Shown here: one piece after another, positions 1-64,000 of the stretch
Layout: every line of letters begins with the position of its first letter
Position numbering within the stretch: position 1 is the stretch's first letter
Translations under genes and position numbers: made by a program
Assembly: GCF_011059105.1 (NCBI RefSeq)
Contig: NZ_JAALLS010000004.1
Span: 1-64,000 of the forward strand
Length of the DNA: 64,000 bases
Direction: 5' to 3'
Origin: Fodinibius halophilus
Lineage (GTDB): Bacteria > Bacteroidota > Rhodothermia > Balneolales > Balneolaceae
Notes under the pieces: model-generated
Database searches by the model: none
Told to the model about the DNA's origin: nothing
What the model saw: only the letters and a program-made list of their open reading frames with translations

Positions 1-198
1 TTAACTGGGTGTCCACCAAAATGTAGCAAGTTCAACAAAGAAATTCACTTTACAATAGGAGATAACAACTCATATCGTATTGAACTAGATATTTGTAATT
101 ATTTCGGTATTGCATGTTTCAATGATAAAGATAGGTCTGAGAAACTAGTTAAGATTTTTGATAAAGCTTTTGAGCAAAGTATAGAACATGCGGGATAG
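1..198 (+). CDS. Hypothetical protein, C-terminal 65 residues
   Basis: An open frame runs from the first base of the window to a TAG at 196-198, so only the C-terminal part is visible. The fragment starts with Leu-Thr-Gly-Cys-Pro-Pro-Lys-Cys, which could be one half of a metal-binding knuckle. It continues with a mixed sequence of beta and alpha character and ends in a Lys/Glu-rich tail. I do not recognise the family. Base composition is AT-rich like the rest of the accessory island. The frame could in principle be chance, but codon use is plausible over its whole length. Confidence 0.45.
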   Translation, partial: LTGCPPKCSKFNKEIHFTIGDNNSYRIELDICNYFGIACFNDKDRSEKLVKIFDKAFEQSIEHAG

Positions 199-241
199 TT
201 TTATAAATTATTCTTATTAATTTGTCACTTAACAATAGGCT

Positions 242-1093
242 TTGGATCTTTTAAACTATTCATCATTATTTGAACTATATATCGTTTTTTCTTTTGCATA
301 TATAGGTTCTGAAACCTTCTCTTCTATTGTCAATAAAAAAATTTTTAGATCATCAGAAAAACTGGAATTAAAACTCCAAAAAATTAATGCTTCGCTAAAC
401 GCCTGTGAAAATTTATTGACAAGATTTACTGTCAATAAAGAAAAGGTTGACGGCAAAGCACAATTCCAGTCAAAATATTTTAAAATAACACAAGAGAAGT
501 TTGATACCTATAAAAAGTTGAACAAAAACTTTTCGGAAGATAAAAAAGAAAAGAAATCTAAAATTGGATTATGGCGTGATGAAAAAGGATTTGCTCATAT
601 CTCATTATTTTCTGCTTTATACTGTTTTTTCATTTTATATATAGCAGGTTCTTTAGATGGATTTGAACATAAGAGTGTATTCATTACGACCTTATTTGTT
701 TTAAGCTTTATCCATATTGGCCTATCAGCTATTTTTGCTGCTAAAGACCTATTTAAAAAACCTTCAGATATAAAATTTACAAACTGGCATGTTATAATTA
801 TCTGGGGGATAATGCTATTGTTAATATTCATCTATTACAATATCCCCCACGAATTCCATATAAAATACTATCTTAACACTCCTGCATTTTGGTGGTTAAA
901 TATAATTGCTATCTTAACTCCACTTAGCCACTACTTTTTTTATTTCATCCGTTTCTTCAGAGTGCATCACTTAGCAAAGTTAGAAATAGAAGAACTTAGG
1001 GATAATTATGAAAGCGACATTGAAGAACTATCAGAGAACCTCAGAATTAATGTAAACGATGTAGATCAAATAATTAATGATATGGAGTCCTAA
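242..1093 (+). CDS. Hypothetical multi-pass membrane protein
   Basis: The 283-residue frame has no ATG in its first hundred codons. The best start is TTG at 242, preceded by a purine-rich AATAGG. Residues 1-25 are hydrophobic (possible anchor). Residues 30-110 are Lys-rich and helical (probable coiled coil). Four strongly hydrophobic segments follow at about 118-140, 147-167, 185-201 and 216-240. The tail (about 245-283) is acidic and helical. It is probably an inner-membrane protein with a cytoplasmic coiled-coil domain. No enzymatic motif is visible and I do not recognise the family. AT-rich codon use matches the island, and it could be an effector-type cargo gene, but nothing here proves that. 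Confidence 0.6.
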   Translation: MDLLNYSSLFELYIVFSFAYIGSETFSSIVNKKIFRSSEKLELKLQKINASLNACENLLTRFTVNKEKVDGKAQFQSKYFKITQEKFDTYKKLNKNFSEDKKEKKSKIGLWRDEKGFAHISLFSALYCFFILYIAGSLDGFEHKSVFITTLFVLSFIHIGLSAIFAAKDLFKKPSDIKFTNWHVIIIWGIMLLLIFIYYNIPHEFHIKYYLNTPAFWWLNIIAILTPLSHYFFYFIRFFRVHHLAKLEIEELRDNYESDIEELSENLRINVNDVDQIINDMES

Positions 1094-1202
1094 AAATGGG
1101 GAAGCCTATAATGGGACTACAGCTGAATCTTGGGGTAAGGATCGACAAGATGCAGCCCAAAAAGCCCATCAAAAGTTAAGAGAAAAAAGGGCCTCTAAAT
1201 AA
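1077..1202 (+). CDS. Possible 41-residue small protein
   Basis: An ATG at 1077 lies inside the last codons of the preceding membrane protein gene (17-bp overlap) and opens a 41-codon frame ending TAA at 1200-1202. The product is hydrophilic, with an Ala/Lys/Arg/Gln-rich helical second half. No Shine-Dalgarno sequence is evident, so it would depend on translational coupling. A hairpin follows about 45 bp downstream. The composition looks more protein-like than chance, but there is no family match, so this is a weak call. Confidence 0.25.
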   Translation: MIWSPKNGEAYNGTTAESWGKDRQDAAQKAHQKLREKRASK

Positions 1203-1245
1203 GGGAAAACAGTAAGAATTCTTAAGCATCGGAAGTTTAAAAAAA

Positions 1246-1270
1246 ATCTGATTTCTAGAAAAAATCAGAT
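1246..1270 (+). terminator. Hairpin, possible terminator
   Basis: ATCTGATTT at 1246-1254 pairs with AAATCAGAT at 1262-1270 around a 7-nt loop. It follows the end of the membrane protein and small ORF. The flanks are AT-rich but there is no long T run, so this may be a weak terminator. Confidence 0.35.
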
Positions 1271-1483
1271 ATCAATTAAATTAAAACCTTAAAACATAAA
1301 AACCCTTCTGCCTAAGCAAGAGGGCATTTCATATCTTGCCAGTTATACCAGAAAACTTTTTAACCCTTTCTCGCCTATCATAAAAACCGCACTGATCAAG
1401 ATGGGAGACCGTCGGTTTTCAAAGACGAGCAAAAAAGTTACTTAATAGTAAGACCTCTACAAACTTCAAATCTTGTCAAATAC

Positions 1484-1714
1484 TTATCCACTTGGAGGAT
1501 ATGGATCACCATTGTAGGTTCTCTCTTCTTCAAATGATCCATCTTTTTTGTGTATCTTCACAGAAGATGGTCTATTGTTTTTTGCAATAGCAATAGTCTT
1601 ATCTCTTACTTCAGCTTTTGTGCTTCCAGTTACGGACGCCCGGCTTGCCCCAACCTTTTTCCCCTCCCAACCAGAACTGGTTGGTTTTACATGATAGTAA
1701 GTCCTACTAGCCAT
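1484..1714 (-). CDS. DUF2188-like small protein
   Basis: The 76-residue product begins with a Tyr-His-Val-Lys-Pro strand and continues Gly-Trp-Glu-Gly-Lys-Lys-Val-Gly-Ala-Ser-Arg-Ala. A helix and a final strand with Val-Lys-Ile-His-Lys-Lys-Asp-Gly-Ser and Glu-Glu-Arg-Thr-Tyr follow. This is the typical layout of DUF2188 proteins (pattern V.p...gW.vk..ga.ra, A...A...a, HgrDGri...rtYg). The family has no established biochemical function. The gene stands alone, opposite in orientation to its neighbours, which is common for such cargo genes in islands. The C-terminal Asp-Pro-Tyr-Pro-Pro-Ser-Gly tail is an extension past the usual domain end. Confidence 0.6.
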   Translation of the reverse strand: MASRTYYHVKPTSSGWEGKKVGASRASVTGSTKAEVRDKTIAIAKNNRPSSVKIHKKDGSFEEERTYNGDPYPPSG

Positions 1715-1962
1715 AATTTTCTTCTTTATAATTTAAAAGTTCATTTACTTAGTAAGACCCCTGGGAAAGCCAAACCTTACAGATTAATGTGATATCAACT
1801 CTGTTTAAACAACTAATCCAATATAGCTCTGGTAAAACACTACATGTTGGACTTAAACTACACACTATATACATTACTCTACTTTTTTAAACGCCTTAGA
1901 ATCAAAATTTAAAACCCGATTTTTTGTATATTGCCATAAATTCCGATAACAGACTACAACCT

Positions 1963-2112
1963 ATGAAAAACGAGATGGATATAGACCCGGAAATTGAAAA
2001 AGCGTGGGCCGAAGAAGCCGAGCGACGGTTGACGGAATTAGAAGAGGGGAAAGTGGAACCGATTCCCGGTGAGCAAGTTATGGATGGACTTAAAAATATT
2101 ACAGGAGAATGA
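1963..2112 (+). CDS. Addiction-module antitoxin (Unstab_antitox-like)
   Basis: The 49-residue acidic protein contains the hallmark pattern of the putative addiction module component family (PF09720/TIGR02574): Trp-Ala-Glu-Glu-Ala-Glu-Arg-Arg-Leu, then Glu-Glu-Gly-Lys-Val-Glu-Pro-Ile-Pro-Gly-Glu-Gln-Val. I chose the ATG at 1963 over an upstream frame extension to 1924, because the family domain begins shortly after it. The usual N-terminal helical half (Leu-Pro..Glu-Arg-Ala-Leu) is missing, so the gene may be N-terminally shortened. Its stop overlaps (ATGA) the start of a RelE-type toxin frame, the normal organisation of this toxin-antitoxin type, but that toxin is destroyed. It is therefore probably an orphan antitoxin, possibly able to neutralise related toxins elsewhere. 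Confidence 0.6.
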   Translation: MKNEMDIDPEIEKAWAEEAERRLTELEEGKVEPIPGEQVMDGLKNITGE

Positions 2113-2267
2113 ATTATACCTTTCACCCCAAAGCAAAGGAAGGAGTTCGAGATCACGCCCCTCATCCCTTGCCTGTCACTCCTCGTTTTGTTTTCTCAGC
2201 GCTAAATAGTAAAGTGCAATCGCATTCACACTGGCCGGTGCCCCGGTTAAGCACAATGTCGTTATAG
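2109..2267 (+). pseudogene. RelE/ParE-type toxin remnant fused into attC-like DNA
   Basis: The ATG overlaps the antitoxin stop by 4 bp. Only about the first 14 codons (Met-Asn-Tyr-Thr-Phe-His-Pro-Lys-Ala-Lys-Glu...) resemble a RelE/ParE toxin N-terminus, which usually starts with such a strand plus 'F.p.A..E'. The frame then runs into non-coding attC-like sequence and stops at 2265-2267, giving a meaningless 52-residue product. All catalytic and core beta strands are absent, so the toxin is inactive. The junction near 2145-2160 looks like a deletion that removed most of the toxin and the left arm of the attC-like site. Confidence 0.5.
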
Positions 2268-2270
2268 AGC
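2150..2270 (+). repeat. attC-like site A (left arm truncated)
   Basis: The right half closely matches site D: both share a stretch beginning CGTTTTGTTTTCTCAGC, then AAATAGTAAA, CAATCGCAT and CACAC. The right end is GGTTAAGCACAATGTCGTTA (2254-2264 region), parallel to GGTTATACGCAATGTCGTTA in D. The left arm seems to be lost at the toxin junction. It is followed 24 bp later by the next start codon, as in integron cassettes. Confidence 0.5.
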
Positions 2271-2293
2271 TAACTAAAATAAGTTCCTTTTAA

Positions 2294-2587
2294 ATGGATA
2301 TTTCTAATTTCTCCCCGATATATAACCATGAAAATGGATTTAAAAAATTAGATAAGGATTTAAAATATATTGCAGTTACATTTCTATCAGTATTATTGCT
2401 CGTTGACTCTACTACCATTATGTCAACTGACTATATTGATCACCTTGAAATGGGTTTGACTCCACCTGATGAAAGCCAATATAGTATAATGCCAAGAATA
2501 CAGCAGTTCATTAATGAGTATCTAAAAACTTACGATAACGAACTTGTTGATTTCATCAAGAAGATTTCATTTATGAATATCCATTAG
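2294..2587 (+). CDS. Hypothetical cassette-type protein, 97 aa
   Basis: The ATG at 2294 lies 24 bp after the attC-like right end and is the only reasonable start. The product is a 97-residue protein with a central hydrophobic stretch (Ile-Ala-Val-Thr-Phe-Leu-Ser-Val-Leu-Leu-Leu-Val at about 27-38). It also has a helical C-terminus rich in Ile, Phe and Tyr (Gln-Gln-Phe-Ile-Asn-Glu-Tyr-Leu-Lys-Thr-Tyr). There are no known motifs. The hydrophobic part is more likely a buried helix than a membrane span, since acidic and polar residues flank it. Its stop is followed directly by the next attC-like element, which makes it a complete promoterless cassette gene. Confidence 0.5.
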   Translation: MDISNFSPIYNHENGFKKLDKDLKYIAVTFLSVLLLVDSTTIMSTDYIDHLEMGLTPPDESQYSIMPRIQQFINEYLKTYDNELVDFIKKISFMNIH

Positions 2588-2720
2588 CTCGATAACCCGG
2601 TATTAAGCGGGCAGGCCTCGCCAGTTCCTTGCTCCCCTCCCATTTTATAGTTACTCTTTCATTTGTAAACAATTTCAACACATTGGTACCTGCAGCTTAT
2701 CCGCCAGATCATTAGGGGTA
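2588..2720 (+). repeat. attC-like site B
   Basis: A 133-bp non-coding imperfect palindrome lies between two short genes. The left end, GATAAC (2591-2596) followed by TTAAGCGGGCAGG, is mirrored by CCTGCAGCTTAT and CATTAGG at the right end (about 2690-2716). The centre is an unpaired AT-rich segment with a TAGTTACTCTTTCATT motif that aligns with site C. This two-armed layout (R''-L''-loop-L'-R') is that of integron recombination sites. Confidence 0.55.
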
Positions 2721-2749
2721 TTAATCTAGAACTAAATTTTCATTCAGAG

Positions 2750-3055
2750 ATGACTTCACTTAAAGATTTATTTGATAGCAGTTATCTGGTTTACAAACTC
2801 ATTAATCATAGTAAAGAAGAAATCTATTATGGCATTACAAATGATTTTGATAGCCGTATCGATAAACATAAAAATAATGACGTTGTGGCCACAAAAAGAT
2901 GGGTTTTTGGCAAAGATGATATAGATAAAAAAATTATAGATACAGATTTAACAAAGCCTAAAGCCTCAGACAAAGCACATGAACATTCAAATGGAAACCT
3001 CAGTGATTTATTAAAATATAGCAGCTATGAAGTTATTAAAACTGGCGGTTGGTAA
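2750..3055 (+). CDS. GIY-YIG-like small protein
   Basis: Residues 12-42 read Tyr-Leu-Val-Tyr-Lys-Leu, a short turn, Ile-Tyr-Tyr-Gly-Ile-Thr, then Asp-Phe-Asp-Ser-Arg-Ile-Asp-Lys-His. This matches the core of GIY-YIG nuclease domains (VYkl...iYiGiT.dl..R...H) with both motif tyrosines and the following arginine. The rest is a variable, Lys/Asp-rich region without the usual clear catalytic glutamate, so nuclease activity is uncertain. Length (101 aa) fits stand-alone GIY-YIG proteins. It lies in the cassette-like array; the next gene starts 17 bp after its stop with no attC between, so the two form one two-gene unit. Confidence 0.55.
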   Translation: MTSLKDLFDSSYLVYKLINHSKEEIYYGITNDFDSRIDKHKNNDVVATKRWVFGKDDIDKKIIDTDLTKPKASDKAHEHSNGNLSDLLKYSSYEVIKTGGW

Positions 3056-3072
3056 ATTAACTTTACGAAAAT

Positions 3073-3480
3073 ATGTTTTGTGATTTAATATTCACATTTC
3101 CAGACAGAGAAAATCGGGCAATTGCAATTGTTAAGGAGAACCATTCAAATGATTTAATCGCGATTCATGGCCAAGAAGAAGTTGGAAGGTTTCAATTTGC
3201 TCCACCACCTCCTGATGATGGTTACGGGTTAGATTTTGAATTAGCAGATATGGGTGTTAATCAGGAGTATCAGAGAGCGGGAATTGCGACTAAACTCATG
3301 CAAGCTGCAGTTCAATATTATCATGACTTTAAGTTACCAGCAAGACACCATGGCCCAACCGATGGTAGACCTGAAAATTATCTAACTCCAGAGGGCATTG
3401 ATCTAGTAAATCACTGTTTTGAAAACGATATTTTACCGGACCGGTTTGAAGATTATATGCCTAGAACAGGTTATATCTAA
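3073..3480 (+). CDS. GNAT-family N-acetyltransferase
   Basis: The 135-residue product has the GNAT acetyl-CoA-binding motif A. The strand Asp-Phe-Glu-Leu-Ala-Asp-Met-Gly-Val is followed by Gln-Glu-Tyr-Gln-Arg-Ala-Gly-Ile-Ala-Thr-Lys-Leu-Met (about residues 70-86), matching the Q/RxxGxG/A pyrophosphate loop and its helix. Family members transfer acetyl from acetyl-CoA to an amine or protein; the substrate cannot be read from sequence. The C-terminal third (Tyr-Leu-Thr-Pro-Glu-Gly, Asp-Arg-Phe-Glu-Asp-Tyr-Met-Pro) is not standard. It starts 17 bp after the GIY-YIG-like gene and is followed at once by an attC-like palindrome. GNAT genes are frequent integron cassette cargo. Confidence 0.7.
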   Translation: MFCDLIFTFPDRENRAIAIVKENHSNDLIAIHGQEEVGRFQFAPPPPDDGYGLDFELADMGVNQEYQRAGIATKLMQAAVQYYHDFKLPARHHGPTDGRPENYLTPEGIDLVNHCFENDILPDRFEDYMPRTGYI

Positions 3481-3484
3481 AATA

Positions 3485-3613
3485 GCCCTAACAAACATTA
3501 AGGGAATGCACTTCGCCATCATCTACCGCTTTCTGGCTTTTTAGCTTCTCGTTCATTATTTAACAGATCAATACTTGTACGTGCGCACTATATGCGCTGG
3601 GTCGTTATACGGC
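3485..3613 (+). repeat. attC-like site C
   Basis: The left end GCCCTAACAAACATTAAGGG (3485-3504) strongly recalls the start of Vibrio-type (VCR) attC sites. It pairs imperfectly with the right end, GGGTCGTTATACGGC (3599-3613). Inner arms ATGCACTTC and GTGCGCAC also match. Total about 129 bp, non-coding, immediately after a cassette gene and 32 bp before the next ATG. Confidence 0.6.
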
Positions 3614-3645
3614 TAAAAAAGCTTCCAATTTAGGATATAGAAACT

Positions 3646-4503
3646 ATGATTCAAGAATTTAAAAAATTTGAATTTTCACGAGAACGTGGAATTGTTTGGG
3701 TATGTGATATTGCTAATTCTTCCAAATATCTCAATAGTAACGATTCAGCAACTTCATTAGAGGAATTTTTACCACGCTTAAATTGGGTTGGTGCAATTGT
3801 AGTAGAAGCAGCTGGAGGGAGATTTATAAAGTGGACGGGAGATGGTTTTTTAGCGTGGTTTAAAAGTCCTCTGCATCGTGAAATTAATGAAATCATAAGC
3901 AATATTTTCGAAGCCGTTTGGCAACTTACCGTCTTAATAAATGTTACTCAACTAGGGGTGAATTCTGGTGAAATGTTTAAAGTACGCCATGGTGTGACTT
4001 ATGAGAGAGATGCACTTGTCACTAAAATAAAACATTCTGAAGATTACAGTTCGCTTGACCTGACAGGAAGAGCGGTAATTTTGGCATTTAGGCTTTCAGG
4101 GGTTGATTCAAAGTTTCCTAATGTAATCACTGAACGGGAATTAGTTGAAGCATATCATCAAACAAATAGACAAATTATTAACTTTAAAAAGCTGGAAGTA
4201 TCTGAAGACAAAAAATCAAAATATTTTAAAAATGAAGAGTTCGGATTAGATAAGCTGTATACATCTACTAGAAAAGCAGACAATGTCGAGACAATTGAAA
4301 ATGTAGTTAACAAAGGCAAAAAAGCTTTGAATCAAGCAGAGAACCCTAGCCACAGTAAATTTTATAATCAATTTGTAGAAAATTTATCAGCTGGACCAAG
4401 TTGGTGTACTAGTGTATTAGATGAATATACACGTTTTGTTGAGCAAGATTTAAAAGGTACACTTGAAGAGGTCGTAGAAATGTTAGAAAAGAAGATAGAT
4501 TAA
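3646..4503 (+). CDS. Class III nucleotidyl cyclase-like protein
   Basis: The N-terminal 150 residues follow the class III adenylate/guanylate cyclase fold. A strand with Val-Trp-Val-Cys-Asp-Ile-Ala-Asn-Ser-Ser supplies metal Asp21. Then comes Glu-Ala-Ala-Gly-Gly-Arg-Phe-Ile-Lys-Trp-Thr-Gly-Asp-Gly-Phe with the second metal Asp66. Later Leu-Thr-Gly-Arg-Ala-Val-Ile-Leu-Ala-Phe-Arg-Leu keeps Arg149. The transition-state Asn of the canonical 'G..VN.AaRL' motif is Ile145, so activity or product specificity may differ. The C-terminal half (about 185-285) is helical, Lys/Glu-rich and unrecognised. No membrane span or second effector gene is adjacent. It could be a nucleotide-signalling or defence-type cyclase (Pycsar cyclases belong to this fold), but the partner needed for that claim is absent. 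Confidence 0.6.
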   Translation: MIQEFKKFEFSRERGIVWVCDIANSSKYLNSNDSATSLEEFLPRLNWVGAIVVEAAGGRFIKWTGDGFLAWFKSPLHREINEIISNIFEAVWQLTVLINVTQLGVNSGEMFKVRHGVTYERDALVTKIKHSEDYSSLDLTGRAVILAFRLSGVDSKFPNVITERELVEAYHQTNRQIINFKKLEVSEDKKSKYFKNEEFGLDKLYTSTRKADNVETIENVVNKGKKALNQAENPSHSKFYNQFVENLSAGPSWCTSVLDEYTRFVEQDLKGTLEEVVEMLEKKID

Positions 4504-4510
4504 GTTGGTC

Positions 4511-4640
4511 GTATAACCTGCCCGTTAAGGCGGAAGTGCCTCCCCCTATCCTGCCCGTTTTGTTTTCTCAGCACAAATAGTAAACTACAATCGCATCACA
4601 CCAATTCGTGTGCTGGTTATACGCAATGTCGTTAGGGGGC
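4511..4640 (+). repeat. attC-like site D
   Basis: GTATAACC at 4511-4518 pairs perfectly with GGTTATAC at 4615-4622. Outside and inside lie CCGTTAAGGCGG on the left and CAATGTCGTTAGGGGGC on the right (ends 4640). The central part is nearly identical to site A. It follows the cyclase-like gene directly and is the last such site; the downstream gene is convergent, so the array ends here. Confidence 0.6.
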
Positions 4641-4729
4641 ATCAGTTCAATCAACTTAAACCATGCAAGAAGCCATAGACTGTTTAGTAAATATTTTTCC
4701 CAATAATGCTTGTCAACTTCTTTAAATAT

Positions 4730-5935
4730 TTAAATCATGCCTTCAGGGTATAAATTAGGAAAATACTGTCCCACCACCTTTTCAGGAATATTAAATCGAA
4801 GAGGGCTTCTGTGACTTTTAGATACAACAAGTTCTTCATCTAAAAGCTGACTTATTAGTTTTCGTGCTGTCCTTTCCCCAAGTCCTGTAATATGTTTTGC
4901 ATCACCCCGAGAAACCTCCCCACGAAGCATAACTTCTCTCAACACATATTTCGCCTCTTCGCGAAGTTCCTCTTCATCTGGAAGCATATTTTGGGAGCGC
5001 TGATTTACATATCCGTTGATTCGATTTTGAAGGTTATCCAAATCTAATAATTCTCCCATAAATTTCACCTGATCTAAACAAATCTCTAAAAAAAACTCAC
5101 AGAATCTTCGTAACCCTTCATCAGACAAATTTCCTCGCCCATCGTAATCACCTTGCCTAGATGAATCAGCAACAGCCAAAAACTGCTGATAATCTTCTTT
5201 CCTCCTAGCCAATCCGCGCGAAATAGTCCAAAGTCCATGTGATTCTATATTAGCTCTTTTCATATAGGCATGACTGAATAACCTAGCTACTCTCCCATTA
5301 CCATCTAAAAAAGGATGAATCCATGCCAAACGATGATGACTTGCTGCAACAGCAATTAATTTCTTTGAGCCATGTAAACCATCGGGGTCATATGCAGAAT
5401 TGAATCTATTTAAAAAATCTTTCAATGATTCTGATTTAGGCGGGGTATGGCGTCCTATACTTACTAACCGATCCCTTAATTGGCCTGGTTCCATTACTAA
5501 TACATCGTCAGAATTAGGAGCTTTAATTTCTCGAAATCTTTCTGGCACTCTATCATAAAAAGTTTTATGAGCCCAGCAAATAAACTCCTTACTACAAATT
5601 TTTAATTCTTTTTCTTCTGTTAGTCTCTTCTCAATATCTTTCTGCACTTCAATATGGGCTTCGCTCAACTTCTGTAAAGCACGACTTTCGGGATCTGTAT
5701 CATAATCTTTTCTAACAGCTCTCTCAATATCCTTTGGATGAGTATGGTGCCCCTCAATAAGGTTAGAATAGTAACTATTTATATGACGGAGCAACCCGGC
5801 AATACTTTGTCGTGTAATTTTGTGTAATGATCTTCTTAGTGCAGCAGCTTCACTATGTACTTCCATAGCCAAGTCAACCAGAGGACCATTTCGCTTTGGA
5901 AACATTGGCTCCATTTCCCGTGGATTCTCAAACAT
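4730..5935 (-). CDS. Fic family protein (class II AMPylase)
   Basis: The 401-residue protein carries the Fic active-site motif His-Pro-Phe-Leu-Asp-Gly-Asn-Gly-Arg-Val at residues 207-216, with the following Arg. It also has the autoinhibitory helix motif Ser57-Asn-Leu-Ile-Glu61-Gly (S/TxxxEG/N), N-terminal to the Fic core as in class II enzymes. Fic proteins usually transfer AMP to Ser/Thr/Tyr of a target; the target here is unknown. The C-terminal segment (about 320-395: Val-Ser-Arg-Gly-Asp-Ala-Lys-His-Ile-Thr-Gly-Leu-Gly-Glu-Arg-Thr-Ala-Arg-Lys) is a winged-helix DNA-binding domain, typical of such regulators. The start ATG is at 5935. Clustered CCGG-containing repeats lie 15-130 bp upstream, so self-binding is plausible. 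Confidence 0.85.
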   Translation of the reverse strand: MFENPREMEPMFPKRNGPLVDLAMEVHSEAAALRRSLHKITRQSIAGLLRHINSYYSNLIEGHHTHPKDIERAVRKDYDTDPESRALQKLSEAHIEVQKDIEKRLTEEKELKICSKEFICWAHKTFYDRVPERFREIKAPNSDDVLVMEPGQLRDRLVSIGRHTPPKSESLKDFLNRFNSAYDPDGLHGSKKLIAVAASHHRLAWIHPFLDGNGRVARLFSHAYMKRANIESHGLWTISRGLARRKEDYQQFLAVADSSRQGDYDGRGNLSDEGLRRFCEFFLEICLDQVKFMGELLDLDNLQNRINGYVNQRSQNMLPDEEELREEAKYVLREVMLRGEVSRGDAKHITGLGERTARKLISQLLDEELVVSKSHRSPLRFNIPEKVVGQYFPNLYPEGMI

Positions 5936-5950
5936 ATATCAGTTAATTTT

Positions 5951-6070
5951 CCGGTTTATTTTCCGGTTTATTATTTCCTGTAACTACATGTTATATATAA
6001 AATTATATAATTAATAACTAATAATATATATGGTATAATTGCCGGTTAAATTACCGGTTAAATTACCGAA
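5951..6070. promoter_or_regulatory. 12-bp CCGG direct repeats upstream of fic gene
   Basis: CCGGTTTATTTT occurs at 5951 and again, nearly complete, at 5963. CCGGTTAAATTA occurs at 6042 and 6054, and a partial copy starts at 6066. Spacing is exactly 12 bp within each cluster. The two clusters flank an AT-rich stretch with TATAAT-like boxes (5985-6040) that must hold the fic promoter. The layout suggests an operator, possibly for the winged-helix domain of the Fic protein itself. Confidence 0.5.
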
Positions 6071-6096
6071 TCAGAAACCATCTACCTAAAATTTAA

Positions 6097-6141
6097 TTTA
6101 GTAATGCCTGCTATTACTATGTAATAGCAGGCATTACTAAA
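6097..6141. repeat. Perfect 45-bp palindrome 1 (21-3-21)
   Basis: The left arm (6097-6117, TTTAGTAATGCC...ATTAC) is the exact reverse complement of 6121-6141, around the spacer TAT. It contains the core TATTACNNNGTAATA shared with the palindrome 29 bp downstream. There is no T run, so a terminator is unlikely. It sits downstream of the partition operon and could be a centromere-like or recombination site. Confidence 0.75.
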
Positions 6142-6170
6142 GCAAAAAAATATTGAATCTATGGCTTATA

Positions 6171-6205
6171 GTGTTGGACTTATTACGTAGTAATAAGTCC
6201 AACAC
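6171..6205. repeat. Perfect 35-bp palindrome 2 (16-3-16)
   Basis: GTGTTGGACTTATTAC (6171-6186) and GTAATAAGTCCAACAC (6190-6205) flank the spacer GTA. The outer arms differ from palindrome 1 but the central TATTACNNNGTAATA is the same. A shared core with unrelated arms suggests a common binding protein. The rest of 6206-6426 shows no gene. Confidence 0.75.
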
Positions 6206-6426
6206 CTCCTCCCCCTCTAATAATATTGCTTATAAAAAGAACAATAGATAGAGCAAACTCCTAATAAACTATTTGATCAAATGCATAAAGTTCTAAACAA
6301 AACGTAAATTATTCGTCCAAGAGCTTGATAAGGCTCGTAATATACTATCAATATCAAGAAAAAAGGAACCAATGGATATCCGGCACCAAACCGAACATTT
6401 ATATGATAACTCAATGACTACAATTC

Positions 6427-6888
6427 TTATTTAAAATCATAGTCTAAGGTTGGATATTTTTCTCCCACCTCTCCGAGGTGCTGGATTGCTTTATTCCAAC
6501 ACCCTCTAACATATTTTTCTTCAAGTTTCTGATAAATTCGTCTCATAACTCTTGTACCCTCAACGTCATTCCCCAAAGGAACATAAGCTTTCTTCTTCTC
6601 ATTATAAGTGAATGTACCGTTAAACTTCCAAAAAGTAACTGTTTCATACGGATCCTGTGGTTCCTTTAGCTGAAAGAGCGTTATCCTGCCATCCTCATTT
6701 GGAAACCGCCAATATCTCCGTATTGAGTACTTCACAAGTGCTCTTGGATCAGGTAGTTCGTTTATACAATTATCCAATTTTTTACATCGTTCAAATAACT
6801 TTGGACTATTTTCAATCACGAACATCAGCAAATGACCAAAAACTAACGGTTCAATATCTTCATAAATCCATTCTGTTGCCTTGTTCAT
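6427..6888 (-). CDS. Hypothetical protein of the partition operon
   Basis: This 153-residue soluble, mostly helical protein has no recognised motif. It contains aromatic-rich strands (Tyr-Trp-Arg-Phe-Pro, Thr-Phe-Trp-Lys-Phe-Asn-Gly-Thr-Phe-Thr-Tyr) in the middle and a C-terminal helix. The start ATG at 6888 lies 12 bp after the stop of the ribbon-helix-helix gene. The short gap contains the palindrome ACTACGTAGT. It is probably the third gene of a parA-RHH-orf operon and so may help in plasmid maintenance, but this is inferred from position only. Confidence 0.55.
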   Translation of the reverse strand: MNKATEWIYEDIEPLVFGHLLMFVIENSPKLFERCKKLDNCINELPDPRALVKYSIRRYWRFPNEDGRITLFQLKEPQDPYETVTFWKFNGTFTYNEKKKAYVPLGNDVEGTRVMRRIYQKLEEKYVRGCWNKAIQHLGEVGEKYPTLDYDFK

Positions 6889-6900
6889 AATACTACGTAG

Positions 6901-7203
6901 TCAACTTTTTTGTTGTTTATATTTATTTAGTATATCAGTAAGCTTCTCTGACTCCATCCTCTTTAGATGTTCATTTATAGTGATTTCAATAAACTCGCGC
7001 TGGCTGATACGTTTCCACCAGGCAAGTGCTTTAATAAGCTCTACATATTCTTCATCTAACCTGACTGAAAATGGATACTGTGTCCCACCTGTAGTGTCTT
7101 TATTTCCAGTACTTTCTGTCGTGTCTGTACTTCCTTTGGAATTGTTGAAGTTATCCTTCGCTTCTTTTAAGTGATGTTCAAAATCGTAGTCTGCATCAGC
7201 CAT
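6901..7203 (-). CDS. Ribbon-helix-helix protein, ParB-like partner of ParA
   Basis: I place the start at ATG 7203, giving 100 residues; the longer frame to 7413 only shadows parA. The N-terminal half is polar and low in complexity (Lys, Asp, Ser, Thr, Gly), probably a flexible ParA-stimulating tail. The C-terminal half has a strand Pro-Phe-Ser-Val-Arg-Leu, then two helices with Ile-Ser-Gln-Arg-Glu-Phe-Ile-Glu-Ile-Thr-Ile-Asn-Glu-His-Leu. That is the ribbon-helix-helix pattern of small centromere-binding proteins paired with type Ib ParA. The start codon lies inside the last codons of parA (8-bp overlap), so translation is coupled. It likely binds nearby palindromes. Confidence 0.6.
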   Translation of the reverse strand: MADADYDFEHHLKEAKDNFNNSKGSTDTTESTGNKDTTGGTQYPFSVRLDEEYVELIKALAWWKRISQREFIEITINEHLKRMESEKLTDILNKYKQQKS

Positions 7204-7964
7204 AGTAATCAGCCACCTCCGTAGCCAGGTTTTGATAATCAATCGCCCCATAACATTTTGGGTCGTACTCAAAGATCGTCTGTCCTTTTGAGGTGCAATT
7301 GCTAAGATTGGCGTTTGTTCGAATAACGGTTTTATAGACTTTATCTGGAAACGCTTTGTTAATTGACCGTCGGATTTCCTTATGCTGCTTTTTTCGTGCA
7401 TCAAAATTTGCAAGAAGATATCCCGAAAGGCTCAAGTCAGGGTTAAGGCGCTTTTGCACTAATCCTGCTATTTTGGAAATTCGCTTTAAGCCCTCTAGGG
7501 CGAAGTATTCCGGTTTAATCACAACGAGCATATCCGTAAGCTACCGCAAACGCATTCAACGTCAGAAAACCCAGATTTGGCGGACAATCAATAATGATAA
7601 AATCATACTGCCCCCTAATCTGGCTGACTTTCTCATTGAGAATGTTTTCTTTAGCCGGAATGCCCGATAATTTTTGCTCAGCATATGACAGCGGTTCACC
7701 GGCGGGAAGAACGTCCAGCCCCCCGAATCCATTGCGAGATATAAGCACTTCAGAAATTTCCAGATCTGACTCATAGTAAAGATTATCTAACGTCTTGCTC
7801 AAGCGTTTGCGATCAATCCCCAAGTGAGAGGTCGCGTTGGCTTGAGGATCTGAGTCGATCAGCAGCACTGATTTTCCCAGCCGTTGCAATCCAGCAGCAA
7901 GGTTTACGGCGGTGGTGGTTTTGGCTACCCCACCTTTTTGGTTCGTTATTGCTATACAGTTCAT
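7196..7964 (-). pseudogene. parA: ParA-type partition ATPase, frameshifted
   Basis: The N-terminal half (from ATG 7964) holds the deviant Walker A motif Lys-Gly-Gly-Val-Ala-Lys-Thr-Thr, Leu-Ile-Asp-Ser-Asp-Pro-Gln-Ala-Asn and Ile-Ile-Asp-Cys-Pro-Pro (Walker B region), all normal for ParA/MinD-type ATPases without an N-terminal HTH (type Ib). That frame runs off at 7515 after Asn-Ala-Phe-Ala-Val-Ala. The other half (Met-Leu-Val-Val-Ile-Lys-Pro-Glu-Tyr-Phe-Ala-Leu-Glu-Gly-Leu...) continues in the next frame from about 7531 to a stop at 7196. One extra base near 7535-7542 explains the break. Rejoined, the protein is about 256 residues, a normal length. Either a real lesion, a programmed shift or a base-call error. 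Confidence 0.75.
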
Positions 7965-7995
7965 AAAACACAATTTATATTGAAAGTATTATTAT

Positions 7996-8019
7996 GCACT
8001 ACAGTTTTACTTGTAGTGC
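7996..8019. promoter_or_regulatory. Inverted repeat in parA leader
   Basis: GCACTACA (7996-8003) and TGTAGTGC (8012-8019) are perfect 8-bp arms around an 8-nt loop, 32 bp upstream of the parA start. On the minus strand no T run follows, so an operator for ParA or RHH autoregulation is more likely than a terminator of the mob operon. Confidence 0.4.
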
Positions 8020-8030
8020 TTGAATCCGAT

Positions 8031-8405
8031 TTATCCTAAATAGTAGCGGATATAATTCCAGTAGGTAGCACAAATGAGTACGGCAGTGAATCCGCCAATT
8101 AATGAAGCTACCAAACAAGCACCGTAGAACTTCCAACTTCGACCGCGTTTGTATCGGTTAATTTCTAATAGCGTCTTACGTTTAATGCTTCTTAAGTTCT
8201 GTGCAACTTCATCTACTTCTTCATTCGATTGATGAATTTTTTTGAGGACACTAGAGAGTTCTACAGATTGCTCTTTTCTTAATGAGTTTTGTCTTTTAGC
8301 CCATTCCTGCAATAGTTTCGAAACATCTCGGACCATTTGCTGGCGGAACTCCTCATGGTTTTTCTTTTTCTGTTCACGAAGTCGCTGTTTCATATTTTTA
8401 CCCAT
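8031..8405 (-). CDS. Mobilization-associated coiled-coil membrane protein
   Basis: The first 85 residues of this 124-aa protein are highly charged and helical (Arg-Glu-Gln-Lys-Lys-Lys-Asn-His..., Leu-Lys-Lys-Ile-His-Gln-Ser-Asn-Glu-Glu-Val-Asp-Glu), a probable coiled coil. One hydrophobic segment follows at about 95-113 (Ala-Cys-Leu-Val-Ala-Ser-Leu-Ile-Gly-Gly-Phe), then a short Tyr-rich tail. It starts 1 bp from the relaxase stop, so it is co-transcribed as the last gene of mobC-mobA-orf. Small proteins of this shape (MobB-like) anchor relaxosomes to the membrane or coupling protein; that role is inferred from context. Confidence 0.6.
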   Translation of the reverse strand: MGKNMKQRLREQKKKNHEEFRQQMVRDVSKLLQEWAKRQNSLRKEQSVELSSVLKKIHQSNEEVDEVAQNLRSIKRKTLLEINRYKRGRSWKFYGACLVASLIGGFTAVLICATYWNYIRYYLG

Positions 8406-8406
8406 A

Positions 8407-9459
8407 TTATCTACCTCTTCCTCGTTCTATGGTTTGCTGTTGTTTAATTTGATTGATGATTGTTTTTCCCATCATGTTAACCGCCTTGAAGGCTGGATTG
8501 ATAGGGGTACTAACACTTAATAAGCTGTTTAGGGTGTTGTGAACTTTTTTAGCCGTACCCAATGCCTTTAAAGATTTCTGTAATCCTTTTTTAAGTATTG
8601 AGGCTTTTTTGGATTTTCCTTTCCGGAAAGCTTTCTCAAACTGGACAAAATCCTTTTGGATACTGGATAGCTGCTTTCCTCGCTGGAACTCTTCCAATGA
8701 TTTAAAAGGCCCAAGTCGCTTCTCAAGTCGACCCATACTAAAATCTCGGTGTACTTTAGATAGATTAGCATACTCATAACCGTCTGTAAGCTTCCCACCG
8801 GTTCCTCGGCTACCCCGTTCAATGGTAAGTCCTTGCTCTGCCAACCGGTGATGTAATTCTTGCCAGCTATTCGATTCTCTAAAAACTTGTTCGGCGTTTT
8901 CTCGGATAAGCATATACAGTGGCATTTCCCCTTGTTTAACTTGGGCTGCTTCCAACCTATTTAAGGATTGTCCATATTCTGGCTTTTGCTGGCCTTCCAG
9001 CTGGTGGTGATGTCCTGGTACCTCTTTCCATTCATAGGATCGTTCAAGGGAGCGTAGGCTCTTCTCCAGCTTTTTATAATCCATCCACCTGTCCCAAGCT
9101 GTTCCTTTCACGGGGTGTACGCGATTTACCATAACGTGGAGATGCTTATAGTCATGATCATTGTGAGCAACGATTAATGCTTGATGATCAGCAAGTCCCA
9201 AATCCTCAAGCGTTTTGGTGGCCGCTTCTACCATGTGCTCTCGGGTAGGATTGTCAGACTCATCCCATGAGATAGAGTAGTGGTAAATAGGTTCATCAGT
9301 TTTGCTCCGCTTAGCTACTTTACCCATCTGATCCTGAACAAACTCCGGATCATCATCAGCGAGGTTTCTCACCTCTTTCCATGCCACCCGGTCGGGATCA
9401 TTTTCGAGATACGCACTCGTCTTTTGAATACTGGTTGAGGATCCAACTTTCGCTATCAT
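8407..9459 (-). CDS. mobA: Relaxase/mobilization nuclease (MobA-type)
   Basis: The N-terminal about 150 residues form a relaxase domain (PF03432). The three-histidine metal motif reads His-Asn-Asp-His-Asp-Tyr-Lys-His-Leu-His-Val-Met-Val-Asn-Arg-Val at about 108-123. Tyr17 in Ser-Ala-Tyr-Leu is a candidate nicking tyrosine. The rest is Lys/Arg-rich and helical with a hydrophobic patch near the C-terminus (about 305-335). The enzyme nicks oriT and leads the transferred strand during conjugative mobilization. Its start overlaps the mobC stop by 4 bp (ATGA). No type IV secretion genes are present, so the element is mobilizable, not self-transmissible. Confidence 0.85.
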   Translation of the reverse strand: MIAKVGSSTSIQKTSAYLENDPDRVAWKEVRNLADDDPEFVQDQMGKVAKRSKTDEPIYHYSISWDESDNPTREHMVEAATKTLEDLGLADHQALIVAHNDHDYKHLHVMVNRVHPVKGTAWDRWMDYKKLEKSLRSLERSYEWKEVPGHHHQLEGQQKPEYGQSLNRLEAAQVKQGEMPLYMLIRENAEQVFRESNSWQELHHRLAEQGLTIERGSRGTGGKLTDGYEYANLSKVHRDFSMGRLEKRLGPFKSLEEFQRGKQLSSIQKDFVQFEKAFRKGKSKKASILKKGLQKSLKALGTAKKVHNTLNSLLSVSTPINPAFKAVNMMGKTIINQIKQQQTIERGRGR

Positions 9460-9770
9460 ATTTCTTGGGCTTTTTCTTTCAGAAAATCACTTATTTCTAT
9501 GAGTTCTGCCATTGATGGTAGCTTTCCTTCCTGGTTGGCCACTTTGGCTAGTTGATTAATATTGACTCCGATCTTATTTATTTCGTGGCGAATCCTATGA
9601 AGTTCAACCGGCTGTTCTTCTATCTCATAATCAAGAAGAACAGCACGAGCAAAAGAGGAAAAGCTCATGCCGATGGTGTCAGCCATATCAACAAGCTCTA
9701 GCTTTTCGTCTTTAGTCACATAAATCTTCATCTGCTGATCAACTTTATCGTCATCTCCGTTATCTTGCAT
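9456..9770 (-). CDS. mobC: MobC-like relaxosome accessory protein
   Basis: This 104-residue protein has an N-terminal ribbon-helix-helix (Met-Lys-Ile-Tyr-Val-Thr-Lys-Asp-Glu-Lys, then Ile-Gly-Met-Ser-Phe-Ser-Ser-Phe-Ala-Arg). The MobC family signature follows: Ile-Asn-Lys-Ile-Gly-Val-Asn-Ile-Asn-Gln-Leu-Ala-Lys-Val-Ala-Asn. MobC proteins bind oriT and help the relaxase melt and nick DNA. It is the first gene of the mob operon, overlaps mobA by 4 bp, and the oriT-like hairpin lies about 60 bp upstream. Length is normal. Confidence 0.8.
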   Translation of the reverse strand: MQDNGDDDKVDQQMKIYVTKDEKLELVDMADTIGMSFSSFARAVLLDYEIEEQPVELHRIRHEINKIGVNINQLAKVANQEGKLPSMAELIEISDFLKEKAQEI

Positions 9771-9831
9771 GATGATTATGGTTGTTGGTTAAGGTTTTCA
9801 TTTAGAGCATCTTTGATGCGAAAAATCACGC

Positions 9832-9871
9832 TGGTTTGGCCGAATCCACTTAGGATTTAGGCCCAAAACCA
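9832..9871. other. Candidate oriT hairpin
   Basis: TGGTTTGGCCGAATCC at 9832-9847 pairs imperfectly with GGATTTAGGCCCAAAACCA at 9853-9871, leaving a 5-nt loop. It lies just upstream of mobC, the usual oriT position for Mob operons, and a smaller hairpin (GCATC-TTT-GATGC, 9807-9819) lies between. The nick site cannot be named from sequence alone. Confidence 0.4.
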
Positions 9872-9959
9872 ATTGCTTGCCCCGCTCTTTCCGGAGCTTA
9901 TAAACCTTTATTCAATACTTTTCCTATACCTTCCCTTAATCCTTCTATTAGCAGGGTCT

Positions 9960-10052
9960 GAAAACGAGCTAGCAAGCAGTCAAGAATTTTTTCTGTCATT
10001 ATATCCAGTACATAATAGGTTGAAATAATTCTTGACTACTTGCGCTGTTTTC
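9960..10052. repeat. 30-bp imperfect inverted repeat in origin region
   Basis: The left arm 9960-9993 begins GAAAACGAGCTAGCAAGCAG and continues TCAAGAATTTTTTC. The right arm 10022-10052 is its near reverse complement, with a few mismatches and a 28-bp loop. It sits between oriT and the iterons and may be a secondary structure for replication or transfer. Confidence 0.5.
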
Positions 10053-10087
10053 ATTGTTTCCCATAGAAGGTTAAGGGGAAATATGAG

Positions 10088-10096
10088 TTATCCACA
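10088..10096. promoter_or_regulatory. DnaA box
   Basis: TTATCCACA matches the consensus DnaA box exactly. It lies 58 bp from the iteron array, as in many iteron plasmid origins. Confidence 0.6.
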
Positions 10097-10153
10097 TTCT
10101 CCCCTGTCCCAACTAAAGGCCGAGCTTTGTGTAAAGGAAAGGGATACAGGTTG

Positions 10154-10235
10154 ATGGACAGTTAATTCGTAAAATTTCAATAAACATGGACAGCTAATTC
10201 GTACTTTTAAAAAAAACATGGACAGTTAATTCGTA
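10154..10235. repeat. Three 18-bp iterons, plasmid origin
   Basis: ATGGACAGTTAATTCGTA occurs at 10154-10171 and 10218-10235, with one C-for-T change in the middle copy (10186-10203). Start-to-start distance is exactly 32 bp both times, about three helical turns. AT-rich spacers follow each copy. They sit beside the 3' end of the rep gene with a DnaA box on the far side, so this is the likely replication origin of the integrated plasmid. Confidence 0.75.
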
Positions 10236-10248
10236 GATAATTTCTGTA

Positions 10249-11154
10249 TCAATAGTTAATTGTTGATAACTTTTTTACGGGTGTTGGAGATTTTTTAAGA
10301 ACTAATCTTCCTCGCTTAAAGACATAATTTAGCTCTGGATAAACTTCCTTTTGGATAAGTCTTATGTACTCCCTTGCTCGTTTTCCAAAGTCAACGTGAT
10401 TAGAGAAATTGGATCCAAATTGTTTATTCAAATCCTCCCAAGAAATGAGGGTGTCTTTCTTTAGATAAGACATTCGATGACTAAGGTATAAGTAGAGATC
10501 TATTGCAAATACTTTTGGTCTCAACTTTTGAATATGCAATTCCTTGACTGGGAAAGAATGGTTTTTAATCTCGTAGAAAAAGCGTTCATGAAGTCTTACT
10601 TGAACATTTTTCACCTTCTCATCCTCTTCATCATATGAAACATCCCAGAACGTTATCTCATCAATTGGCCCTACATTAACTTTCATCTTATTCGTTTCTG
10701 GCTTCTCAGTATCTTCAAAAATTAAATACGATATCCGACAATTGATTAATCTCTTAATCTGATTATTTAATTGAGTTAATGAACCACTATCTCCACCCGA
10801 AACCTCATAACCTATCTTTTTCAAAAACTTTGATATGGTTTTTGATAAATTGACCTCTCTATTTCCTGTAAGTTTAGCTTTGGTAGTAATCATTAGTATT
10901 AACCACCTAGGTAGCATACCAAATGGTAAACCCAATGATTTTATTTCATCATTGACAGGATCGAACTCATACCCAGCTTCTAAAAGAAGTACCTTATTAC
11001 CATTAAATGCTCTATAAACATTTTTCCTTTGATCTGATAAGGGAAAAGGATGCTGAGCAAACATTCTAGGCACATAAAGAGTACCATAGCCAGTAGATCT
11101 ATATTCATTGTTTAACTCTTCCTCTAAATCTTCTTCGCTTTTCTTTTCACTCAT
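10249..11154 (-). CDS. repA: RepA-type plasmid replication initiator
   Basis: I choose ATG 11154 (Met-Ser-Glu-Lys-Lys-Ser) because the longer frame overlaps the upstream HTH gene, giving 301 residues. The motif Gly-Leu-Pro-Phe-Gly-Met-Leu-Pro-Arg-Trp-Leu-Ile-Leu and the following helix-turn (Leu-Ser-Lys-Thr-Ile-Ser-Lys-Phe-Leu, Gly-Gly-Asp-Ser-Gly-Ser-Leu-Thr-Gln-Leu) are typical of the 'plasmid encoded RepA' family (PF04796). A C-terminal winged-helix part (Leu-His-Ile-Gln-Lys-Leu-Arg-Pro...Ile-Asp-Leu-Tyr-Leu-Tyr-Leu) follows. It would bind the three iterons that lie only 14-95 bp past its stop codon. The HTH gene 7 bp upstream is probably in the same operon. Confidence 0.75.
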   Translation of the reverse strand: MSEKKSEEDLEEELNNEYRSTGYGTLYVPRMFAQHPFPLSDQRKNVYRAFNGNKVLLLEAGYEFDPVNDEIKSLGLPFGMLPRWLILMITTKAKLTGNREVNLSKTISKFLKKIGYEVSGGDSGSLTQLNNQIKRLINCRISYLIFEDTEKPETNKMKVNVGPIDEITFWDVSYDEEDEKVKNVQVRLHERFFYEIKNHSFPVKELHIQKLRPKVFAIDLYLYLSHRMSYLKKDTLISWEDLNKQFGSNFSNHVDFGKRAREYIRLIQKEVYPELNYVFKRGRLVLKKSPTPVKKLSTINY

Positions 11155-11161
11155 ATCCAAT

Positions 11162-11455
11162 CTACTGATCTGAGGTTTTAGATTGGATTTCATTATCTCG
11201 CAAGAACTCTTCAATACCTTCTGTAGGGTATACAATCTTACGACCGTGTTGTGAGAAAGGAATAAGTCTTTTATCACGAAGTTTTTTCTGAGTCCGGTAT
11301 GACCAACCGGTAAGCTCATTGAGCTCTTTAGTAGTCAAATATTCGCTTCTCTTGGACTTTCGTATTATAGTAGGGAGTTTCTCATCTAGGATCTCAGCAA
11401 CCGCTTCTGCGACTGCTTCCTTTAATTGTTCTTCTGTTTGTATATAGGCTTGCAT
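11162..11455 (-). CDS. Excisionase-like HTH protein
   Basis: The last half of this 97-residue protein is a MerR-like/HTH_17 winged helix: Tyr-Leu-Thr-Thr-Lys-Glu-Leu-Asn-Glu-Leu-Thr-Gly-Trp-Ser-Tyr-Arg-Thr, then Lys-Arg-Leu-Ile-Pro-Phe-Ser-Gln-His-Gly-Arg-Lys-Ile-Val-Tyr. The N-terminal half is an acidic Ala/Glu helix (about residues 8-30). Such proteins act as excisionases (Xis/RDF) or as repressors of plasmid rep genes. Its position just before rep and on the same strand as the integrase fits both roles. Confidence 0.65.
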   Translation of the reverse strand: MQAYIQTEEQLKEAVAEAVAEILDEKLPTIIRKSKRSEYLTTKELNELTGWSYRTQKKLRDKRLIPFSQHGRKIVYPTEGIEEFLRDNEIQSKTSDQ

Positions 11456-11562
11456 AATTGGTTCAGAATTAGTTTCCGGTTTTGATTCCGAACCAACATC
11501 AGCTTTTAGGTAGGCATAGTCATTTCACAGATATGATAAATAAGCGAAAAATTATGAAAAAA

Positions 11563-12621
11563 TTATTTTTCACTTTCATACTTGTTATAAATGCGACTAA
11601 TTGATGACTTACTAGGTGTTTCATCATCGGTCAAAGATCCAAACTTCTTTTGAAACTCATCCAAAATATCCCGTTTTTTTTGATTGTCGCTTTTATTACT
11701 ATCGTTTTTTAGCAATACCTTCCAAGATTTATATAACCAAGCTTTTATATATTCTGACCAAATTTCTCTCTCATCTGTTCCATCTGCCTCAATTGGGTAA
11801 TATCCCTTTTTTAATCCTTCAGTTAATTCCTCTTTTGTAAGTTCAAAAGGAGTATATTTTTTTTGTTCAGTAGAACCTTTAGTCAACTCTTTTTTTTCTA
11901 AAGTATCTCCAGCACTATTAGTTTGTAAAACAAAATAGAAGACAAAGAGAGTTATTTTTTCAAATCTCTTATAAAATTCTATGTAAATACTGCCAATTAT
12001 TAGAAGAGCAAAAGAAGTGATTTTTTTTGCAATATTAACTTTTTGATTAGATAACCTAAAATTGGTGATTGGGAGAAAGAAAACTCTCTTAAGTAAGAGA
12101 AACCTATCTCTTTTGAAATAATCTTGATGGTAAAGATCTTTGCCATTAAGAAGATAAGATTCTATTCGATTATATACACCAACACTTAATTCCTTGTTGT
12201 AACTTTTAAAATATCTGTTATTAATAGTTACTGGTGTAGGTAAGTCTTTATGAAAATTATTTTTCTCAATAAATTTTTTTATCTCATCTTGTTTAAAAGA
12301 AGTTGAAAAGTGAGCTACTAATCTAACCAGAAAAATAGGTGTAAATATTAGTGTAGTAGTTAGTATAAATGTACCAATAATTATACTAGATGATTTACCA
12401 AATAAGGGGAGAAAAAATGTAGCATTTTTTACTACCCCAATTGAGGAAACAATTAATAGTAATAATAGAGCTATTGCTGTGTAAAAGGCTTGTTTCCTTG
12501 TCGGTTTAAAGTATTCCCAAGCATCGTTTCTATTTTCCAATAAATACCTTAAGTCATCTAATAATTTTTTTGTCTGATAAAAATGATTAGTTATAAATTG
12601 ATTGTTATTATTCTGACCCAT
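11563..12621 (-). CDS. Hypothetical membrane protein between rep and int
   Basis: Two strong transmembrane segments lie at about 47-67 and 80-103, with Arg/Lys between them and the next domain. Another hydrophobic region is at about 203-232. The C-terminal 110 residues are charged and soluble, with Thr-Pro-Phe-Glu-Leu-Thr-Lys-Glu-Glu-Leu and a last helix-turn-helix-like motif (Lys-Ser-Ser-Ile-Ser-Arg-Ile-Tyr-Asn-Lys-Tyr). I do not recognise the family. The ATG at 12621 lies 2 bp after the integrase stop, so the genes are co-transcribed. Codon use is AT-rich compared with the integrase. Probably accessory cargo, unrelated to recombination. Confidence 0.6.
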   Translation of the reverse strand: MGQNNNNQFITNHFYQTKKLLDDLRYLLENRNDAWEYFKPTRKQAFYTAIALLLLLIVSSIGVVKNATFFLPLFGKSSSIIIGTFILTTTLIFTPIFLVRLVAHFSTSFKQDEIKKFIEKNNFHKDLPTPVTINNRYFKSYNKELSVGVYNRIESYLLNGKDLYHQDYFKRDRFLLLKRVFFLPITNFRLSNQKVNIAKKITSFALLIIGSIYIEFYKRFEKITLFVFYFVLQTNSAGDTLEKKELTKGSTEQKKYTPFELTKEELTEGLKKGYYPIEADGTDEREIWSEYIKAWLYKSWKVLLKNDSNKSDNQKKRDILDEFQKKFGSLTDDETPSKSSISRIYNKYESEK

Positions 12622-12623
12622 GG

Positions 12624-13856
12624 CTAATTAAATAATTCTTCCATTTCAGTATCCAACATCTCTTCATCAAAAGAATTAAGATACTGCTCTGTTGTTTTAA
12701 GGTTACTGTGAGCGAGAGCTTTAGAAATGCTATATAGACTCATTCCCTTCTTCCGAGCAAAATTGGCAAAAGAGTGACGAGCAATATGTGTCGTCACGTT
12801 CTCTTCAATCTCTGCCAGTTCTGCAATCTCTTTTAAATCCCGATTTATCATAGCTGTTTTACTCTGCTTGTCCCGATCAAAAACGATGGGATCTCCTAAT
12901 CTTTTTGACGTATCTAAAATTGGAAATAAATATTCTTCTGGTTCCTTATCTCTAAAATCATAGGCTTCCAGTATTTCAATCGCCTGGGGTAATTGCTTGA
13001 TGTTCTTCCACTTCGGCGTTGAATTCGTTCTCGTCTTATTCATCAAATATTTTAATCGAATTTCTTTCTGAGAGATATAAACATCCTTTCGTTTAAGTTT
13101 CATCAGGTCCCCGATCCGAATCCCGGCATTATAGAAACTGAACAAGAAGTAGTTTCGTGAATGCCAAAGGGAAGATCTAGGTTTAAGATCTAGCTCTTCC
13201 ATGGCTTTAATTTGTTCTAACGATAGTGCTGTTTTGCTTGGCTTCTGCCGTTTCGGGAGCTCAAAATCATCGATGGGGTTACCTTTAATCAGATTATCTT
13301 TTTTCGCCTCCTCAAATAAGCGATTTAAGCGCTCTAAATCCTTACGGATTGTATTTGGAGCGTTATCACATTCCGTTTTCATATAGCTTTCAAGTCCTTT
13401 TAAAAACTTGTTGTCTATTTCATGTAGCAATAATGAATCATTACTATGGAATGCTTTTATTTTATTTACAATCACATTGGTTTGCTTGGCCAACCTAACA
13501 GAACCACTTTCTTGTAATCGCTGAATATACTCCTCCCCGTAGTTAAAGAAATCTTTAGCATCATATCCCTTGAGTACATTTATAATATACTTGGCAGTTA
13601 CATTGCCTTCCGATCGTAATTCAAGCTTCGTATTTTGGGCTTTTGTAAATACCCGTTCAATTTCATGATTCAACACTTTATGTGAATCATGGCTGCGCCT
13701 TACTCGTTGCTTCTCTTCATTCCAGTACTTTTCTTGTACAGAAATTCCCAAACTTAAATACCTGGACTTACGATTATGAGTAACACGTACATAGATAGGA
13801 GCCTCCCCTCTTGCATTTGCTCGTTCAGTCCTCAAAATGAAATTTATGGTTGCCAT
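12624..13856 (-). CDS. int: Tyrosine recombinase/integrase
   Basis: The 410-residue protein has the three-part Bacteroidota layout. An arm-binding N-terminal domain (to about 90) contains Tyr-Val-Arg-Val-Thr-His-Asn-Arg-Lys-Ser-Arg-Tyr. A SAM-like core-binding domain follows (about 110-200), then the catalytic domain. Catalytic residues are visible: Arg in Gly-Ile-Arg-Ile-Gly-Asp-Leu (about 243), His-x-x-Arg in Thr-His-Ile-Ala-Arg-His-Ser-Phe (about 360), His in Ala-His-Ser-Asn-Leu and the nucleophile Tyr in Thr-Glu-Gln-Tyr-Leu (about 393). It sits at the edge of the element beside an attachment-site-like sequence. Nested inverted repeats at 13858-13903 directly upstream may be arm or operator sites. 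Confidence 0.9.
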   Translation of the reverse strand: MATINFILRTERANARGEAPIYVRVTHNRKSRYLSLGISVQEKYWNEEKQRVRRSHDSHKVLNHEIERVFTKAQNTKLELRSEGNVTAKYIINVLKGYDAKDFFNYGEEYIQRLQESGSVRLAKQTNVIVNKIKAFHSNDSLLLHEIDNKFLKGLESYMKTECDNAPNTIRKDLERLNRLFEEAKKDNLIKGNPIDDFELPKRQKPSKTALSLEQIKAMEELDLKPRSSLWHSRNYFLFSFYNAGIRIGDLMKLKRKDVYISQKEIRLKYLMNKTRTNSTPKWKNIKQLPQAIEILEAYDFRDKEPEEYLFPILDTSKRLGDPIVFDRDKQSKTAMINRDLKEIAELAEIEENVTTHIARHSFANFARKKGMSLYSISKALAHSNLKTTEQYLNSFDEEMLDTEMEELFN

Positions 13857-14007
13857 ATTGTTTTACCTATTAGATTGCCTGGTCAATCAATGGTAAAACA
13901 AATCCTGTTATTAATCCAGTGAAACACTAGACTTAATAAAAAAATATTGACTTAAATTGTTATAAAGGCATAATAACAGATAAAAGATATACATAGCCAC
14001 ATATATT

Positions 14008-14080
14008 CGAGTCTGGCCTCGGGTACTCGTAAAGCCTTGTTGCTCAATATCTTACAGAGTGACAAGGCTTTTTTATTTTC
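14008..14080 (+). other. Candidate attachment site with terminator
   Basis: TATTCGAGTCTGGCCTCGGG at 14003-14022 reads like the T-loop and 3' acceptor strand of a tRNA lacking its 5' half, as left by tRNA-targeting integrases. It continues GGTACTCGTAAAGCC (14022-14036), a 15-mer repeated exactly at 17280-17294. The terminator hairpin AAAGCCTTGTTGCTC / GAGTGACAAGGCTTT (14031-14071) ends in a T run. The tRNA identity cannot be told from this fragment. Confidence 0.45.
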
Positions 14081-14157
14081 TTATAAATAAGAAATATTCC
14101 CCTCGCTGTTATTATTCTGGTACAAGGATGGTACAAGTAATTATCTCAGGCATGCAT

Positions 14158-14198
14158 TAAGCCCTGTAAGTTATTGACTGGCAGGGCTTTATTATTTT
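14158..14198 (+). terminator. Rho-independent terminator-like hairpin
   Basis: AAGCCCTG (14159-14166) pairs with CAGGGCTT (14182-14189), followed by TATTATTTT. It resembles the terminators at 14031 and 17289, and may be another relic of the same target locus. Confidence 0.5.
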
Positions 14199-14311
14199 AG
14201 ATATTGCAATACAACTTACTTCAAGAGATTAATGACTTACTAACTAAATCAAGTATAAAAGGAGTGTAAGCTTCCCCATTTTTCGGACCATTCTAAAGTA
14301 GAGGATTTTGG

Positions 14312-14576
14312 TTAAGGTAGTAGTTCTACCGGTGTTCTATACCCCAGCGATTTGTGGAGCCGGTTGTGGTTATAATCGTATTTCCATTGGGGAACTTTTT
14401 TCCTCACTTCGCCCAGTGTTTTAAATATATAAGCGTTTAGTAGCTCCGTCCGGATGCTACCGTTAAGCCTTTCGATGTAGGCCTTTAGCGTCGGTGAACC
14501 TGCTGGCATCCAAACCCCTTAAATCCTTTAAACTCCTGGTTCTCTGACAAGAAGAAAATAAAATCGGTTTCCATTA
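14312..14576 (-). pseudogene. IS3/IS481-type transposase remnant (C-terminal)
   Basis: The intact frame 14312-14509 encodes Pro-Ala-Gly-Ser-Pro-Thr-Leu-Lys-Ala-Tyr-Ile-Glu-Arg-Leu-Asn-Gly-Ser-Ile-Arg-Thr and ends Leu-His-Lys-Ser-Leu-Gly-Tyr-Arg-Thr-Pro. This is the end of a DDE integrase-core transposase, with the catalytic Glu in Tyr-Ile-Glu-Arg-Leu-Asn. Just upstream, in another frame, Glu-Asn-Gln-Glu-Phe-Lys-Gly-Phe looks like decayed sequence from before that motif, so there is a frameshift with an internal deletion. The first two-thirds with the two Asp residues are gone. No terminal inverted repeats were found. The copy is dead. Confidence 0.7.
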
Positions 14577-14667
14577 TTTTTTAATACCTTGTTACACCAC
14601 TACACCACTGTATTCTGATCTAGATCTTAGTAGATCAGAATTACCCCCCCCTTCCGTATCACTAAAA

Positions 14668-14711
14668 CCCGAAAGATTAAATTAAACATTTGTTAAATCT
14701 CGAAAGTTTAA
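14668..14711 (+). promoter_or_regulatory. CCCGAAA-TTTAA repeats upstream of Fic fusion
   Basis: CCCGAAAGATTAA (14668-14680) and CTCGAAAGTTTAA (14699-14711) lie 27-70 bp before the ATG at 14738. Three related copies follow the gene (16256, 16287, 16328). They could be operators for the N-terminal AbiEi-like domain of the encoded protein. Confidence 0.4.
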
Positions 14712-14737
14712 TAAATTATCTTAAAAAGGTAGCTTAA

Positions 14738-16222
14738 ATGGCGAATTTTTTAGATGACATGCCAGAAGTATTCGTATCCCATACGGATATTTCTTCCCAA
14801 GTATCGCAGGCTGTATCACGTGGTGAGCTTAAAAAACTTGGATCCCGTCTATATACAAAAAACCTGACGGACGATCCTGAGCTTATTGTCAAACGGCACT
14901 GGGTCGATCTGCTGTCCGAATACTACCCCGATGCACTAATTGCCGATCGAACGGCATTGGAAAACAAACCGGCGGAGGATGGATCAGTATTTATTGTTTC
15001 ATCCAAAAAGCGAATTACGGAAATTCCAGGCTTGATTATCAATCCGCGTAAAGGTCATGATCCCTTGGAAAGCGACCGTCCTTTTATCAATGGCCTCTAT
15101 ATTAGCTCCGAGCCTAGAGCTTATCTTGAAAACATGCGTCCTTCTCGAGCCCGCAAAGGATCCGTTCCAAGAACCCTTCGGCAAGAAGAGATGGAAGAGC
15201 GCCTGGACAAACTCTTTCGGCTTCGCGGGATCGACCATGTCAATAATATTCGAGACCGTGCCCGGGAACTTGCCCAACAGCTGGATATGCAAGAAGAATA
15301 TGAAAAACTTGACGATCTCATTGGCAGCTTGCAGGGTACTCGAAATGCTGACATCAAATCCGATGTTGGTAAAGCTCGGAAATCTCAAAAACCGTATGAT
15401 CCCAACCGTGTAGACCTATTCCTCAAACTTTTTGAAGACCTATCGGATTTTACTCCTCAAACTCGTTCAGCAACCAATCTTTCACAGGACGAAAGAGTAA
15501 ACCTCTCCTTCTTCGAAGCCTATTTTTCCAATTTTATTGAAGGAACGGAATTTGAAGTAGATGAGGCTGCGGATATCGTTTTTAACAATGCGATACCAGC
15601 TGAACGTCCAGAAGGTGCGCATGATGTAATGGGAACCTTTCGAATTGTTTCCAACTATTCAGAAATGGCAAAAACACCTGACGTATTTGAGGAATTCATT
15701 GCCATATTAAAAAGTCGACACTCCACCGTAATGGCATTAAGAAAAGACAAACAACCGGGTGAATTTAAGACCAAACTGAATGTGGCCGGTAGCACCCAGT
15801 TTGTGAAACCCGAGCTTGTCATGGCTACCTTGGAACGAGGATTCGAAATTTATCGCGGCTTGGAATATCCGTTTCAGAAAGCGGTATTTATGATGTTCCT
15901 GGTTAGTGAAGTACATCCTTTCACTGACGGTAATGGTCGGATAGCTCGCATCATGATGAATGCCGAGCTCGTTGCGGCTGATCAACAAAAAATAATTATC
16001 CCTACTGTTTACCGAAATAACTACCTGGCTGCATTAAAGGCCTTGACTCACAACCGGCAAGCAGATCCGTTAATTCGTACACTCGATTTTGGCCAAAAGT
16101 ATGCCCAATCAATCAATTGGAAAAGTTACGAAGAGGCTCGAACTCTGATAGAAACTACCAATGCCTTTATGGATCCGGCCGAAGCTGATCAGGAGGGTAT
16201 TCGGTTGCGCTTGCCCTCTTAG
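14738..16222 (+). CDS. AbiEi-like winged-helix domain fused to Fic domain
   Basis: Residues about 12-130 resemble type IV antitoxin AbiEi N-terminal domains. A helix-turn-helix with Val-Ser-Arg-Gly-Glu-Leu-Lys-Lys-Leu-Gly-Ser-Arg-Leu-Tyr is followed by His-Trp-Val-Asp-Leu-Leu and Pro-Asp-Ala-Leu-Ile-Ala-Asp-Arg-Thr-Ala-Leu. A helical linker (145-220) follows. The Fic domain has the inhibitory motif Ser264-Asn-Phe-Ile-Glu268-Gly and the active site His-Pro-Phe-Thr-Asp-Gly-Asn-Gly-Arg-Ile at 393-402. So a likely DNA-binding repressor domain and an autoinhibited AMP transferase share one chain of 494 residues. The GC content is higher than in the flanking DNA. It is flanked on both sides by CCCGAAA-type repeats. 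Possibly a one-gene toxin-antitoxin or phage-defence device; the target is unknown. Confidence 0.8.
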   Translation: MANFLDDMPEVFVSHTDISSQVSQAVSRGELKKLGSRLYTKNLTDDPELIVKRHWVDLLSEYYPDALIADRTALENKPAEDGSVFIVSSKKRITEIPGLIINPRKGHDPLESDRPFINGLYISSEPRAYLENMRPSRARKGSVPRTLRQEEMEERLDKLFRLRGIDHVNNIRDRARELAQQLDMQEEYEKLDDLIGSLQGTRNADIKSDVGKARKSQKPYDPNRVDLFLKLFEDLSDFTPQTRSATNLSQDERVNLSFFEAYFSNFIEGTEFEVDEAADIVFNNAIPAERPEGAHDVMGTFRIVSNYSEMAKTPDVFEEFIAILKSRHSTVMALRKDKQPGEFKTKLNVAGSTQFVKPELVMATLERGFEIYRGLEYPFQKAVFMMFLVSEVHPFTDGNGRIARIMMNAELVAADQQKIIIPTVYRNNYLAALKALTHNRQADPLIRTLDFGQKYAQSINWKSYEEARTLIETTNAFMDPAEADQEGIRLRLPS

Positions 16223-16255
16223 GCAAGAATAAATATCACTTTCCCCAATTTAAAT

Positions 16256-16338
16256 CCCGGAAATTAAAATTAATAGAACATTAAACCCCGAAAATTTAAA
16301 TTTATTCACTTGCATCAACTCTTAAACCCCGAATCTTA
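16256..16338 (+). repeat. Three CCCCGAAA-type repeats after Fic fusion
   Basis: CCCGGAAATTAA (16256-16267), CCCCGAAAATTTAA (from 16286) and CCCCGAATCTTA (from 16327) share the motif found twice upstream of the gene. Their presence on both flanks is unusual for a simple operator. Confidence 0.45.
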
Positions 16339-16411
16339 CACTTAAGAGATAATAGAAAAAACATCTAACCATAATTTTCGCAAACCCATAATAGGGTAAT
16401 CACAGAAGAGA

Positions 16412-16594
16412 GGGCTTTGCAAAACCTTTGATTTCGTCATTCTGAGCTTGTCGGAGAATCTCCAGTATCCATCTGCTGCCGTTGAAAGGGAGATCCTTCA
16501 TTACATTCAGGATCTCGGTTTTAAGGTTAATAACTGTATATGAGATGCTGAAACAAGTTCAGCATGACAAGATGTGACTAGTTTTGCAAAGCCC
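16412..16594. mobile_element. MITE-like palindromic element, about 183 bp
   Basis: Terminal perfect inverted repeats GGGCTTTGCAAAAC (16412-16425) and GTTTTGCAAAGCCC (16581-16594) enclose a second inverted pair. This inner pair is GTCATTCTGAGCTTGTC with GAATCTCC on the left, and GAGATGCTGAAACAAG with TTCAGCATGAC on the right. There is no ORF. Such 'GTCATGCTGAACTTG' palindromes are dispersed in several Bacteroidota genomes. It lies immediately upstream of, and reads into, the next gene. Confidence 0.7.
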
Positions 16595-17177
16595 CCTATT
16601 AGTAATAAGTTTCTCTCTAAATGGATGTAACGACCCTCAAGATGCTAATGAAGAAAACTTTACAAAAGCTATAAATAAATATTTACAAAGTGATCCAGTT
16701 ACTATTCCTGTAACATCTTTGGGCTTAAAGGGAGATTTTCCCCAGTTTATAGCGTACAAAAGTTCAGGTTATCAGAGACATTCAAATCAAATATCTAAAC
16801 TTAAAGAAGCAGGTATTATCCAAACCAAAGAAACTGTGACTGAAAAAAGGATTATGTTTGGGAGAACTAAAGAAATGTCAGGCTTAAAGCTTGAATTAAC
16901 CCCTAAGGGAGAAAAGGTTTTTAACTTAAAGAGCGGAGGATTTTTAACCAGATCCTATTTTAAAATTGCTGATTTGGAAGTTGGTGAGGTACTCAATTTT
17001 ACAATGCCTGAGGAAAGTCCGGTGGGTCCTAAATCTGTTACGGTGAAGTTTAAACCGAAGTTAAAAAATGTAGAACCCTGGGCTCATGAAATTCAAAGCC
17101 TCGATAGATATGAAAATGATAGAAAAGTAAGCCTTATTCTTACTAAAAAAGGTTGGGGCCACCACAGCCAGCTCTGA
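16584..17177 (+). CDS. Hypothetical lipoprotein, 5' end replaced by MITE
   Basis: The frame begins with a TTG inside the right terminal repeat of the MITE. Its first residues (Leu-Leu-Val-Ile-Ser-Phe-Ser-Leu-Asn-Gly-Cys) look like the hydrophobic core and lipobox of a lipoprotein signal, but the basic N-region and a proper ATG are missing. The mature part (about 180 residues) is soluble, with a repeated-helix start (Phe-Thr-Lys-Ala-Ile-Asn-Lys-Tyr-Leu) and a beta-rich C-terminal half. It ends Lys-Lys-Gly-Trp-Gly. I do not recognise a family. Probably inactivated or poorly expressed because the MITE sits in the signal sequence; alternatively the TTG is used. Confidence 0.5.
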   Translation: MQSPLLVISFSLNGCNDPQDANEENFTKAINKYLQSDPVTIPVTSLGLKGDFPQFIAYKSSGYQRHSNQISKLKEAGIIQTKETVTEKRIMFGRTKEMSGLKLELTPKGEKVFNLKSGGFLTRSYFKIADLEVGEVLNFTMPEESPVGPKSVTVKFKPKLKNVEPWAHEIQSLDRYENDRKVSLILTKKGWGHHSQL

Positions 17178-17279
17178 TAGTGATAGACTGCGAATAAATT
17201 CAAAAGCAGATTTCAAGAAAAGATTTCCAAAATCTAATTCAGGTGAGAAATGAGTCTAAGGCAGTCACATTTAACTGCT

Positions 17280-17336
17280 GGTACTCGTAAAGCCCTGTTA
17301 CTCTGTAAATAAATGAGTAACAGGGCTTTTTTATTT
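17280..17336 (+). terminator. Second 15-bp repeat copy with strong terminator
   Basis: GGTACTCGTAAAGCC at 17280-17294 repeats the sequence at 14022-14036. AAAGCCCTGTTACTC (17289-17303) pairs perfectly with GAGTAACAGGGCTTT (17315-17329), followed by a T-rich tract. It marks the right edge of the accessory island and may be the original chromosomal target's terminator. Confidence 0.65.
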
Positions 17337-17353
17337 TGATACTGATACGTACC

Positions 17354-17367
17354 ATACCGTTCGGTAT
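17354..17367. promoter_or_regulatory. Perfect palindrome ATACCGTTCGGTAT, operator candidate
   Basis: Fourteen bases of perfect dyad symmetry lie 26 bp before the Crp/Fnr start. The sequence looks like a TetR-type or Crp/Fnr operator. Its place between island terminator and gene supports promoter control. Confidence 0.4.
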
Positions 17368-17392
17368 ACCGATAAATAAGCTTCTTTCTTTT

Positions 17393-17959
17393 ATGGCCGA
17401 CCGTATTCACAACCTTAGCGAGTTTATTCAGCAGGATAAAGCCCAAGACCACTTTCAACAGGTAGAACAAGTCTTCAAGAAACGGAAATATGCAGCCGGA
17501 GATATGCTTATCTGTAACAGGGAGGTCTGCACTGAACTATTCTACCTGGAAGAAGGCTTAGTCCGCTGCAGTAACTTTGAGGATAACCGTACGCTTTGGT
17601 TCGAAATTGCCAATAACTTCTTCACTGTGCCTGACAGCTTTATGCATCAGTCCCCCTCCCATCAAGAAATAACCTGTCTGGAAGACAGTACCATCTATAC
17701 CCTTAAGCGCGAAAAGTTGCAACAACTGTGCAATAGTGATAACAATTGGGCCAACTGGTGGATTGAAGTACTGGAAAGAGAGTATTTAAAGCTGGAGTAT
17801 ATCTACCAGACCCTCATCTACAAAAGCGCCTCTGAGCGGTACCACGAATTGATCAGCGCTATTCCCAATATCGAAAACCGGATACCTCTTAAGTATATCT
17901 CCTCCTTTCTGGGAATCTCGCAGGTCTCACTCAGCCGAATACGTGCCGGCAAGCAGTAG
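17393..17959 (+). CDS. Crp/Fnr family transcription regulator
   Basis: I choose ATG 17393 (Met-Ala-Asp-Arg-Ile-His) rather than an upstream frame start that overlaps the promoter palindrome, giving 188 residues. An N-terminal cyclic-nucleotide-binding-like beta barrel (about 30-120, Phe-Tyr-Leu-Glu-Glu-Gly-Leu-Val-Arg) is followed by a dimer helix and a short C-terminal HTH (Leu-Lys-Tyr-Ile-Ser-Ser-Phe-Leu-Gly-Ile-Ser-Gln-Val-Ser-Leu-Ser-Arg-Ile-Arg). No Fnr-type cysteine cluster and no clear cAMP-binding Arg-Ser pair are visible, so the ligand is unknown. It is followed by a membrane protein and a flavin monooxygenase on the same strand and may control them. Confidence 0.75.
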   Translation: MADRIHNLSEFIQQDKAQDHFQQVEQVFKKRKYAAGDMLICNREVCTELFYLEEGLVRCSNFEDNRTLWFEIANNFFTVPDSFMHQSPSHQEITCLEDSTIYTLKREKLQQLCNSDNNWANWWIEVLEREYLKLEYIYQTLIYKSASERYHELISAIPNIENRIPLKYISSFLGISQVSLSRIRAGKQ

Positions 17960-18034
17960 TTTTTAACAAATGTTAAGGAAGTTGTTTGGAGAATGCTTCA
18001 CCTTTGCGGTGAATTAACACTGAACAAACTTCCC

Positions 18035-18580
18035 ATGACTGATACCACGATTGCAATCCCTAAAATACTCCATGAATTCCACGGAAAAACGGCTACCCCT
18101 TGGAATATTACTGCCACCTATCTTGCCGGAACCATAGCAGCAGCCACCACCTTTTGGGTTATTCCCCCGGAACTTTCATTCTGGCCACAGCTGCTGCTTT
18201 TACTGTTAGCGCTGGATATCGGGGGCGGCGTGGTCGCCAATTTTAGTCGCGGCACAACCCGGTATCATGCAAAGCGTCCTACACTTCGACTGTTTTTCAT
18301 TGCCCCGCTTCACCTTCTTCACCCGGCTATTCTCATTTATCTCTTCCCGAATCACATACTTTTTGTTGGGTGTAATACCACTTTCATCATACTCGCTGCT
18401 TACTTGGTCAACTACCTCAAACGATATGAGACACAAAGGACCACTGCCGCTATCCTACTGTTATCAGCAATTGCCCTTAACTTCTTATTCTCAGAAGCCC
18501 TTCTATTGCTTTCATTCTTGATGATACTGTTTGCCATCAAACTGATACTGGCGTATGGGGTTCGTTGGAAATCAAAATAA
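18035..18580 (+). CDS. Multi-pass membrane protein
   Basis: I choose ATG 18035 (Met-Thr-Asp-Thr-Thr), giving about 181 residues; a longer reading from 17993 is possible. Hydrophobic segments lie at about 27-43, 49-66, 86-105, 110-125 and 136-170. Conserved-looking polar features are few: an Asp-Ile-Gly-Gly-Gly and a Tyr-His-Ala-Lys-Arg-Pro-Thr loop. I do not recognise the family with confidence. It lies between a Crp/Fnr gene and a TetX-like enzyme, with a 28-bp gap to the latter, so an operon is likely. Confidence 0.6.
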   Translation: MTDTTIAIPKILHEFHGKTATPWNITATYLAGTIAAATTFWVIPPELSFWPQLLLLLLALDIGGGVVANFSRGTTRYHAKRPTLRLFFIAPLHLLHPAILIYLFPNHILFVGCNTTFIILAAYLVNYLKRYETQRTTAAILLLSAIALNFLFSEALLLLSFLMILFAIKLILAYGVRWKSK

Positions 18581-18608
18581 TATTCAATTAACCAGAGACT
18601 CATCCCAC

Positions 18609-19760
18609 GTGCAAAACATAGATATATTAATAGTAGGAGCCGGTGTAGCGGGGCTGACCTGTGCCGGACTGTTAGCCAAACACGGATTACATCCTCAAAT
18701 CATTGAACGGGATACTGAAGAACATTTCAATACCACGGGCTACATGCTTGGGCTATATCCCCTGGGCGGACGTGTGCTTAACACTCTTGATGCCCGGGAC
18801 CAATATCACGATAACAGTATACAGATGGAGACCTATGAAGCACATCATGCTGATGGGCGGCTCATTAGATCCTATCCCCTGACCTTTATCAACAAAAAGT
18901 ATGGCTCGTATCGCAGTATTACTCGTCAAAAGCTGATTGATATTTTACTGGATAACGTGCCCCCTGAAACGATCCATTTTGATACCACCATTACAAACTT
19001 GGTGCAAGATAATGGCAAAGTCACAGTTACCTTTTCTGATAACCACCGCAAACAGTCCGATCTTGTTATTATAGCAGACGGACTTCATTCTAAAAGTCGA
19101 ACTCACCTGTTAGATGAACGTGAATACAGCTACTTCCATACCGGCTGGGGCGGCTGGGTAGGCTGGCTAAATGAAGCACCTATAACTGCATACAAAGAAT
19201 ACTGGGGACCAGGATCATTCCTTGGCATCTATCCCGTACAAAATAAAATTGGTGTCTTCTTGGGCGGTCCCCTAGAGGAACTCAAAGAAAAAGGAGTGCA
19301 AAATTTTGCTGACGAAGTATATCAAACTATCTCTTCCGATTTTGATCTGCCGAATCACGCATTACAAGCCGTTCGTAGCACTCCCGATCCCTTCTTTTGG
19401 GATTTCCATGACTGCCAAACCGATACCTGGCACAAAAGAAACGTAGTACTTTTAGGTGATGCTGCCACGGGATTCTTACCAACAGCAGGCGTCGGAGCCT
19501 CTATGGCGATGGACTCTGCCGCTGCTCTGGCCGATGAACTTTCCCGCGTCGATAAGCACCATATTCCATATGGACTCAATCTTTTTACCCAACGGCAAAA
19601 AAAGCGGGTAGAAGCAGCACAAGCCGATTCGCGCAAGCTGGCAAAAATGATGTTTATTAAATCATCATTGCTTTCGAAAGTCAGAAACAACCTGCTCCCC
19701 CTGTACAGTATGCAGCAAATTCTTTCTGATTTAAGTAAAGTGATGGAGGGTAAATCCTAA
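18609..19760 (+). CDS. FAD-dependent monooxygenase (TetX/PHBH-like)
   Basis: A GTG at 18609 puts the dinucleotide-binding strand (Asp-Ile-Leu-Ile-Val-Gly-Ala-Gly-Val-Ala-Gly-Leu) near the N-terminus as in the family, giving 383 residues. An ATG at 18555 would add 18 residues and overlap the previous gene. The DG motif (Ile-Ala-Asp-Gly-Leu-His-Ser-Lys-Ser-Arg) and GD motif (Leu-Leu-Gly-Asp-Ala-Ala-Thr-Gly-Phe-Leu-Pro-Thr-Ala-Gly-Val-Gly) of class A flavin monooxygenases are clear. Such enzymes hydroxylate aromatic or polyketide substrates with NAD(P)H and O2, and TetX is one member. The substrate is not readable from sequence. Resistance to tetracycline should not be assumed. Confidence 0.85.
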   Translation: MQNIDILIVGAGVAGLTCAGLLAKHGLHPQIIERDTEEHFNTTGYMLGLYPLGGRVLNTLDARDQYHDNSIQMETYEAHHADGRLIRSYPLTFINKKYGSYRSITRQKLIDILLDNVPPETIHFDTTITNLVQDNGKVTVTFSDNHRKQSDLVIIADGLHSKSRTHLLDEREYSYFHTGWGGWVGWLNEAPITAYKEYWGPGSFLGIYPVQNKIGVFLGGPLEELKEKGVQNFADEVYQTISSDFDLPNHALQAVRSTPDPFFWDFHDCQTDTWHKRNVVLLGDAATGFLPTAGVGASMAMDSAAALADELSRVDKHHIPYGLNLFTQRQKKRVEAAQADSRKLAKMMFIKSSLLSKVRNNLLPLYSMQQILSDLSKVMEGKS

Positions 19761-19827
19761 CAGAACTTCTCATCAACTATTGGATCTTGTAGTTCCACTT
19801 TCAAATAACAACTACACCTCTTACATT

Positions 19828-19843
19828 ATGTACAAACATACAT
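19828..19843. promoter_or_regulatory. LexA-box-like operator of lexA
   Basis: ATGTAC-AAAC-ATACAT, one mismatch from the perfect palindrome ATGTAC-N4-GTACAT found at 21054. It lies 13 bp before the lexA start, fitting autorepression. Confidence 0.55.
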
Positions 19844-19855
19844 ATACTATTGATT

Positions 19856-20497
19856 ATGGAAGACCTGACCCCCAAACAGCAGCAGTTTTACCAAAGCCTG
19901 GTATCTTTTTTCCAGAAGCACTTGCGCTTGCCCAGTCACCGCGAGGCTGCTGAGCTCAATGGCTTTAAGTCGGCCAACAGCTCGGTACAGTACCATCAGG
20001 CGCTGGTTGACAAAGGCTATCTCAAGAAAGACGGTTCCGAAAATTATACCTTTACCTCTCCCCTCGATGTTTGGCCGGGCAATACCCCATCCTCTTCGTC
20101 CATTCCTGTGCTGGGAGAAATTACCGCCGGGGCCATGCAAGAAGCTATTGAATCGGATATGGGAGAGCTTACCTTTGAATATCTCTTTCCCAATACGGAT
20201 AACATCTTTGCCCTGCGCGTAAAAGGAATGAGCATGAAAAACCTGGATATTACGGATGGAGACTTTGTACTGCTTTCCAAAACGGAGATCCGTGATGGAG
20301 ATGTGGGAGCCGTACTGTATAACGATGAGACTACCCTCAAACGCATCTACAAAGAAAATGATAGCCTACGACTGGAGCCCGCCAATCCTGAATTTGAAGA
20401 TATTATTATCGAACCGGAAGAAGCGGAAGAGGTGCGTATTCTCGGCAAGTATGTGGGGCATATGAATGAGCAGGGGATTTTCAAATCGCCGTATTAA
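19856..20497 (+). CDS. lexA: LexA SOS repressor
   Basis: I choose ATG 19856 (Met-Glu-Asp-Leu-Thr-Pro-Lys-Gln-Gln). The N-terminal winged helix (1-65) resembles LexA (Leu-Pro-Ser-His-Arg-Glu-Ala-Ala, Asn-Ser-Ser-Val-Gln-Tyr-His). The self-cleavage site is Ala91-Gly92, the catalytic Ser126 lies in Val-Lys-Gly-Met-Ser-Met, and Lys162 in Thr-Thr-Leu-Lys-Arg. At 213 residues the length is normal. RecA filaments trigger its cleavage and the SOS response. An ATGTAC-type palindrome overlaps its promoter and a better copy serves the Y-family polymerase 1.2 kb downstream, so the two genes form an SOS module. Confidence 0.85.
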   Translation: MEDLTPKQQQFYQSLVSFFQKHLRLPSHREAAELNGFKSANSSVQYHQALVDKGYLKKDGSENYTFTSPLDVWPGNTPSSSSIPVLGEITAGAMQEAIESDMGELTFEYLFPNTDNIFALRVKGMSMKNLDITDGDFVLLSKTEIRDGDVGAVLYNDETTLKRIYKENDSLRLEPANPEFEDIIIEPEEAEEVRILGKYVGHMNEQGIFKSPY

Positions 20498-20707
20498 AGA
20501 CAAGCAGGATACAAGTTTCAGGAGACAAGATGCAGGATAATTAGGAATTGGTGTGATGAGTGAGGTTGGATATTGGAGGTTAGAAGCTGGACAGTTGGAA
20601 GTTGGAGGCTACGTTGGATGCGGGAGGCTCTCGGTCGGCGGTTGTCCGTCATCTAATACTTTACACTTAAAACTTGATCAACTGACAAACTGTGAACTGT
20701 AAACTGA

Positions 20708-21016
20708 TCACTGAAGTAGCATGCCGGCTTCCTCATATACCAGATACCACCCTACCTTACGCGTATCAAAAACGATATCCAAGTACCGGTCGTCGTGGGT
20801 CTGCAGGGTAATATGAATCTGCTTGTGGCCATGTCCGGTGGGTTCTTCATGGCATTTTCGCACCTTTTGTACTTTATGTACCTGTCCATTTCGACGTAAT
20901 ATCTTTACCGGCTGCAATCGCCGGGTAATATCCCGCTCCTTATCCGCAAAGGATGCCACCGTTGTTATTACGATCAGTGGTTCCGGCTCGGTCTGTTTGT
21001 TATTACGGTCCCCCAT
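20708..21016 (-). CDS. Small SOS-linked hypothetical protein, partner of Y-family polymerase
   Basis: The 102-residue protein has a strand-rich C-terminal half with Val-Lys-Ile-Leu-Arg-Arg-Asn-Gly-Gln-Val-His-Lys-Val and Arg-Tyr-Leu-Asp-Ile-Val-Phe-Asp-Thr-Arg-Lys-Val-Gly-Trp-Tyr-Leu-Val. This resembles short proteins (DUF6504-like) commonly beside DinB-type genes. The function is unknown. It is divergent from the polymerase gene and their 86-bp intergenic gap contains a perfect LexA-box-like palindrome, so both are probably SOS-induced together. The intergenic stretch 20498-20707 between lexA and this gene has G-rich, low-complexity repeats and no gene. Confidence 0.6.
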   Translation of the reverse strand: MGDRNNKQTEPEPLIVITTVASFADKERDITRRLQPVKILRRNGQVHKVQKVRKCHEEPTGHGHKQIHITLQTHDDRYLDIVFDTRKVGWYLVYEEAGMLLQ

Positions 21017-21053
21017 TGCTCACACCTTTCATTCTATTTGCCAATTTTATATT

Positions 21054-21069
21054 ATGTACATACGTACAT
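21054..21069. promoter_or_regulatory. LexA-box-like palindrome shared by divergent genes
   Basis: ATGTAC-ATAC-GTACAT has perfect 6-bp arms. It sits 38 bp upstream of one start and 34 bp upstream of the other start, matching the lexA operator with one mismatch. Confidence 0.6.
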
Positions 21070-21102
21070 ATAAGTTACATCATTGATCGACTCATTGTCA
21101 AC

Positions 21103-22458
21103 ATGGATCTACAAAATAATACACCGCCTCAGCTGCCCGATCCCGGGCAATACCAGCTGAGTAAAAATGTACACAATATTACGCGCTACCAGACCGTAGC
21201 CGCTGACATGCAGCATCCCGGGAATAAGCCGCGGCTCTATGTACATATCGACATGAATGCCTTTTATGCCCAGGTTGAGCAGCTCTGCTACAATCTCTAC
21301 GGTATGCCGGTAGCCGTAGGCGGGTGGCGCAAAGAGGACGGCACTGTTAAAGGTATTGTAGCAACCAGTTCATATGAAGCGCGTGCCTTGGGCATAAAAA
21401 CGGCGATGAGCGCACTACAAGCCTATAAGCTCTGTCCCTATATCATTTTTAAGCAAGTAGATTATGAGAAATACCGCGCCTATAGCAAGCGTATTAAGAA
21501 TGTGCTGGATACGTTTTCGCCGGATGTTGAAGCCTACAGCATGGATGAGTTTTTTATGGATATTACCTGGAAGAAAGACGATTCTCGCGAGGAACTTGTA
21601 GAGTTTGGCTGGAATATCAAGGAAGCAATTCTGGAAGAGACGCAACTCTACTGTAGCGTAGGTATTTCTACTTCCAAAACCTATTCCAAACTGACTTCCG
21701 ATATAGAAAAACCGAACGGGCTCACCGTCATTACTCAGCAAGATGATATCGAAAAACGGATCTGGCCTATGCCGCTGGACGAGGTTTGGGGTATCGGTCG
21801 GCGGCGATATGAGAAGTTAAAATCACGGGGCGTATCAACTATTGGTTGTGCTGTTGAACAAGGATATCCCCTGTTCCAGAAACTATTCGGACAGTATTTT
21901 GGCAAAATGCTTTGGCGAACGGCAGCCGGCAAAGACCGTGCAATCGTCAGTGACGATAGCGAATACGTGCCCGAGCGGGTCTCCTACGGGCATACTTTTT
22001 CGACCTGGACCAATGACCCGTGGCAAGTGGCTGCGGAGTTTGCCAAAGCAACCAAACAGGTCTGCTATCGGCTGCGCGGTTATGGCAAAAAGTCGGATAA
22101 ATTCTTTGGCAACGTTCGTTTTCAGGGTCCTCAAAAAGACGGGTTTTCTTTTACCTTTCGTGCGCCGGGTTTAACTAACCTGGATGGCTATGTGCTCCAA
22201 AATTGTCTGCAGAAAGTAATGCCGATGCTTTTTTATTGTAAAAAACAGGGCAAAAAATTTCGGGCTATTATGTTGGGTACAACGGAATTAAATATGACGA
22301 CACAGATGGAACTATTCTTCCAGGAAAACCCGCGCCTGCAGCGATTACATCAAGCGATGGACTACCTTAATAATCGCTTTGGACTGGATACAATTGATCA
22401 CGGCATTAGCCAGTACGATGTGAAAGGGCATACTCATTTTAAAGAGCGATCGATTTAG
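21103..22458 (+). CDS. dinB: Y-family DNA polymerase (DinB/Pol IV-like)
   Basis: I choose ATG 21103 (Met-Asp-Leu-Gln-Asn-Asn), since the longer frame would run through the LexA box. The 451-residue protein has an unusual 45-residue N-terminal extension, then His-Ile-Asp-Met-Asn-Ala-Phe-Tyr-Ala-Gln-Val-Glu (first catalytic Asp) and Tyr-Ser-Met-Asp-Glu-Phe-Phe (second catalytic Asp-Glu pair). The fingers, thumb (Val-Trp-Gly-Ile-Gly-Arg-Arg) and little-finger domains follow. It performs translesion synthesis. No beta-clamp motif was identified with certainty at the C-terminus. SOS control is likely because of the operator upstream. Confidence 0.85.
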   Translation: MDLQNNTPPQLPDPGQYQLSKNVHNITRYQTVAADMQHPGNKPRLYVHIDMNAFYAQVEQLCYNLYGMPVAVGGWRKEDGTVKGIVATSSYEARALGIKTAMSALQAYKLCPYIIFKQVDYEKYRAYSKRIKNVLDTFSPDVEAYSMDEFFMDITWKKDDSREELVEFGWNIKEAILEETQLYCSVGISTSKTYSKLTSDIEKPNGLTVITQQDDIEKRIWPMPLDEVWGIGRRRYEKLKSRGVSTIGCAVEQGYPLFQKLFGQYFGKMLWRTAAGKDRAIVSDDSEYVPERVSYGHTFSTWTNDPWQVAAEFAKATKQVCYRLRGYGKKSDKFFGNVRFQGPQKDGFSFTFRAPGLTNLDGYVLQNCLQKVMPMLFYCKKQGKKFRAIMLGTTELNMTTQMELFFQENPRLQRLHQAMDYLNNRFGLDTIDHGISQYDVKGHTHFKERSI

Positions 22459-22711
22459 AAAACATATTATACCTCTGGCGTATCCCATCTTCAGTTAAAA
22501 TAATCCATAAATATTACAACCTTCGATATTTAAAACTATTTACATCTTTTCAGTTAAGATTTGCTGTATCCCACCGATAACGATAAAGTACAAAGTATAG
22601 CTGGCCATTATCCATCAAATAATTATTCACAACTATTATTTCCCAGAGCGAGAAAGTAGTATTGATCTACTAACGTTTCTTTGAGCCAAAACATTTTTAA
22701 CGGTTTAGATT

Positions 22712-25345
22712 ATGAGTTCCAATACCGAACAAAAGCGACTGGTAGAACTACAATCATTCAATATTGTTAATGAAGAGACCGAGGATACCCTTACTGGTTT
22801 AACGGAACTTGCCTCAACAATCTGTAATACCCCTGTTGCGCTAATAAATCTGCTAGACTCTCACCAACAGATCACAAAGTCGAGCAACGGAATCGATATA
22901 TCTGCCATTCCCAAAGAAGAGAGTTTCTGCCAGTATGCGATTAAAAACCAAGACCTGATGATTGTTGAGGATACGCTGCTGGACCTTCGGTTTAGGAATA
23001 GCCCGTATATAGAGCAGGGGATTCGTTTTTATGCCGGAGTTCCTTTAACTACGGAAAAGGGATACAATTTAGGCACTATCTGTGTTATCGATAACAAACC
23101 CCGCCAATTAACCGACCAACAAATTCAGAGCCTTAAGCTGCTCGCCCGCGAAGTGGTTGACCACCTGGAATTACGAAAAAAGAATACTCAGCTCGATGCA
23201 CGAAATAAAAGACTTAATAATGCAGATAAATTTCTAAGCAACTCTTCTGATCTCCAAATAATTGTTGATACCGATTCGCTTCGAATTCTCAAAACCACTG
23301 AAAATACCCACACTACGCTAGACTATGAAGGCTCCCTTATAGGCCAGCCATTTGCTGACCAAATTATTGACGGCCCTGCCAAGCGAAATGCCATAAAATT
23401 CCTCAGGCAATCAAATAAAAAGAAAGGGACATTTATTGCTCCCGTAGAAACAGGTGGCGAGCAAATAATCTACCTGGAATTTACCTTTTCCAGGTTTTTC
23501 GGGCGCTGGTTTGTAACCGGCAAAGATATTAGCGAGCAAGAAAAAACACTTCGGGCTCTACAAGAAACACAGATCAAAAAAGAGACGATCCTCAATTCAG
23601 CCTCTGATTGTATCATCACCATCAATCAACATGGTGAAATTATGCAATTTAATTCAGCGGCAGAAAAGACCTTTCAATACGATAAAGAAGAAATTATTGG
23701 TAAATCGATGAGCGAAACGCTTATCCCTCCTCTATACCGCGAGGAACATGCAGAAGGGATAAAACACTATCTTGAAACAGGCCACAGCCCTATCATTAAC
23801 AAGCTCGTTGAGATGCCTGCACTCCGTAAAGATGGATCACAATTCCCCATTGAACTGCAAGTAAACCATATAAAAGACAGTACTCCGCCCCAATTTTTAT
23901 GTATTTTTCGTGATATCTCAGAACGCAGAGAAACCCAGGAGAAACTCAAAAAAACCCTGACGAATCTTAACCTGGGCCAAGAGCTGGCAGAGGTCGGCAG
24001 CTGGCGATGGGAGATCGGGGATAACACCATGGAATGGTCGAAGAAAATATATGATATCTACGACTTTGATATCATGCAAAAGCCTTCTGTAGATCTGCTT
24101 CTGGATCGCGTACACCCCGAAGATAATAACCGGGTTAAAGATCTTCTTTCAAGTATTATGGAAGGAGATTTAATTAAAGACTTTGAACACCGGATACTCG
24201 CCCCAAATGGAACTATCAAATGGGTACGGCATTCTATTAAAACTATTTATGGACCCGGAGACAAACCCCTTGAGGCAAATGGGGCCGTACAGGATATCAC
24301 CAAGCAAAAGAAAACCCAGTTTAAACTGGAACGAGAGAAACAGTTGAGTGACAAAATCATAAACAGTTTACCTATCTCGTTCTTCATGTTTGACCGCGAT
24401 GGCAACCCGATTCGCTGGAACGACCAAATACGCGAAATAACAGGGTATACCCAGCAAGAGATCTCTTACATGCATCCCAAAAAATTTATCGCGGAAGAAC
24501 ACCGGCAATATGTAGAAAAAGCATTGAAAAAAGTTTTTGAAAAAGGAGAGGTCACAGCCGAAGCCAACTTAAAAACCCGCGATGGCGATAATATCCCGCA
24601 CCTTTTCAGTACAAGCTCATTTCGCAGTGGCGATCGCAATTTTTTTATCGGTACCGCTCAAAATATTGCTGACTTAAAAGAGTATGAACATCAACTGGAA
24701 ATATCATTAAAAGAAAAGAAAGTTTTACTATCTGAAATTCATCACCGTGTAAAAAATAACCTGGCCATCATCTCCGGGCTGTTACAACTGGAATGTTTTA
24801 ACACCGAAAACGATAACACAAAAAATATATTAGCCAACAGCCAGCTGCGTATTCAGTCGATGGCCACCGTACATGAAATGCTGTATCAGGCCCAAGACTT
24901 CAGCAATCTTTCTTTTAGTGATTTTGTTTCTAAAACTATTGACTCCATTAAGAGTATTTATCAGCAAGAACATTCGGATATCAATTTTGAAGTATCTGTG
25001 AATGATATTCAACTCAATGTAAATCAAGCTATTCCGTGCGGACTTATTATCAATGAAATAGTCACACATGCTTACAATAATGCTTTCCCCGACGATAAAG
25101 GGACCATTACAATCTTTCTGAAAGAGAATGGCGACGAGGTAACCCTGCATATTAAAGACGATGGCAAAGGATTGCCGGATGACTTCTCGCTTTCTCACGA
25201 TAACTCTATCAGCTTTTCACTTATCAACACGCTGGTCCAACAACTCGAAGCGGAGATAGAAGTACGATCTGAAGCAGGTAGCGAATTTGTTATCCATTTT
25301 GAGAAGAAGAACGTAAAAGGGGCCGGCAGTTCTTTAACAACCTAG
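22712..25345 (+). CDS. GAF-PAS4-HisKA_2 sensor histidine kinase
   Basis: The 877-residue soluble kinase has an N-terminal GAF domain (about 15-150, Ala-Gly-Val-Pro-Leu-Thr, Leu-Gly-Thr-Ile-Cys-Val-Ile). It is followed by four PAS domains at about 170-275, 288-405, 415-530 and 540-655. The HisKA_2 phosphoacceptor region has Ile-His-His-Arg-Val-Lys-Asn-Asn-Leu-Ala (about 670-680), and the HATPase part carries Asn-Glu-Ile-Val-Thr-His-Ala and Asp-Asp-Gly-Lys-Gly-Leu. There is no membrane span, so it senses a cytoplasmic signal. A CheY-like regulator follows 276 bp downstream and is the likely partner. The gap 25346-25620 has no visible gene. Confidence 0.85.
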   Translation: MSSNTEQKRLVELQSFNIVNEETEDTLTGLTELASTICNTPVALINLLDSHQQITKSSNGIDISAIPKEESFCQYAIKNQDLMIVEDTLLDLRFRNSPYIEQGIRFYAGVPLTTEKGYNLGTICVIDNKPRQLTDQQIQSLKLLAREVVDHLELRKKNTQLDARNKRLNNADKFLSNSSDLQIIVDTDSLRILKTTENTHTTLDYEGSLIGQPFADQIIDGPAKRNAIKFLRQSNKKKGTFIAPVETGGEQIIYLEFTFSRFFGRWFVTGKDISEQEKTLRALQETQIKKETILNSASDCIITINQHGEIMQFNSAAEKTFQYDKEEIIGKSMSETLIPPLYREEHAEGIKHYLETGHSPIINKLVEMPALRKDGSQFPIELQVNHIKDSTPPQFLCIFRDISERRETQEKLKKTLTNLNLGQELAEVGSWRWEIGDNTMEWSKKIYDIYDFDIMQKPSVDLLLDRVHPEDNNRVKDLLSSIMEGDLIKDFEHRILAPNGTIKWVRHSIKTIYGPGDKPLEANGAVQDITKQKKTQFKLEREKQLSDKIINSLPISFFMFDRDGNPIRWNDQIREITGYTQQEISYMHPKKFIAEEHRQYVEKALKKVFEKGEVTAEANLKTRDGDNIPHLFSTSSFRSGDRNFFIGTAQNIADLKEYEHQLEISLKEKKVLLSEIHHRVKNNLAIISGLLQLECFNTENDNTKNILANSQLRIQSMATVHEMLYQAQDFSNLSFSDFVSKTIDSIKSIYQQEHSDINFEVSVNDIQLNVNQAIPCGLIINEIVTHAYNNAFPDDKGTITIFLKENGDEVTLHIKDDGKGLPDDFSLSHDNSISFSLINTLVQQLEAEIEVRSEAGSEFVIHFEKKNVKGAGSSLTT

Positions 25346-25620
25346 TTTGAGTAAACGAGGATAATAGGACTTCTGATTATTACTCCATCATTTCTTGCTG
25401 TATTCTTCTGAAACAAACAGAGGCTCAGTTTTCTCTGTCTTAGCTCCCCCCTTCTCAAAAACGTTTGTATTTCCAATAAAATACTCATACCGTTGAGTAC
25501 TACATGCTGAATGTCCAGTTAGCTTTATTTATATAATTTTACTGGAATAGATAAAATTGATTGTCTTATCTCTCGATTTTTCTATTTTTAGACTTGTTAT
25601 CATGAATTGATCACATTTTT

Positions 25621-26001
25621 ATGGGCACAAAAGAAAAGAATGTCATAATTGTCGAAGACGACCTCATCCTGAACCTTCTGTATGAGAGTTATCTTGAACG
25701 GCTTGGCTTCCAAACAGAAGGAGAACTGGTCTATGGCAAAACCGCTATTGAGATCGCACAAAAGATAGATCCGGATCTTATTGTTATGGACATCTCTCTG
25801 GAAGGTGATATCGATGGTATCGATGCCATGCTGGAAATCCGAAAATTTTCAAAGGTTCCCGTTATTTATATTACCGGTAACTCGGACCCCTATCATGTTG
25901 AACGAGCCGAGGCTACCGATTATCTCGACTACTTGACGAAGCCCATCGAATTTGATGATCTCAAGAAAGCCGTTTCAAAACATTTTCCTCTCAATTCATA
26001 A
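25621..26001 (+). CDS. Single-domain response regulator (CheY-like)
   Basis: The 126-residue receiver domain has the acidic pair Glu-Asp-Asp at 12-14, the phosphorylatable Asp in Val-Met-Asp-Ile-Ser-Leu (about 57) and Lys in Leu-Thr-Lys-Pro-Ile (about 108). There is no output domain. HisKA_2 kinases often act with such single receivers, so it probably takes phosphate from the kinase upstream. The start ATG at 25621 has no strong Shine-Dalgarno sequence. The next gene (peptidase) starts 45 bp later and may be co-transcribed. Confidence 0.8.
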   Translation: MGTKEKNVIIVEDDLILNLLYESYLERLGFQTEGELVYGKTAIEIAQKIDPDLIVMDISLEGDIDGIDAMLEIRKFSKVPVIYITGNSDPYHVERAEATDYLDYLTKPIEFDDLKKAVSKHFPLNS

Positions 26002-26045
26002 CGAATTCTATATCTCTTAATTAAAAGCTACGACCCTCTTTTCTT

Positions 26046-28085
26046 ATGACAAAGCTAGTATCTTTGCGCAACATTTCTGTTGCTATTATAACTCTGCTTA
26101 TATTCCTTTCAAGCTGTACCGGCACACAACAGGTAGCAGAGGGTCCACAGCAAGAAGATTCTAAGCAATCAGCTCAAAAAGAAAAGTATCATAAACTACC
26201 TTCCGAAATGGATCGGCCGGTAGCCAACCCTATTACCAACGAAATTCCAACATCGTTCTTCAATGCAGTGGAGTTGGGGACCCGAACAATGTCGGGCGAA
26301 CCGGGACCCGACTACTGGACACAACGTGCGCATTACGATATTGACGCAGAACTCATCCCTTCCGATACCCTGCTAAAAGGGAGCAGTACCATCACCTATT
26401 ACAATAACTCTCCTGATACTCTTGGTACTCTTTTTATGGAGCTTGCTCAAAATCTCCATAAAAAGGGTGTCCAACGCAGTGGAAACCAAGAAGTAACAGG
26501 GGGCGTAACGCTCCACAAGGTTGCTGCCAACGACAAAGATCTGTCACAGCTCCCCTCGCCTAATGCCCCAAGCGGATATTATGTGAATGGCACCCAAATG
26601 GTTGTCCGTCCCAATCAACCTTTAGCACCGGGCGACAGTATGACTATTAGCGTGGACTGGGACTTTAAAATACCACAGGCCGGGGCCGACGGACGTATGG
26701 GTTACAGCAAAGACAACTTGTATTATATTGCCTATTGGTATCCTCAAATGCGGGTTTATGATGATGTCAACGGTTGGTTTACGGATCCTTTTACCGGTAA
26801 TGCGGAATTCTACCACGATTTTGCGAACTATAATGTCGATATCACTGTACCCGAACAATGGATGGTTGGCGCTACCGGGAAACTGCGAAACAGCAAAAGT
26901 ATCCTTACACAAAATATTCACCAGCGCCTGAGCCGGGCACATAAAAGCGATAGTGTGATCCATGTAGTGACAAAAGAAGATTTTGGATCCGTTACCAAGT
27001 CTACTGACAACAATAAAGTAACCTGGAACTTTCAAGCCCAAGACGTACGTGATTTTGCTTTTAGTGTCACGAAAGAGTCGCTTTGGGATGCCACCCGGGC
27101 CAGTGTTGGAGATCGTGACGGAGATGGAAACGAAGATTTCTCCAGCATTAATGCAATCTATCGCAACTCGGCGCCTTTATGGACCAATGCCGCCAAGTTT
27201 ACCCGAAACGCAATCACTTTTCTGTCGGAGTATACCCACATGCCCTATCCCTGGCCACATATGACCTCTGTTGAAGGTGGCGGTATTATCGGTGGCGGGA
27301 TGGAGTTTCCGATGATTACGATCATTGGGGATTATAAAGGCCGACCTGCACAGTCACTGTATGCTGTCATTGCACACGAGCTAGCCCATATGTGGGTTCC
27401 TATGCAGATTAGCACAAACGAACGACGCTATGCCTGGATGGATGAAGGAACAACGACTTTTAATGAGAACCAGGCAAAAAAATCGTACTACCCCGACAAA
27501 CAAAACTTTGATATTTCTGATATGCAAAGTTACCTGCGCATCACCTATTCGGATGCAGAAGGCCCTATCATGCGCTGGTCAGACTACCACTACAACGGCT
27601 TTGCCTATGGAGTGGCATCCTATCCCAAACCGGCCACTATGCTGGTAAGCCTGCGAAACTATTTAGGTGAAGAAACATTTAACAAAGCATATCGCACCTT
27701 TCTTGATCGCTGGCAATATAAACATCCCTACCCGTGGGATATGTTTAATACCTTTGAAGATGTTGCCGGACAAGATCTCGATTGGTTTTGGAGAAGCTGG
27801 TACTACGAAACCTGGACTCTGGACCATGCCGTAGCGGAGGTAACAACAGACGAAAACAGTAGTCGGATTATTATCCATGACAACGGCTTGGCACCGATGC
27901 CGGCAAATATCGAAATTACCCTCGCCGATGGCTCAACAATAATGCGAAAAGTTCCTGTTGAAAAATGGCTCAAAGGGGCAACCAAAGCGATTGTTACTGT
28001 TGATGGCCAAGCTACCAAGGTGGTTATTGATCCTGACAAGCTGTATCCCGACAATAATCGGGAAAATAATCGCTGGACCAAATAG
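26046..28085 (+). CDS. M1 family zinc metallopeptidase, lipoprotein
   Basis: The N-terminal signal ends in a lipobox (Phe-Leu-Ser-Ser-Cys), so the 679-residue protein is anchored in a membrane outside the cytoplasm. M1 hallmarks are present: the exopeptidase-like Gly-Gly-Gly-Met-Glu-Phe (about 418-423), the zinc motif His444-Glu-Leu-Ala-His448 and the third ligand Glu467. It likely removes N-terminal residues from peptides for nutrition. There is no aminopeptidase-N C-terminal ERAP-like domain, so it is a short M1 form. An Asp/Gly-rich loop (Asp-Arg-Asp-Gly-Asp-Gly-Asn-Glu-Asp) at about 355 looks like a calcium-binding loop. A terminator follows. Confidence 0.9.
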   Translation: MTKLVSLRNISVAIITLLIFLSSCTGTQQVAEGPQQEDSKQSAQKEKYHKLPSEMDRPVANPITNEIPTSFFNAVELGTRTMSGEPGPDYWTQRAHYDIDAELIPSDTLLKGSSTITYYNNSPDTLGTLFMELAQNLHKKGVQRSGNQEVTGGVTLHKVAANDKDLSQLPSPNAPSGYYVNGTQMVVRPNQPLAPGDSMTISVDWDFKIPQAGADGRMGYSKDNLYYIAYWYPQMRVYDDVNGWFTDPFTGNAEFYHDFANYNVDITVPEQWMVGATGKLRNSKSILTQNIHQRLSRAHKSDSVIHVVTKEDFGSVTKSTDNNKVTWNFQAQDVRDFAFSVTKESLWDATRASVGDRDGDGNEDFSSINAIYRNSAPLWTNAAKFTRNAITFLSEYTHMPYPWPHMTSVEGGGIIGGGMEFPMITIIGDYKGRPAQSLYAVIAHELAHMWVPMQISTNERRYAWMDEGTTTFNENQAKKSYYPDKQNFDISDMQSYLRITYSDAEGPIMRWSDYHYNGFAYGVASYPKPATMLVSLRNYLGEETFNKAYRTFLDRWQYKHPYPWDMFNTFEDVAGQDLDWFWRSWYYETWTLDHAVAEVTTDENSSRIIIHDNGLAPMPANIEITLADGSTIMRKVPVEKWLKGATKAIVTVDGQATKVVIDPDKLYPDNNRENNRWTK

Positions 28086-28108
28086 TATAAATTCTTCCAA
28101 TATTGGTA

Positions 28109-28134
28109 AAAGGATGCCTATTATGGTATCCTTT
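28109..28134 (+). terminator. Rho-independent terminator
   Basis: AAAGGATGCC and GGTATCCTTT pair around TATTAT, followed by TCTTATTTT. It terminates the peptidase transcript before the histidine kinase gene. Confidence 0.65.
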
Positions 28135-28262
28135 TCTTATTTTGGGTGCAAAAGTTATTAAATTCCGTAAATAATTGGGATTATGGAATTCGTTACCTTC
28201 TTAAATTTCTTACCTTTAGGTACGTATCATCTCACTGGTTTAGCATTTATAAATTATACAAT

Positions 28263-29963
28263 ATGAAGCGTTACGGATCACTTCGGTGGCTACTGCTCGC
28301 TGTCGGTATTATCGCCATTATCGGCCTTACCGGTATGAATGTATACTCCCTGTATGCTCTTCATGAAAATACGCTGGAATCGAATCGGGAAAATAAAAAG
28401 CTACAGATTGCTGAATTTTCCGACAAGATCAGGTATCGTTTTTTCGAATCATACTACGGGCTTAGCTCCATAGATATAAAGCATCTGAAATCTACCTTCA
28501 GAAAAACAGGTAAATTTTCAGACGAAGTCATATCAAAGCTCAACAAAGCGGCTGATGATAAGATATTTGATAATATCTATTTTATCCCATCAGATTCCAA
28601 AGTTTGTCAACAGAATGAGGCTATTCTACGATATAACGACAAGCTCGAAAAGTTTGTCCGTACCTCCTCTTATCCCGAGCTTGTTTGTGATGGAATGGGT
28701 ATTTCCCGTACGCAAATGAAGAGTCTCATTGATGACTATAAGTACAGTAATAAAGTCATTTTTGATTCCCACCGCAGTGTTACTATTGCCATTCTAGATC
28801 CCTCGGAGAAAAGCATCTTTGGCTACCTTACCATGCCGTTCAACCAAGATTATCTGCGCAATGAATATCTTCCCAAAAAGCTGGCGGAAAAATTTGGCAC
28901 GCCTGACCAGTCGGACATGCATGTCTGGCTGCGCGACTGGGTAAATGACGAAATTATTGCTAGCAGCGATACCACCGTACAATATGACCATGAAAAAGTA
29001 CAGTTTGAACAAGACTTCCCCAGTTTATTTGACTATTGGGAACTGCAGGTAGCGTTTACTGATCAATCTGCCGTTGCGGCCTCCAATGCATCTCTTATTA
29101 AAAATATAACAGTTCTGGGAGCTGCCATGCTGCTACTGATAGGGGCTCTCGTTTTTATGTTTAGATCTGCCCAAAAAGAACGAGCGCTGGCTCAGCGTCA
29201 AGCCGGTTTTTTGGCAAACGTCACTCACGAGCTTAAAACCCCATTGGCAGTAATGCAAGCGGCAGGAGAAAATCTGGCAGATGGACGTGTTACCGATAAA
29301 ACAAGACTCAAAAATTACGGTAATCATATTTTTAATGAAGCCGTACGCCTTCGCAAGATGATCGAGAAGCTTCTTGATGTGGCTAAAGCCGACGCGGGAC
29401 AGTCATTGGTAGAACCCGAACCCATTAACCTGGCTAAAAAACTACATTCATATATTGATGAGCATAAAAAATATATTGAAAAGAAAGGGTTTACACTACA
29501 CACTACTATTGAAGAAAACCTTCCGATGGTGATGGTTGATCCCAATAGCTTTGAAACCATTGTCAGCAACCTTGTTGAAAATGCTATTAAATACAGTACA
29601 GATGAAAAATTCATCCACATTCGGCTGAAAAAAGAAGACGAGAAATTGGTATTACAGGTAGAAGATCACGGTGTAGGGATGAACAACAAAGTCACTGCTC
29701 ATATCTTTGAGAAATTTTTCCGTGCTGAGGATACCTTAACAGCCAAAACAAAAGGACACGGACTCGGCCTATCCATTGTCAGCAACCTTGTTGAACTCAA
29801 TGACGGCGATATTACCGTATCCAGCACCCCTGAAGAAGGCTCAACATTCACTATTACCTTTCCCGTTATCCTTGACGAAGAAGATACCACTGATCAACCA
29901 AACACATCATATTCTACTGAATCTGATTCATTAAATAAGGAGTCTGAAATATATGTCAACTGA
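28263..29963 (+). CDS. Two-component sensor histidine kinase (HisKA/HATPase)
   Basis: I choose ATG 28263 (Met-Lys-Arg-Tyr-Gly-Ser), which precedes a first membrane helix; the upstream extension is not supported. A second helix near residues 285-305 delimits an about 250-residue extracytoplasmic sensor domain. The HisKA box reads Val-Thr-His-Glu-Leu-Lys-Thr-Pro-Leu, and the ATPase has Asn-Leu-Val-Glu-Asn-Ala-Ile-Lys-Tyr, Asp-His-Gly-Val-Gly-Met and Gly-His-Gly-Leu-Gly-Leu. There is no HAMP domain. The last 11 bases overlap the response regulator gene. It therefore works with that regulator; the signal is unknown. Confidence 0.85.
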   Translation: MKRYGSLRWLLLAVGIIAIIGLTGMNVYSLYALHENTLESNRENKKLQIAEFSDKIRYRFFESYYGLSSIDIKHLKSTFRKTGKFSDEVISKLNKAADDKIFDNIYFIPSDSKVCQQNEAILRYNDKLEKFVRTSSYPELVCDGMGISRTQMKSLIDDYKYSNKVIFDSHRSVTIAILDPSEKSIFGYLTMPFNQDYLRNEYLPKKLAEKFGTPDQSDMHVWLRDWVNDEIIASSDTTVQYDHEKVQFEQDFPSLFDYWELQVAFTDQSAVAASNASLIKNITVLGAAMLLLIGALVFMFRSAQKERALAQRQAGFLANVTHELKTPLAVMQAAGENLADGRVTDKTRLKNYGNHIFNEAVRLRKMIEKLLDVAKADAGQSLVEPEPINLAKKLHSYIDEHKKYIEKKGFTLHTTIEENLPMVMVDPNSFETIVSNLVENAIKYSTDEKFIHIRLKKEDEKLVLQVEDHGVGMNNKVTAHIFEKFFRAEDTLTAKTKGHGLGLSIVSNLVELNDGDITVSSTPEEGSTFTITFPVILDEEDTTDQPNTSYSTESDSLNKESEIYVN

Positions 29964-30657
29964 TTCTAAAAAGATTGTAATCGTCGAAGACGAACCGAGC
30001 TTGGTATTCACCCTACAAGATACTCTCGAAAATGAAGGCTATAATGTATTTGTAGCCAATGAAGGAGATAAAGCAGTAGATATTGTAAAAGAGGAAAATC
30101 CCGACTTGATGATCCTGGACCTTATGCTTCCGGGGATGAGTGGCTTTGATGTATGTCGAAAGGTTCGGGGGATGAACTATACCTTCCCTATTATTATGCT
30201 TACGGCCCGCGACCAGGAGATCGACAAAGTTACGGGCTTAAATATCGGGGCTGATGACTATATGACAAAGCCCTTTGGCGTCAAAGAACTGCTGGCACGC
30301 ATCCAGGCACGGCTGCGCCGCTCCGAAGAGTACGCCAGTGCCACCCCTATCAACGAGGTTGACCTAGATCCTATCCATGTCAACCTAAAGAATGCCGTCG
30401 CCGAACATCCCGAAAATGGAGATATTGAACTCACCACTCGCGAAGTAGAACTTATTCGCTATTTGGTAGCCCACGCCAATGAACCGGTCTCACGCGATGC
30501 CCTGCTCGAAAATGTATGGCGGTATGAGTTTAGCACTAATACACGTACTGTGGATGTCCATATCTCCAAATTACGCTCAAAGATTGAGATGCATCCCGAT
30601 GATCCCAAGTATCTCGTTACCCTCCACGGGGTAGGCTATATGCTAAAGATGAGCTAA
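29953..30657 (+). CDS. OmpR-family response regulator
   Basis: The 234-residue protein has a receiver domain with Asp-Glu-Pro near the N-terminus and the phosphorylated Asp in Met-Ile-Leu-Asp-Leu-Met-Leu-Pro (about 56). The conserved Lys is in Met-Thr-Lys-Pro-Phe. The C-terminal winged helix of the OmpR/PhoB type contains Leu-Thr-Thr-Arg-Glu-Val-Glu-Leu-Ile and Val-Asp-Val-His-Ile-Ser-Lys-Leu-Arg. It overlaps the kinase gene by 11 bp. Phosphorylation by that kinase should promote DNA binding. The target promoters are not evident here. Confidence 0.9.
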   Translation: MSTDSKKIVIVEDEPSLVFTLQDTLENEGYNVFVANEGDKAVDIVKEENPDLMILDLMLPGMSGFDVCRKVRGMNYTFPIIMLTARDQEIDKVTGLNIGADDYMTKPFGVKELLARIQARLRRSEEYASATPINEVDLDPIHVNLKNAVAEHPENGDIELTTREVELIRYLVAHANEPVSRDALLENVWRYEFSTNTRTVDVHISKLRSKIEMHPDDPKYLVTLHGVGYMLKMS

Positions 30658-30663
30658 CGGTTT

Positions 30664-31224
30664 TTAGGAGACAACTGAATCTTTATTCAGGTCGCGAACA
30701 AACTGGGGAAAGCCGGTAACCTGGGCCATGAGCAACTGCTGCTGGAAATCATCGTTGATGCCCGTTTCATCATCAAAATTTTCTGTAACCCGGGGGATAA
30801 AAACCCGTTCCGGGAAGATATGGGCATGACGATAGCCAAGTACTTGCTGCAGCTGTTCTACGGCCCGCAGTGCACCGAAAGCACCGCTGGCTTCGCCCAC
30901 TAAAGCTATGGGCTTTTTCTCTAAACTGCCGGGAAAAGGAAAGTAATCAATAAACAGTTTCAGAATACCGGGATACCCGCCATTATATTCCGGGCATACG
31001 ATGACAAGTCCATCCGCGGTTACAGCCCGACTTACAAATGCTTCCACCTCGGGCAGTTCCTCGCCGTATTTACCACCGGCGACCTGATCTACAGGAAAAT
31101 TTTGCATATCAATAATCCCTGTATCAACACCCTCTTCACGGTACTTTTTCTGTATATATTTCGATACTCGTAAGGCATTGGAACCGGGCCGGTCAGTGCC
31201 ACTTATGATTTGTAAATCAAGCAT
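30664..31224 (-). CDS. NADPH-dependent FMN reductase-like protein
   Basis: The 186-residue flavodoxin-like fold shows Ser-Gly-Thr-Asp-Arg-Pro-Gly-Ser-Asn near the N-terminus (phosphate-binding loop). The hallmark Cys-Pro-Glu-Tyr-Asn-Gly-Gly-Tyr-Pro-Gly (about 77-86) of the NADPH_FMN_red family is present. The family reduces flavins or quinones using NAD(P)H. Its stop lies 7 bp from the response regulator stop on the other strand, so transcription is convergent. The substrate cannot be told. Confidence 0.85.
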   Translation of the reverse strand: MLDLQIISGTDRPGSNALRVSKYIQKKYREEGVDTGIIDMQNFPVDQVAGGKYGEELPEVEAFVSRAVTADGLVIVCPEYNGGYPGILKLFIDYFPFPGSLEKKPIALVGEASGAFGALRAVEQLQQVLGYRHAHIFPERVFIPRVTENFDDETGINDDFQQQLLMAQVTGFPQFVRDLNKDSVVS

Positions 31225-31293
31225 ATAAACTTAGGCTTAAACTGTGTTGTTGATGGTCAAAGATACGATTTCTTATCCAAAATAAAGCACTCC

Positions 31294-32667
31294 CTACTTC
31301 TTAGACGCTTTGGCATATGCTTCTTTTATCGTTTCCAGTCGTTTCCAGAGCTTGCTTTCGCGTCCGATATTGCCGGGCTCATACCACTCCTTATCTTTCA
31401 CCTCATCGGGCAGATAATCCTGAGGAATCCAGTGATGGTCATATGAGTGGGGATAATGATAATCATCAGAAGCATTTTCAACCCCGCGGTACCGTGATTG
31501 TTTGGAGTTCGCTGTTTTATCTCTCAAGTGCGAAGGCACCGGGCCGATCCCATTATTTTTTATCTCACTGCGAACTGAGAACACCGCCCCGGCACTATTG
31601 CTCTTGGGAGCCAATGCCACGTAAATACAGGCATGAGCCAAGAAGTACAATCCTTCGGGCATCCCGCACTTGGTAAAGGCCTCATGGGCCGAATTTACCA
31701 CCGACAGCGCATGGGGATCAGCCATTCCCACATCCTCTGACGATTGAATCAGCATACGGCGAAACAAGAAGTTGGGATCCTCTCCTCCCTCCAGCATTGC
31801 TACCATCCAGTATAGCGCAGCATCAACATCAGAACCACGCAACGACTTGATAAAAGCCGAGGCATAATCGTAATGCTCATCTCCGGTACCGTCATAGCGT
31901 ACACCACGCCGCTGTATACATTCTTTAGCGATATCCAGGTCAATATGGATCAGCCCATCTTCATCGGCTTCACTGGAAAGTACGGCTACTTCCAGCGCAT
32001 TAATAGCATTCCTGATATCTCCGCCGGCAAAATCTGCCAGGTGATCTTTAGCCGCATCGGTTACTTCCACCTTTTTACTTCCAAGTCCCCGTTTTTCATC
32101 TTCCAGGGAGCGATCGATCATGGTCAGTACATGATCTTTCGTCAAATCATAGAGTTCAAATAGCTGGCACCGTGACAACAGCGGGCTCACCAACGAGTAA
32201 AAAGGGTTTTCTGTGGTAGCCCCAATCAGGGTAATAACACCCGACTCAAGATGAGGTAACAGGGCATCCTGCTGGGCCTTATTCCACCGGTGAATTTCAT
32301 CCACAAAAAGAATAGTCTTTCGCCCATTCATCTGCTGTACTTTTTCAGCTTTGGCCACCACCTTTCGCAGATCCTTAATACCGTCAAGAACGGCATTTAA
32401 TTCTACGTACTGCGCATTAATTTCTCGGGAAATAACATGAGCCAGTGTGGTTTTACCGGAGCTTGGGGGACCATAAAAAATGAGTGATCCAATCACACCG
32501 GATTCGATCATGCGCCGCAACATTTGGCCTTCACCGACAATGTGGTTCTGGCCTACGAACTCTTCCAGCGACCGTGGACGCATGCGCGTGGCCAGGGGCT
32601 CGTGGGGATTTACGAAGTCGGATTGCTGACCCTTTTGCTGATCAGCATCCTCGTTAAAAAGATCCAT
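31294..32667 (-). CDS. rarA: Replication-associated recombination protein A (RarA/MgsA)
   Basis: The AAA+ ATPase has Walker A Gly-Pro-Pro-Ser-Ser-Gly-Lys-Thr-Thr, Walker B Leu-Phe-Val-Asp-Glu-Ile-His-Arg and sensor 1 Gly-Ala-Thr-Thr-Glu-Asn. The C-terminal MgsA region contains Arg-Arg-Met-Leu-Ile-Gln-Ser-Ser-Glu-Asp-Val-Gly. Full length is 457 residues, normal for RarA. It acts at stalled replication forks. The intergenic DNA upstream contains a palindromic repeat. Confidence 0.9.
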   Translation of the reverse strand: MDLFNEDADQQKGQQSDFVNPHEPLATRMRPRSLEEFVGQNHIVGEGQMLRRMIESGVIGSLIFYGPPSSGKTTLAHVISREINAQYVELNAVLDGIKDLRKVVAKAEKVQQMNGRKTILFVDEIHRWNKAQQDALLPHLESGVITLIGATTENPFYSLVSPLLSRCQLFELYDLTKDHVLTMIDRSLEDEKRGLGSKKVEVTDAAKDHLADFAGGDIRNAINALEVAVLSSEADEDGLIHIDLDIAKECIQRRGVRYDGTGDEHYDYASAFIKSLRGSDVDAALYWMVAMLEGGEDPNFLFRRMLIQSSEDVGMADPHALSVVNSAHEAFTKCGMPEGLYFLAHACIYVALAPKSNSAGAVFSVRSEIKNNGIGPVPSHLRDKTANSKQSRYRGVENASDDYHYPHSYDHHWIPQDYLPDEVKDKEWYEPGNIGRESKLWKRLETIKEAYAKASKK

Positions 32668-32684
32668 GAATAAATTAGAAATTA

Positions 32685-32800
32685 AGAATTAGGAATTGAT
32701 AAGATCGCTAATATTCATTGCACAATAAAACAGAAATAAATATTAATAAATTATAGATGACCAAATAATTCCTAATTCAAAATTCTCAATTCCTAATTCT
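32685..32800. repeat. Inverted repeat element between rarA and carboxylase
   Basis: AGAATTAGGAATTGA (32685-32699) and TCAATTCCTAATTCT (32786-32800) are perfect 15-bp inverted copies, with further AATTCCTAATTC-type copies inside. The right copy overlaps the TAG of the carboxylase gene by 2 bp. It is probably a dispersed intergenic palindrome, like REP elements. Confidence 0.6.
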
Positions 32801-34349
32801 ACAACGGAAGATTGTCATGCTTTTTCTGCGGCACATTATCCACCTTGTTTTCGGTGATCTCGAGCGCATGAATAAGCTTCTCACGCGTTTCGCTCGGCAG
32901 AATAACATTATCAATAAATCCTCGCTCAGCCGCCTTATACGGATGCGCAAACTCCTCCTTATAGTAATCGATAAGTTCCTGCTCTTTCGCCTCCGGATCA
33001 TCGGCATTAGCAATCTCTTTGCGGAAAATAATCTCTACCGCTCCCTTCGGTCCCATTACTGCAATTTCAGCCGTGGGCCATGCCACATTATAATCAGCAC
33101 GGATATGCTTGGAGTTCATTACGTCGTAAGCCCCTCCATATGCTTTGCGGGTAATGACCGTCATCTTGGGAACTGTCGCCTCACAAAAGGCATATAGCAG
33201 CTTTGCGCCGTGTTTAATAATGCCGCCCCACTCCTGGTCGGTGCCGGGCAAAAATCCGGGTACATCTTCAAACGTGACCAATGGAATATTAAAAGCATCA
33301 CAGAATCGCACGAACCGGGCCCCTTTCAATGATGCATCTATATCGAGCACTCCGGCCAGCGAAAGCGGCTGATTAGCAACAATACCGACACTGCGTCCTT
33401 CGATACGGGCAAAACCTACCACAATATTGGTAGCATAATGCTCATGCACCTCCATAAACGAGTCCTTATCTACAATACCGCCAATTACATCTTTAATATC
33501 GTAGGGTTTATTGGGATTGTCCGGAACAATCTCGTCCAGTTTGTCGGCCTTGGCAGAATCCGGTGCTTTGGCCTCTTCCCGCGGCGGCTTCTCCTCACAA
33601 TTTTGCGGCACATAAGTTAACAACCTGCGTAAATTCTTCAGGCAGATGGCATCATTTTCTTCGGTAAAATGCGCGACCCCTGACTTCTTGCCGTGGGCAC
33701 TGGCCCCTCCCAGCTCTTCGGAAGTAACCTCTTCATGGGTGACCGTTTTAACCACATTCGGCCCCGTTACAAACATATAGCTGGTATCTTTCACCATCGA
33801 AACAAAATCTGTCAGTGCCGGACTATACACTGCACCACCGGCACAAGGCCCCATCACCGCCGAAAATTGTGGGATCACGCCCGAAGCCATACTGTTTCGC
33901 CAGAACACCTCGGCATATCCGCCGAGCGAAGAAACACCTTCCTGGATACGAGCACCGCCAGAATCATTAAGACCGATAATGGGTACGCCATTTTTCATCG
34001 CCATATCCATAATCTTGCAGATCTTCTCGGCATGCGTCTCCGACAGCGAACCTCCGAAAACCGTGAAATCCTGGCTAAAAACGTAGATCGGCCGGCCGTG
34101 AATTTTACCATAGCCGGTAACAACCCCATCACCGTCAATTTTCTTTTTATCTAAGCCAAACTTCTTACTCCGGTGCGTAACAAATGGGTCGATCTCTTCA
34201 AACGAACCCTTGTCCATCAACAAGTCTATACGCTCACGAGCGGTAAGCTTGCCTTTATCATGCTGTTTTTGAATTCGTTTTTCTCCGCCACCCTTTTTAG
34301 CATCCTTACGCTTTTGCTTTAACCGTTCTACTTTTTTGTCGGAAGCCAT
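32799..34349 (-). CDS. Acyl-CoA carboxylase beta (carboxyltransferase) subunit
   Basis: The 516-residue protein has the carboxyltransferase fold of propionyl/methylmalonyl-CoA enzymes (PccB/MmdA). Seen are Arg-Glu-Arg-Ile-Asp, Gly-Gly-Ala-Arg-Ile-Gln-Glu-Gly, [11 protein letters not shown], and in the C-terminal half [10 protein letters not shown] and Gly-Gly-Ala-Tyr-Asp-Val-Met. It transfers CO2 from biotin to propionyl-CoA, or decarboxylates methylmalonyl-CoA. No biotin carboxylase or biotin carrier gene is visible, so the partner must lie elsewhere. The methylmalonyl-CoA epimerase at 45.3 kb suggests the propionyl/methylmalonyl route. Confidence 0.85.
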
Positions 34350-34358
34350 CTAAATCTC

Positions 34359-35996
34359 TTATTTATTTCGATTTTGTTTTTCCAGGAAATAATTCTGCAG
34401 TCGATCTGTAAAATCCACAGCCGACTCAGAATACATATCCACTAAATTTCGTTTAAAAATATCCTTTTCAATGTATTTGCTCACATCACGCCAACTCGCA
34501 TAAGCCGCAATCTCTTCTACAGCCTCTTCATAGGCGCGCTCAGAACCGCGAAAAATATCTTCAATAAATCGTTCACGATCACCGGACAACTGCTCCTGCA
34601 GATTTCGTATCTCTTTCTCCGAGGCATCCTCTTGGGTAAGGTCGATAATGGGTTCATCTATAAAACCGTCTTCATCCGTTTCTTCATCCTGCTCTTGCTG
34701 TTCCTTTTGATGCTCTGCAATCTCCTCATCGCTCATGTAGCGCATCCACATGGGCGTTTCTTCCGTATCGTCCTCCTCGGCAGCATCTGCTTGCTGTTGT
34801 CCATTTGTATTTTCTGCGGTCTCCTCTTCCGAGGACTCGGGCTCTTCTAATGTCTCATCTTCTTCATCTACTGTTCCTTCATCTGAGGCAGACTGTTCCT
34901 GCTCTAAATCTTCCGTCACTGCCGCACTCCTGTCAGCTTCTTCTGTATCTCCCTGCTCCTCGAGCTGCGAAAAGACAGCATTCAGAGAATTATTCTCACC
35001 ATCCTCCTCATGACCTTTCTCTTCATCCGAGCGAGAGACAGGCTCCGTTTCCGGCTCAAATCCGGCATTTAGGTTATCGTTATCCTCATCAGCAATGGCG
35101 GTATCAGTTGAGACTTCTTCCGTTAATGCCCCTTCCTGCTTCTCCTTTTCTCCGGTCTCGGTATCATCTTCCTTATCGGAAGTAGGAGATTCATCCGTGT
35201 CCTTCTGCTGTTTCGGCTCTGCAGCACTTTGTCCATCAAACAAATTGGACTGCTCTTCTTCATACCCTTCAAAATTTAGCAGGTCCGGAGAAGATAATAC
35301 CTCAATAAGTTCTGCTCGCGTCAGTGCCCCATTCATCATATCGAATTTGCGGGCAATACGCGGCATTCCCTTATCCTCAAAAAAGAGTCGCAATAACTCG
35401 GTGTCGATTTCTCCATCCAATAATTTAAACAGCGGCTCTAACATCTGTGCCCAGCTCAGGGGCGAATACTTTGCTGTAAGCTTTTCATCGGCTTTTTTAA
35501 CGAGCTTTTTACACCGCTTCTTAGTGAGTGTATCCAGTTCTTTCTTCTCCATATAGCGGGGAATAAGCCTGCCCAAGTGCGGGTACACCACTACAGCCTC
35601 TACCCCTTTTTGTATCGCAGAAAAATCAAGCTCTGTCTTGTTACCAAAAACGATAGACGGGATATTCTTTCGGGGTTGCACCAACATTTCAATAATATCA
35701 GCTACCGCCGTTTCAATAACCGTTTGGGCATAACTGGCCGGCAGGCGCGCCTCGGCCCTGATAGCACTTACAAATTGATCCCAGGCATCCAGCACGGCAT
35801 CGGAGCCGGTGTTTGCCCAATCTGTTTTGGGAATAATCATCGACTCGGCCAAATTACGTTCGAGCTCGATCTTTATCCGCTTAATAATAAATGAGGGGAA
35901 CTGCCACGACCGCAGCTCATGCAACCGGTAATACTGCTCATGCTCTGGCAGCCGGTCGATCAGTTGTTTCGTTATTTGTTGAATAATATGTTGCAT
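34359..35996 (-). CDS. Hypothetical protein with long acidic linker
   Basis: This 545-residue protein has three parts. A helical N-terminal domain (1-240) is rich in Leu, Ile and Lys. A very acidic, Asp/Glu/Ser/Thr-rich low-complexity segment (about 245-425) follows. A C-terminal helical domain (about 430-540) has Asp-Leu-Thr-Gln-Glu-Asp and Phe-Ile-Glu-Asp-Ile-Phe-Arg-Gly-Ser-Glu. No signal peptide or membrane helix. I do not recognise a family. It begins at ATG 35996 and ends 10 bp before the carboxylase ATG, so the two genes form an operon and a link to the carboxylase is possible but unproven. Confidence 0.6.
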   Translation of the reverse strand: MQHIIQQITKQLIDRLPEHEQYYRLHELRSWQFPSFIIKRIKIELERNLAESMIIPKTDWANTGSDAVLDAWDQFVSAIRAEARLPASYAQTVIETAVADIIEMLVQPRKNIPSIVFGNKTELDFSAIQKGVEAVVVYPHLGRLIPRYMEKKELDTLTKKRCKKLVKKADEKLTAKYSPLSWAQMLEPLFKLLDGEIDTELLRLFFEDKGMPRIARKFDMMNGALTRAELIEVLSSPDLLNFEGYEEEQSNLFDGQSAAEPKQQKDTDESPTSDKEDDTETGEKEKQEGALTEEVSTDTAIADEDNDNLNAGFEPETEPVSRSDEEKGHEEDGENNSLNAVFSQLEEQGDTEEADRSAAVTEDLEQEQSASDEGTVDEEDETLEEPESSEEETAENTNGQQQADAAEEDDTEETPMWMRYMSDEEIAEHQKEQQEQDEETDEDGFIDEPIIDLTQEDASEKEIRNLQEQLSGDRERFIEDIFRGSERAYEEAVEEIAAYASWRDVSKYIEKDIFKRNLVDMYSESAVDFTDRLQNYFLEKQNRNK

Positions 35997-36145
35997 AAAT
36001 TTCTGGAAATATATCGTCTAGAGACAGGCAATACAACTAAAGAACGGGGCAATATGTTAAATCCTGCGAATCTTTTGAAATTTTAGAGTCATCTGTCTCA
36101 AATTTAATCATTTGTGAATTGAAAATGCCTTTTTACCTTTGGCCT

Positions 36146-36775
36146 ATGATTACCTTAAAAGTAGAACAGCTCAAAAAATCATTTGGCAACAACACCGTTT
36201 TTTCGGGAATCTCTTTCGATCATAACGGCAATACACTAGGCATCGCCGGCTCTAACGGATCCGGAAAATCGACCTTTTTAAAGTGTCTTTCAGGATTATT
36301 AAACCCCAACAATGGAGAAATATTTTGGCACTCCGGTGGTGATGAGATTCCAAAAAATCAGTTTAAAAATATGTTGGGCTATGCCGCTCCCTACATAAAC
36401 CTATATAACGAACTGAGCTGCCGAGAGAACTTGTCTTTCTTAGCGGATGTCCGCCATGAAGAAACGGATGAAACAGCCATAAATTATTGGATCGATAAAG
36501 TAGAACTGCCGCACGTGGCTGACCAACCTTTTGGAAAGCTCTCTACCGGTCAGCAGCAACGATTGCGACTGGCATCGGCGCTCTTTCACAATCCCGATAT
36601 CCTGATGCTGGATGAACCCGGATCAAACCTGGACGAAGCCGGCCGCACTCTTATTAATAATATTGTAGATACCTTTCAGAGTCCCGACAAGCTACTAATC
36701 ATTGCTTCGAACAGTCCCGAGGAGCTACAGCTTTGCGAGCATGTTTTTTCTATCGAACAACAGAGCTTTGTATAA
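36146..36775 (+). CDS. ABC transporter ATP-binding protein (CcmA-like)
   Basis: I choose ATG 36146 (Met-Ile-Thr-Leu-Lys), giving 209 residues; longer reads begin at 36119 or 36125. Walker A is Gly-Ser-Asn-Gly-Ser-Gly-Lys-Ser-Thr, the signature is Leu-Ser-Thr-Gly-Gln-Gln-Gln-Arg, Walker B is Ile-Leu-Met-Leu-Asp-Glu-Pro. The Ala-Ala-Pro-Tyr-Ile-Asn-Leu-Tyr-Asn-Glu-Leu-Ser pattern before it resembles heme exporter ATPases (CcmA), but no ccmB/C genes adjoin. The transported substrate therefore cannot be stated. Confidence 0.8.
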   Translation: MITLKVEQLKKSFGNNTVFSGISFDHNGNTLGIAGSNGSGKSTFLKCLSGLLNPNNGEIFWHSGGDEIPKNQFKNMLGYAAPYINLYNELSCRENLSFLADVRHEETDETAINYWIDKVELPHVADQPFGKLSTGQQQRLRLASALFHNPDILMLDEPGSNLDEAGRTLINNIVDTFQSPDKLLIIASNSPEELQLCEHVFSIEQQSFV

Positions 36776-36815
36776 ATTGCGAAACCCATCCCAAAAATAG
36801 AGCATAACGCCCCTG

Positions 36816-36983
36816 CTATCGCAACACACAGTTCTCTCCCTGGCAGCACTCCTGCACGTTAATACCACAGTTCCCGCACTGTCCGTGGCCATGCACCCAA
36901 ACCAGGGGCGCTTTTACCCCACAATAAATGCAGCGACGTGATTTACTACCTTCCTTTGTTTCGGTTGATCTATCTTCTGCCAT
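36816..36983 (-). CDS. Small Cys-rich zinc-ribbon protein, 55 aa
   Basis: The 55-codon frame starts at ATG 36983 and ends TAG at 36816-36818. It has two CxxC pairs (Cys-Ile-Tyr-Cys, Cys-Gly-Asn-Cys) and a Cys-Cys-Gln-Gly-Glu-Asn-Cys cluster, with His-Gly-His-Gly between. A zinc-ribbon or metal-binding protein is the simplest reading. It starts 1 bp after the stop of the MBL-fold gene, so it is its operon partner. Confidence 0.7.
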   Translation of the reverse strand: MAEDRSTETKEGSKSRRCIYCGVKAPLVWVHGHGQCGNCGINVQECCQGENCVLR

Positions 36984-36984
36984 A

Positions 36985-37881
36985 TCAAGATTGGGTTAAC
37001 TCTTCGTAGGCAACGGCAAGATTCTGCGGCAAGGTCCAGAAATCAGCATATAAAAAGTTTTCGAACCCTTCGAGTGATTCAATTTTTGTGATCTCCTCTT
37101 TGGACTTCCCCTGCTCAATTCCCTGCTGCACATGCTCAATAATGCCGGCAAGATAGTCTTTCATCACCCCTACATCCTCTTTATTGCCTGTAATACCAGA
37201 CTCCGGTTTACCGTGACCAAAAATATACTTTGCATCTGCGGGGTACTCATCAGCTACAGTCTGTAAAATAGTAATCCAATTTTGCATGGAAGCACCGGCC
37301 GGGCGATCGGTATAGGGATTCATCCGGTTAAAGACCAGGTCGCCCATATGTACCACATTCGCTTTCTCAAAGTAGATGACCGAATCACCGCTGGTATGGC
37401 CCCGGCCATAGTATTTGGCATGAACCGTTTCATCTCCCACATCCATTTTCCAGCTATCTGCAAAAGTGGTGGTAGGAAAGGTGGTATTGCCTTTACCCTC
37501 ACTTTCTTTATTCGACTCTTTCATCAGTTTCGGCACATTTTCGTGGGCCACCATTTTTTCTGCTACGCCTTCAAAAACAGGATTTCCGCCGGTATGGTCC
37601 CCGTGGTGATGCGTATTGATAAGCAGGTCGAGGGGATGGTCGGTACGATCTTGCAGACCATTTAAACAATTTTTTGCTGACTTGGGAAACTGGGAATCGA
37701 TGACCACCATTCCATTTTCACTTGCCAGCCAGCCGATAGTACCGCCCCGTTCCGTAAAACATCCGACATTTCGCCGAATAGGGGTAAAAGTACCTTTAGC
37801 TTCAGCAAATAAACTTTTGAAAGGCAACGCCGCACCTGCGGCCAGTAACGATGAGCGAATTAGAAATTGACGACGATCCAT
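36985..37881 (-). CDS. MBL-fold metallo-hydrolase, Tat-exported
   Basis: The N-terminus reads Asp-Arg-Arg-Gln-Phe-Leu-Ile-Arg-Ser-Ser-Leu-Leu, a Tat-type signal, so the protein is exported folded. The metal-binding motif is Asn-Thr-His-His-His-Gly-Asp-His-Thr-Gly-Gly (HxHxDH). Later His residues in Tyr-Gly-Arg-Gly-His-Thr-Ser-Gly-Asp and Gly-His-Gly-Lys-Pro complete two metal sites. The 298-residue length suits metallo-hydrolases of the glyoxalase II/lactamase fold, with unknown substrate. Start at ATG 37881. The small Cys-rich gene follows in the same operon. Confidence 0.85.
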   Translation of the reverse strand: MDRRQFLIRSSLLAAGAALPFKSLFAEAKGTFTPIRRNVGCFTERGGTIGWLASENGMVVIDSQFPKSAKNCLNGLQDRTDHPLDLLINTHHHGDHTGGNPVFEGVAEKMVAHENVPKLMKESNKESEGKGNTTFPTTTFADSWKMDVGDETVHAKYYGRGHTSGDSVIYFEKANVVHMGDLVFNRMNPYTDRPAGASMQNWITILQTVADEYPADAKYIFGHGKPESGITGNKEDVGVMKDYLAGIIEHVQQGIEQGKSKEEITKIESLEGFENFLYADFWTLPQNLAVAYEELTQS

Positions 37882-38106
37882 AGCTAGATAACGGTTGTAT
37901 TAATATTTAAGGTATATAGGAAATGAAACAGAAGTATCCCTATCAAACTCATAATCACCTCTCATTTCCATATCCCATTGTAAGGATAAAGCTACTTACT
38001 ATAAAGGGGACATCATTGAGAGGCCACAAAAAGATATTTATTATAGATTATGATATTTTTTCACTGCGTTCACAATACATTATCCTTTTCCTATATAAAG
38101 TCAATA

Positions 38107-38478
38107 CTATAGGGCCACATCATCCCTGATTAACAACAATATTGCTGCGTGCGGACAGATCAGGTATTTTTCATTTTCGAATTCGATTTCGTGAGTTTGA
38201 TCCTTCAAAAATATAGCCAAATCACTTTTCTGTGCCTGCATACCAATATATTTAGTCTCGTCAGTATCTTTCCAGGCTTCATCCACTTCGTTCGACGGAA
38301 TAGGATATCCGGGACCCGTTTTTACGACATAGCCGCTGTGGATATCTTCCTTTTCTTTCACCGTTGCAGGTAGCACTAATCCACTTTGGGTGCGGGTTTC
38401 CATATCCCGCGGTTTAATAAGTACACGATCGCCAACAACAATAAAATTTTCAACGGAATTAAGGTATTCTTGAATCAT
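38107..38478 (-). CDS. GroES-like co-chaperone family protein
   Basis: The 123-residue protein has the Cpn10 pattern Gly-Asp-Arg-Val-Leu-Ile-Lys-Pro, Thr-Gln-Ser-Gly-Leu-Val-Leu-Pro and Ser-Gly-Tyr-Val-Val-Lys-Thr-Gly-Pro-Gly. A longer insert (Val-Asp-Glu-Ala-Trp-Lys-Asp-Thr...) replaces part of the mobile loop, and a C-terminal strand has Leu-Ile-Cys-Pro-His-Ala-Ala. No GroEL gene adjoins, so this is a stand-alone paralog with an altered loop. It is unlikely to be the main GroES. The region 37882-38106 has no convincing gene. Confidence 0.75.
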   Translation of the reverse strand: MIQEYLNSVENFIVVGDRVLIKPRDMETRTQSGLVLPATVKEKEDIHSGYVVKTGPGYPIPSNEVDEAWKDTDETKYIGMQAQKSDLAIFLKDQTHEIEFENEKYLICPHAAILLLIRDDVAL

Positions 38479-38580
38479 TTATAATATTCGTTTCGTGAAA
38501 CTAATTGAATAAACGTTTAAAGTTAACTTCTTTGCATAACAATCTGAACTAAAGATTTCTAACCTTGGCCACTTACATTT

Positions 38581-39432
38581 ATGGATTTAACCAACAAACT
38601 TTGTGTCGTTACAGGAGCCAACTCCGGAATCGGCAAAGAAACAGCCCGTGCTTTCGCCAAACAACAGGCATATGTCATTATGGTTTGCCGAAACGAAAAA
38701 CGAGCCAAAGAGGCCAAGCATGAGATAATAGCCAAAACCAATCATACGGGCGTAGAAATCATGCTTGCTGATCTGGCCCTCCAACACGATGTGCGAGAGT
38801 TAGCCAACAAAATCACCCAAAAATATGAAAAAGTAGATCTACTCGTCAATAATGCAGGCCTTATTCCTGATGATCGCGAAGAAACCATCGACGGCATCGA
38901 AAAAACATTAGCCGTTAATCACCTGGCCCCCTTTCTGCTGACCAACCTATTGGGTGATCATCTTAAAAAAGCTACCGAGGCCCGGGTTGTTAATGTATCA
39001 TCAGAAGTACACCGGCTGGGTGCTAAATCTTTTGATCTTGATAACTTACAGCTGCGAAACGATTATTCTCCGATGAAAGCCTATGGCATCTCCAAACTGT
39101 GCAATATCATGTTTACTCATGAGCTGTCGAAACGATGGGCTGATTCAACAGTTACAACCAATAGTTTACATCCCGGCGTTGTACGTACCCAGTTAGCCGA
39201 AGAAGCCAGCTGGTTTATGAAATTGTTTTACTTCATCGGCAAACCCTTTATGCGATCCCCGAAGTCAGGTGCCAAAACCAGTATCTACCTCTCCACTTCT
39301 GATGAGGTGGCCGACACCAGTGGAAAATACTTTCGAAACCGGAAAGAGATACCACCGGCTGATATAGCCTATGACGATGCCCTCACCAACGAGCTCTGGG
39401 AAAGAAGTGCTGAGCTTACCGGCTTATCCTAA
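38581..39432 (+). CDS. SDR family oxidoreductase
   Basis: The 283-residue protein has the SDR cofactor motif Thr-Gly-Ala-Asn-Ser-Gly-Ile-Gly-Lys, the Asn-Asn-Ala-Gly-Leu motif, catalytic Ser in Val-Ser-Ser-Glu and Tyr-x-x-x-Lys in Ala-Tyr-Gly-Ile-Ser-Lys. The pattern is that of retinol dehydrogenase/WWOX-like SDRs. It overlaps the convergent hypothetical gene by 9 bp. Substrate unknown. Confidence 0.85.
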   Translation: MDLTNKLCVVTGANSGIGKETARAFAKQQAYVIMVCRNEKRAKEAKHEIIAKTNHTGVEIMLADLALQHDVRELANKITQKYEKVDLLVNNAGLIPDDREETIDGIEKTLAVNHLAPFLLTNLLGDHLKKATEARVVNVSSEVHRLGAKSFDLDNLQLRNDYSPMKAYGISKLCNIMFTHELSKRWADSTVTTNSLHPGVVRTQLAEEASWFMKLFYFIGKPFMRSPKSGAKTSIYLSTSDEVADTSGKYFRNRKEIPPADIAYDDALTNELWERSAELTGLS

Positions 39433-39918
39433 TACAAAAAACCGTTTCACCCGTACCTTTCGGGAGCGCCAAATGAGATCTCCCACAAAATCTTCCGAAA
39501 TATCGACCTCCTCTTCAGATTCTTCGGGCAGCTCTCCTTTCGCCTCATCAAGGTGAAGGTTATCCAAGAAAAGCTTTAACTGCTTTCTGTCGTAATGAGC
39601 ATATTCGTTTTCCAGGGCCTGTATCACGGCCGGCCAAATTTCCGGGTAGGCCGACCATTCAATTCCAAGACCGATCGCATTTTCAGGTACTTCTTCTTCT
39701 AAACAGATATTAAGGCGTTTCTCAATATCGGTAGGTACCGGTTCATGACGCAGCAGCTTCGGACCCAACTCCTCACCGTTAGCACGAGGGAAAAAGGCTT
39801 TCCACATCTGGTTGGTATAGGGATGATGGTAGTACACCTCACAGTTGTCGGTGTCTTTGCGAAGCTGCTTCATCTCGCTAATCAATGCAATTTGTTTGTC
39901 GTGATCGATGATATACAT
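39424..39918 (-). CDS. Hypothetical protein, 164 aa
   Basis: A soluble, acidic protein. It contains Tyr-Tyr-His-His-Pro-Tyr-Thr-Asn-Gln-Met-Trp-Lys-Ala-Phe-Phe-Pro-Arg, a helical middle with Trp-Ser-Ala-Tyr-Pro-Glu-Ile-Trp, and an acidic stretch (Glu-Glu-Ser-Glu-Glu-Glu-Val-Asp). No known motifs. The ATG at 39918 is preceded by an AAGACATTATT stretch. It is convergent and overlaps the SDR gene by 9 bp. I do not recognise it. Confidence 0.55.
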   Translation of the reverse strand: MYIIDHDKQIALISEMKQLRKDTDNCEVYYHHPYTNQMWKAFFPRANGEELGPKLLRHEPVPTDIEKRLNICLEEEVPENAIGLGIEWSAYPEIWPAVIQALENEYAHYDRKQLKLFLDNLHLDEAKGELPEESEEEVDISEDFVGDLIWRSRKVRVKRFFVLG

Positions 39919-40087
39919 TGTAATAATGTCTTTTGAGTTGGATTTCTCCCCGGCAAAGCCGACCTAATCATCCCGGCTAAACGTTTCATTATTCTAAACT
40001 CCGAACTGCTTTTTTTGTTCCCGGCAATCTATCATATTAAACCCAATCATTTGATTGCAATACCGTGCAAAATACGGCATACTGCAT

Positions 40088-40951
40088 ATGTATTCAGCAG
40101 ACAAAAATAATAGCAAGGCGGCTTCACCTATGTATCAACCATCCTACGGTAATGCTTCGTTATCCCCTCACAAGGCTTCATCAGCATTATTTCTGTGTGG
40201 ATTTTTTTTAGTATCCCTCGTAACTGAAGTAAGCGCTCAAAACTTATTTGAGCAGGGCAAACAATTTTATGAACAACGTGCTGAAGGAGCCGAAGGATTC
40301 CAGGCAGATCCCCAGCCTATTAATAGTTCTATTGACGCCTTGGAAAAGGCACTCCATAACGATATCGAACCGGAAAAATCAGCCTCATACCTGCTCCGTG
40401 CCTACTATTTTAAAGCGATGTTTACAGGGCTCTCTGAGGATAAGCAGCAAGCTATCTATGAAAAAGGCCGCGAGCTGGGAGAAAAGATGGAAAAACGCTT
40501 CCCAAAATCAGTTCCCATCAAATTTTGGTACAGCGCCAATCTCGGGCGATGGGCTGATGTGCATGGATTTATAAAAGCGGCGACCAGTGGTATTGCCAAA
40601 AAGTTGCGCCGCATAACCAAAGAAATTATTGATCTTAACCCCCGCTATGAGGGGGGCGGCGGATACCGAATATTGGCCCAGGTCCATTTTCATACTCCGA
40701 AAATTCCCCTGTTGATGGGATGGCCTTCCGATAAAAAAGCAAAAAAGCTTGTAGCAAAGGCTATGGAGGTGAATCCCAACCACCCTACAAACAGGATGCT
40801 CTATGCCCAGTTATTACTGGAGTTCGACCAAACCGATAAAGCTGAAGAACATATCCGGTATATCCTCAACAGCGAAATACGAGATAGCCATATCATCGAA
40901 GACCGATATTTGAAATACCGCTGTCGCAAACTATTAAAAGAGCACTTCTGA
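40088..40951 (+). CDS. Exported TPR-like protein
   Basis: ATG 40088 (or 40130, Met-Tyr-Gln-Pro) precedes a signal peptide (Ala-Leu-Phe-Leu-Cys-Gly-Phe-Phe-Leu-Val-Ser-Leu...Val-Ser-Ala-Gln). The mature part is helical with TPR-like pairs (Ala-Leu-Glu-Lys-Ala-Leu, Asn-Arg-Met-Leu-Tyr-Ala-Gln-Leu-Leu-Leu-Glu and Ala-Glu-Glu-His-Ile-Arg). A Gly-Gly-Gly-Gly-Tyr-Arg motif lies in the middle. It is likely a periplasmic scaffold for protein contacts. The start is uncertain because the N-region from 40088 is long. Confidence 0.65.
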   Translation: MYSADKNNSKAASPMYQPSYGNASLSPHKASSALFLCGFFLVSLVTEVSAQNLFEQGKQFYEQRAEGAEGFQADPQPINSSIDALEKALHNDIEPEKSASYLLRAYYFKAMFTGLSEDKQQAIYEKGRELGEKMEKRFPKSVPIKFWYSANLGRWADVHGFIKAATSGIAKKLRRITKEIIDLNPRYEGGGGYRILAQVHFHTPKIPLLMGWPSDKKAKKLVAKAMEVNPNHPTNRMLYAQLLLEFDQTDKAEEHIRYILNSEIRDSHIIEDRYLKYRCRKLLKEHF

Positions 40952-40952
40952 C

Positions 40953-41303
40953 CTAACGAAGCAGCTGCAAAACAAAGCCAATGACCTCGCGACTAAGCTG
41001 ATCTTCTTTGAGACGCCCGTTTATTTGTGATTGCCCATCCCCTTCGTCGGCCGGCAGCTCGTACGAAAAGGTAGCTTTGTGCTCTTCTTTTTGGGGATTT
41101 CGGAGCCTCACCGTCAACATCCGCTCCCCATTTTTCGGAATCCCCGCCGGCAAATTAAATGAAAAGTCGAGTATAGGATCTTTGAATCCGCCTCCCGAAT
41201 CTATAGCAGAAAATTCCAGTTCAATAGTTTGTTTTTTGGGGATCTCCATCTCCTTATCGCCCATTACCAACTGATCAATAATTGCGGAGGTCTGTATTTT
41301 CAT
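40953..41303 (-). CDS. Hypothetical protein, 116 aa
   Basis: A small, beta-rich soluble protein with Leu-Asp-Phe-Ser-Phe-Asn-Leu-Pro and Arg-Met-Leu-Thr-Val-Arg-Leu-Arg, and a C-terminal helix Arg-Glu-Val-Ile-Gly-Phe-Val-Leu-Gln-Leu-Leu-Arg. No motif recognised. The stop is 2 bp from the stop of the TPR gene on the other strand. The start ATG is at 41303. The function is unknown. Confidence 0.5.
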   Translation of the reverse strand: MKIQTSAIIDQLVMGDKEMEIPKKQTIELEFSAIDSGGGFKDPILDFSFNLPAGIPKNGERMLTVRLRNPQKEEHKATFSYELPADEGDGQSQINGRLKEDQLSREVIGFVLQLLR

Positions 41304-41373
41304 GTTAGTACTCTTATCTTACTTTTTGTTTTAGCTCCAATAATAGGCAAGCTCATACTTATTCTGAAATATT

Positions 41374-41529
41374 ATGTCCCAAAAAGAGTGTCCGGCTTGT
41401 GCGGTACAAGTTGACGGTGATGCAGAGGTGTGCCCCATATGCGGCTATGAGTTTCCCTCTCAGCCGCTATACCTGCAAATCATGGTTTGGATTATGATTC
41501 TGCTGCTATTTTTCTGGCTTATCCTTTAA
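41374..41529 (+). CDS. Small zinc-ribbon membrane protein, 51 aa
   Basis: The frame starts at ATG 41374 and ends TAA at 41527-41529. It has Cys-Pro-Ala-Cys and Cys-Pro-Ile-Cys-Gly knuckles spaced as a zinc ribbon (residues 6-23), followed by a hydrophobic helix (about 34-51). The whole is a common shape of tail-anchored zinc-ribbon proteins. It is too short for most gene finders but the pattern is strong. Confidence 0.7.
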   Translation: MSQKECPACAVQVDGDAEVCPICGYEFPSQPLYLQIMVWIMILLLFFWLIL

Positions 41530-41580
41530 CTGCCACCCCTATTTCATCACTAAAAGGAGAAATTACCATTTCTTATCTCG

Positions 41581-41646
41581 TTTTCATACCTTTTCATACA
41601 TTATATTTCTCTTTTCATGTTTTTTTTCATGTATTTTTTATATAAT
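41581..41646 (+). promoter_or_regulatory. Four TTTTCAT repeats and TATAAT before second LexA-like gene
   Basis: TTTTCAT occurs at 41581, 41591, 41612 and 41624. TATAAT at 41641-41646 ends 8 bp before the ATG at 41655, so the transcript might be leaderless if this is the -10 box. No ATGTAC-type LexA box is present. Confidence 0.4.
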
Positions 41647-41654
41647 GGACTCTT

Positions 41655-42305
41655 ATGAAATCACTTACAGACAAGCAAAGAGAACTCTGGGAGTTTATTC
41701 TCAATCATTATGAGGAGTACAGCCAGTTTCCATCCTACGCAGAGATGCAGGATGCCTTTGGCTATAGCTCTTCGAATAGCATTTACCAACACCTGAATGC
41801 GTTGGAGAAAAAGAATTACCTCACCAAGTACGGGCGCGGCAACTATGGCATCCACCCTACCAAACGGTCGGAACTGAAGGGGTTCTTTCCCGGCATTCCC
41901 ATAAAAGGACGTATTGCTGCGGGCGGTATGCACCAGGCGATCAGCGAGAACCTGGGGCACCTGCCGGTGGAGGTCCACCCTGCTACCAAATCGGATCACT
42001 ACTTTGCCCTCATCGTTGACGGGGAGAGCATGATCGATGCCGATATCCGAGACGGTGATTATATTATTATTGATCCGCGCGAGCCGCGGGACGGTGAGAT
42101 CGGGGCGATCCTCTATGATGGGGAAACCACTTTGAAAACGATCCGAAAGAAAACAGATGGAGTGCTGTTGCAGCCCGAAAACCCGGACTACGATCCCATC
42201 CATATTACCCCTGATAAGTGGGAAGAAATTACGGTCTTTGGCACCTTTATCGGTAAAGCATGGAAGAAGAACGGCAACTGGGGGCTTATCTTTCGCTCTG
42301 GATAA
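41655..42305 (+). CDS. LexA-type repressor paralog (S24 peptidase)
   Basis: The 216-residue protein resembles the lexA gene product but is divergent. The N-terminal winged helix has Phe-Pro-Ser-Tyr-Ala-Glu-Met-Gln-Asp-Ala-Phe-Gly-Tyr-Ser. The cleavage site is Ala89-Gly90, Ser125 lies in Val-Asp-Gly-Glu-Ser-Met, and Lys161 in Thr-Thr-Leu-Lys-Thr. So RecA-stimulated self-cleavage is possible. Its operators differ from the SOS ones, suggesting a separate regulon. The N-terminal recognition helix is also different from that of the first LexA. Confidence 0.8.
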   Translation: MKSLTDKQRELWEFILNHYEEYSQFPSYAEMQDAFGYSSSNSIYQHLNALEKKNYLTKYGRGNYGIHPTKRSELKGFFPGIPIKGRIAAGGMHQAISENLGHLPVEVHPATKSDHYFALIVDGESMIDADIRDGDYIIIDPREPRDGEIGAILYDGETTLKTIRKKTDGVLLQPENPDYDPIHITPDKWEEITVFGTFIGKAWKKNGNWGLIFRSG

Positions 42306-42784
42306 CAGTTTTAGGATGTGATTAGGTGATTAAGTGGCTGAGTGATTAAGTAACAAAGTTGCGAAGTAGCAGAGGTAGACTGACGACGGATGACAGACGA
42401 CTAATAACCAGCGTCTAATCCCGTTACTCTGGCCCCTCACAACCCGGATATTAGGTAAAGAGAAATCTAATTGTCATTTCACAGCTTTGACCCGGACATT
42501 AGAATTGGGAATGGCGATATAGTAACAATAAGATTTCAAAATGCTTTTTCTCTCCCTGTCCTCCTTTGAGAAGAGCCTGTCCGCCAACCGGCAAAAGGAG
42601 ATGAATTTCGGCCCCTGCCGAAAGAACAGGAGGGTGGCCCGGCAACTCATTTTCTTTTTGCCATCCCACTGCGCCCTTCGAAGGGAGACTTCGAGATTAA
42701 AAATTAATTACTAAAAAGAACATTCTGTATAACAATTACTGCATATATCGCTACTCAGTAAACAGAAAGGCTGACCTAGAAAAT
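42306..42784. other. Gene-free intergenic region with low-complexity repeats
   Basis: The stretch from the LexA-like stop to the tRNA-Pro terminator holds GTGATTAAGTG-type repeats (42315-42350) and an imperfect inverted pair of CTGTCCTCC / GGAGG-type text (42555-42640). No open frame with plausible codon use is visible. It resembles decayed dispersed repeats. Confidence 0.4.
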
Positions 42785-42830
42785 AAAAAAGGCCTTTCAA
42801 TAGCCGTTAAAACTACTAAAAGACCTTTAA
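42785..42830 (-). terminator. Terminator of tRNA-Pro
   Basis: On the minus strand AAAGGTCTTTTA pairs with TGAAAGGCCTTT over a long loop, followed by a T run. It lies just after the tRNA 3' end. Confidence 0.45.
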
Positions 42831-42833
42831 ATG

Positions 42834-42907
42834 TCGGGACGACTGGACTTGAACCAGCGACCTCACGACCCCCAGTCGTGCGCGCTACCGGACTGCGCCA
42901 CGTCCCG
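42834..42907 (-). tRNA. tRNA-Pro (GGG)
   Basis: The 74-nt sequence folds into a cloverleaf with acceptor CGGGACG/CGTCCCG, discriminator A, anticodon loop CTGGGGG (anticodon GGG) in stem CACGA/TCGTG, and TTCAAGT T-loop. No CCA is encoded. Confidence 0.9.
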
Positions 42908-42986
42908 AATTAACGAGTACAAAGATACGGCTGACAGATACAAAACTCAACCTCATCTTTGGTATTTATGCTATACACATCTTTCA

Positions 42987-43919
42987 CTAACCGGCTCTTG
43001 AAAGCAGGTCCAAAGCGTCACTTTTTCTCTTTTTGAGTAATGCAGAAAAAGGAATAGTAAAGGTAAAAGAGGTCCCTTCACTGGTATCAACATCTACGGT
43101 TCCATCGAGCTGATTTAAAAAGGTTTGAATCAGTAAAAAGCCAACGGTATCCGGATTGTTTAAGCTGACATCATCGGCAAGCCCTATCCCGTTATCGGCA
43201 ATAATAAATCGGATCTTTTTATTAGAACCATTGAGTAACTTAATCGTGATTTTGTCATCCTTATTACCATCCGGGAAAGCATATTTAAGTGAGTTTGTTA
43301 CCAACTCATTTACGATAAGTGCAATAGGCATGGCCGTCTCAATATCCAGCATCAAGCTCTTGGCCTGAATCTCGATATTAACCTGTTGTTCTTCTGTATT
43401 ATAGCTATCTACCAATGACTCTACCAACAGCTTAAGATATTTATCGATCCGTATCGAAGACAGCGAATCACTTTTGTACAACATTTCGTGAATCATCGCC
43501 ATCGATTGGATACGCTGCTGGGCCTCTGCAAGCTTAGTCGCAAGTTGCTCATTACTCTCCATCTCCATCTGCAAGAAAAGTAAGCCAGTAATAGCAGCCA
43601 GGTTATTTTTCACCCGGTGATGCACTTCTACCAGTAGCGCTTCCTTTTCTCTGAGCGAAGACTGAAGTCGCTTTTCTTTATCTTGGAGCTCTTGCTGTAT
43701 GGTGATCAATTTCTCGTTTTCACCGCGAATTTTCTTGTATCGGTCAACCATCTCCTTGGATGTTATCTCCAGGGAGCGCTCCAAGAGGTGACGGTCTTCA
43801 TCAAAATCGTGATAAGCCTGGTTCACTTTGTCTACCAGCTCACCGACCTCTTCCGGGTACTCGCCGGGATCATCGATTGTTTTCTTCAGTTGTCTTTTTA
43901 ATAAGTTATGTAACTTCAT
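42987..43919 (-). CDS. HisKA_2 histidine kinase paired with FIST protein
   Basis: The 310-residue soluble kinase has an N-terminal coiled coil (about 20-100) and no sensor domain of its own. The phosphoacceptor block is Val-His-His-Arg-Val-Lys-Asn-Asn-Leu-Ala (about 101-110). HATPase motifs are Asn-Glu-Leu-Val-Thr-Asn-Ser and Ala-Asp-Asn-Gly-Ile-Gly-Leu. Its start overlaps the FIST gene stop by 4 bp, so the FIST protein very likely provides the input. Start at ATG 43919. No response regulator is adjacent. Confidence 0.8.
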   Translation of the reverse strand: MKLHNLLKRQLKKTIDDPGEYPEEVGELVDKVNQAYHDFDEDRHLLERSLEITSKEMVDRYKKIRGENEKLITIQQELQDKEKRLQSSLREKEALLVEVHHRVKNNLAAITGLLFLQMEMESNEQLATKLAEAQQRIQSMAMIHEMLYKSDSLSSIRIDKYLKLLVESLVDSYNTEEQQVNIEIQAKSLMLDIETAMPIALIVNELVTNSLKYAFPDGNKDDKITIKLLNGSNKKIRFIIADNGIGLADDVSLNNPDTVGFLLIQTFLNQLDGTVDVDTSEGTSFTFTIPFSALLKKRKSDALDLLSRAG

Positions 43920-45052
43920 TCTTCAGAAATCGTGGTTATACACATCGTTTGATTATGCAGCGAAGCAACCGATACATCATCGACCGGTGCAATTTCGCCA
44001 TATGAATAGAAGCCGGTAAAAATAGTATCCGTACCATATACTTCTCGCATCGCTTCAAGCTCCTCTTCGGTACGTTGCTTAAGCACCAGCCGCCGGCCTA
44101 CGCAGCTCAATATAAAAGCTAAATCGGGGTTACTCTTTCCGGCAGACTCTACAGATTCCACTGCCGCATTATGCGCTCCATCTATTAGCCTGTGATGGTT
44201 GGCTTTCATCAAGCGAGCATAACTTCCCTCGGGAATATCCCCTGCAAAAATAAGGGCTTGGTTTTCCTCATCCACTCCCAGTATCGTACGTACAAGGCCC
44301 TTATCCTGTTCTTCATCAGTAATACTCAAAGGAAATAGCAACCCACTTGAAGGCAAGTTTTGGGCATAATCCCCTAAGTACTCTTTATATAACTTTAGGG
44401 CGGGTTTGTCATCAAGCTCATACAATATATTATTCTCTGCCTTGGTTATAAGCCGATCGGGACCAAAAGAATCCCAGCCCCCAAAACAACCGTGGCCAAT
44501 ATTTACGGCATCACCATAGAGTCCGATAACAACAATTTTATTGCGAGTAGATTTTTCACCAAAAAAAACATGGGTGGTTTCAAAGTTGTCGCCATCTCCG
44601 GCAAGTCCGCCTGTTAGTTGAACATGATCTGGCAGTACGTCCGTGATGCCCCGTACAAGCTCACTACCGTTAACCCCGATACCTTCGGAGAGCACCAGTA
44701 CATGAGCCAGGTTTTCCTGATCAAGCTTTCGAGCTGCTTTCTTGCCTGCCTCAAAAATATTCTCAACATCAGAAAAAAGGATATACTCCCCTTCTACCTG
44801 TGTCTTTTCAAACGCTATAAGCGTAAAAACGAGACTATCATCAAGAATCTCATTATTTGCTATTTCGCCGGCTGTTGAACATCCTGCTAAGAGGAGATCC
44901 GGGAATTGCTCTGTTAATTCTTCTATGACCCCGGCATCTTTAAAATGGTTAACGTTACCAAAAGTAAAGCCCAACTGGGGTTCAATGTCTGTACTGGCGG
45001 GGTCTTGTTCATTCCAATCCCCGTCTTGCCAGACGAGTTGCCTAACTTCCAT
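43916..45052 (-). CDS. FIST domain signal protein
   Basis: The 378-residue protein has the FIST N domain (Leu-Gly-Phe-Thr-Phe-Gly-Asn, Leu-Leu-Ala-Gly-Cys-Ser-Thr-Ala-Gly-Glu-Ile, Phe-Thr-Leu-Ile-Ala-Phe). The FIST C domain follows (Tyr-Leu-Gly-Asp, Gly-Leu-Leu-Phe-Pro-Leu, Phe-Ile-Leu-Ser-Cys-Val-Gly-Arg-Arg, Gly-Phe-Tyr-Ser-Tyr-Gly-Glu-Ile-Ala-Pro). FIST proteins are thought to bind small ligands such as amino acids and feed signalling proteins. The kinase gene starts 4 bp before its stop. 45053-45291 upstream holds no gene. Confidence 0.8.
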   Translation of the reverse strand: MEVRQLVWQDGDWNEQDPASTDIEPQLGFTFGNVNHFKDAGVIEELTEQFPDLLLAGCSTAGEIANNEILDDSLVFTLIAFEKTQVEGEYILFSDVENIFEAGKKAARKLDQENLAHVLVLSEGIGVNGSELVRGITDVLPDHVQLTGGLAGDGDNFETTHVFFGEKSTRNKIVVIGLYGDAVNIGHGCFGGWDSFGPDRLITKAENNILYELDDKPALKLYKEYLGDYAQNLPSSGLLFPLSITDEEQDKGLVRTILGVDEENQALIFAGDIPEGSYARLMKANHHRLIDGAHNAAVESVESAGKSNPDLAFILSCVGRRLVLKQRTEEELEAMREVYGTDTIFTGFYSYGEIAPVDDVSVASLHNQTMCITTISEE

Positions 45053-45291
45053 ACACTATTACCGCTGCTTTAGAGATGTAGTAATACCTCTGCTCCTATT
45101 ACTGAATGCTTACTACCCTGTTATTAGATTTGCAAATCTGATTTAAAATAATACTTATTACAATATTAAACAATTTAGAAACTTTTAATGCCTTCCCATT
45201 AGGCATTGGCATCCTTTTATTTGCTTAGCGTTGCCCGGTTATTGACAAGCAAATCTAATGTGCTGTTCAAGAACAGTGAAAAAACGACTGC

Positions 45292-45693
45292 CTAACCATC
45301 CTGCTCTTGGCATAATTCTACCAATACGCCGCAATTATCTTTGGGATGGACAAAGGCAACGAGCTTATTATCTGCCCCACGGCTGGGCTCCTCGCTAAGC
45401 ACCGTAAATCCTTCTTCTCGCAGCCGATCGAGCTCCGCATGGATATCGTCTACCTCAAAGGCTACGTGATGCATTCCCTGCCCTTTCTGGGCTACATACT
45501 TGGCAATGACAGAGTCAGGGGCTGTAGCTCCCAGCAATTCTACCTTCGATTGACCGGTTTTAAAGAAAGCCGTCTCAACCTGTTGGTCTTCCACAACTTC
45601 TCGTTTATAGCATTGGCCATCCAGCAGTTTTTCATAAGTTTCTACTGCCGACTCCAGATCTTCAACGGCTATCCCAATATGATCGATATGCAT
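45292..45693 (-). CDS. mce: Methylmalonyl-CoA epimerase
   Basis: The 133-residue VOC protein has the two-module pattern: His-Ile-Asp-His-Ile-Gly-Ile-Ala-Val near the N-terminus, Gly-Met-His-His-Val-Ala-Phe-Glu-Val, and Gly-Val-Leu-Val-Glu-Leu-Cys-Gln at the end. It has the His and Glu metal ligands. It interconverts (R)- and (S)-methylmalonyl-CoA in propionyl-CoA metabolism. Start at ATG 45693; the gap to serA is 6 bp. Co-transcription with serA is likely. The carboxylase subunit at 32.8 kb may belong to the same pathway. Confidence 0.85.
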   Translation of the reverse strand: MHIDHIGIAVEDLESAVETYEKLLDGQCYKREVVEDQQVETAFFKTGQSKVELLGATAPDSVIAKYVAQKGQGMHHVAFEVDDIHAELDRLREEGFTVLSEEPSRGADNKLVAFVHPKDNCGVLVELCQEQDG

Positions 45694-45699
45694 TATTCG

Positions 45700-47301
45700 T
45701 TAATCCTGATTTGAAGGCAAACTTATATATTGCAAGGCATGGATATCTTCCAGATCGTACAGGGGCTGAAGCTCTTCTTCTGTCATCTTCTTATCCACAG
45801 AAACAGCTGTAATTGCATTTGTTCCCTTCATCGTACGTCCCAGGCTTAAAGAAGCAATGTTGATCTCCTGCTTGGCCAGCGCATAACTCACTTTTGCAAG
45901 CATGCCCGGCTTATCAACATTTTTGTACATGAGGATATCTCCTTCGAGTCCCAACTCAATGCCAAAGCCATCGATCTCAACAATACGGTAGTCTTTTTCA
46001 CCAAATACCGTAGCAGAAATCTTTTGATACTCCCCGTCTTCTTTCAGACGAATCGTAATCAAATCATTAAAAGTCTCTGATTGTGAAGCTGTTGTTTCAC
46101 GAATGTTCAGACCCCGCTCTTCGGCATAATGACGAGCATTAATCAAGTTTACTGCTTCACTCACATGATGCGAAAGCAGGCCTTTAAGGATAGAGTCCGT
46201 AAGCACATCAGAAAACTTAGCGCAGGCACCGCTATACTCAAACGAAAATTCATTGGCATGTTCGGGTGCCAGTTGTATAGCTATGCTTCCCAGCTTTTGT
46301 GCCAGCTCCAGGTAGGGTTGCACCTCTTTGTTGGTAGTTAGAGATATTGACTTGCCATTAAGACTGCCTTCGAAATCTTTCTTCTCCAGCGCATCGGCCA
46401 TCTGGGCAGCAATCTGTTCGGCCACTTTTTCCTGTGCCTCATCCGTAGAAGCCCCAAGGTGTGGGGTGGTAATAATCTTTGGATGCTGTAGGATTTCATA
46501 CAGCTCATCGGTAGGGGGTTCCGTGGTATATACATCCAGTGCAACACCGGCAACATAACCCTCATCAATAAGTGCGGGGAGATCTTCCTCTTTATAGATA
46601 CCCCCGCGAGCACAATTTATTAAGAATATCCCCTTCTTGAGCTTGTCTGCATTTTCCATTGAGACCATACCTTTTGTCTTCTCTGTCAGCGGGGTATGCA
46701 CTGTCAAGAAATCGGAGGTTCCCAATAACTCATCCAGTTCAACCAGCTCTACACCCAATCGCTCTGCTTGCTCTACAGAAGCAAAAGGATCATAAGCTTT
46801 AATATTCATATTAAAATGCTGCATTCGTTGGGTCACTTCGCTACCAATTTTGCCCAGCCCAACAATGCCCAGCGTCTTATTATATACTTCGTTACCCATA
46901 TATTTTTTACGATCCCATCCACCGCCTTTTACTTTATCAACAGCTTGTGGAATGTTGTGGGTAAGGGCTAAAATCATCCCGCAGGTATGTTCTGCAGTAG
47001 AAATAGTATTGCCATTGGGCGTATTCATAACCAATATTCCCCGCTTGGTAGCAGCCTCGATATCAATATTATCAACCCCTACCCCGGCACGCCCTACAAT
47101 CTTGAGATTCTCACCGGCTTCCAGCACTTCCTCGGTTACTTTTGTTGAACTGCGAACAACAATTCCATGGTATGATTTTATCTCATCATATAGTTCTTGG
47201 CCGCTCAGATCATGATTCCGAACAACTTCAACTCCTCGCTCCTTAAATACTTCTTCACAGCGTTCATTTACGTTATCGAGTATTAAGACTTTAAAAGACA
47301 T
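45700..47301 (-). CDS. serA: D-3-phosphoglycerate dehydrogenase
   Basis: The 533-residue long-form enzyme has the NAD-binding motif Gly-Leu-Gly-Lys-Ile-Gly, catalytic Arg in Asn-Cys-Ala-Arg-Gly-Gly, the Glu in Ala-Leu-Asp-Val-Tyr-Thr-Thr-Glu-Pro and His in Thr-Pro-His-Leu-Gly-Ala. An intervening domain (about 320-450) and a C-terminal ACT domain (from about 455, Asp-Lys-Pro-Gly-Met-Leu-Ala-Lys-Val) complete it. It starts serine synthesis, and the ACT domain suggests serine feedback. It is followed by the epimerase gene. Confidence 0.95.
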   Translation of the reverse strand: MSFKVLILDNVNERCEEVFKERGVEVVRNHDLSGQELYDEIKSYHGIVVRSSTKVTEEVLEAGENLKIVGRAGVGVDNIDIEAATKRGILVMNTPNGNTISTAEHTCGMILALTHNIPQAVDKVKGGGWDRKKYMGNEVYNKTLGIVGLGKIGSEVTQRMQHFNMNIKAYDPFASVEQAERLGVELVELDELLGTSDFLTVHTPLTEKTKGMVSMENADKLKKGIFLINCARGGIYKEEDLPALIDEGYVAGVALDVYTTEPPTDELYEILQHPKIITTPHLGASTDEAQEKVAEQIAAQMADALEKKDFEGSLNGKSISLTTNKEVQPYLELAQKLGSIAIQLAPEHANEFSFEYSGACAKFSDVLTDSILKGLLSHHVSEAVNLINARHYAEERGLNIRETTASQSETFNDLITIRLKEDGEYQKISATVFGEKDYRIVEIDGFGIELGLEGDILMYKNVDKPGMLAKVSYALAKQEINIASLSLGRTMKGTNAITAVSVDKKMTEEELQPLYDLEDIHALQYISLPSNQD

Positions 47302-47318
47302 AGCTTGAACATTCGTTA

Positions 47319-47915
47319 TTAATTGTCAAATTGAGCAAATTCATAGATTAATTCTTTAATATCTCCAATTCCTGTATTGTCCTCAGCAGAACTGATAATA
47401 ATAGGAACTTCAATATTCATTTCATCTAATATTCGCTTTAGGCGTGCTTTGGATTGGTGACGCTTATTGTGGGATAGTTTATCTCCCTTGGTTAGTACTA
47501 CTGTAAATGGCAGGCGATTGGTTCCCAGCCAATAAAAAAACTCTTCATCAAGGTCTGTGGGCTTATGACGAATATCCACCAGGTGTATAACAAGCCGCAA
47601 TGTGGCGCGCTCTAATAAATAATCGCGGATATCTCGTCCCCATCGTTCACGCTCTTTCTTTGATACTTTAGCATAGCCAAAGCCGGGCAGGTCTACCAGG
47701 TACATTTTATCATCCACCTGGTAGTAATTCATCTGTTGCGTTTTGCCGGGCCTGTTACTGGTGCGGGCCAACCCTTTGTGATTAACAAGAGCATTAATTA
47801 ATGAAGATTTCCCCACATTAGACCTTCCGGCAAAGCATATTTCCGGATAGTAAGGCTTGGGACAAACATCCAGTGAAGGAGCACTTGTGACGAACTCAGC
47901 TTTATCAAAGCCCAT
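47319..47915 (-). CDS. engB: Ribosome biogenesis GTPase YsxC/EngB
   Basis: The 198-residue GTPase has G1 Gly-Arg-Ser-Asn-Val-Gly-Lys-Ser-Ser, G2/Thr in Pro-Gly-Lys-Thr-Gln, G3 Asp-Leu-Pro-Gly-Phe-Gly, G4 Thr-Lys-Gly-Asp-Lys and G5-like Ser-Ala-Glu. It assists assembly of the large ribosomal subunit. The start at 47915 overlaps the purF stop by 1 bp. Length is normal. Confidence 0.95.
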   Translation of the reverse strand: MGFDKAEFVTSAPSLDVCPKPYYPEICFAGRSNVGKSSLINALVNHKGLARTSNRPGKTQQMNYYQVDDKMYLVDLPGFGYAKVSKKERERWGRDIRDYLLERATLRLVIHLVDIRHKPTDLDEEFFYWLGTNRLPFTVVLTKGDKLSHNKRHQSKARLKRILDEMNIEVPIIISSAEDNTGIGDIKELIYEFAQFDN

Positions 47916-49414
47916 TATACTATCTCGTTTTCTTCTTTTTCGATACCGAAATTAACAGGCACCGGGTACTTCTCGGTAAAACAGGCTGTGCAATATCCTT
48001 TTGGTGATACATTGGCCTCTTTTACGGAATTCACCAATCCATCGGGAGAGAGGTAACGCAAGCTGTCGACCCCAATCTCTTCTGCCATGGCATCAATATC
48101 CCGATCAAAACGATTGGCCATCAGCTCATCGGGCGTTGGAAAGTCCATACCGTAATAACAAGGACTTATAATGGGAGGAGAACTCACCAAGAAGTGAACT
48201 TCGGCAGGGTTGGCCTGACGAATCATATTCACCAGGTATCGTGAGGTTGTGCCCCTTACAATAGAATCATCAACGATAATAACCGACCGATTTTCTATGA
48301 CTCCTTTCACCGTATTGAACTTTGTACGCACTTTCTGATCGCGAGACTTTTGTCCCGGAGAAATAAAAGTACGTCCCACGTAATGGTTTCGAATCAGTCC
48401 TATTTCAAACTTACATTCAAAACCTAACTTTTGGTTTTCGTGGACATATCCCAGAGCTGCCGTGTTGCTGGAGTCGGGTACCGAAATAACAATAGGCTTG
48501 TGCTTGGTATCCTTTTGAATGATTTCATCAATAGGATGTTCTTTGGCCAGGTACTTGCCAAGGTTTCTTCGAACCTTATCCACATTTTCTCCGAATATCT
48601 TACTGTCGGGACGTGAAAAGTAGACATATTCAAAGATGCACTGGCTGGTGTCTGTACCGTATTCAGCATCCAGATGATAGGATTCCGGCTCAGAGTCGAT
48701 ATCTTTATCCAGATCCATCACCAATACTTCGCCGGGTTCAACATCGCGAATATATTCGGCATCGATAATATCAAAAGCACAGGTTTCGCTGGCTACACAG
48801 TACGAGCCGTCCACCTTTCCAAGGGCCAGCGGTCGAAAACCATTTGGGTCGCGAACGGCAATAAGTTTTTCATCCGTAAGCATTACTAAGCTATAGGCTC
48901 CTTCGACCTGTTCCAAGGCCTCAAGCACCTGTTCAAGCTGCGTATCTTTTTGGCTGTGCGATATGAGATGCAGAATCAGTTCGGTATCGGAGGTGCTTTG
49001 AAACAATACGCCCTCTTCACGAAAACGATTGCGGAGCTGTTTGGCATTGGCCAGGTTACCGTTGTGACCAATGGCAATATTCCCCTTGCGATAATGCACT
49101 CGGAAAGGCTGAATATTCGCCGGGTTCTTTGAAGCGCCCGTAGTAGAATACCGGTTATGCCCGATAGCAGCCCGCCCCTTCAGTTCCTCTTTAAAAATTT
49201 CCTGATCATCAAAAACATTAAGTACGAGTCCAAAATCGCGATGAGCCGGCATCACCCATCGGTCTTGTTCTTCATCAAAATGGGAGGTGACAATTCCTGC
49301 TGATTCCTGTCCCCGGTGCTGGAGTGCATGCAATCCGTAATAGGTAAGCAGTGCAGCATCCTCATGATTTTGCATTCCAAAAATACCGCAATAGTCGCGT
49401 GGCTTGTCGAACAT
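47915..49414 (-). CDS. purF: Amidophosphoribosyltransferase
   Basis: The 499-residue protein begins Met-Phe-Asp-Lys-Pro-Arg-Asp-Tyr-Cys-Gly-Ile-Phe-Gly, where the Cys is the nucleophile of the glutaminase, after a short propeptide. The N-terminal Ntn domain has Gly-His-Asn-Arg-Tyr-Ser-Thr-Thr-Gly. The C-terminal PRTase domain has the PRPP loop Val-Ile-Ile-Val-Asp-Asp-Ser-Ile-Val-Arg-Gly-Thr-Thr. Four cysteines could be a Fe-S cluster set. It commits PRPP to purine synthesis. It is co-transcribed with engB. Confidence 0.95.
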   Translation of the reverse strand: MFDKPRDYCGIFGMQNHEDAALLTYYGLHALQHRGQESAGIVTSHFDEEQDRWVMPAHRDFGLVLNVFDDQEIFKEELKGRAAIGHNRYSTTGASKNPANIQPFRVHYRKGNIAIGHNGNLANAKQLRNRFREEGVLFQSTSDTELILHLISHSQKDTQLEQVLEALEQVEGAYSLVMLTDEKLIAVRDPNGFRPLALGKVDGSYCVASETCAFDIIDAEYIRDVEPGEVLVMDLDKDIDSEPESYHLDAEYGTDTSQCIFEYVYFSRPDSKIFGENVDKVRRNLGKYLAKEHPIDEIIQKDTKHKPIVISVPDSSNTAALGYVHENQKLGFECKFEIGLIRNHYVGRTFISPGQKSRDQKVRTKFNTVKGVIENRSVIIVDDSIVRGTTSRYLVNMIRQANPAEVHFLVSSPPIISPCYYGMDFPTPDELMANRFDRDIDAMAEEIGVDSLRYLSPDGLVNSVKEANVSPKGYCTACFTEKYPVPVNFGIEKEENEIV

Positions 49415-49545
49415 TAATTTGATTGGTAATAATCGAGTTCCAGTGATGGGAAAGTTAAGAAAATCGTACAGTAAATAGTAAATTAAATAGTTGCTTGATT
49501 ACTCAACAAAAATGGTCAAATTAGAAAATTATTTTTCATCCCCCG

Positions 49546-51318
49546 CTAATTCAAATGATGGCTTCCAATGCCCTTGGTAGCAATATTTTCAAAGGAAAGA
49601 ACAAAAGTAGTGCCTTCATGATCCGAATAATAATCGATATCCCCCTCTAACTGCTTAGAAAGAATATTGATCAACTTCAGGCCTAAAGTGTCCGGATGCT
49701 TCATATCCAAATCGCGAGGTATCCCTTGCCCATTATCAGATACTTCAAGAGTTATCTGACTTCCCCGTTCACGAAGAATGATATCTATCTTGGCATATTC
49801 TGCGTCCTCAAATGCGTGTTCGATAGCATTTGAAACCAACTCATTAACAATAAGAGCTGCCGGTATCGCCCTATTCACATTAACAACAACATGGTCTAAA
49901 TCATAATTTATTACTATCGGTACATCCGCTTCCAGCGTCGCTTTAATCGTATCCACCAGCTTTGTTAGCTGTGTATGGAACTCTAAATCTGAAAAGTTTT
50001 CGCTTTGGTACAATAGTTCGTGAATAGAGGCAATGGATTGGATACGAAGCTGACTTGCCTGCAACTTACTGGTAAAATGGACATCATCTGTTTGCATCGT
50101 TTGCAACTCCATCAGCCCCGATATTACGGCCAGGTTGTTTTTAATGCGATGGTGAATCTCTTTGAGTAATACCGTTTTTTCTTCCAGTGATTTTTTCATC
50201 TCCTCTTCATAGCGCACTCGCTCTGTTATATCAAGCCCTACCGTTTGGGTAGCATCCCGGCCATCATATTTTATAGGCATCGATTCTAACAGCAGGTAAC
50301 GCTCTTTACCGTCGAGGGAAGTAATTTCATAGATGGTAGGCGACACTTTTTCTTTAGATTCTTGTACCTGAGACACGCGTGCATGCGCTTTTTCGAGCTG
50401 CGACTCTTTAACAAGATCATAAATATTCAACCCTTCCACTTCCTCGGCAGATTCTGCCCCAACCAGATTAACTCCCCCCGGATTTACGAATTGAACAATC
50501 CCATCAATATGGATCATTATCAGGTTAGGGTCTTGCTCCACAAGCTTCTCCCACCGTTTCCTGCTTTGGTCAATTTTTCGTCTGCTCTCCTTTAACTCCT
50601 CAATCTTCTTCTGCAGCCGGGTAGTCATTATATTAAACTCTTCTGCTAATCTCGCGTGTTCATCTTCCCCTTCCAGCTCTATTGCACCCGCCAGATTACC
50701 GTTAGCAATTTGTTTTGTCTCCTTGAGTAAAATATCAAGAGAGTAGTTAAGACGCCTGCGAAAGCGAAAAATAAGAAATGCGATAATAAAAACGGATGGT
50801 ACAAGAAGCAGCTGCAACAAGAAAAACTGGTATTTCTGCTGATACTGAATATCATCTTGTAAATTATTGATAACATTATATGCTATCGATTGAAACATCT
50901 GGATATCTGCTCGTATTCTCCCCTCTGCACGTTCCAACAGCTCTTCTTTGCGTTGCTCATTCGAATATTGCTCTGGATTTTCCTTGATTTCTCGAATCAA
51001 TTCAAAAGCATCTTTAACAGACCCCATATAATTTTTCATCGCTTTTCTCCTTGGCAGGTCTTGCGTTGAATCAACTTTGAGCCGAAGTTCACGATAAAGC
51101 TTATCCCAACTTTTTAAATGGCGCGCTTTTCCATGGGCTAAATATGCGCTTACAACTACTTCTACATTTGAGGCTGTATTTTTAAATTCATTGAGCCTAT
51201 TTAAGCTTTCTATCTGACTATTCAGTTGTGACTTGGAGTGCCATAGCAATCCAAATGTCAGCAGTATAACGCCGACAGAACAAGCAGCAATAATATTTAG
51301 ACGCGTTTTTAGCTTCAT
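49546..51318 (-). CDS. HAMP-PAS-HisKA_2 membrane histidine kinase
   Basis: Two membrane helices (about 10-26 and 166-184) enclose an about 135-residue helical periplasmic domain. HAMP (about 188-245), PAS (about 265-375) and HisKA_2 with Ile-His-His-Arg-Ile-Lys-Asn-Asn-Leu-Ala (about 392-401) follow. The HATPase region has Asn-Glu-Leu-Val-Ser-Asn-Ala and Asp-Asn-Gly-Gln-Gly-Ile-Pro. Total length is 590 residues. Its start overlaps the binding-protein gene stop by 4 bp, so the binding protein is probably its ligand sensor. No regulator gene adjoins. Confidence 0.85.
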   Translation of the reverse strand: MKLKTRLNIIAACSVGVILLTFGLLWHSKSQLNSQIESLNRLNEFKNTASNVEVVVSAYLAHGKARHLKSWDKLYRELRLKVDSTQDLPRRKAMKNYMGSVKDAFELIREIKENPEQYSNEQRKEELLERAEGRIRADIQMFQSIAYNVINNLQDDIQYQQKYQFFLLQLLLVPSVFIIAFLIFRFRRRLNYSLDILLKETKQIANGNLAGAIELEGEDEHARLAEEFNIMTTRLQKKIEELKESRRKIDQSRKRWEKLVEQDPNLIMIHIDGIVQFVNPGGVNLVGAESAEEVEGLNIYDLVKESQLEKAHARVSQVQESKEKVSPTIYEITSLDGKERYLLLESMPIKYDGRDATQTVGLDITERVRYEEEMKKSLEEKTVLLKEIHHRIKNNLAVISGLMELQTMQTDDVHFTSKLQASQLRIQSIASIHELLYQSENFSDLEFHTQLTKLVDTIKATLEADVPIVINYDLDHVVVNVNRAIPAALIVNELVSNAIEHAFEDAEYAKIDIILRERGSQITLEVSDNGQGIPRDLDMKHPDTLGLKLINILSKQLEGDIDYYSDHEGTTFVLSFENIATKGIGSHHLN

Positions 51319-52331
51319 TCTATAAGAATAACACCTTCAGGGTGAACTTCTTTTAGGGGCCCTTTATTAATAATATCCAAGTAATTCAAATCAGTCGTAT
51401 CAGCTCTTCCTTTCTTAATTAACCATCGTTCCTGATCTTCAAATAACTGTATCATGCGTTCACTCATCGAAAGTTTATAATCAATTTTCTGCCACACCGC
51501 TTCGATAACACTTACCGGAACTTCTATATTAGCGGCCAATATTTTTCGCGTTTCTTCTGCATGCTTTTCGATATATTGGTTTGCCCTATGCAACGCTTTC
51601 AAATAAGCTATTAATACCTTGGGATTTGATTGCGCAAATGAATCAAGTGTTGATACCAACCAAAGGGTAGAAAAGTGAAGTTTTGTTTTTAGCAGTGTGC
51701 TTTTAGGACCTAGCTGTTTTTCTGAAAAAGTAGCATAAGGCTCCCAATTTACGGAGACATCTACTCTGCCTTTTCTCAGAGCCTCTATTTGAGCCTCTGA
51801 ACTTAAGTCAATTAGTGTTAGGCTGTCTTTTGAGATCTGATGTTCCAACAAAAAAGAATCCAGGTAATATTCGAGCTGTGTGCCCTTTGCAAGCGCTATC
51901 TTCTTACCAACAACATCTTTGGGCCGGCTGATACCATGGTCTTTACGAGCTACTATTTTCTGAATTTCATCCGTAATAAGCAGGTTTGTGATTATTTGAA
52001 AAGGCGGGGGATTCCCTTTTTTATAGTAAGATGAATCGACCAGTGAATAAACAACAGGTGTTTCTGCCACATGGGCGATATCTACCACATTATCGAAGAG
52101 ATCATGAATGGAGGCCGTACCAGACTGATTGTGTTTTAAGGTTACATTTAATCCATTTTCTTTGAAAAACCCTTTTTCTTTTGCAACAAATATTGCCGCC
52201 TCACCAATAAATGAAGAAGTGATCCCTACTGTAATGTCCCTTGACTCTGGCTGGGCCTGCTGATCCTCTGTGGTACAGTTATTTGCCAGTAGAATAACTA
52301 CCAAAACAACCACATAGTATACATTTCTCAT
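51315..52331 (-). CDS. Substrate-binding lipoprotein (SsuA/THI5-like), kinase-linked
   Basis: The N-terminal signal ends in a lipobox-like Leu-Ala-Asn-Asn-Cys, then a SsuA/TauA/NMT1-type binding domain. Seen are Ile-Thr-Ser-Ser-Phe-Ile-Gly-Glu-Ala-Ala-Ile-Phe-Val-Ala-Lys-Glu-Lys-Gly-Phe-Phe near 36-55, Ile-Ala-His-Val-Ala-Glu-Thr-Pro, and Val-Asp-Val-Ser-Val-Asn-Trp-Glu-Pro-Tyr. The family binds sulfonates, nitrate or pyrimidine/thiamin precursors for ABC import. Here no permease or ATPase gene is present; the next gene is a histidine kinase. A periplasmic sensor role is therefore likely, with the ligand unknown. Confidence 0.8.
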   Translation of the reverse strand: MRNVYYVVVLVVILLANNCTTEDQQAQPESRDITVGITSSFIGEAAIFVAKEKGFFKENGLNVTLKHNQSGTASIHDLFDNVVDIAHVAETPVVYSLVDSSYYKKGNPPPFQIITNLLITDEIQKIVARKDHGISRPKDVVGKKIALAKGTQLEYYLDSFLLEHQISKDSLTLIDLSSEAQIEALRKGRVDVSVNWEPYATFSEKQLGPKSTLLKTKLHFSTLWLVSTLDSFAQSNPKVLIAYLKALHRANQYIEKHAEETRKILAANIEVPVSVIEAVWQKIDYKLSMSERMIQLFEDQERWLIKKGRADTTDLNYLDIINKGPLKEVHPEGVILIE

Positions 52332-52526
52332 CTTCGGAAAGACTAAACTTGATATTTAACGAGCCCAATACCCTTTATTAACTATTTGGCAATCCTTGCG
52401 GTCATAACAAAACTTGTATTTACAATGTTCAAAAAAAATTAATATTAATACGAGTACAGGGTAATTTAATATTCGATACTACTTTTTACTGTGTTCCGAA
52501 GCGAGAGGATAACGTTCTTTAAATTT

Positions 52527-52554
52527 AAAAGCCCCAATCATGTTGGAGCTTTTT
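52527..52554. terminator. Hairpin terminator
   Basis: AAAGCCCCAA and TTGGAGCTTT pair with one mismatch around TCATG. It separates the lipoprotein gene at 52585 from the sensor operon. 52332-52526 shows no gene. Confidence 0.5.
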
Positions 52555-52584
52555 ACAGAGAAAACCTATTCAAGACAATAACCG

Positions 52585-53049
52585 TTAGCTCCCCGTATCT
52601 CCGTATTCGAAGGTTACAATATCTCCTTCTTTAAAAGAAGAAGCCGTATGCAACACTTCACCTTCTTCAAATTCGAGAAATCCGGCATCATCACGATATG
52701 TTCTGCCTTCCACAATTTCTGTTTTCCCACTTCCCTTGGTAACGTGAAAGCTCACCTTCACTCCTACCGCTTTTTTATCGGGAGAAGAATAGTCTATTTC
52801 TGATGATTGTCCTTCAAAAATAGTATGAAAAGATCCACCGGACAGCTCTTCACAACCACTGTTTTCGTAGCAAAAGTCAATACTAGCTTCTCCATCCGTC
52901 TTAACCTCTAGATCACCGGACCCTGTATTCACCACACGGACCCCTAATGATTCCATCAACTCTCCTTCGTTCCCGGCATCGGTACCGCTATCTTTACAAC
53001 CAGTTATTAACAGCATTCCAAAAACCACACATAGTAAGTAATATTTCAT
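52585..53049 (-). CDS. Hypothetical lipoprotein, 154 aa
   Basis: A lipoprotein signal ends Leu-Ile-Thr-Gly-Cys. The mature part is beta-rich with two cysteines (Phe-Cys-Tyr-Glu-Asn-Ser-Gly-Cys) likely in a disulfide, and Val-Lys-Val-Ser-Phe-His-Val-Thr. No family recognised; an immunoglobulin-like fold is possible. It stands alone between terminators. Start ATG 53049. 53050-53345 has a chance frame on the plus strand but no supported gene. Confidence 0.65.
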   Translation of the reverse strand: MKYYLLCVVFGMLLITGCKDSGTDAGNEGELMESLGVRVVNTGSGDLEVKTDGEASIDFCYENSGCEELSGGSFHTIFEGQSSEIDYSSPDKKAVGVKVSFHVTKGSGKTEIVEGRTYRDDAGFLEFEEGEVLHTASSFKEGDIVTFEYGDTGS

Positions 53050-53345
53050 CTTTCTAATCGATATGTTTTAATTTCATATTTTTATTAGGAAGATATATGC
53101 GAAGTGAGGATCCAAATTGGCTCAAAATTTTATCGCATTACAGTGTGTCAAGGAGATGTATGAAGGGAACTGAAATTACCCCATCCGATCGCTTATTTTG
53201 CAATCGGGTGGGTCAACAAAGATGCAGTATAACCAGGGTGGATTTTGCAGATGGCCCTATAAATACGGTACTAGTCTTCTTAGCCAGGCCATTTTCTACA
53301 ATATATCTGATTGACAACATAGAGGAAGGAAACAATACCTAAAAC

Positions 53346-53382
53346 AAAAAAAGCCCTTGCAATACCTGCAAGAGCTTTAATT
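53346..53382 (-). terminator. Terminator of tRNA-Gly
   Basis: On the minus strand AAAGCTCTTGCA pairs with TGCAAGGGCTTT around GGTAT, followed by a T run. It begins 3 nt past the tRNA 3' end. Confidence 0.65.
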
Positions 53383-53384
53383 TT

Positions 53385-53457
53385 GAGCGGGAAACCAGAT
53401 TCGAACTGGCGACCTTCTCGTTGGCAACGAGATGCTCTACCACTGAGCTATTCCCGC
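53385..53457 (-). tRNA. tRNA-Gly (GCC)
   Basis: The 73-nt cloverleaf has acceptor GCGGGAA/TTCCCGC, discriminator T, anticodon loop TTGCCAA (anticodon GCC) in stem TCTCG/CGAGA, and T-loop TTCGAAT. No CCA is encoded. Confidence 0.92.
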
Positions 53458-53503
53458 TTTTGAAGCGAGTCCAATATAAGGCTATTCACCAGTACATTTC
53501 AAC

Positions 53504-53962
53504 TCAAACTTTAATTTTTTTGCGAACTTTTCCAGATTGGATTCGATCATTAATTGTATCTTGATCAGGAAGGCTTGGGCGATCCCTTTCACGGTCTACA
53601 GTACAGATAAAACCCAGGGGTTCTCCACAATCGGCATGAAACTGGTGCAGACTATTAGGAGCAATATACACAACATCATGCAGAGATAACTGATGTAATT
53701 CATTTTCCAGTATTACGGTCCCTGCCCCACGGATCACCACAACCGAGTGTGGATGTTCATGGTATTCAAAAGACGTATAGCCTCCGGGCTCAACTTCAAA
53801 ATAGCGCGTTTGAAAATTCAGAGCCTCTTCATCCTGCTTTTCACCCAACAATGAGTACCGGTGAACACCTTTGTAGCAGCTGCTATCATCCTTATAATCT
53901 TTACGTGATACCGAATCCCACTCATAGTTGGCACATTTAATAACTTTAGATCTGTTAGCCAT
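53504..53962 (-). CDS. Cupin protein paired with RuBisCO-like protein
   Basis: The 152-residue cupin has motif 1 His68-x-His70-Pro-His72-Ser-Val-Val-Val-Ile-Arg-Gly and motif 2 Pro-Asn-Ser-Leu-His106-Gln-Phe, with Cys120 in Phe-Ile-Cys-Thr-Val-Asp-Arg-Glu-Arg-Asp-Arg-Pro. In Rhodospirillum rubrum a cupin near a RuBisCO-like protein is a 1-methylthioxylulose 5-phosphate methylsulfurylase in the MTA-isoprenoid shunt. The resemblance and pairing here suggest a related role, but the other genes of that route are not in view. The RuBisCO-like gene ends 9 bp before this start. Confidence 0.7.
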   Translation of the reverse strand: MANRSKVIKCANYEWDSVSRKDYKDDSSCYKGVHRYSLLGEKQDEEALNFQTRYFEVEPGGYTSFEYHEHPHSVVVIRGAGTVILENELHQLSLHDVVYIAPNSLHQFHADCGEPLGFICTVDRERDRPSLPDQDTINDRIQSGKVRKKIKV

Positions 53963-53971
53963 TATGAGTTT

Positions 53972-55078
53972 TTATTCTCTAGTAAGTTTATCTTGAAGCT
54001 CTTGAGCTCCTTTGATAATACCTTCAGGATGTTCATACAAACTACCGCCTATTAAAAATACGGTATCCTTACCATAGTCGGCAACCCAACGATCCAGATC
54101 GTCTATCTCCATACCCCCGCCGGGCATAGGAAACGACTTCTTGAAATCAGAATCAGGGGTGCGTGCTGCCCCATTAATTGCCTTGCATTGTTCAGTCGTA
54201 AATGAGAACCGTCCTCCCTTGTTTGGATATATGATGAAATCTGCTCCGAAGGCACGCCACAGTTGGCCGTACAAAAAATCGGGGGTAAATCCATTTGTTT
54301 CGTGCATAACAAGCTGTCCGGAAAAAGCAGGATGCGCAATAATGGGCAGGTCAATATCCATTTGAGCCAGCTTATGCATCGTTGGCAGACCGCTAATATG
54401 GGGACAAAGCAATACGCCATCAGCACCCCTCCGGGCAGCCATTTGATATCGCTCTATTGCTTCTTCCGGTGAAGCAGTAATATTGGGATAATAGGATGCT
54501 CGATTTCCCGTCTGTTCTTCCGCTTTGCTAATTGCCGAAACACAGGCTTTCAACCGTGCCCCAAAAGGAGCTGCCGACTGATTTGCGAGCCCGTGATCAT
54601 CCTTGATGATATCGATGCCGCCACAGGCAAACTGAAAACAATAATTTGCCAACTCAGATGGCGTGCTCCCCACAGGTTTTAAAGCCGTTGCGCTTAATGG
54701 ACGATCTAAAACCTGGTGCCGATTACGCACTTCTTTGAGTCCTACAGCCGGTCCAGCAAAAAGGTCCGATAGCTCAGTCCAATCAGCACTGGTTACACGA
54801 ATACCCGGTTTTAGAGAAATATTCCCATACAGTACATTTATGAATTGCGTAATTTCTCCGCCAAGATTAGCAATAGGCCAAGAGATAACTACTTCAAATT
54901 GGTCTTCCTTTACTTTTTCTATAGAGACCGGATCGCCCACTACTTCCTCTTCTATGTGGGAATCCAACAAGGCGCCGGGCAGCTCAACGGATTGTTCCAG
55001 GCAGATAGATTTAACCTTCTGATCTATATCTTCCCCGTCACTCAAGGTCAACAGATATGTGATTTCGAAGGCACTCAT
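53972..55078 (-). CDS. RuBisCO-like protein (form IV)
   Basis: I choose ATG 55078 (Met-Ser-Ala-Phe-Glu-Ile); the longer reading to 55177 runs through the purA terminator. The 368-residue protein has the RuBisCO barrel with Lys134 in Ala-Leu-Lys-Pro-Val-Gly. Lys159-Asp160-Asp161 keep the carbamate/metal site, but the usual Glu is His162. Another motif is Pro-Ile-Ile-Ala-His-Pro-Ala. Loss of the fourth residue suggests no CO2 fixation, as in form IV proteins that isomerise or enolise methionine-salvage sugars. Operon with the cupin points to the R. rubrum-type methylthioribulose-phosphate route; this remains an inference. Confidence 0.85.
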   Translation of the reverse strand: MSAFEITYLLTLSDGEDIDQKVKSICLEQSVELPGALLDSHIEEEVVGDPVSIEKVKEDQFEVVISWPIANLGGEITQFINVLYGNISLKPGIRVTSADWTELSDLFAGPAVGLKEVRNRHQVLDRPLSATALKPVGSTPSELANYCFQFACGGIDIIKDDHGLANQSAAPFGARLKACVSAISKAEEQTGNRASYYPNITASPEEAIERYQMAARRGADGVLLCPHISGLPTMHKLAQMDIDLPIIAHPAFSGQLVMHETNGFTPDFLYGQLWRAFGADFIIYPNKGGRFSFTTEQCKAINGAARTPDSDFKKSFPMPGGGMEIDDLDRWVADYGKDTVFLIGGSLYEHPEGIIKGAQELQDKLTRE

Positions 55079-55144
55079 CCGGAACTGTTTTGGGTGAACA
55101 GTGGAAATACCACTGGTATCATACTCTTTGTTCGTATAACTAAA

Positions 55145-55167
55145 AAAGGGGCCATAACGGCCCCTTT
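55145..55167 (-). terminator. Terminator after purA
   Basis: AAAGGGGCC and GGCCCCTTT pair perfectly around ATAAC, with a run of T on the minus strand. It lies between purA and the RuBisCO-like gene, so the latter has its own promoter or relies on read-through. Confidence 0.75.
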
Positions 55168-55187
55168 CCACAATCATTATTTAATCA

Positions 55188-56516
<1,329 letters not shown>

Positions 56517-56532
56517 TTAGAATTTCAGTTGA

Positions 56533-56889
56533 TTATTCTTCTTCCGATGATTCAGCAAACGACTCTACTGCCGCTTCCAGCGATTTGTAGTGCTTGAACA
56601 CTGTAATCAACTTGGTGACTACAAGCAAGCTTTCAATCTTGTCGGTAGCATTGGCAATTCTAAGATCGCCTCCTGCTTTCCGCATCGTGGTAAGCCCGCC
56701 GATAAGCATCCCCAAACCGGAAGAGTTCATAAACTTAACTTTGCCAACATCGGCAACGATATTGGTCTTATCATCTTCAATTAGTTCATGTAGCTTTTCG
56801 TTGAGCTTTACGGCATCGGGGCCGCCCATCACATTCCCTTTAAACTCAATAACTACACAGTTATAACGCTCTGATACATTGAAATTCAT
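56533..56889 (-). CDS. STAS-domain anti-sigma factor antagonist
   Basis: The 118-residue STAS protein has a central Phe-Met-Asn-Ser-Ser-Gly-Leu-Gly-Met-Leu-Ile in which Ser is the predicted phosphorylation site (about 57-59). The N-terminal strand is Val-Val-Ile-Glu-Phe-Lys-Gly. Such proteins act in partner-switching with anti-sigma kinases. No kinase, phosphatase or sigma gene adjoins. The start ATG at 56889 is 38 bp past the secF stop. The acidic C-terminal tail (Ala-Glu-Ser-Ser-Glu-Glu-Glu) is notable. Confidence 0.8.
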   Translation of the reverse strand: MNFNVSERYNCVVIEFKGNVMGGPDAVKLNEKLHELIEDDKTNIVADVGKVKFMNSSGLGMLIGGLTTMRKAGGDLRIANATDKIESLLVVTKLITVFKHYKSLEAAVESFAESSEEE

Positions 56890-56926
56890 TGTTTGATCTC
56901 CCCTTGTTAATGTTAGGAGTTAATAA

Positions 56927-57838
56927 TTAAGCATTTTCTTTTCTGCGTTTAAGCTCTACAACCATAGAACTGGCTACGAACAACGAGCTATAGGTACCAA
57001 TAATAACACCAAGCATCAAGGCAAATGAAAATCCTTTCAGGACTTCCCCGCCAAAGATAAATAGCACGGTTACCACAAACAAGGTGGTGACTGAAGTAAT
57101 CACCGTACGGCTCAGTGTATCATTCAAACTCTTATTAACCATTTTATCGTAATCCATGGTTTTGTAGAGCAAACTATTTTCACGAATACGATCAAAAACA
57201 ACAACCGTATCGTTAAGTGAATAACCAACAATAGTCAAAAATGCAGCAATAATCGCCTGATCTATCTGCATACTAAATGGGGCAATCTCACCAAAGATGG
57301 TAAAAACTCCCACAACAATTAATACATCGTGAAACAGGGCTGCCACAGCACCTGCAGAAAAGGTCCAGTTCTTGAACCGGATAAGGATATAAATAAAGAT
57401 AACAACCAATGCAAAAATAATAGCATTCATTGCTCCCCGTTTCAGATCCTCTGCAAAACGAGCTCCTACAATATCGGTCTTAATAACAGTGGCTTTGTTC
57501 TGCCCGTACTGCTGATTTACAACCTCTAAAATAGTGTTCTGCACTTCGGATATTTCGCCCGGATTATCCGTTCGAATCAGTACATCTTGTGGTGACCCAA
57601 AACGTTTAACAACCGGTGTGCTTCCCAAGGGTTCAGAGAGTGCTGAACGCAGCTCCACAACCTCTATGGGTTCATCGAATTCAAGGACAAATTCCTTACC
57701 TCCTTTAAAATCGATGCCATATTGCAGACCTTTGGTGAAAATTCCAATGAGAGCAGCAACAAGCAGGATACCAGAAATCACGTACCCAATCTTGTGCGCT
57801 TTGATAAAGTTAAAATCTGGTGTTTCGAACCATCTCAT
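56927..57838 (-). CDS. secF: Protein translocase subunit SecF
   Basis: The 303-residue membrane protein has TM1 (about 17-35), a periplasmic domain with Gly-Ile-Asp-Phe-Lys-Gly-Gly, and five more helices including Val-Gly-Tyr-Ser-Leu-Asn-Asp-Thr-Val-Val-Val-Phe-Asp-Arg. It uses the proton gradient with SecD to pull proteins across the membrane. It is 40 bp after secD. Length is normal. Confidence 0.95.
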   Translation of the reverse strand: MRWFETPDFNFIKAHKIGYVISGILLVAALIGIFTKGLQYGIDFKGGKEFVLEFDEPIEVVELRSALSEPLGSTPVVKRFGSPQDVLIRTDNPGEISEVQNTILEVVNQQYGQNKATVIKTDIVGARFAEDLKRGAMNAIIFALVVIFIYILIRFKNWTFSAGAVAALFHDVLIVVGVFTIFGEIAPFSMQIDQAIIAAFLTIVGYSLNDTVVVFDRIRENSLLYKTMDYDKMVNKSLNDTLSRTVITSVTTLFVVTVLFIFGGEVLKGFSFALMLGVIIGTYSSLFVASSMVVELKRRKENA

Positions 57839-57878
57839 AATAATGTTCCCTAATCTAAGTGTTGAATTTCTTTATGAA

Positions 57879-59699
57879 TTAACCGAAGCTTATTTCAGCT
57901 GATTTTTCGCGGGTCAGGTAATCAACCACAACGCGGGTAATTACAATAGCACTAAACAGTGATGCAACAATACCGGCCATCAAGGTGACGGCGAAACCTT
58001 TAATTGGTCCTACCCCAAAACTGTAGAGGATAATACCGACAAAGAAGGTCGTGACGTTGGCATCTATAATAGCACTCATGGCGTTGGAATACCCACCTTC
58101 AATAGCAGCGCGCAGGGTTTTTCCACTCCTTTTCTCTTCCCTGATACGGTCAAATATCAGCACGTTTGCATCTACGGCCATACCAATGGTCAATACAATA
58201 CCTGCGATACCGGGTAAGGTAAGTGTGGCCTTAAAGGCCGCCAAAATACCCAGTATAAAGATGATATTAAGTAGTAGCGCAAGGTCAGCAATAGCACCCC
58301 CCGCGTGGTAGTAGGCAATCATAAATAGGACGACAATAAGAAGCCCGATCGCAGTCGAATAGAAACCGGCCTGAATCGACTCCTCACCCAAGGTAGCACC
58401 AACGGTTCGTTCTTCAATAATTTCGAGTGGGGCGGGCAATGCACCGGAAAGTAAAATATTAACAAGGTCTTCTGCTTCTTTTACATCGCCAATTCCACTG
58501 ATAGAAGAGCGTCCGTCAGAAATTTTGGTTTCCACGTTTGGGTAAGAATAAACATAACCATCCAATACAATCGCAATGGGTTTCCCGATATTAGCACCAG
58601 TAATCCGAGCCCATCGACGTGCCCCCTCGGCATTCATATTCATTGATACCCGCGGCTGGTTGGTCGTCTGATCAAAGTTTACACTCGCTTCAGAAATAAC
58701 ATCACCGGTCATTTCTACATCAGAACGTACCGCAATAAGCTCAAACAGCTCTTGGCCCTGCTGTGTAGTCTGGAAAGGAGTAGCGCCCCACATCAATGTT
58801 AGACTGCGAGGCATAAGCTCTTGTACTTCCGGCTTCTGAAGCAATTCATTCACACGAGCAGTATCTCGCCCTGTGGAATATCCAACTGAATATGGGTTTC
58901 GGCCTCGTGGATTCAATACTTCTAACAGTGGATTTTGTTGTCCGCCTTGCTGCAAGGTATCGGAAGTATCGGACTGGGCCTGCTGGTTGTAATAGCTAAC
59001 AATTCGTTCTTTTGTAGAGCTAATCTGATCGGGTTGCCCTACAAGACGAAACTCCAGTCGTGCAGTACCTTTCAAGAGATCACGGATACGACTCTTGTTG
59101 GCCACCCCGGGCAGTTCAACAACAACACGGCTGTTGCCCTGCTTAAAGATAGCCGGCTCGGTCACACCATAACGGTCTACACGGGTACGGATAATTTCCA
59201 TCGCCCTGTCAACGGCAGAATCGCGTTGCTTTTTAAGATATTTTTTGATCTCTTCGTTGCTTGATCGTCGCGTGATATCCTCCGCTTCGGATCGGTAATA
59301 ACGACTGAGTCTTCCATCGGGATAACGCTGCTCAAACTCTGAGACCATCTCATCAATAAAATCGGTATCATTTTCAATCGCTTGTTCTTGAGCTGCCTTG
59401 ATAACGTTGTTGAGAGTCGTATCGGCATTATTTCCGGCCAGCTCACGAAGAAGCTTTGCGGTACCAACTTCCATCGTAACGTGCATACCGCCCTGAAGGT
59501 CGAGACCTAATGAGAGAGAATTTTGACGCAGTTCTTGCAGACGCTGTGTATTTTCCTCTTTATACTCAACACGTTCGGCTTCGGGCAAATCTTCAATATA
59601 GTTTTGCTCTAAGGTATTAGCCAATGTTGGCCACAAATAATAAATTGCTATTAATAGAAAGGCCGCGATAGCGACTAATTTCGTTCCATTACCTTGCAT
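57879..59699 (-). CDS. secD: Protein translocase subunit SecD
   Basis: The 606-residue protein has a TM1, Gly-Leu-Asp-Leu-Gln-Gly-Gly-Met-His, a large P1 periplasmic domain, then Gly-Ala-Leu-Pro-Ala-Pro-Leu and Ile-Gly-Met-Ala-Val-Asp-Ala-Asn-Val-Leu-Ile-Phe-Asp-Arg before the last helices. It pairs with SecF. ATG 59699. The secD-secF-STAS order may be one transcript. Confidence 0.95.
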   Translation of the reverse strand: MQGNGTKLVAIAAFLLIAIYYLWPTLANTLEQNYIEDLPEAERVEYKEENTQRLQELRQNSLSLGLDLQGGMHVTMEVGTAKLLRELAGNNADTTLNNVIKAAQEQAIENDTDFIDEMVSEFEQRYPDGRLSRYYRSEAEDITRRSSNEEIKKYLKKQRDSAVDRAMEIIRTRVDRYGVTEPAIFKQGNSRVVVELPGVANKSRIRDLLKGTARLEFRLVGQPDQISSTKERIVSYYNQQAQSDTSDTLQQGGQQNPLLEVLNPRGRNPYSVGYSTGRDTARVNELLQKPEVQELMPRSLTLMWGATPFQTTQQGQELFELIAVRSDVEMTGDVISEASVNFDQTTNQPRVSMNMNAEGARRWARITGANIGKPIAIVLDGYVYSYPNVETKISDGRSSISGIGDVKEAEDLVNILLSGALPAPLEIIEERTVGATLGEESIQAGFYSTAIGLLIVVLFMIAYYHAGGAIADLALLLNIIFILGILAAFKATLTLPGIAGIVLTIGMAVDANVLIFDRIREEKRSGKTLRAAIEGGYSNAMSAIIDANVTTFFVGIILYSFGVGPIKGFAVTLMAGIVASLFSAIVITRVVVDYLTREKSAEISFG

Positions 59700-59793
59700 A
59701 ATAATTCGGTTTAAAAATTTTAGAATTGCGTTTCAAAAATAGTACCCCTTACAAACAGGAGTGGTGAAAAAATTGGAAAAGAGAGAGGAAGTA

Positions 59794-60342
59794 TTAAGGT
59801 GCGCCTATTGCAATGCCACCAACCATCGGTATTAACGCAATAGAAAAGTAATTCTTAAATACAGGAGTTTGTCCCAGTCGGTGTAACGTCTTTTTGTGCT
59901 TATCAGAATAAGTATTTACTGAATTATTGAAAGGATACTTATCCGTTTTGACAACAATCAACGACTTGACCGTCTGCTGAACGGGTACACTTGACATTTC
60001 ATTACCGGTCTGGAACTGATTCCATTCGATAAGCAACATCTCATAAAGCTGTTGCGAAGCCATCGACTTGTCATACGAAAAAGCAAACTCTTCATTGTTA
60101 TTGCTAACAATGCGGGATGCTCTCTCTATAACTTTATCGAGATGATCTTCTGACTGACGCAAGTTTTCCAGCTCTTGCTGCAGGTCGGCTCCATTAGCTG
60201 TTTTGGCCATTGTACCCAACCAATCTGCAAAAGCGTTGGTCGAATGCCGGGCTTGGGCAGACTGTACCAACGACAGGCTGAAGCCACTGCAAATAAGCAG
60301 CACAATAATAAACTGCACGATATGTGTACGGAGTCGTTTCAT
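59794..60342 (-). CDS. Hypothetical exported protein, 182 aa
   Basis: A signal peptide (Ile-Val-Gln-Phe-Ile-Ile-Val-Leu-Leu-Ile-Cys...Ser-Ala-Gln-Ala) is followed by a helical domain. It contains Phe-Ala-Asp-Trp-Leu-Gly-Thr-Met and Gln-Gln-Glu-Leu-Glu-Asn-Leu-Arg-Gln-Ser, and the C-terminal tail is a hydrophobic Met-Val-Gly-Gly-Ile-Ala-Ile-Gly. No motif recognised. The gene stands alone with 94 bp to secD. Start ATG 60342. Confidence 0.6.
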   Translation of the reverse strand: MKRLRTHIVQFIIVLLICSGFSLSLVQSAQARHSTNAFADWLGTMAKTANGADLQQELENLRQSEDHLDKVIERASRIVSNNNEEFAFSYDKSMASQQLYEMLLIEWNQFQTGNEMSSVPVQQTVKSLIVVKTDKYPFNNSVNTYSDKHKKTLHRLGQTPVFKNYFSIALIPMVGGIAIGAP

Positions 60343-60465
60343 CAGTGGCAGAAAATAGGGAGAAACAAAGAGCTGGACAAATGCTTTCTTTCTAAAACAT
60401 TAAAAAAAACGTATTGCTGCCACCAATCCCCGGCAATACCTTCCTATAACCTGCCTAAACTGTTA

Positions 60466-60672
60466 TTAACGTTCCTCAAGTTCAGGTTGTCGCTTATATA
60501 TATACACATCAGCGATCCAGCCATAGAGTAAGGTAAGCAACAGGCTCATAAATACCGTAAATAACATGGTTGCCTGTAACGGAATTTGAGGATCAACAAA
60601 CCATTCAACCCCTGCTGTTAATAGAATGGATAACCCTATAAACACTGCTAAACATTCATAGAAGAACTTCAT
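60466..60672 (-). CDS. Small membrane protein, 68 aa, two TM helices
   Basis: Hydrophobic segments at about 5-22 and 32-55 (Met-Leu-Phe-Thr-Val-Phe-Met-Ser-Leu-Leu-Leu-Thr) are separated by a polar Val-Asp-Pro-Gln-Ile-Pro loop. The C-terminal tail is charged. A purine-rich AAGGAGG lies 6-12 bp before the ATG (60672), a strong ribosome binding site. No family recognised. Confidence 0.6.
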   Translation of the reverse strand: MKFFYECLAVFIGLSILLTAGVEWFVDPQIPLQATMLFTVFMSLLLTLLYGWIADVYIYKRQPELEER

Positions 60673-60741
60673 AATAAACCTCCTTATTTGGTGGAAGGAT
60701 TTATTTCAAGATGCCGAATCTACACTAATATGCCAAATAAT

Positions 60742-60773
60742 AAAGCCCGAAAGCAGAACTGCTTTCGGGCTTT
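60742..60773. terminator. Strong terminator after tdh-kbl operon
   Basis: AAAGCCCGAAAGCAG and CTGCTTTCGGGCTTT are perfect 15-bp arms with a 2-nt loop, followed by T-rich DNA on both strands, so it may act in both directions. Confidence 0.8.
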
Positions 60774-60802
60774 ATTTATCATGAAATCAGAACAAACATC
60801 TA

Positions 60803-61771
60803 TCAGGCTTCCTTTGCCTTCAGCATTTCGGGATTAGCCTTGGGTATATTTGCTAACATATCCCCTACCATCTTATTCAAATCATACTCGTGATTCCATC
60901 CCCACTGCTCGCGCGCCGGACTATCATCAATAGAGTCGGGCCAAGAGTCGGCAATCTTCTTTCGATAATCGGGATCATAACTGATCTCAAATCCGGGCAT
61001 ATGCTTTTTGATAGCCTCGGCTATCTCTTCGGGCGTAAAACTAATGGCCGAAAGGTTATAGCTTGTTCGTATTTCGATATCACTTTCATCAGCCTGCATC
61101 AGTTGAATAGTAGCATCAATGGCATCTTCCATATACATCATGGGCAGAGCATTATCTTTATCCAAAAAGCAGCTGAACGGTTCATTCTTCAGTGCTTTAT
61201 AATGGATATCTACGGCATAATCTGTGGTACCGCCACCGGGTAACGATTTATATCCGATGAGCCCGGGATACCGTAAGCTTCGTACATCAACGCCGAAGTT
61301 CTCATGAAAATAAGAGCACCATTGCTCACCGGCCATCTTGCTAATACCATACACGGTGGTAGGGTTAAGCGCTACATTTTGTCCGGTATCCTTGCTGGGG
61401 GCGTCGGGGCCAAAAACAGCTATCGAACTGGGCCAAAATATTTTGTCGAGCGATTTTTCTTTCGCCAGGTTCAGCACATGCAACAGCCCATCCATGTTGA
61501 GTTTCCAGCCCAACTCTATATTTTGTTCAGCTTTAGCTGACAATAGAGCTGCCAAGTGATACACCTCTTTGATATCATGCTCATCAATAACCTTGGCAAT
61601 AGCATCTTTTTTCATCACATCCAGATATTCAAACGGACCATCGGAGATACTCTCCGGGGGATCTTGAATATCGGTAGCAACAACTTCTTCTTTACCGTAG
61701 ATAGAACGCAGCTTTTCGGTGAGCTCGCTTCCCAGTTGGCCACAAGCTCCTGTAATTAAAATCTTACCCAT
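60803..61771 (-). CDS. SDR-type L-threonine 3-dehydrogenase
   Basis: The 322-residue extended SDR has Gly-Ala-Cys-Gly-Gln-Leu-Gly, Ala-Ala-Leu-Leu-Ser, Ser-Ser-Ile-Ala-Val-Phe-Gly and catalytic Tyr-Gly-Ile-Ser-Lys, followed by Tyr-Pro-Gly-Leu-Ile. Members of this GalE-like group oxidise L-threonine to 2-amino-3-oxobutanoate. The next gene upstream in the operon is glycine C-acetyltransferase (12-bp gap), which uses that product. This context makes threonine dehydrogenase the best call, though a sugar epimerase cannot be excluded. Confidence 0.85.
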   Translation of the reverse strand: MGKILITGACGQLGSELTEKLRSIYGKEEVVATDIQDPPESISDGPFEYLDVMKKDAIAKVIDEHDIKEVYHLAALLSAKAEQNIELGWKLNMDGLLHVLNLAKEKSLDKIFWPSSIAVFGPDAPSKDTGQNVALNPTTVYGISKMAGEQWCSYFHENFGVDVRSLRYPGLIGYKSLPGGGTTDYAVDIHYKALKNEPFSCFLDKDNALPMMYMEDAIDATIQLMQADESDIEIRTSYNLSAISFTPEEIAEAIKKHMPGFEISYDPDYRKKIADSWPDSIDDSPAREQWGWNHEYDLNKMVGDMLANIPKANPEMLKAKEA

Positions 61772-61782
61772 TTTTTTATCTC

Positions 61783-62970
61783 TTATGCTTCTTCAATTTC
61801 TTCTTGAACTTCCGTAAATGCCTTTATTGCCTGGTCCAGATGCTCCCGGTCATGGGCCGCAGAAAGCTGTACCCGAATCCGTGCTTCTCCTTTGGGCACC
61901 ACCGGATAATAAAAGCCGATAACATATATCCCTTTATCTAACAGGCGTTTGGCATATTCCTGGGCCTTTTTAGCATCGTACAACATAATAGGTATAATGG
62001 GATGGGAGCCTTCCTTAATATCGAAACCGGCTTCGGTCATCTTCTCTCTAAAGTAAGTAGTATTCTCTTCGAGCTTATCTCGAAGTTCCGTAGTCTCACT
62101 CAGCAGATCCAGCACCTCAATAGAAGCTCCCGTTATCGCAGGCGCAAGCGTATTGGAAAAGAGATAAGGACGCGATTTCTGACGAAGCATATCTACGATC
62201 TCTTGGCTAGCAGCGGTAAATCCACCGGATGCACCACCCAAGGCCTTACCAAGCGTTCCGGTAATGATATCGATACGTCCCATTACATCACGATACTCAT
62301 GCACCCCACGGCCGGTTTCACCAATAAAACCTGTAGCGTGGCACTCATCGGACATTACTAAAGCATCATATTTATCGGCCAGGTCACAAATCTTATCGAG
62401 CTGAGCGATAGTGCCATCCATAGAGAAGACACCATCGGTGGCAATTACTTTCACTTCTGCATCAGAAGCTTCTTGTAATTTCTCTTCCAGAGCGTCCATG
62501 TTATTATGTTCATAAACATAGCGATCAGCTTTACAGAGACGAACGCCGTCAATAATAGATGCGTGATTCAAGCGGTCCGAAATAATCGCATCATCCGGAC
62601 CGAGAAGTGGTTCAAAAATCCCGCCATTGGCATCAAAAGCAGCAGCATAGAGGATAGCATCATCGGTACCAAGAAATTCAGCTAGTTTTTCTTCCAGTTC
62701 TTTGTGGATGGTTTGTGTACCACAGATAAACCGAACTGATGACATCCCATATCCGTATTCATCAATCGTTTTCTTAGCAGCCTCCAAGACGCGCGGGTGC
62801 GATGAAAGTCCCAAATAATTATTGGAACAGAAGTTGATAACCTCTTTCCCCTGGTCCGTTTTGATAACGGCGCCCTGGGGCGTGGTTATAATCCGTTCCT
62901 CCTTATAAAGGCCTTCTTCTTTTAACTCTTCGAGTTCTCCTTGTAACCGCTGCTTAATTTTCTTACCCAT
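61783..62970 (-). CDS. kbl: Glycine C-acetyltransferase (KBL)
   Basis: The 395-residue PLP enzyme has [10 protein letters not shown], Asp-Glu-Cys-His-Ala-Thr-Gly and the PLP Lys in Thr-Leu-Gly-Lys-Ala-Leu-Gly-Gly. The last part ([10 protein letters not shown]) fits the alpha-oxoamine synthase family. It converts 2-amino-3-oxobutanoate and CoA to glycine and acetyl-CoA. Together with the dehydrogenase it forms the threonine degradation operon. 62971-63175 holds no gene. Confidence 0.9.
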
Positions 62971-63175
62971 AATCTGTAATGATATTTAGTAATAATTTTA
63001 CTGCTTTAACCAATCAACATACTGCACGTTAACAATGCATTCTCTGGCTTATTCTCTTTCAAAAAAGGATAAGTGAATAAAATCCAGGTGCTTAAAAATT
63101 TCAAATCTAAAATAAGAAGGACTGGCAGAACTAACAATCTGCATGAGGTCCTCATCTACCGAACTGACAGTAGTA

Positions 63176-64000
63176 TTACGTTTTTACTTTCTGTTTCTCT
63201 TCCCGTTCAAACTCTTCTTGCAGATACTGCCCGGTATAACTTTCTTCTACCTTGGCGACATCCTCCGGCGCTCCTTGTGTCAGGATCTCTCCACCTTCTA
63301 CGCCCCCTTCCGGACCGAGATCGATGATCCAGTCAGCTGCCTTAATGAGGTCAAGATTATGCTCAATAACAATAACGGTATTGCCTTTATCTACGAGCTG
63401 CTGAACCACATCAACAAGCATACGTACATCCTGGAAATGCAAGCCGGTAGTAGGCTCATCCAGGATATAAAGCGTATCGCCGGTACCTACTTTAGCAAGC
63501 TCTCGTGCCAGCTTAATACGCTGTGCTTCTCCACCGGATAGTGTCGTACTTGGCTGACCAAGACGGAGATAGCCCAAACCTACATCAACAAGTGTTCCCA
63601 GTATGCGATTAATAGCCGGCACCGAATCAAAGAATTCGTGGGCTTCATTAATCGACATATTCAATACATCAGATATATTTTTCTCTTTGTAATAGATCTC
63701 CAGCGTTTCCCTATTGTACCGGGCACCCTTACACGTCTCACAATCCACATAGACATCAGGCAGGAAGTTCATCTCAATTTTGCGAACTCCATCTCCATTA
63801 CAGGCTTCACATCTACCGCCTTTTACATTAAAGGAAAAACGCCCCTGGTCGTACCCCCGAATCTTTGATTCGGGCAGTTCAGCAAACAACTTACGGATAT
63901 GATCAAACACCTTGGTATACGTTCCGGGATTAGATCGCGGCGTACGCCCAATCGGGCTTTGATCCACCGAAATGATCTTATCCAGATTGTCGATACCATG
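63176..64000 (-). CDS. uvrA: Excinuclease ABC subunit A, C-terminal part
   Basis: The gene enters the window from the right; the codons at 63968-64000 stay in frame (His-Gly-Ile-Asp-Asn-Leu-Asp-Lys), so 275 residues are seen. Shown are [10 protein letters not shown] and Cys-Glu-Thr-Cys-Lys-Gly (zinc finger), the ABC signature Leu-Ser-Gly-Gly-Glu-Ala-Gln-Arg and Walker B Leu-Tyr-Ile-Leu-Asp-Glu-Pro. It recognises DNA damage in nucleotide excision repair. The stop is at 63176-63178. Confidence 0.95.

Follow-up and report, generated by a model that had tools for sequence, protein, structure and literature searches.

A RuBisCO-Like Protein and a Cupin in Probable Methionine Salvage

The closest described counterparts of the locus treated here are the 5′-methylthioadenosine (MTA)-isoprenoid shunts of Rhodospirillum rubrum (Rru_A1998 and Rru_A2000) and Rhodopseudomonas palustris (RPA2169 and RPA2170), each of which pairs a RuBisCO-like protein (RLP) with a cupin. 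R. palustris possesses two RLPs, of which RLP1 was characterized in vitro and in vivo as a 5-methylthioribulose-1-phosphate 1,3-isomerase, with its cupin acting as a methylsulfurylase (PMC5893883). The coenzyme of the R. rubrum methylsulfurylase is glutathione (PMC4334135). Bacillus MtnW, a YkrW-clade RLP, is instead a DK-MTP-1P enolase.

We describe an RLP-cupin pair from Fodinibius halophilus, located in a 64,000-nucleotide stretch of contig NZ_JAALLS010000004.1 (positions 1 to 64,000, forward strand; hereafter the window). Like the systems of R. rubrum and R. palustris, it combines a DeepYkr-type RLP from their clade, bearing a Lys-Asp-Asp-His (KDDH) motif, with a nearby cupin of the same fold and metal-binding histidines, while mtnA, encoded elsewhere in the genome, and an O-acetylhomoserine (OAH) sulfhydrylase are likewise present. 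It differs in its Bacteroidota/Balneolota host, its position downstream of purA, the lack of a recognized mtnP, and the moderate identity of its proteins to those of the purple bacteria (about 32% for the RLP and 33–34% for the cupin). MtnW shares with the window RLP the RuBisCO fold, the Lys/Asp/Asp site, and probably a place in methionine salvage but displays KDDE rather than KDDH, belongs to a separate clade, and catalyzes another reaction; its partner mtnD is absent from the F. halophilus genome.

Architecture of the Locus

The two genes are encoded on the minus strand with a spacing of 9 bp, the cupin lying downstream (Table 1). The longest open reading frame for the RLP opens at 55177 and encodes 401 aa, yet homologues align only from about residue 34 onward, and a terminator hairpin sits inside the longer reading; translation thus most likely begins at Met34 (55078), the same position at which the initial annotation had placed the gene boundary. 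This hairpin, which was missed by a terminator scanner and revealed by folding, ends purA and separates it from the RLP-cupin unit. Downstream of the unit and of the tRNA gene, an SsuA/NMT1-like substrate-binding lipoprotein overlaps (ATGA) a HAMP-PAS-HisKA_2 sensor kinase (49546–52331, minus strand); this pair is possibly a sensor of organosulfur compounds or thiamine precursors.

Table 1. Features of the RLP-cupin locus and its borders (window coordinates)
Feature	Position	Strand	Description	Basis
tRNA-Gly(GCC)	53385–53457	-	downstream boundary of the RLP-cupin unit	
Cupin	53504–53962	-	152 aa; predicted 1-methylthioxylulose-5-phosphate methylsulfurylase	phmmer, Foldseek, conserved residues
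RLP	53972–55078	-	368 aa, beginning with Met at 55078; predicted 5-methylthioribulose-1-phosphate 1,3-isomerase (DeepYkr type)	Pfam RuBisCO_large, best PDB match 3QFW, tree
KDDH active-site motif	54593–54604	-	K192-D193-D194-H195 (401-aa numbering); His at the position of RuBisCO's metal-ligand Glu	
Intrinsic terminator hairpin	55142–55169	-	after purA, in the part of the 401-aa reading frame that precedes 55078	folding: ΔG -18.1 kcal/mol, z -3.55; a U run comes next
purA (adenylosuccinate synthase)	55188–56501	-	conserved upstream neighbor of the RLP in many Balneolota	

Placement of the RLP

The RLP matches the Pfam RuBisCO_large family (84 bits, E 1.4e-23), and NCBIfam models likewise place it in the RuBisCO superfamily. 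Its closest solved relative is an R. palustris RLP, 3QFW (1.5e-61; about 32% identity), which scores 466 bits as opposed to 228 for MtnW. An AlphaFold (AF2) model with a pLDDT of 95.4 displays the RuBisCO superfamily fold, aligning with 3QFW in Foldseek at TM-scores of 0.89/0.93. With two RLPs in R. palustris, and 2QYG deposited as rlp2, we infer that 3QFW is RLP1 (RPA2169).

To place the protein within its family, homologues were retrieved from one genome per species across 84,980 species, giving 80 named loci, and trees were built with MtnW and Photo RLPs as the outgroup (a quick tree of 104 rows and a careful tree of 72). The nearest relatives, from Fodinibius roseus and F. sediminis (57% identity each), both retain the purA-RLP-cupin order and group with the window RLP at a support of 100/99 in the careful tree, where the KDDH ingroup is separated from MtnW and Photo RLPs at 99/99. 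Within it, a cupin-associated clade contains both the window RLP and 3QFW, with an SH-aLRT of 95 in the quick tree and moderate support (92/84) in the careful tree; the Balneolota RLPs constitute their own, deep lineage inside this clade. The phylogenetic comparison proposed in the initial annotation thus groups the window RLP with 3QFW, and through it probably with RLP1, apart from MtnW and the Photo RLPs; a Photo RLP identity is ruled out by the tree. True RuBisCO was likewise rejected (120 bits against a cut-off of 438, with His in place of the catalytic metal-ligand Glu).

The same annotation had remarked that Lys-Asp-Asp is kept while His replaces Glu, and this holds. The exchange is no chance event: every one of the 17 rows of one alignment (A1) carries the His, as do at least 95% of rows in both KDDH subclades (94 family members). 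Moreover, the window RLP and 3QFW are identical at all 45 positions conserved in both subclades, and the residues that they have in common, absent from both MtnW and Photo RLP, include H162, N81, F291, and C298 (368-aa numbering). The exchange of His for Glu is therefore the normal state of the subgroup, the assayed branch and 3QFW included, and gives no sign of a new reaction.

Several outlying cases were encountered in the family. In addition to its KDDH RLP, a genome of the same genus (G199) encodes a further, distant member of the RuBisCO family (29% identity; contig C11, 94048–94968). Two RLPs are outliers of the KDDH group (L127/L128): that of Amnibacterium, which adjoins mtnA/mtnK, reads KDDQ in place of KDDH, and a deltaproteobacterial one is accompanied by mtnA, a pattern search returning no KDD motif in it. 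An RLP-cupin pair in a metagenome-assembled genome labelled Klebsiella pneumoniae (L107) groups with a betaproteobacterial pair, and its contig is probably mislabelled or mis-binned. Near the RLP of genome G104 (L040, 12336–13971), reading frames built of a repeated SQSYLCGIAT unit look like a translated CRISPR-type repeat array.

The Cupin Partner

Searches with the cupin using phmmer retrieved 3IBM from Halorhodospira (9e-39), 3KGZ from R. palustris (9e-23), and 3JZV, which is Rru_A2000 (1e-21); the same three structures rank on top when its model is compared by Foldseek. The resemblance to the R. rubrum methylsulfurylase partner pointed out in the initial annotation is thus borne out, with Rru_A2000 and its R. 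palustris homologue among the best structural matches. Homologue comparison showed that H68, H70, H72, H106, E66, and C120 are invariant. The cupin is thus homologous to Rru_A2000, retains the metal-binding histidines, and is a predicted methylsulfurylase.

Other Genes of the Proposed Pathway in F. halophilus

The genome encodes MtnA (454 bits for TIGR00512, cut-off 279) and, as the MEP-pathway gene covered by the search, dxs. The thiol-methyl sink that the initial annotation had suggested looking for is present as an OAH sulfhydrylase (684 bits, cut-off 495), which would consume methanethiol. Of the two genes in its companion suggestion, mtnA is clear. As for mtnP, no TIGR01694 match for an MTA phosphorylase reaches the cut-off in this genome or in any of 90 genomes of the same class, but PNP- and MTAP-like candidates are present.

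Four proteins of the PNP/UDP family are encoded. One PNP (contig C12; L055, 9012–9878) has Asp (ITDECF) at the base-recognition position; 6-oxopurine PNPs carry Asn in this loop. By elimination it is a candidate MTA/adenosine phosphorylase, although MTA activity is to be regarded as a possibility, since its closest solved relatives, 4M1E and 4LNA, also carry the base-site Asp. A second candidate stems from an operon on contig C4 (L057, 4779–10177) encoding a YnjB-like binding protein, two permease-like reading frames, an ABC ATPase, a divergent MTAP-like protein, and a divergent MtnK-like protein, which together might take up a thio- or deoxynucleoside and salvage it. We retain the operon only as a candidate MTA entry because both enzymes score far below the model cut-offs, the MTAP-like protein reads GHKYSM where MTAP has TDYDVF and seemingly lacks the base-site Asp, and weak MTAP matches resembling it also occur in class genomes devoid of an RLP. 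Either the C12 PNP or the C4 MTAP-like and MtnK-like genes could supply methylthioribose-1-phosphate.

Co-occurrence and Alternative Reactions

Among the 90 class genomes (thresholds: RLP E < 1e-39, cupin E < 1e-25, mtnA over the model cut-off), 27 encode a KDDH-type RLP, and exactly those 27 encode the cupin. All of them possess mtnA, compared with 15 of the 63 others. Fisher tests give 1.5e-23 for RLP and cupin and 1.4e-12 for mtnA, values that are strong yet not true probabilities, as the tests are not corrected for relatedness. In some genomes roughly 10 kb separates the cupin from the RLP; the two are thus linked in function and not by position alone.

This co-occurrence bears on the alternative that survives best, although we consider it improbable: the RLP might act mainly as a 1,3-isomerase of 5-deoxyribulose-1-phosphate, derived from the radical-SAM by-product 5′-deoxyadenosine, and yield 1-deoxyxylulose-5-phosphate (DXP) directly, the methylthio work of the cupin being secondary. 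Isomerization of the deoxy sugar would likewise give DXP, and MtnA/MtnK-type enzymes handle both MTA- and 5′-deoxyadenosine-derived sugars. A methylsulfurylase would be pointless for a deoxy sugar, however, and the cupin is kept in every one of the 27 RLP genomes. The parallel between MTA and 5′-deoxyadenosine has been discussed (PMC6302742).

Slightly less probable still is a new reaction, which the initial annotation had left open, with the RLP being a different sugar-phosphate isomerase or decarboxylase and the cupin serving another function. An identity of about 32% to the assayed enzyme and the depth of the Balneolota lineage leave room for it, and OiaX-type RLPs provide a precedent for a change of reaction within the superfamily. 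Arguing against it are the strict co-occurrence with cupin and mtnA and an active site common to 3QFW; OiaX itself, a 3-oxo-isoapionate-4-phosphate decarboxylase, was rejected with a score of 77.5 bits for NF042437 against a cut-off of 700. His for Glu, being normal for the subgroup, lends a new reaction no weight, and we regard such a reaction as unlikely.

An MtnW-like (YkrW) enolase operating in the canonical MtnW/X/D route can be dismissed almost entirely, given that the weak similarity in its favor (TIGR03332, 161.5 bits; PRK09549, 202 bits) falls far below the cut-offs (513.6 and 409), that the RLP carries KDDH rather than KDDE and lies in a separate clade, and that acireductone dioxygenase (ARD, MtnD) is missing from the F. 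halophilus genome and, in full-length form, from the 90-genome sample. The class yields short, weak ARD matches, and the three that pass the cut-off (29–35 bits) are partial; hence no canonical salvage route is seen.

Proposed Pathway

Taken together, the clade of the RLP, the fold of the cupin, their co-occurrence, the presence of mtnA, dxs, and OAH sulfhydrylase, the lack of ARD, and the His that marks the subgroup make the MTA-isoprenoid shunt the best reading, of which the RLP and cupin would form the distinctive half (probability about 85%). The earlier proposal that this organism feeds methionine-derived carbon into isoprenoids through the two proteins is accordingly supported by the RLP1 clade, mtnA, and the methanethiol sink. 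Of the two outcomes that the initial annotation had named as speaking against it, membership in an RLP subgroup of known different reaction and lack of any MTA phosphorylase, neither materialized outright.

Carrying over the reactions of assayed relatives, we infer the substrates and their order as follows. MTA would be split to 5-methylthioribose-1-phosphate by one of the candidate phosphorylases, and MtnA would convert this to 5-methylthioribulose-1-phosphate. The RLP would then catalyze metal-assisted enolization at its Lys/Asp/Asp(/His) site and reprotonation, yielding 1-methylthioxylulose-5-phosphate. The cupin, as a metal enzyme, would transfer the methylthio group to a low-molecular-weight thiol, releasing DXP to the MEP pathway and thus to isoprenoids, while methanethiol would return to methionine via OAH sulfhydrylase.

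The thiol probably differs from that of the purple bacteria. Unlike the R. rubrum and R. palustris systems, the F. halophilus genome contains the bacillithiol synthesis gene bshC and no glutathione synthase over the cut-off; TIGR01380 reaches its cut-off in none of the 90 class genomes. On these grounds the cupin probably uses bacillithiol or another thiol, not glutathione.

A Sister Clade with Split Transketolase

The sister clade of the cupin-associated RLPs shares their active-site residues, yet it is flanked by the N- and C-terminal halves of a transketolase (TKN and TKC) in the place of the cupin. It comprises 42 rows in the quick tree, a figure that includes three rows of Actinobacteria type grouping with it in the careful tree. 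The order TKN-TKC-RLP occurs in 22 of the 35 sister-clade loci with enough upstream sequence and at none of 55 cupin-side loci. Conversely, at no locus with TKN and TKC upstream of a KDDH RLP (L073, L075, L078, L082–L084, L089, L092, L095–L099, L105, L110, L122, L124, L131, and L133) does the cupin precede the RLP. Hosts include Clostridia, Spirochaetes, Chloroflexi, Nitrospirota, Myxococcota, and Chromatiaceae, among others; L105 comes from Alkalispirochaeta alkalica. The identity of the transketolase halves was confirmed, and mtnK and mtnA precede them in some Clostridia and relatives. No published description of this pairing was found in the part of the literature covered, and it is apparently undescribed.

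Transketolases act on D-threo ketose 5-phosphates. This is what the isomerase would make, in agreement with an RLP product that is a 1-substituted xylulose-5-phosphate. A plausible, if speculative, outcome is phosphoketolase-like, with β-elimination giving glyceraldehyde-3-phosphate, methanethiol, and an acetyl unit; these loci possibly represent an undescribed, thiol-free branch of methionine salvage. Tentatively, evolution could have provided two alternative outlets for a single RLP product, namely the cupin route and thiol-free cleavage of 1-methylthioxylulose-5-phosphate by the split transketolase.

Implications

The shunt is already known from purple bacteria and would occur here with a probable change of thiol. 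Its assignment to F. halophilus would extend their oxygen-independent methionine-salvage route to Balneolota and to further lineages of the same class, in which RLP, cupin, and mtnA co-occur strictly across the 90 genomes. The exchange of His for Glu is shown to be diagnostic of the isomerase subgroup. Two questions become testable: which thiol serves a methylsulfurylase where glutathione synthesis is lacking, and what role the split transketolase plays beside the sister RLPs.
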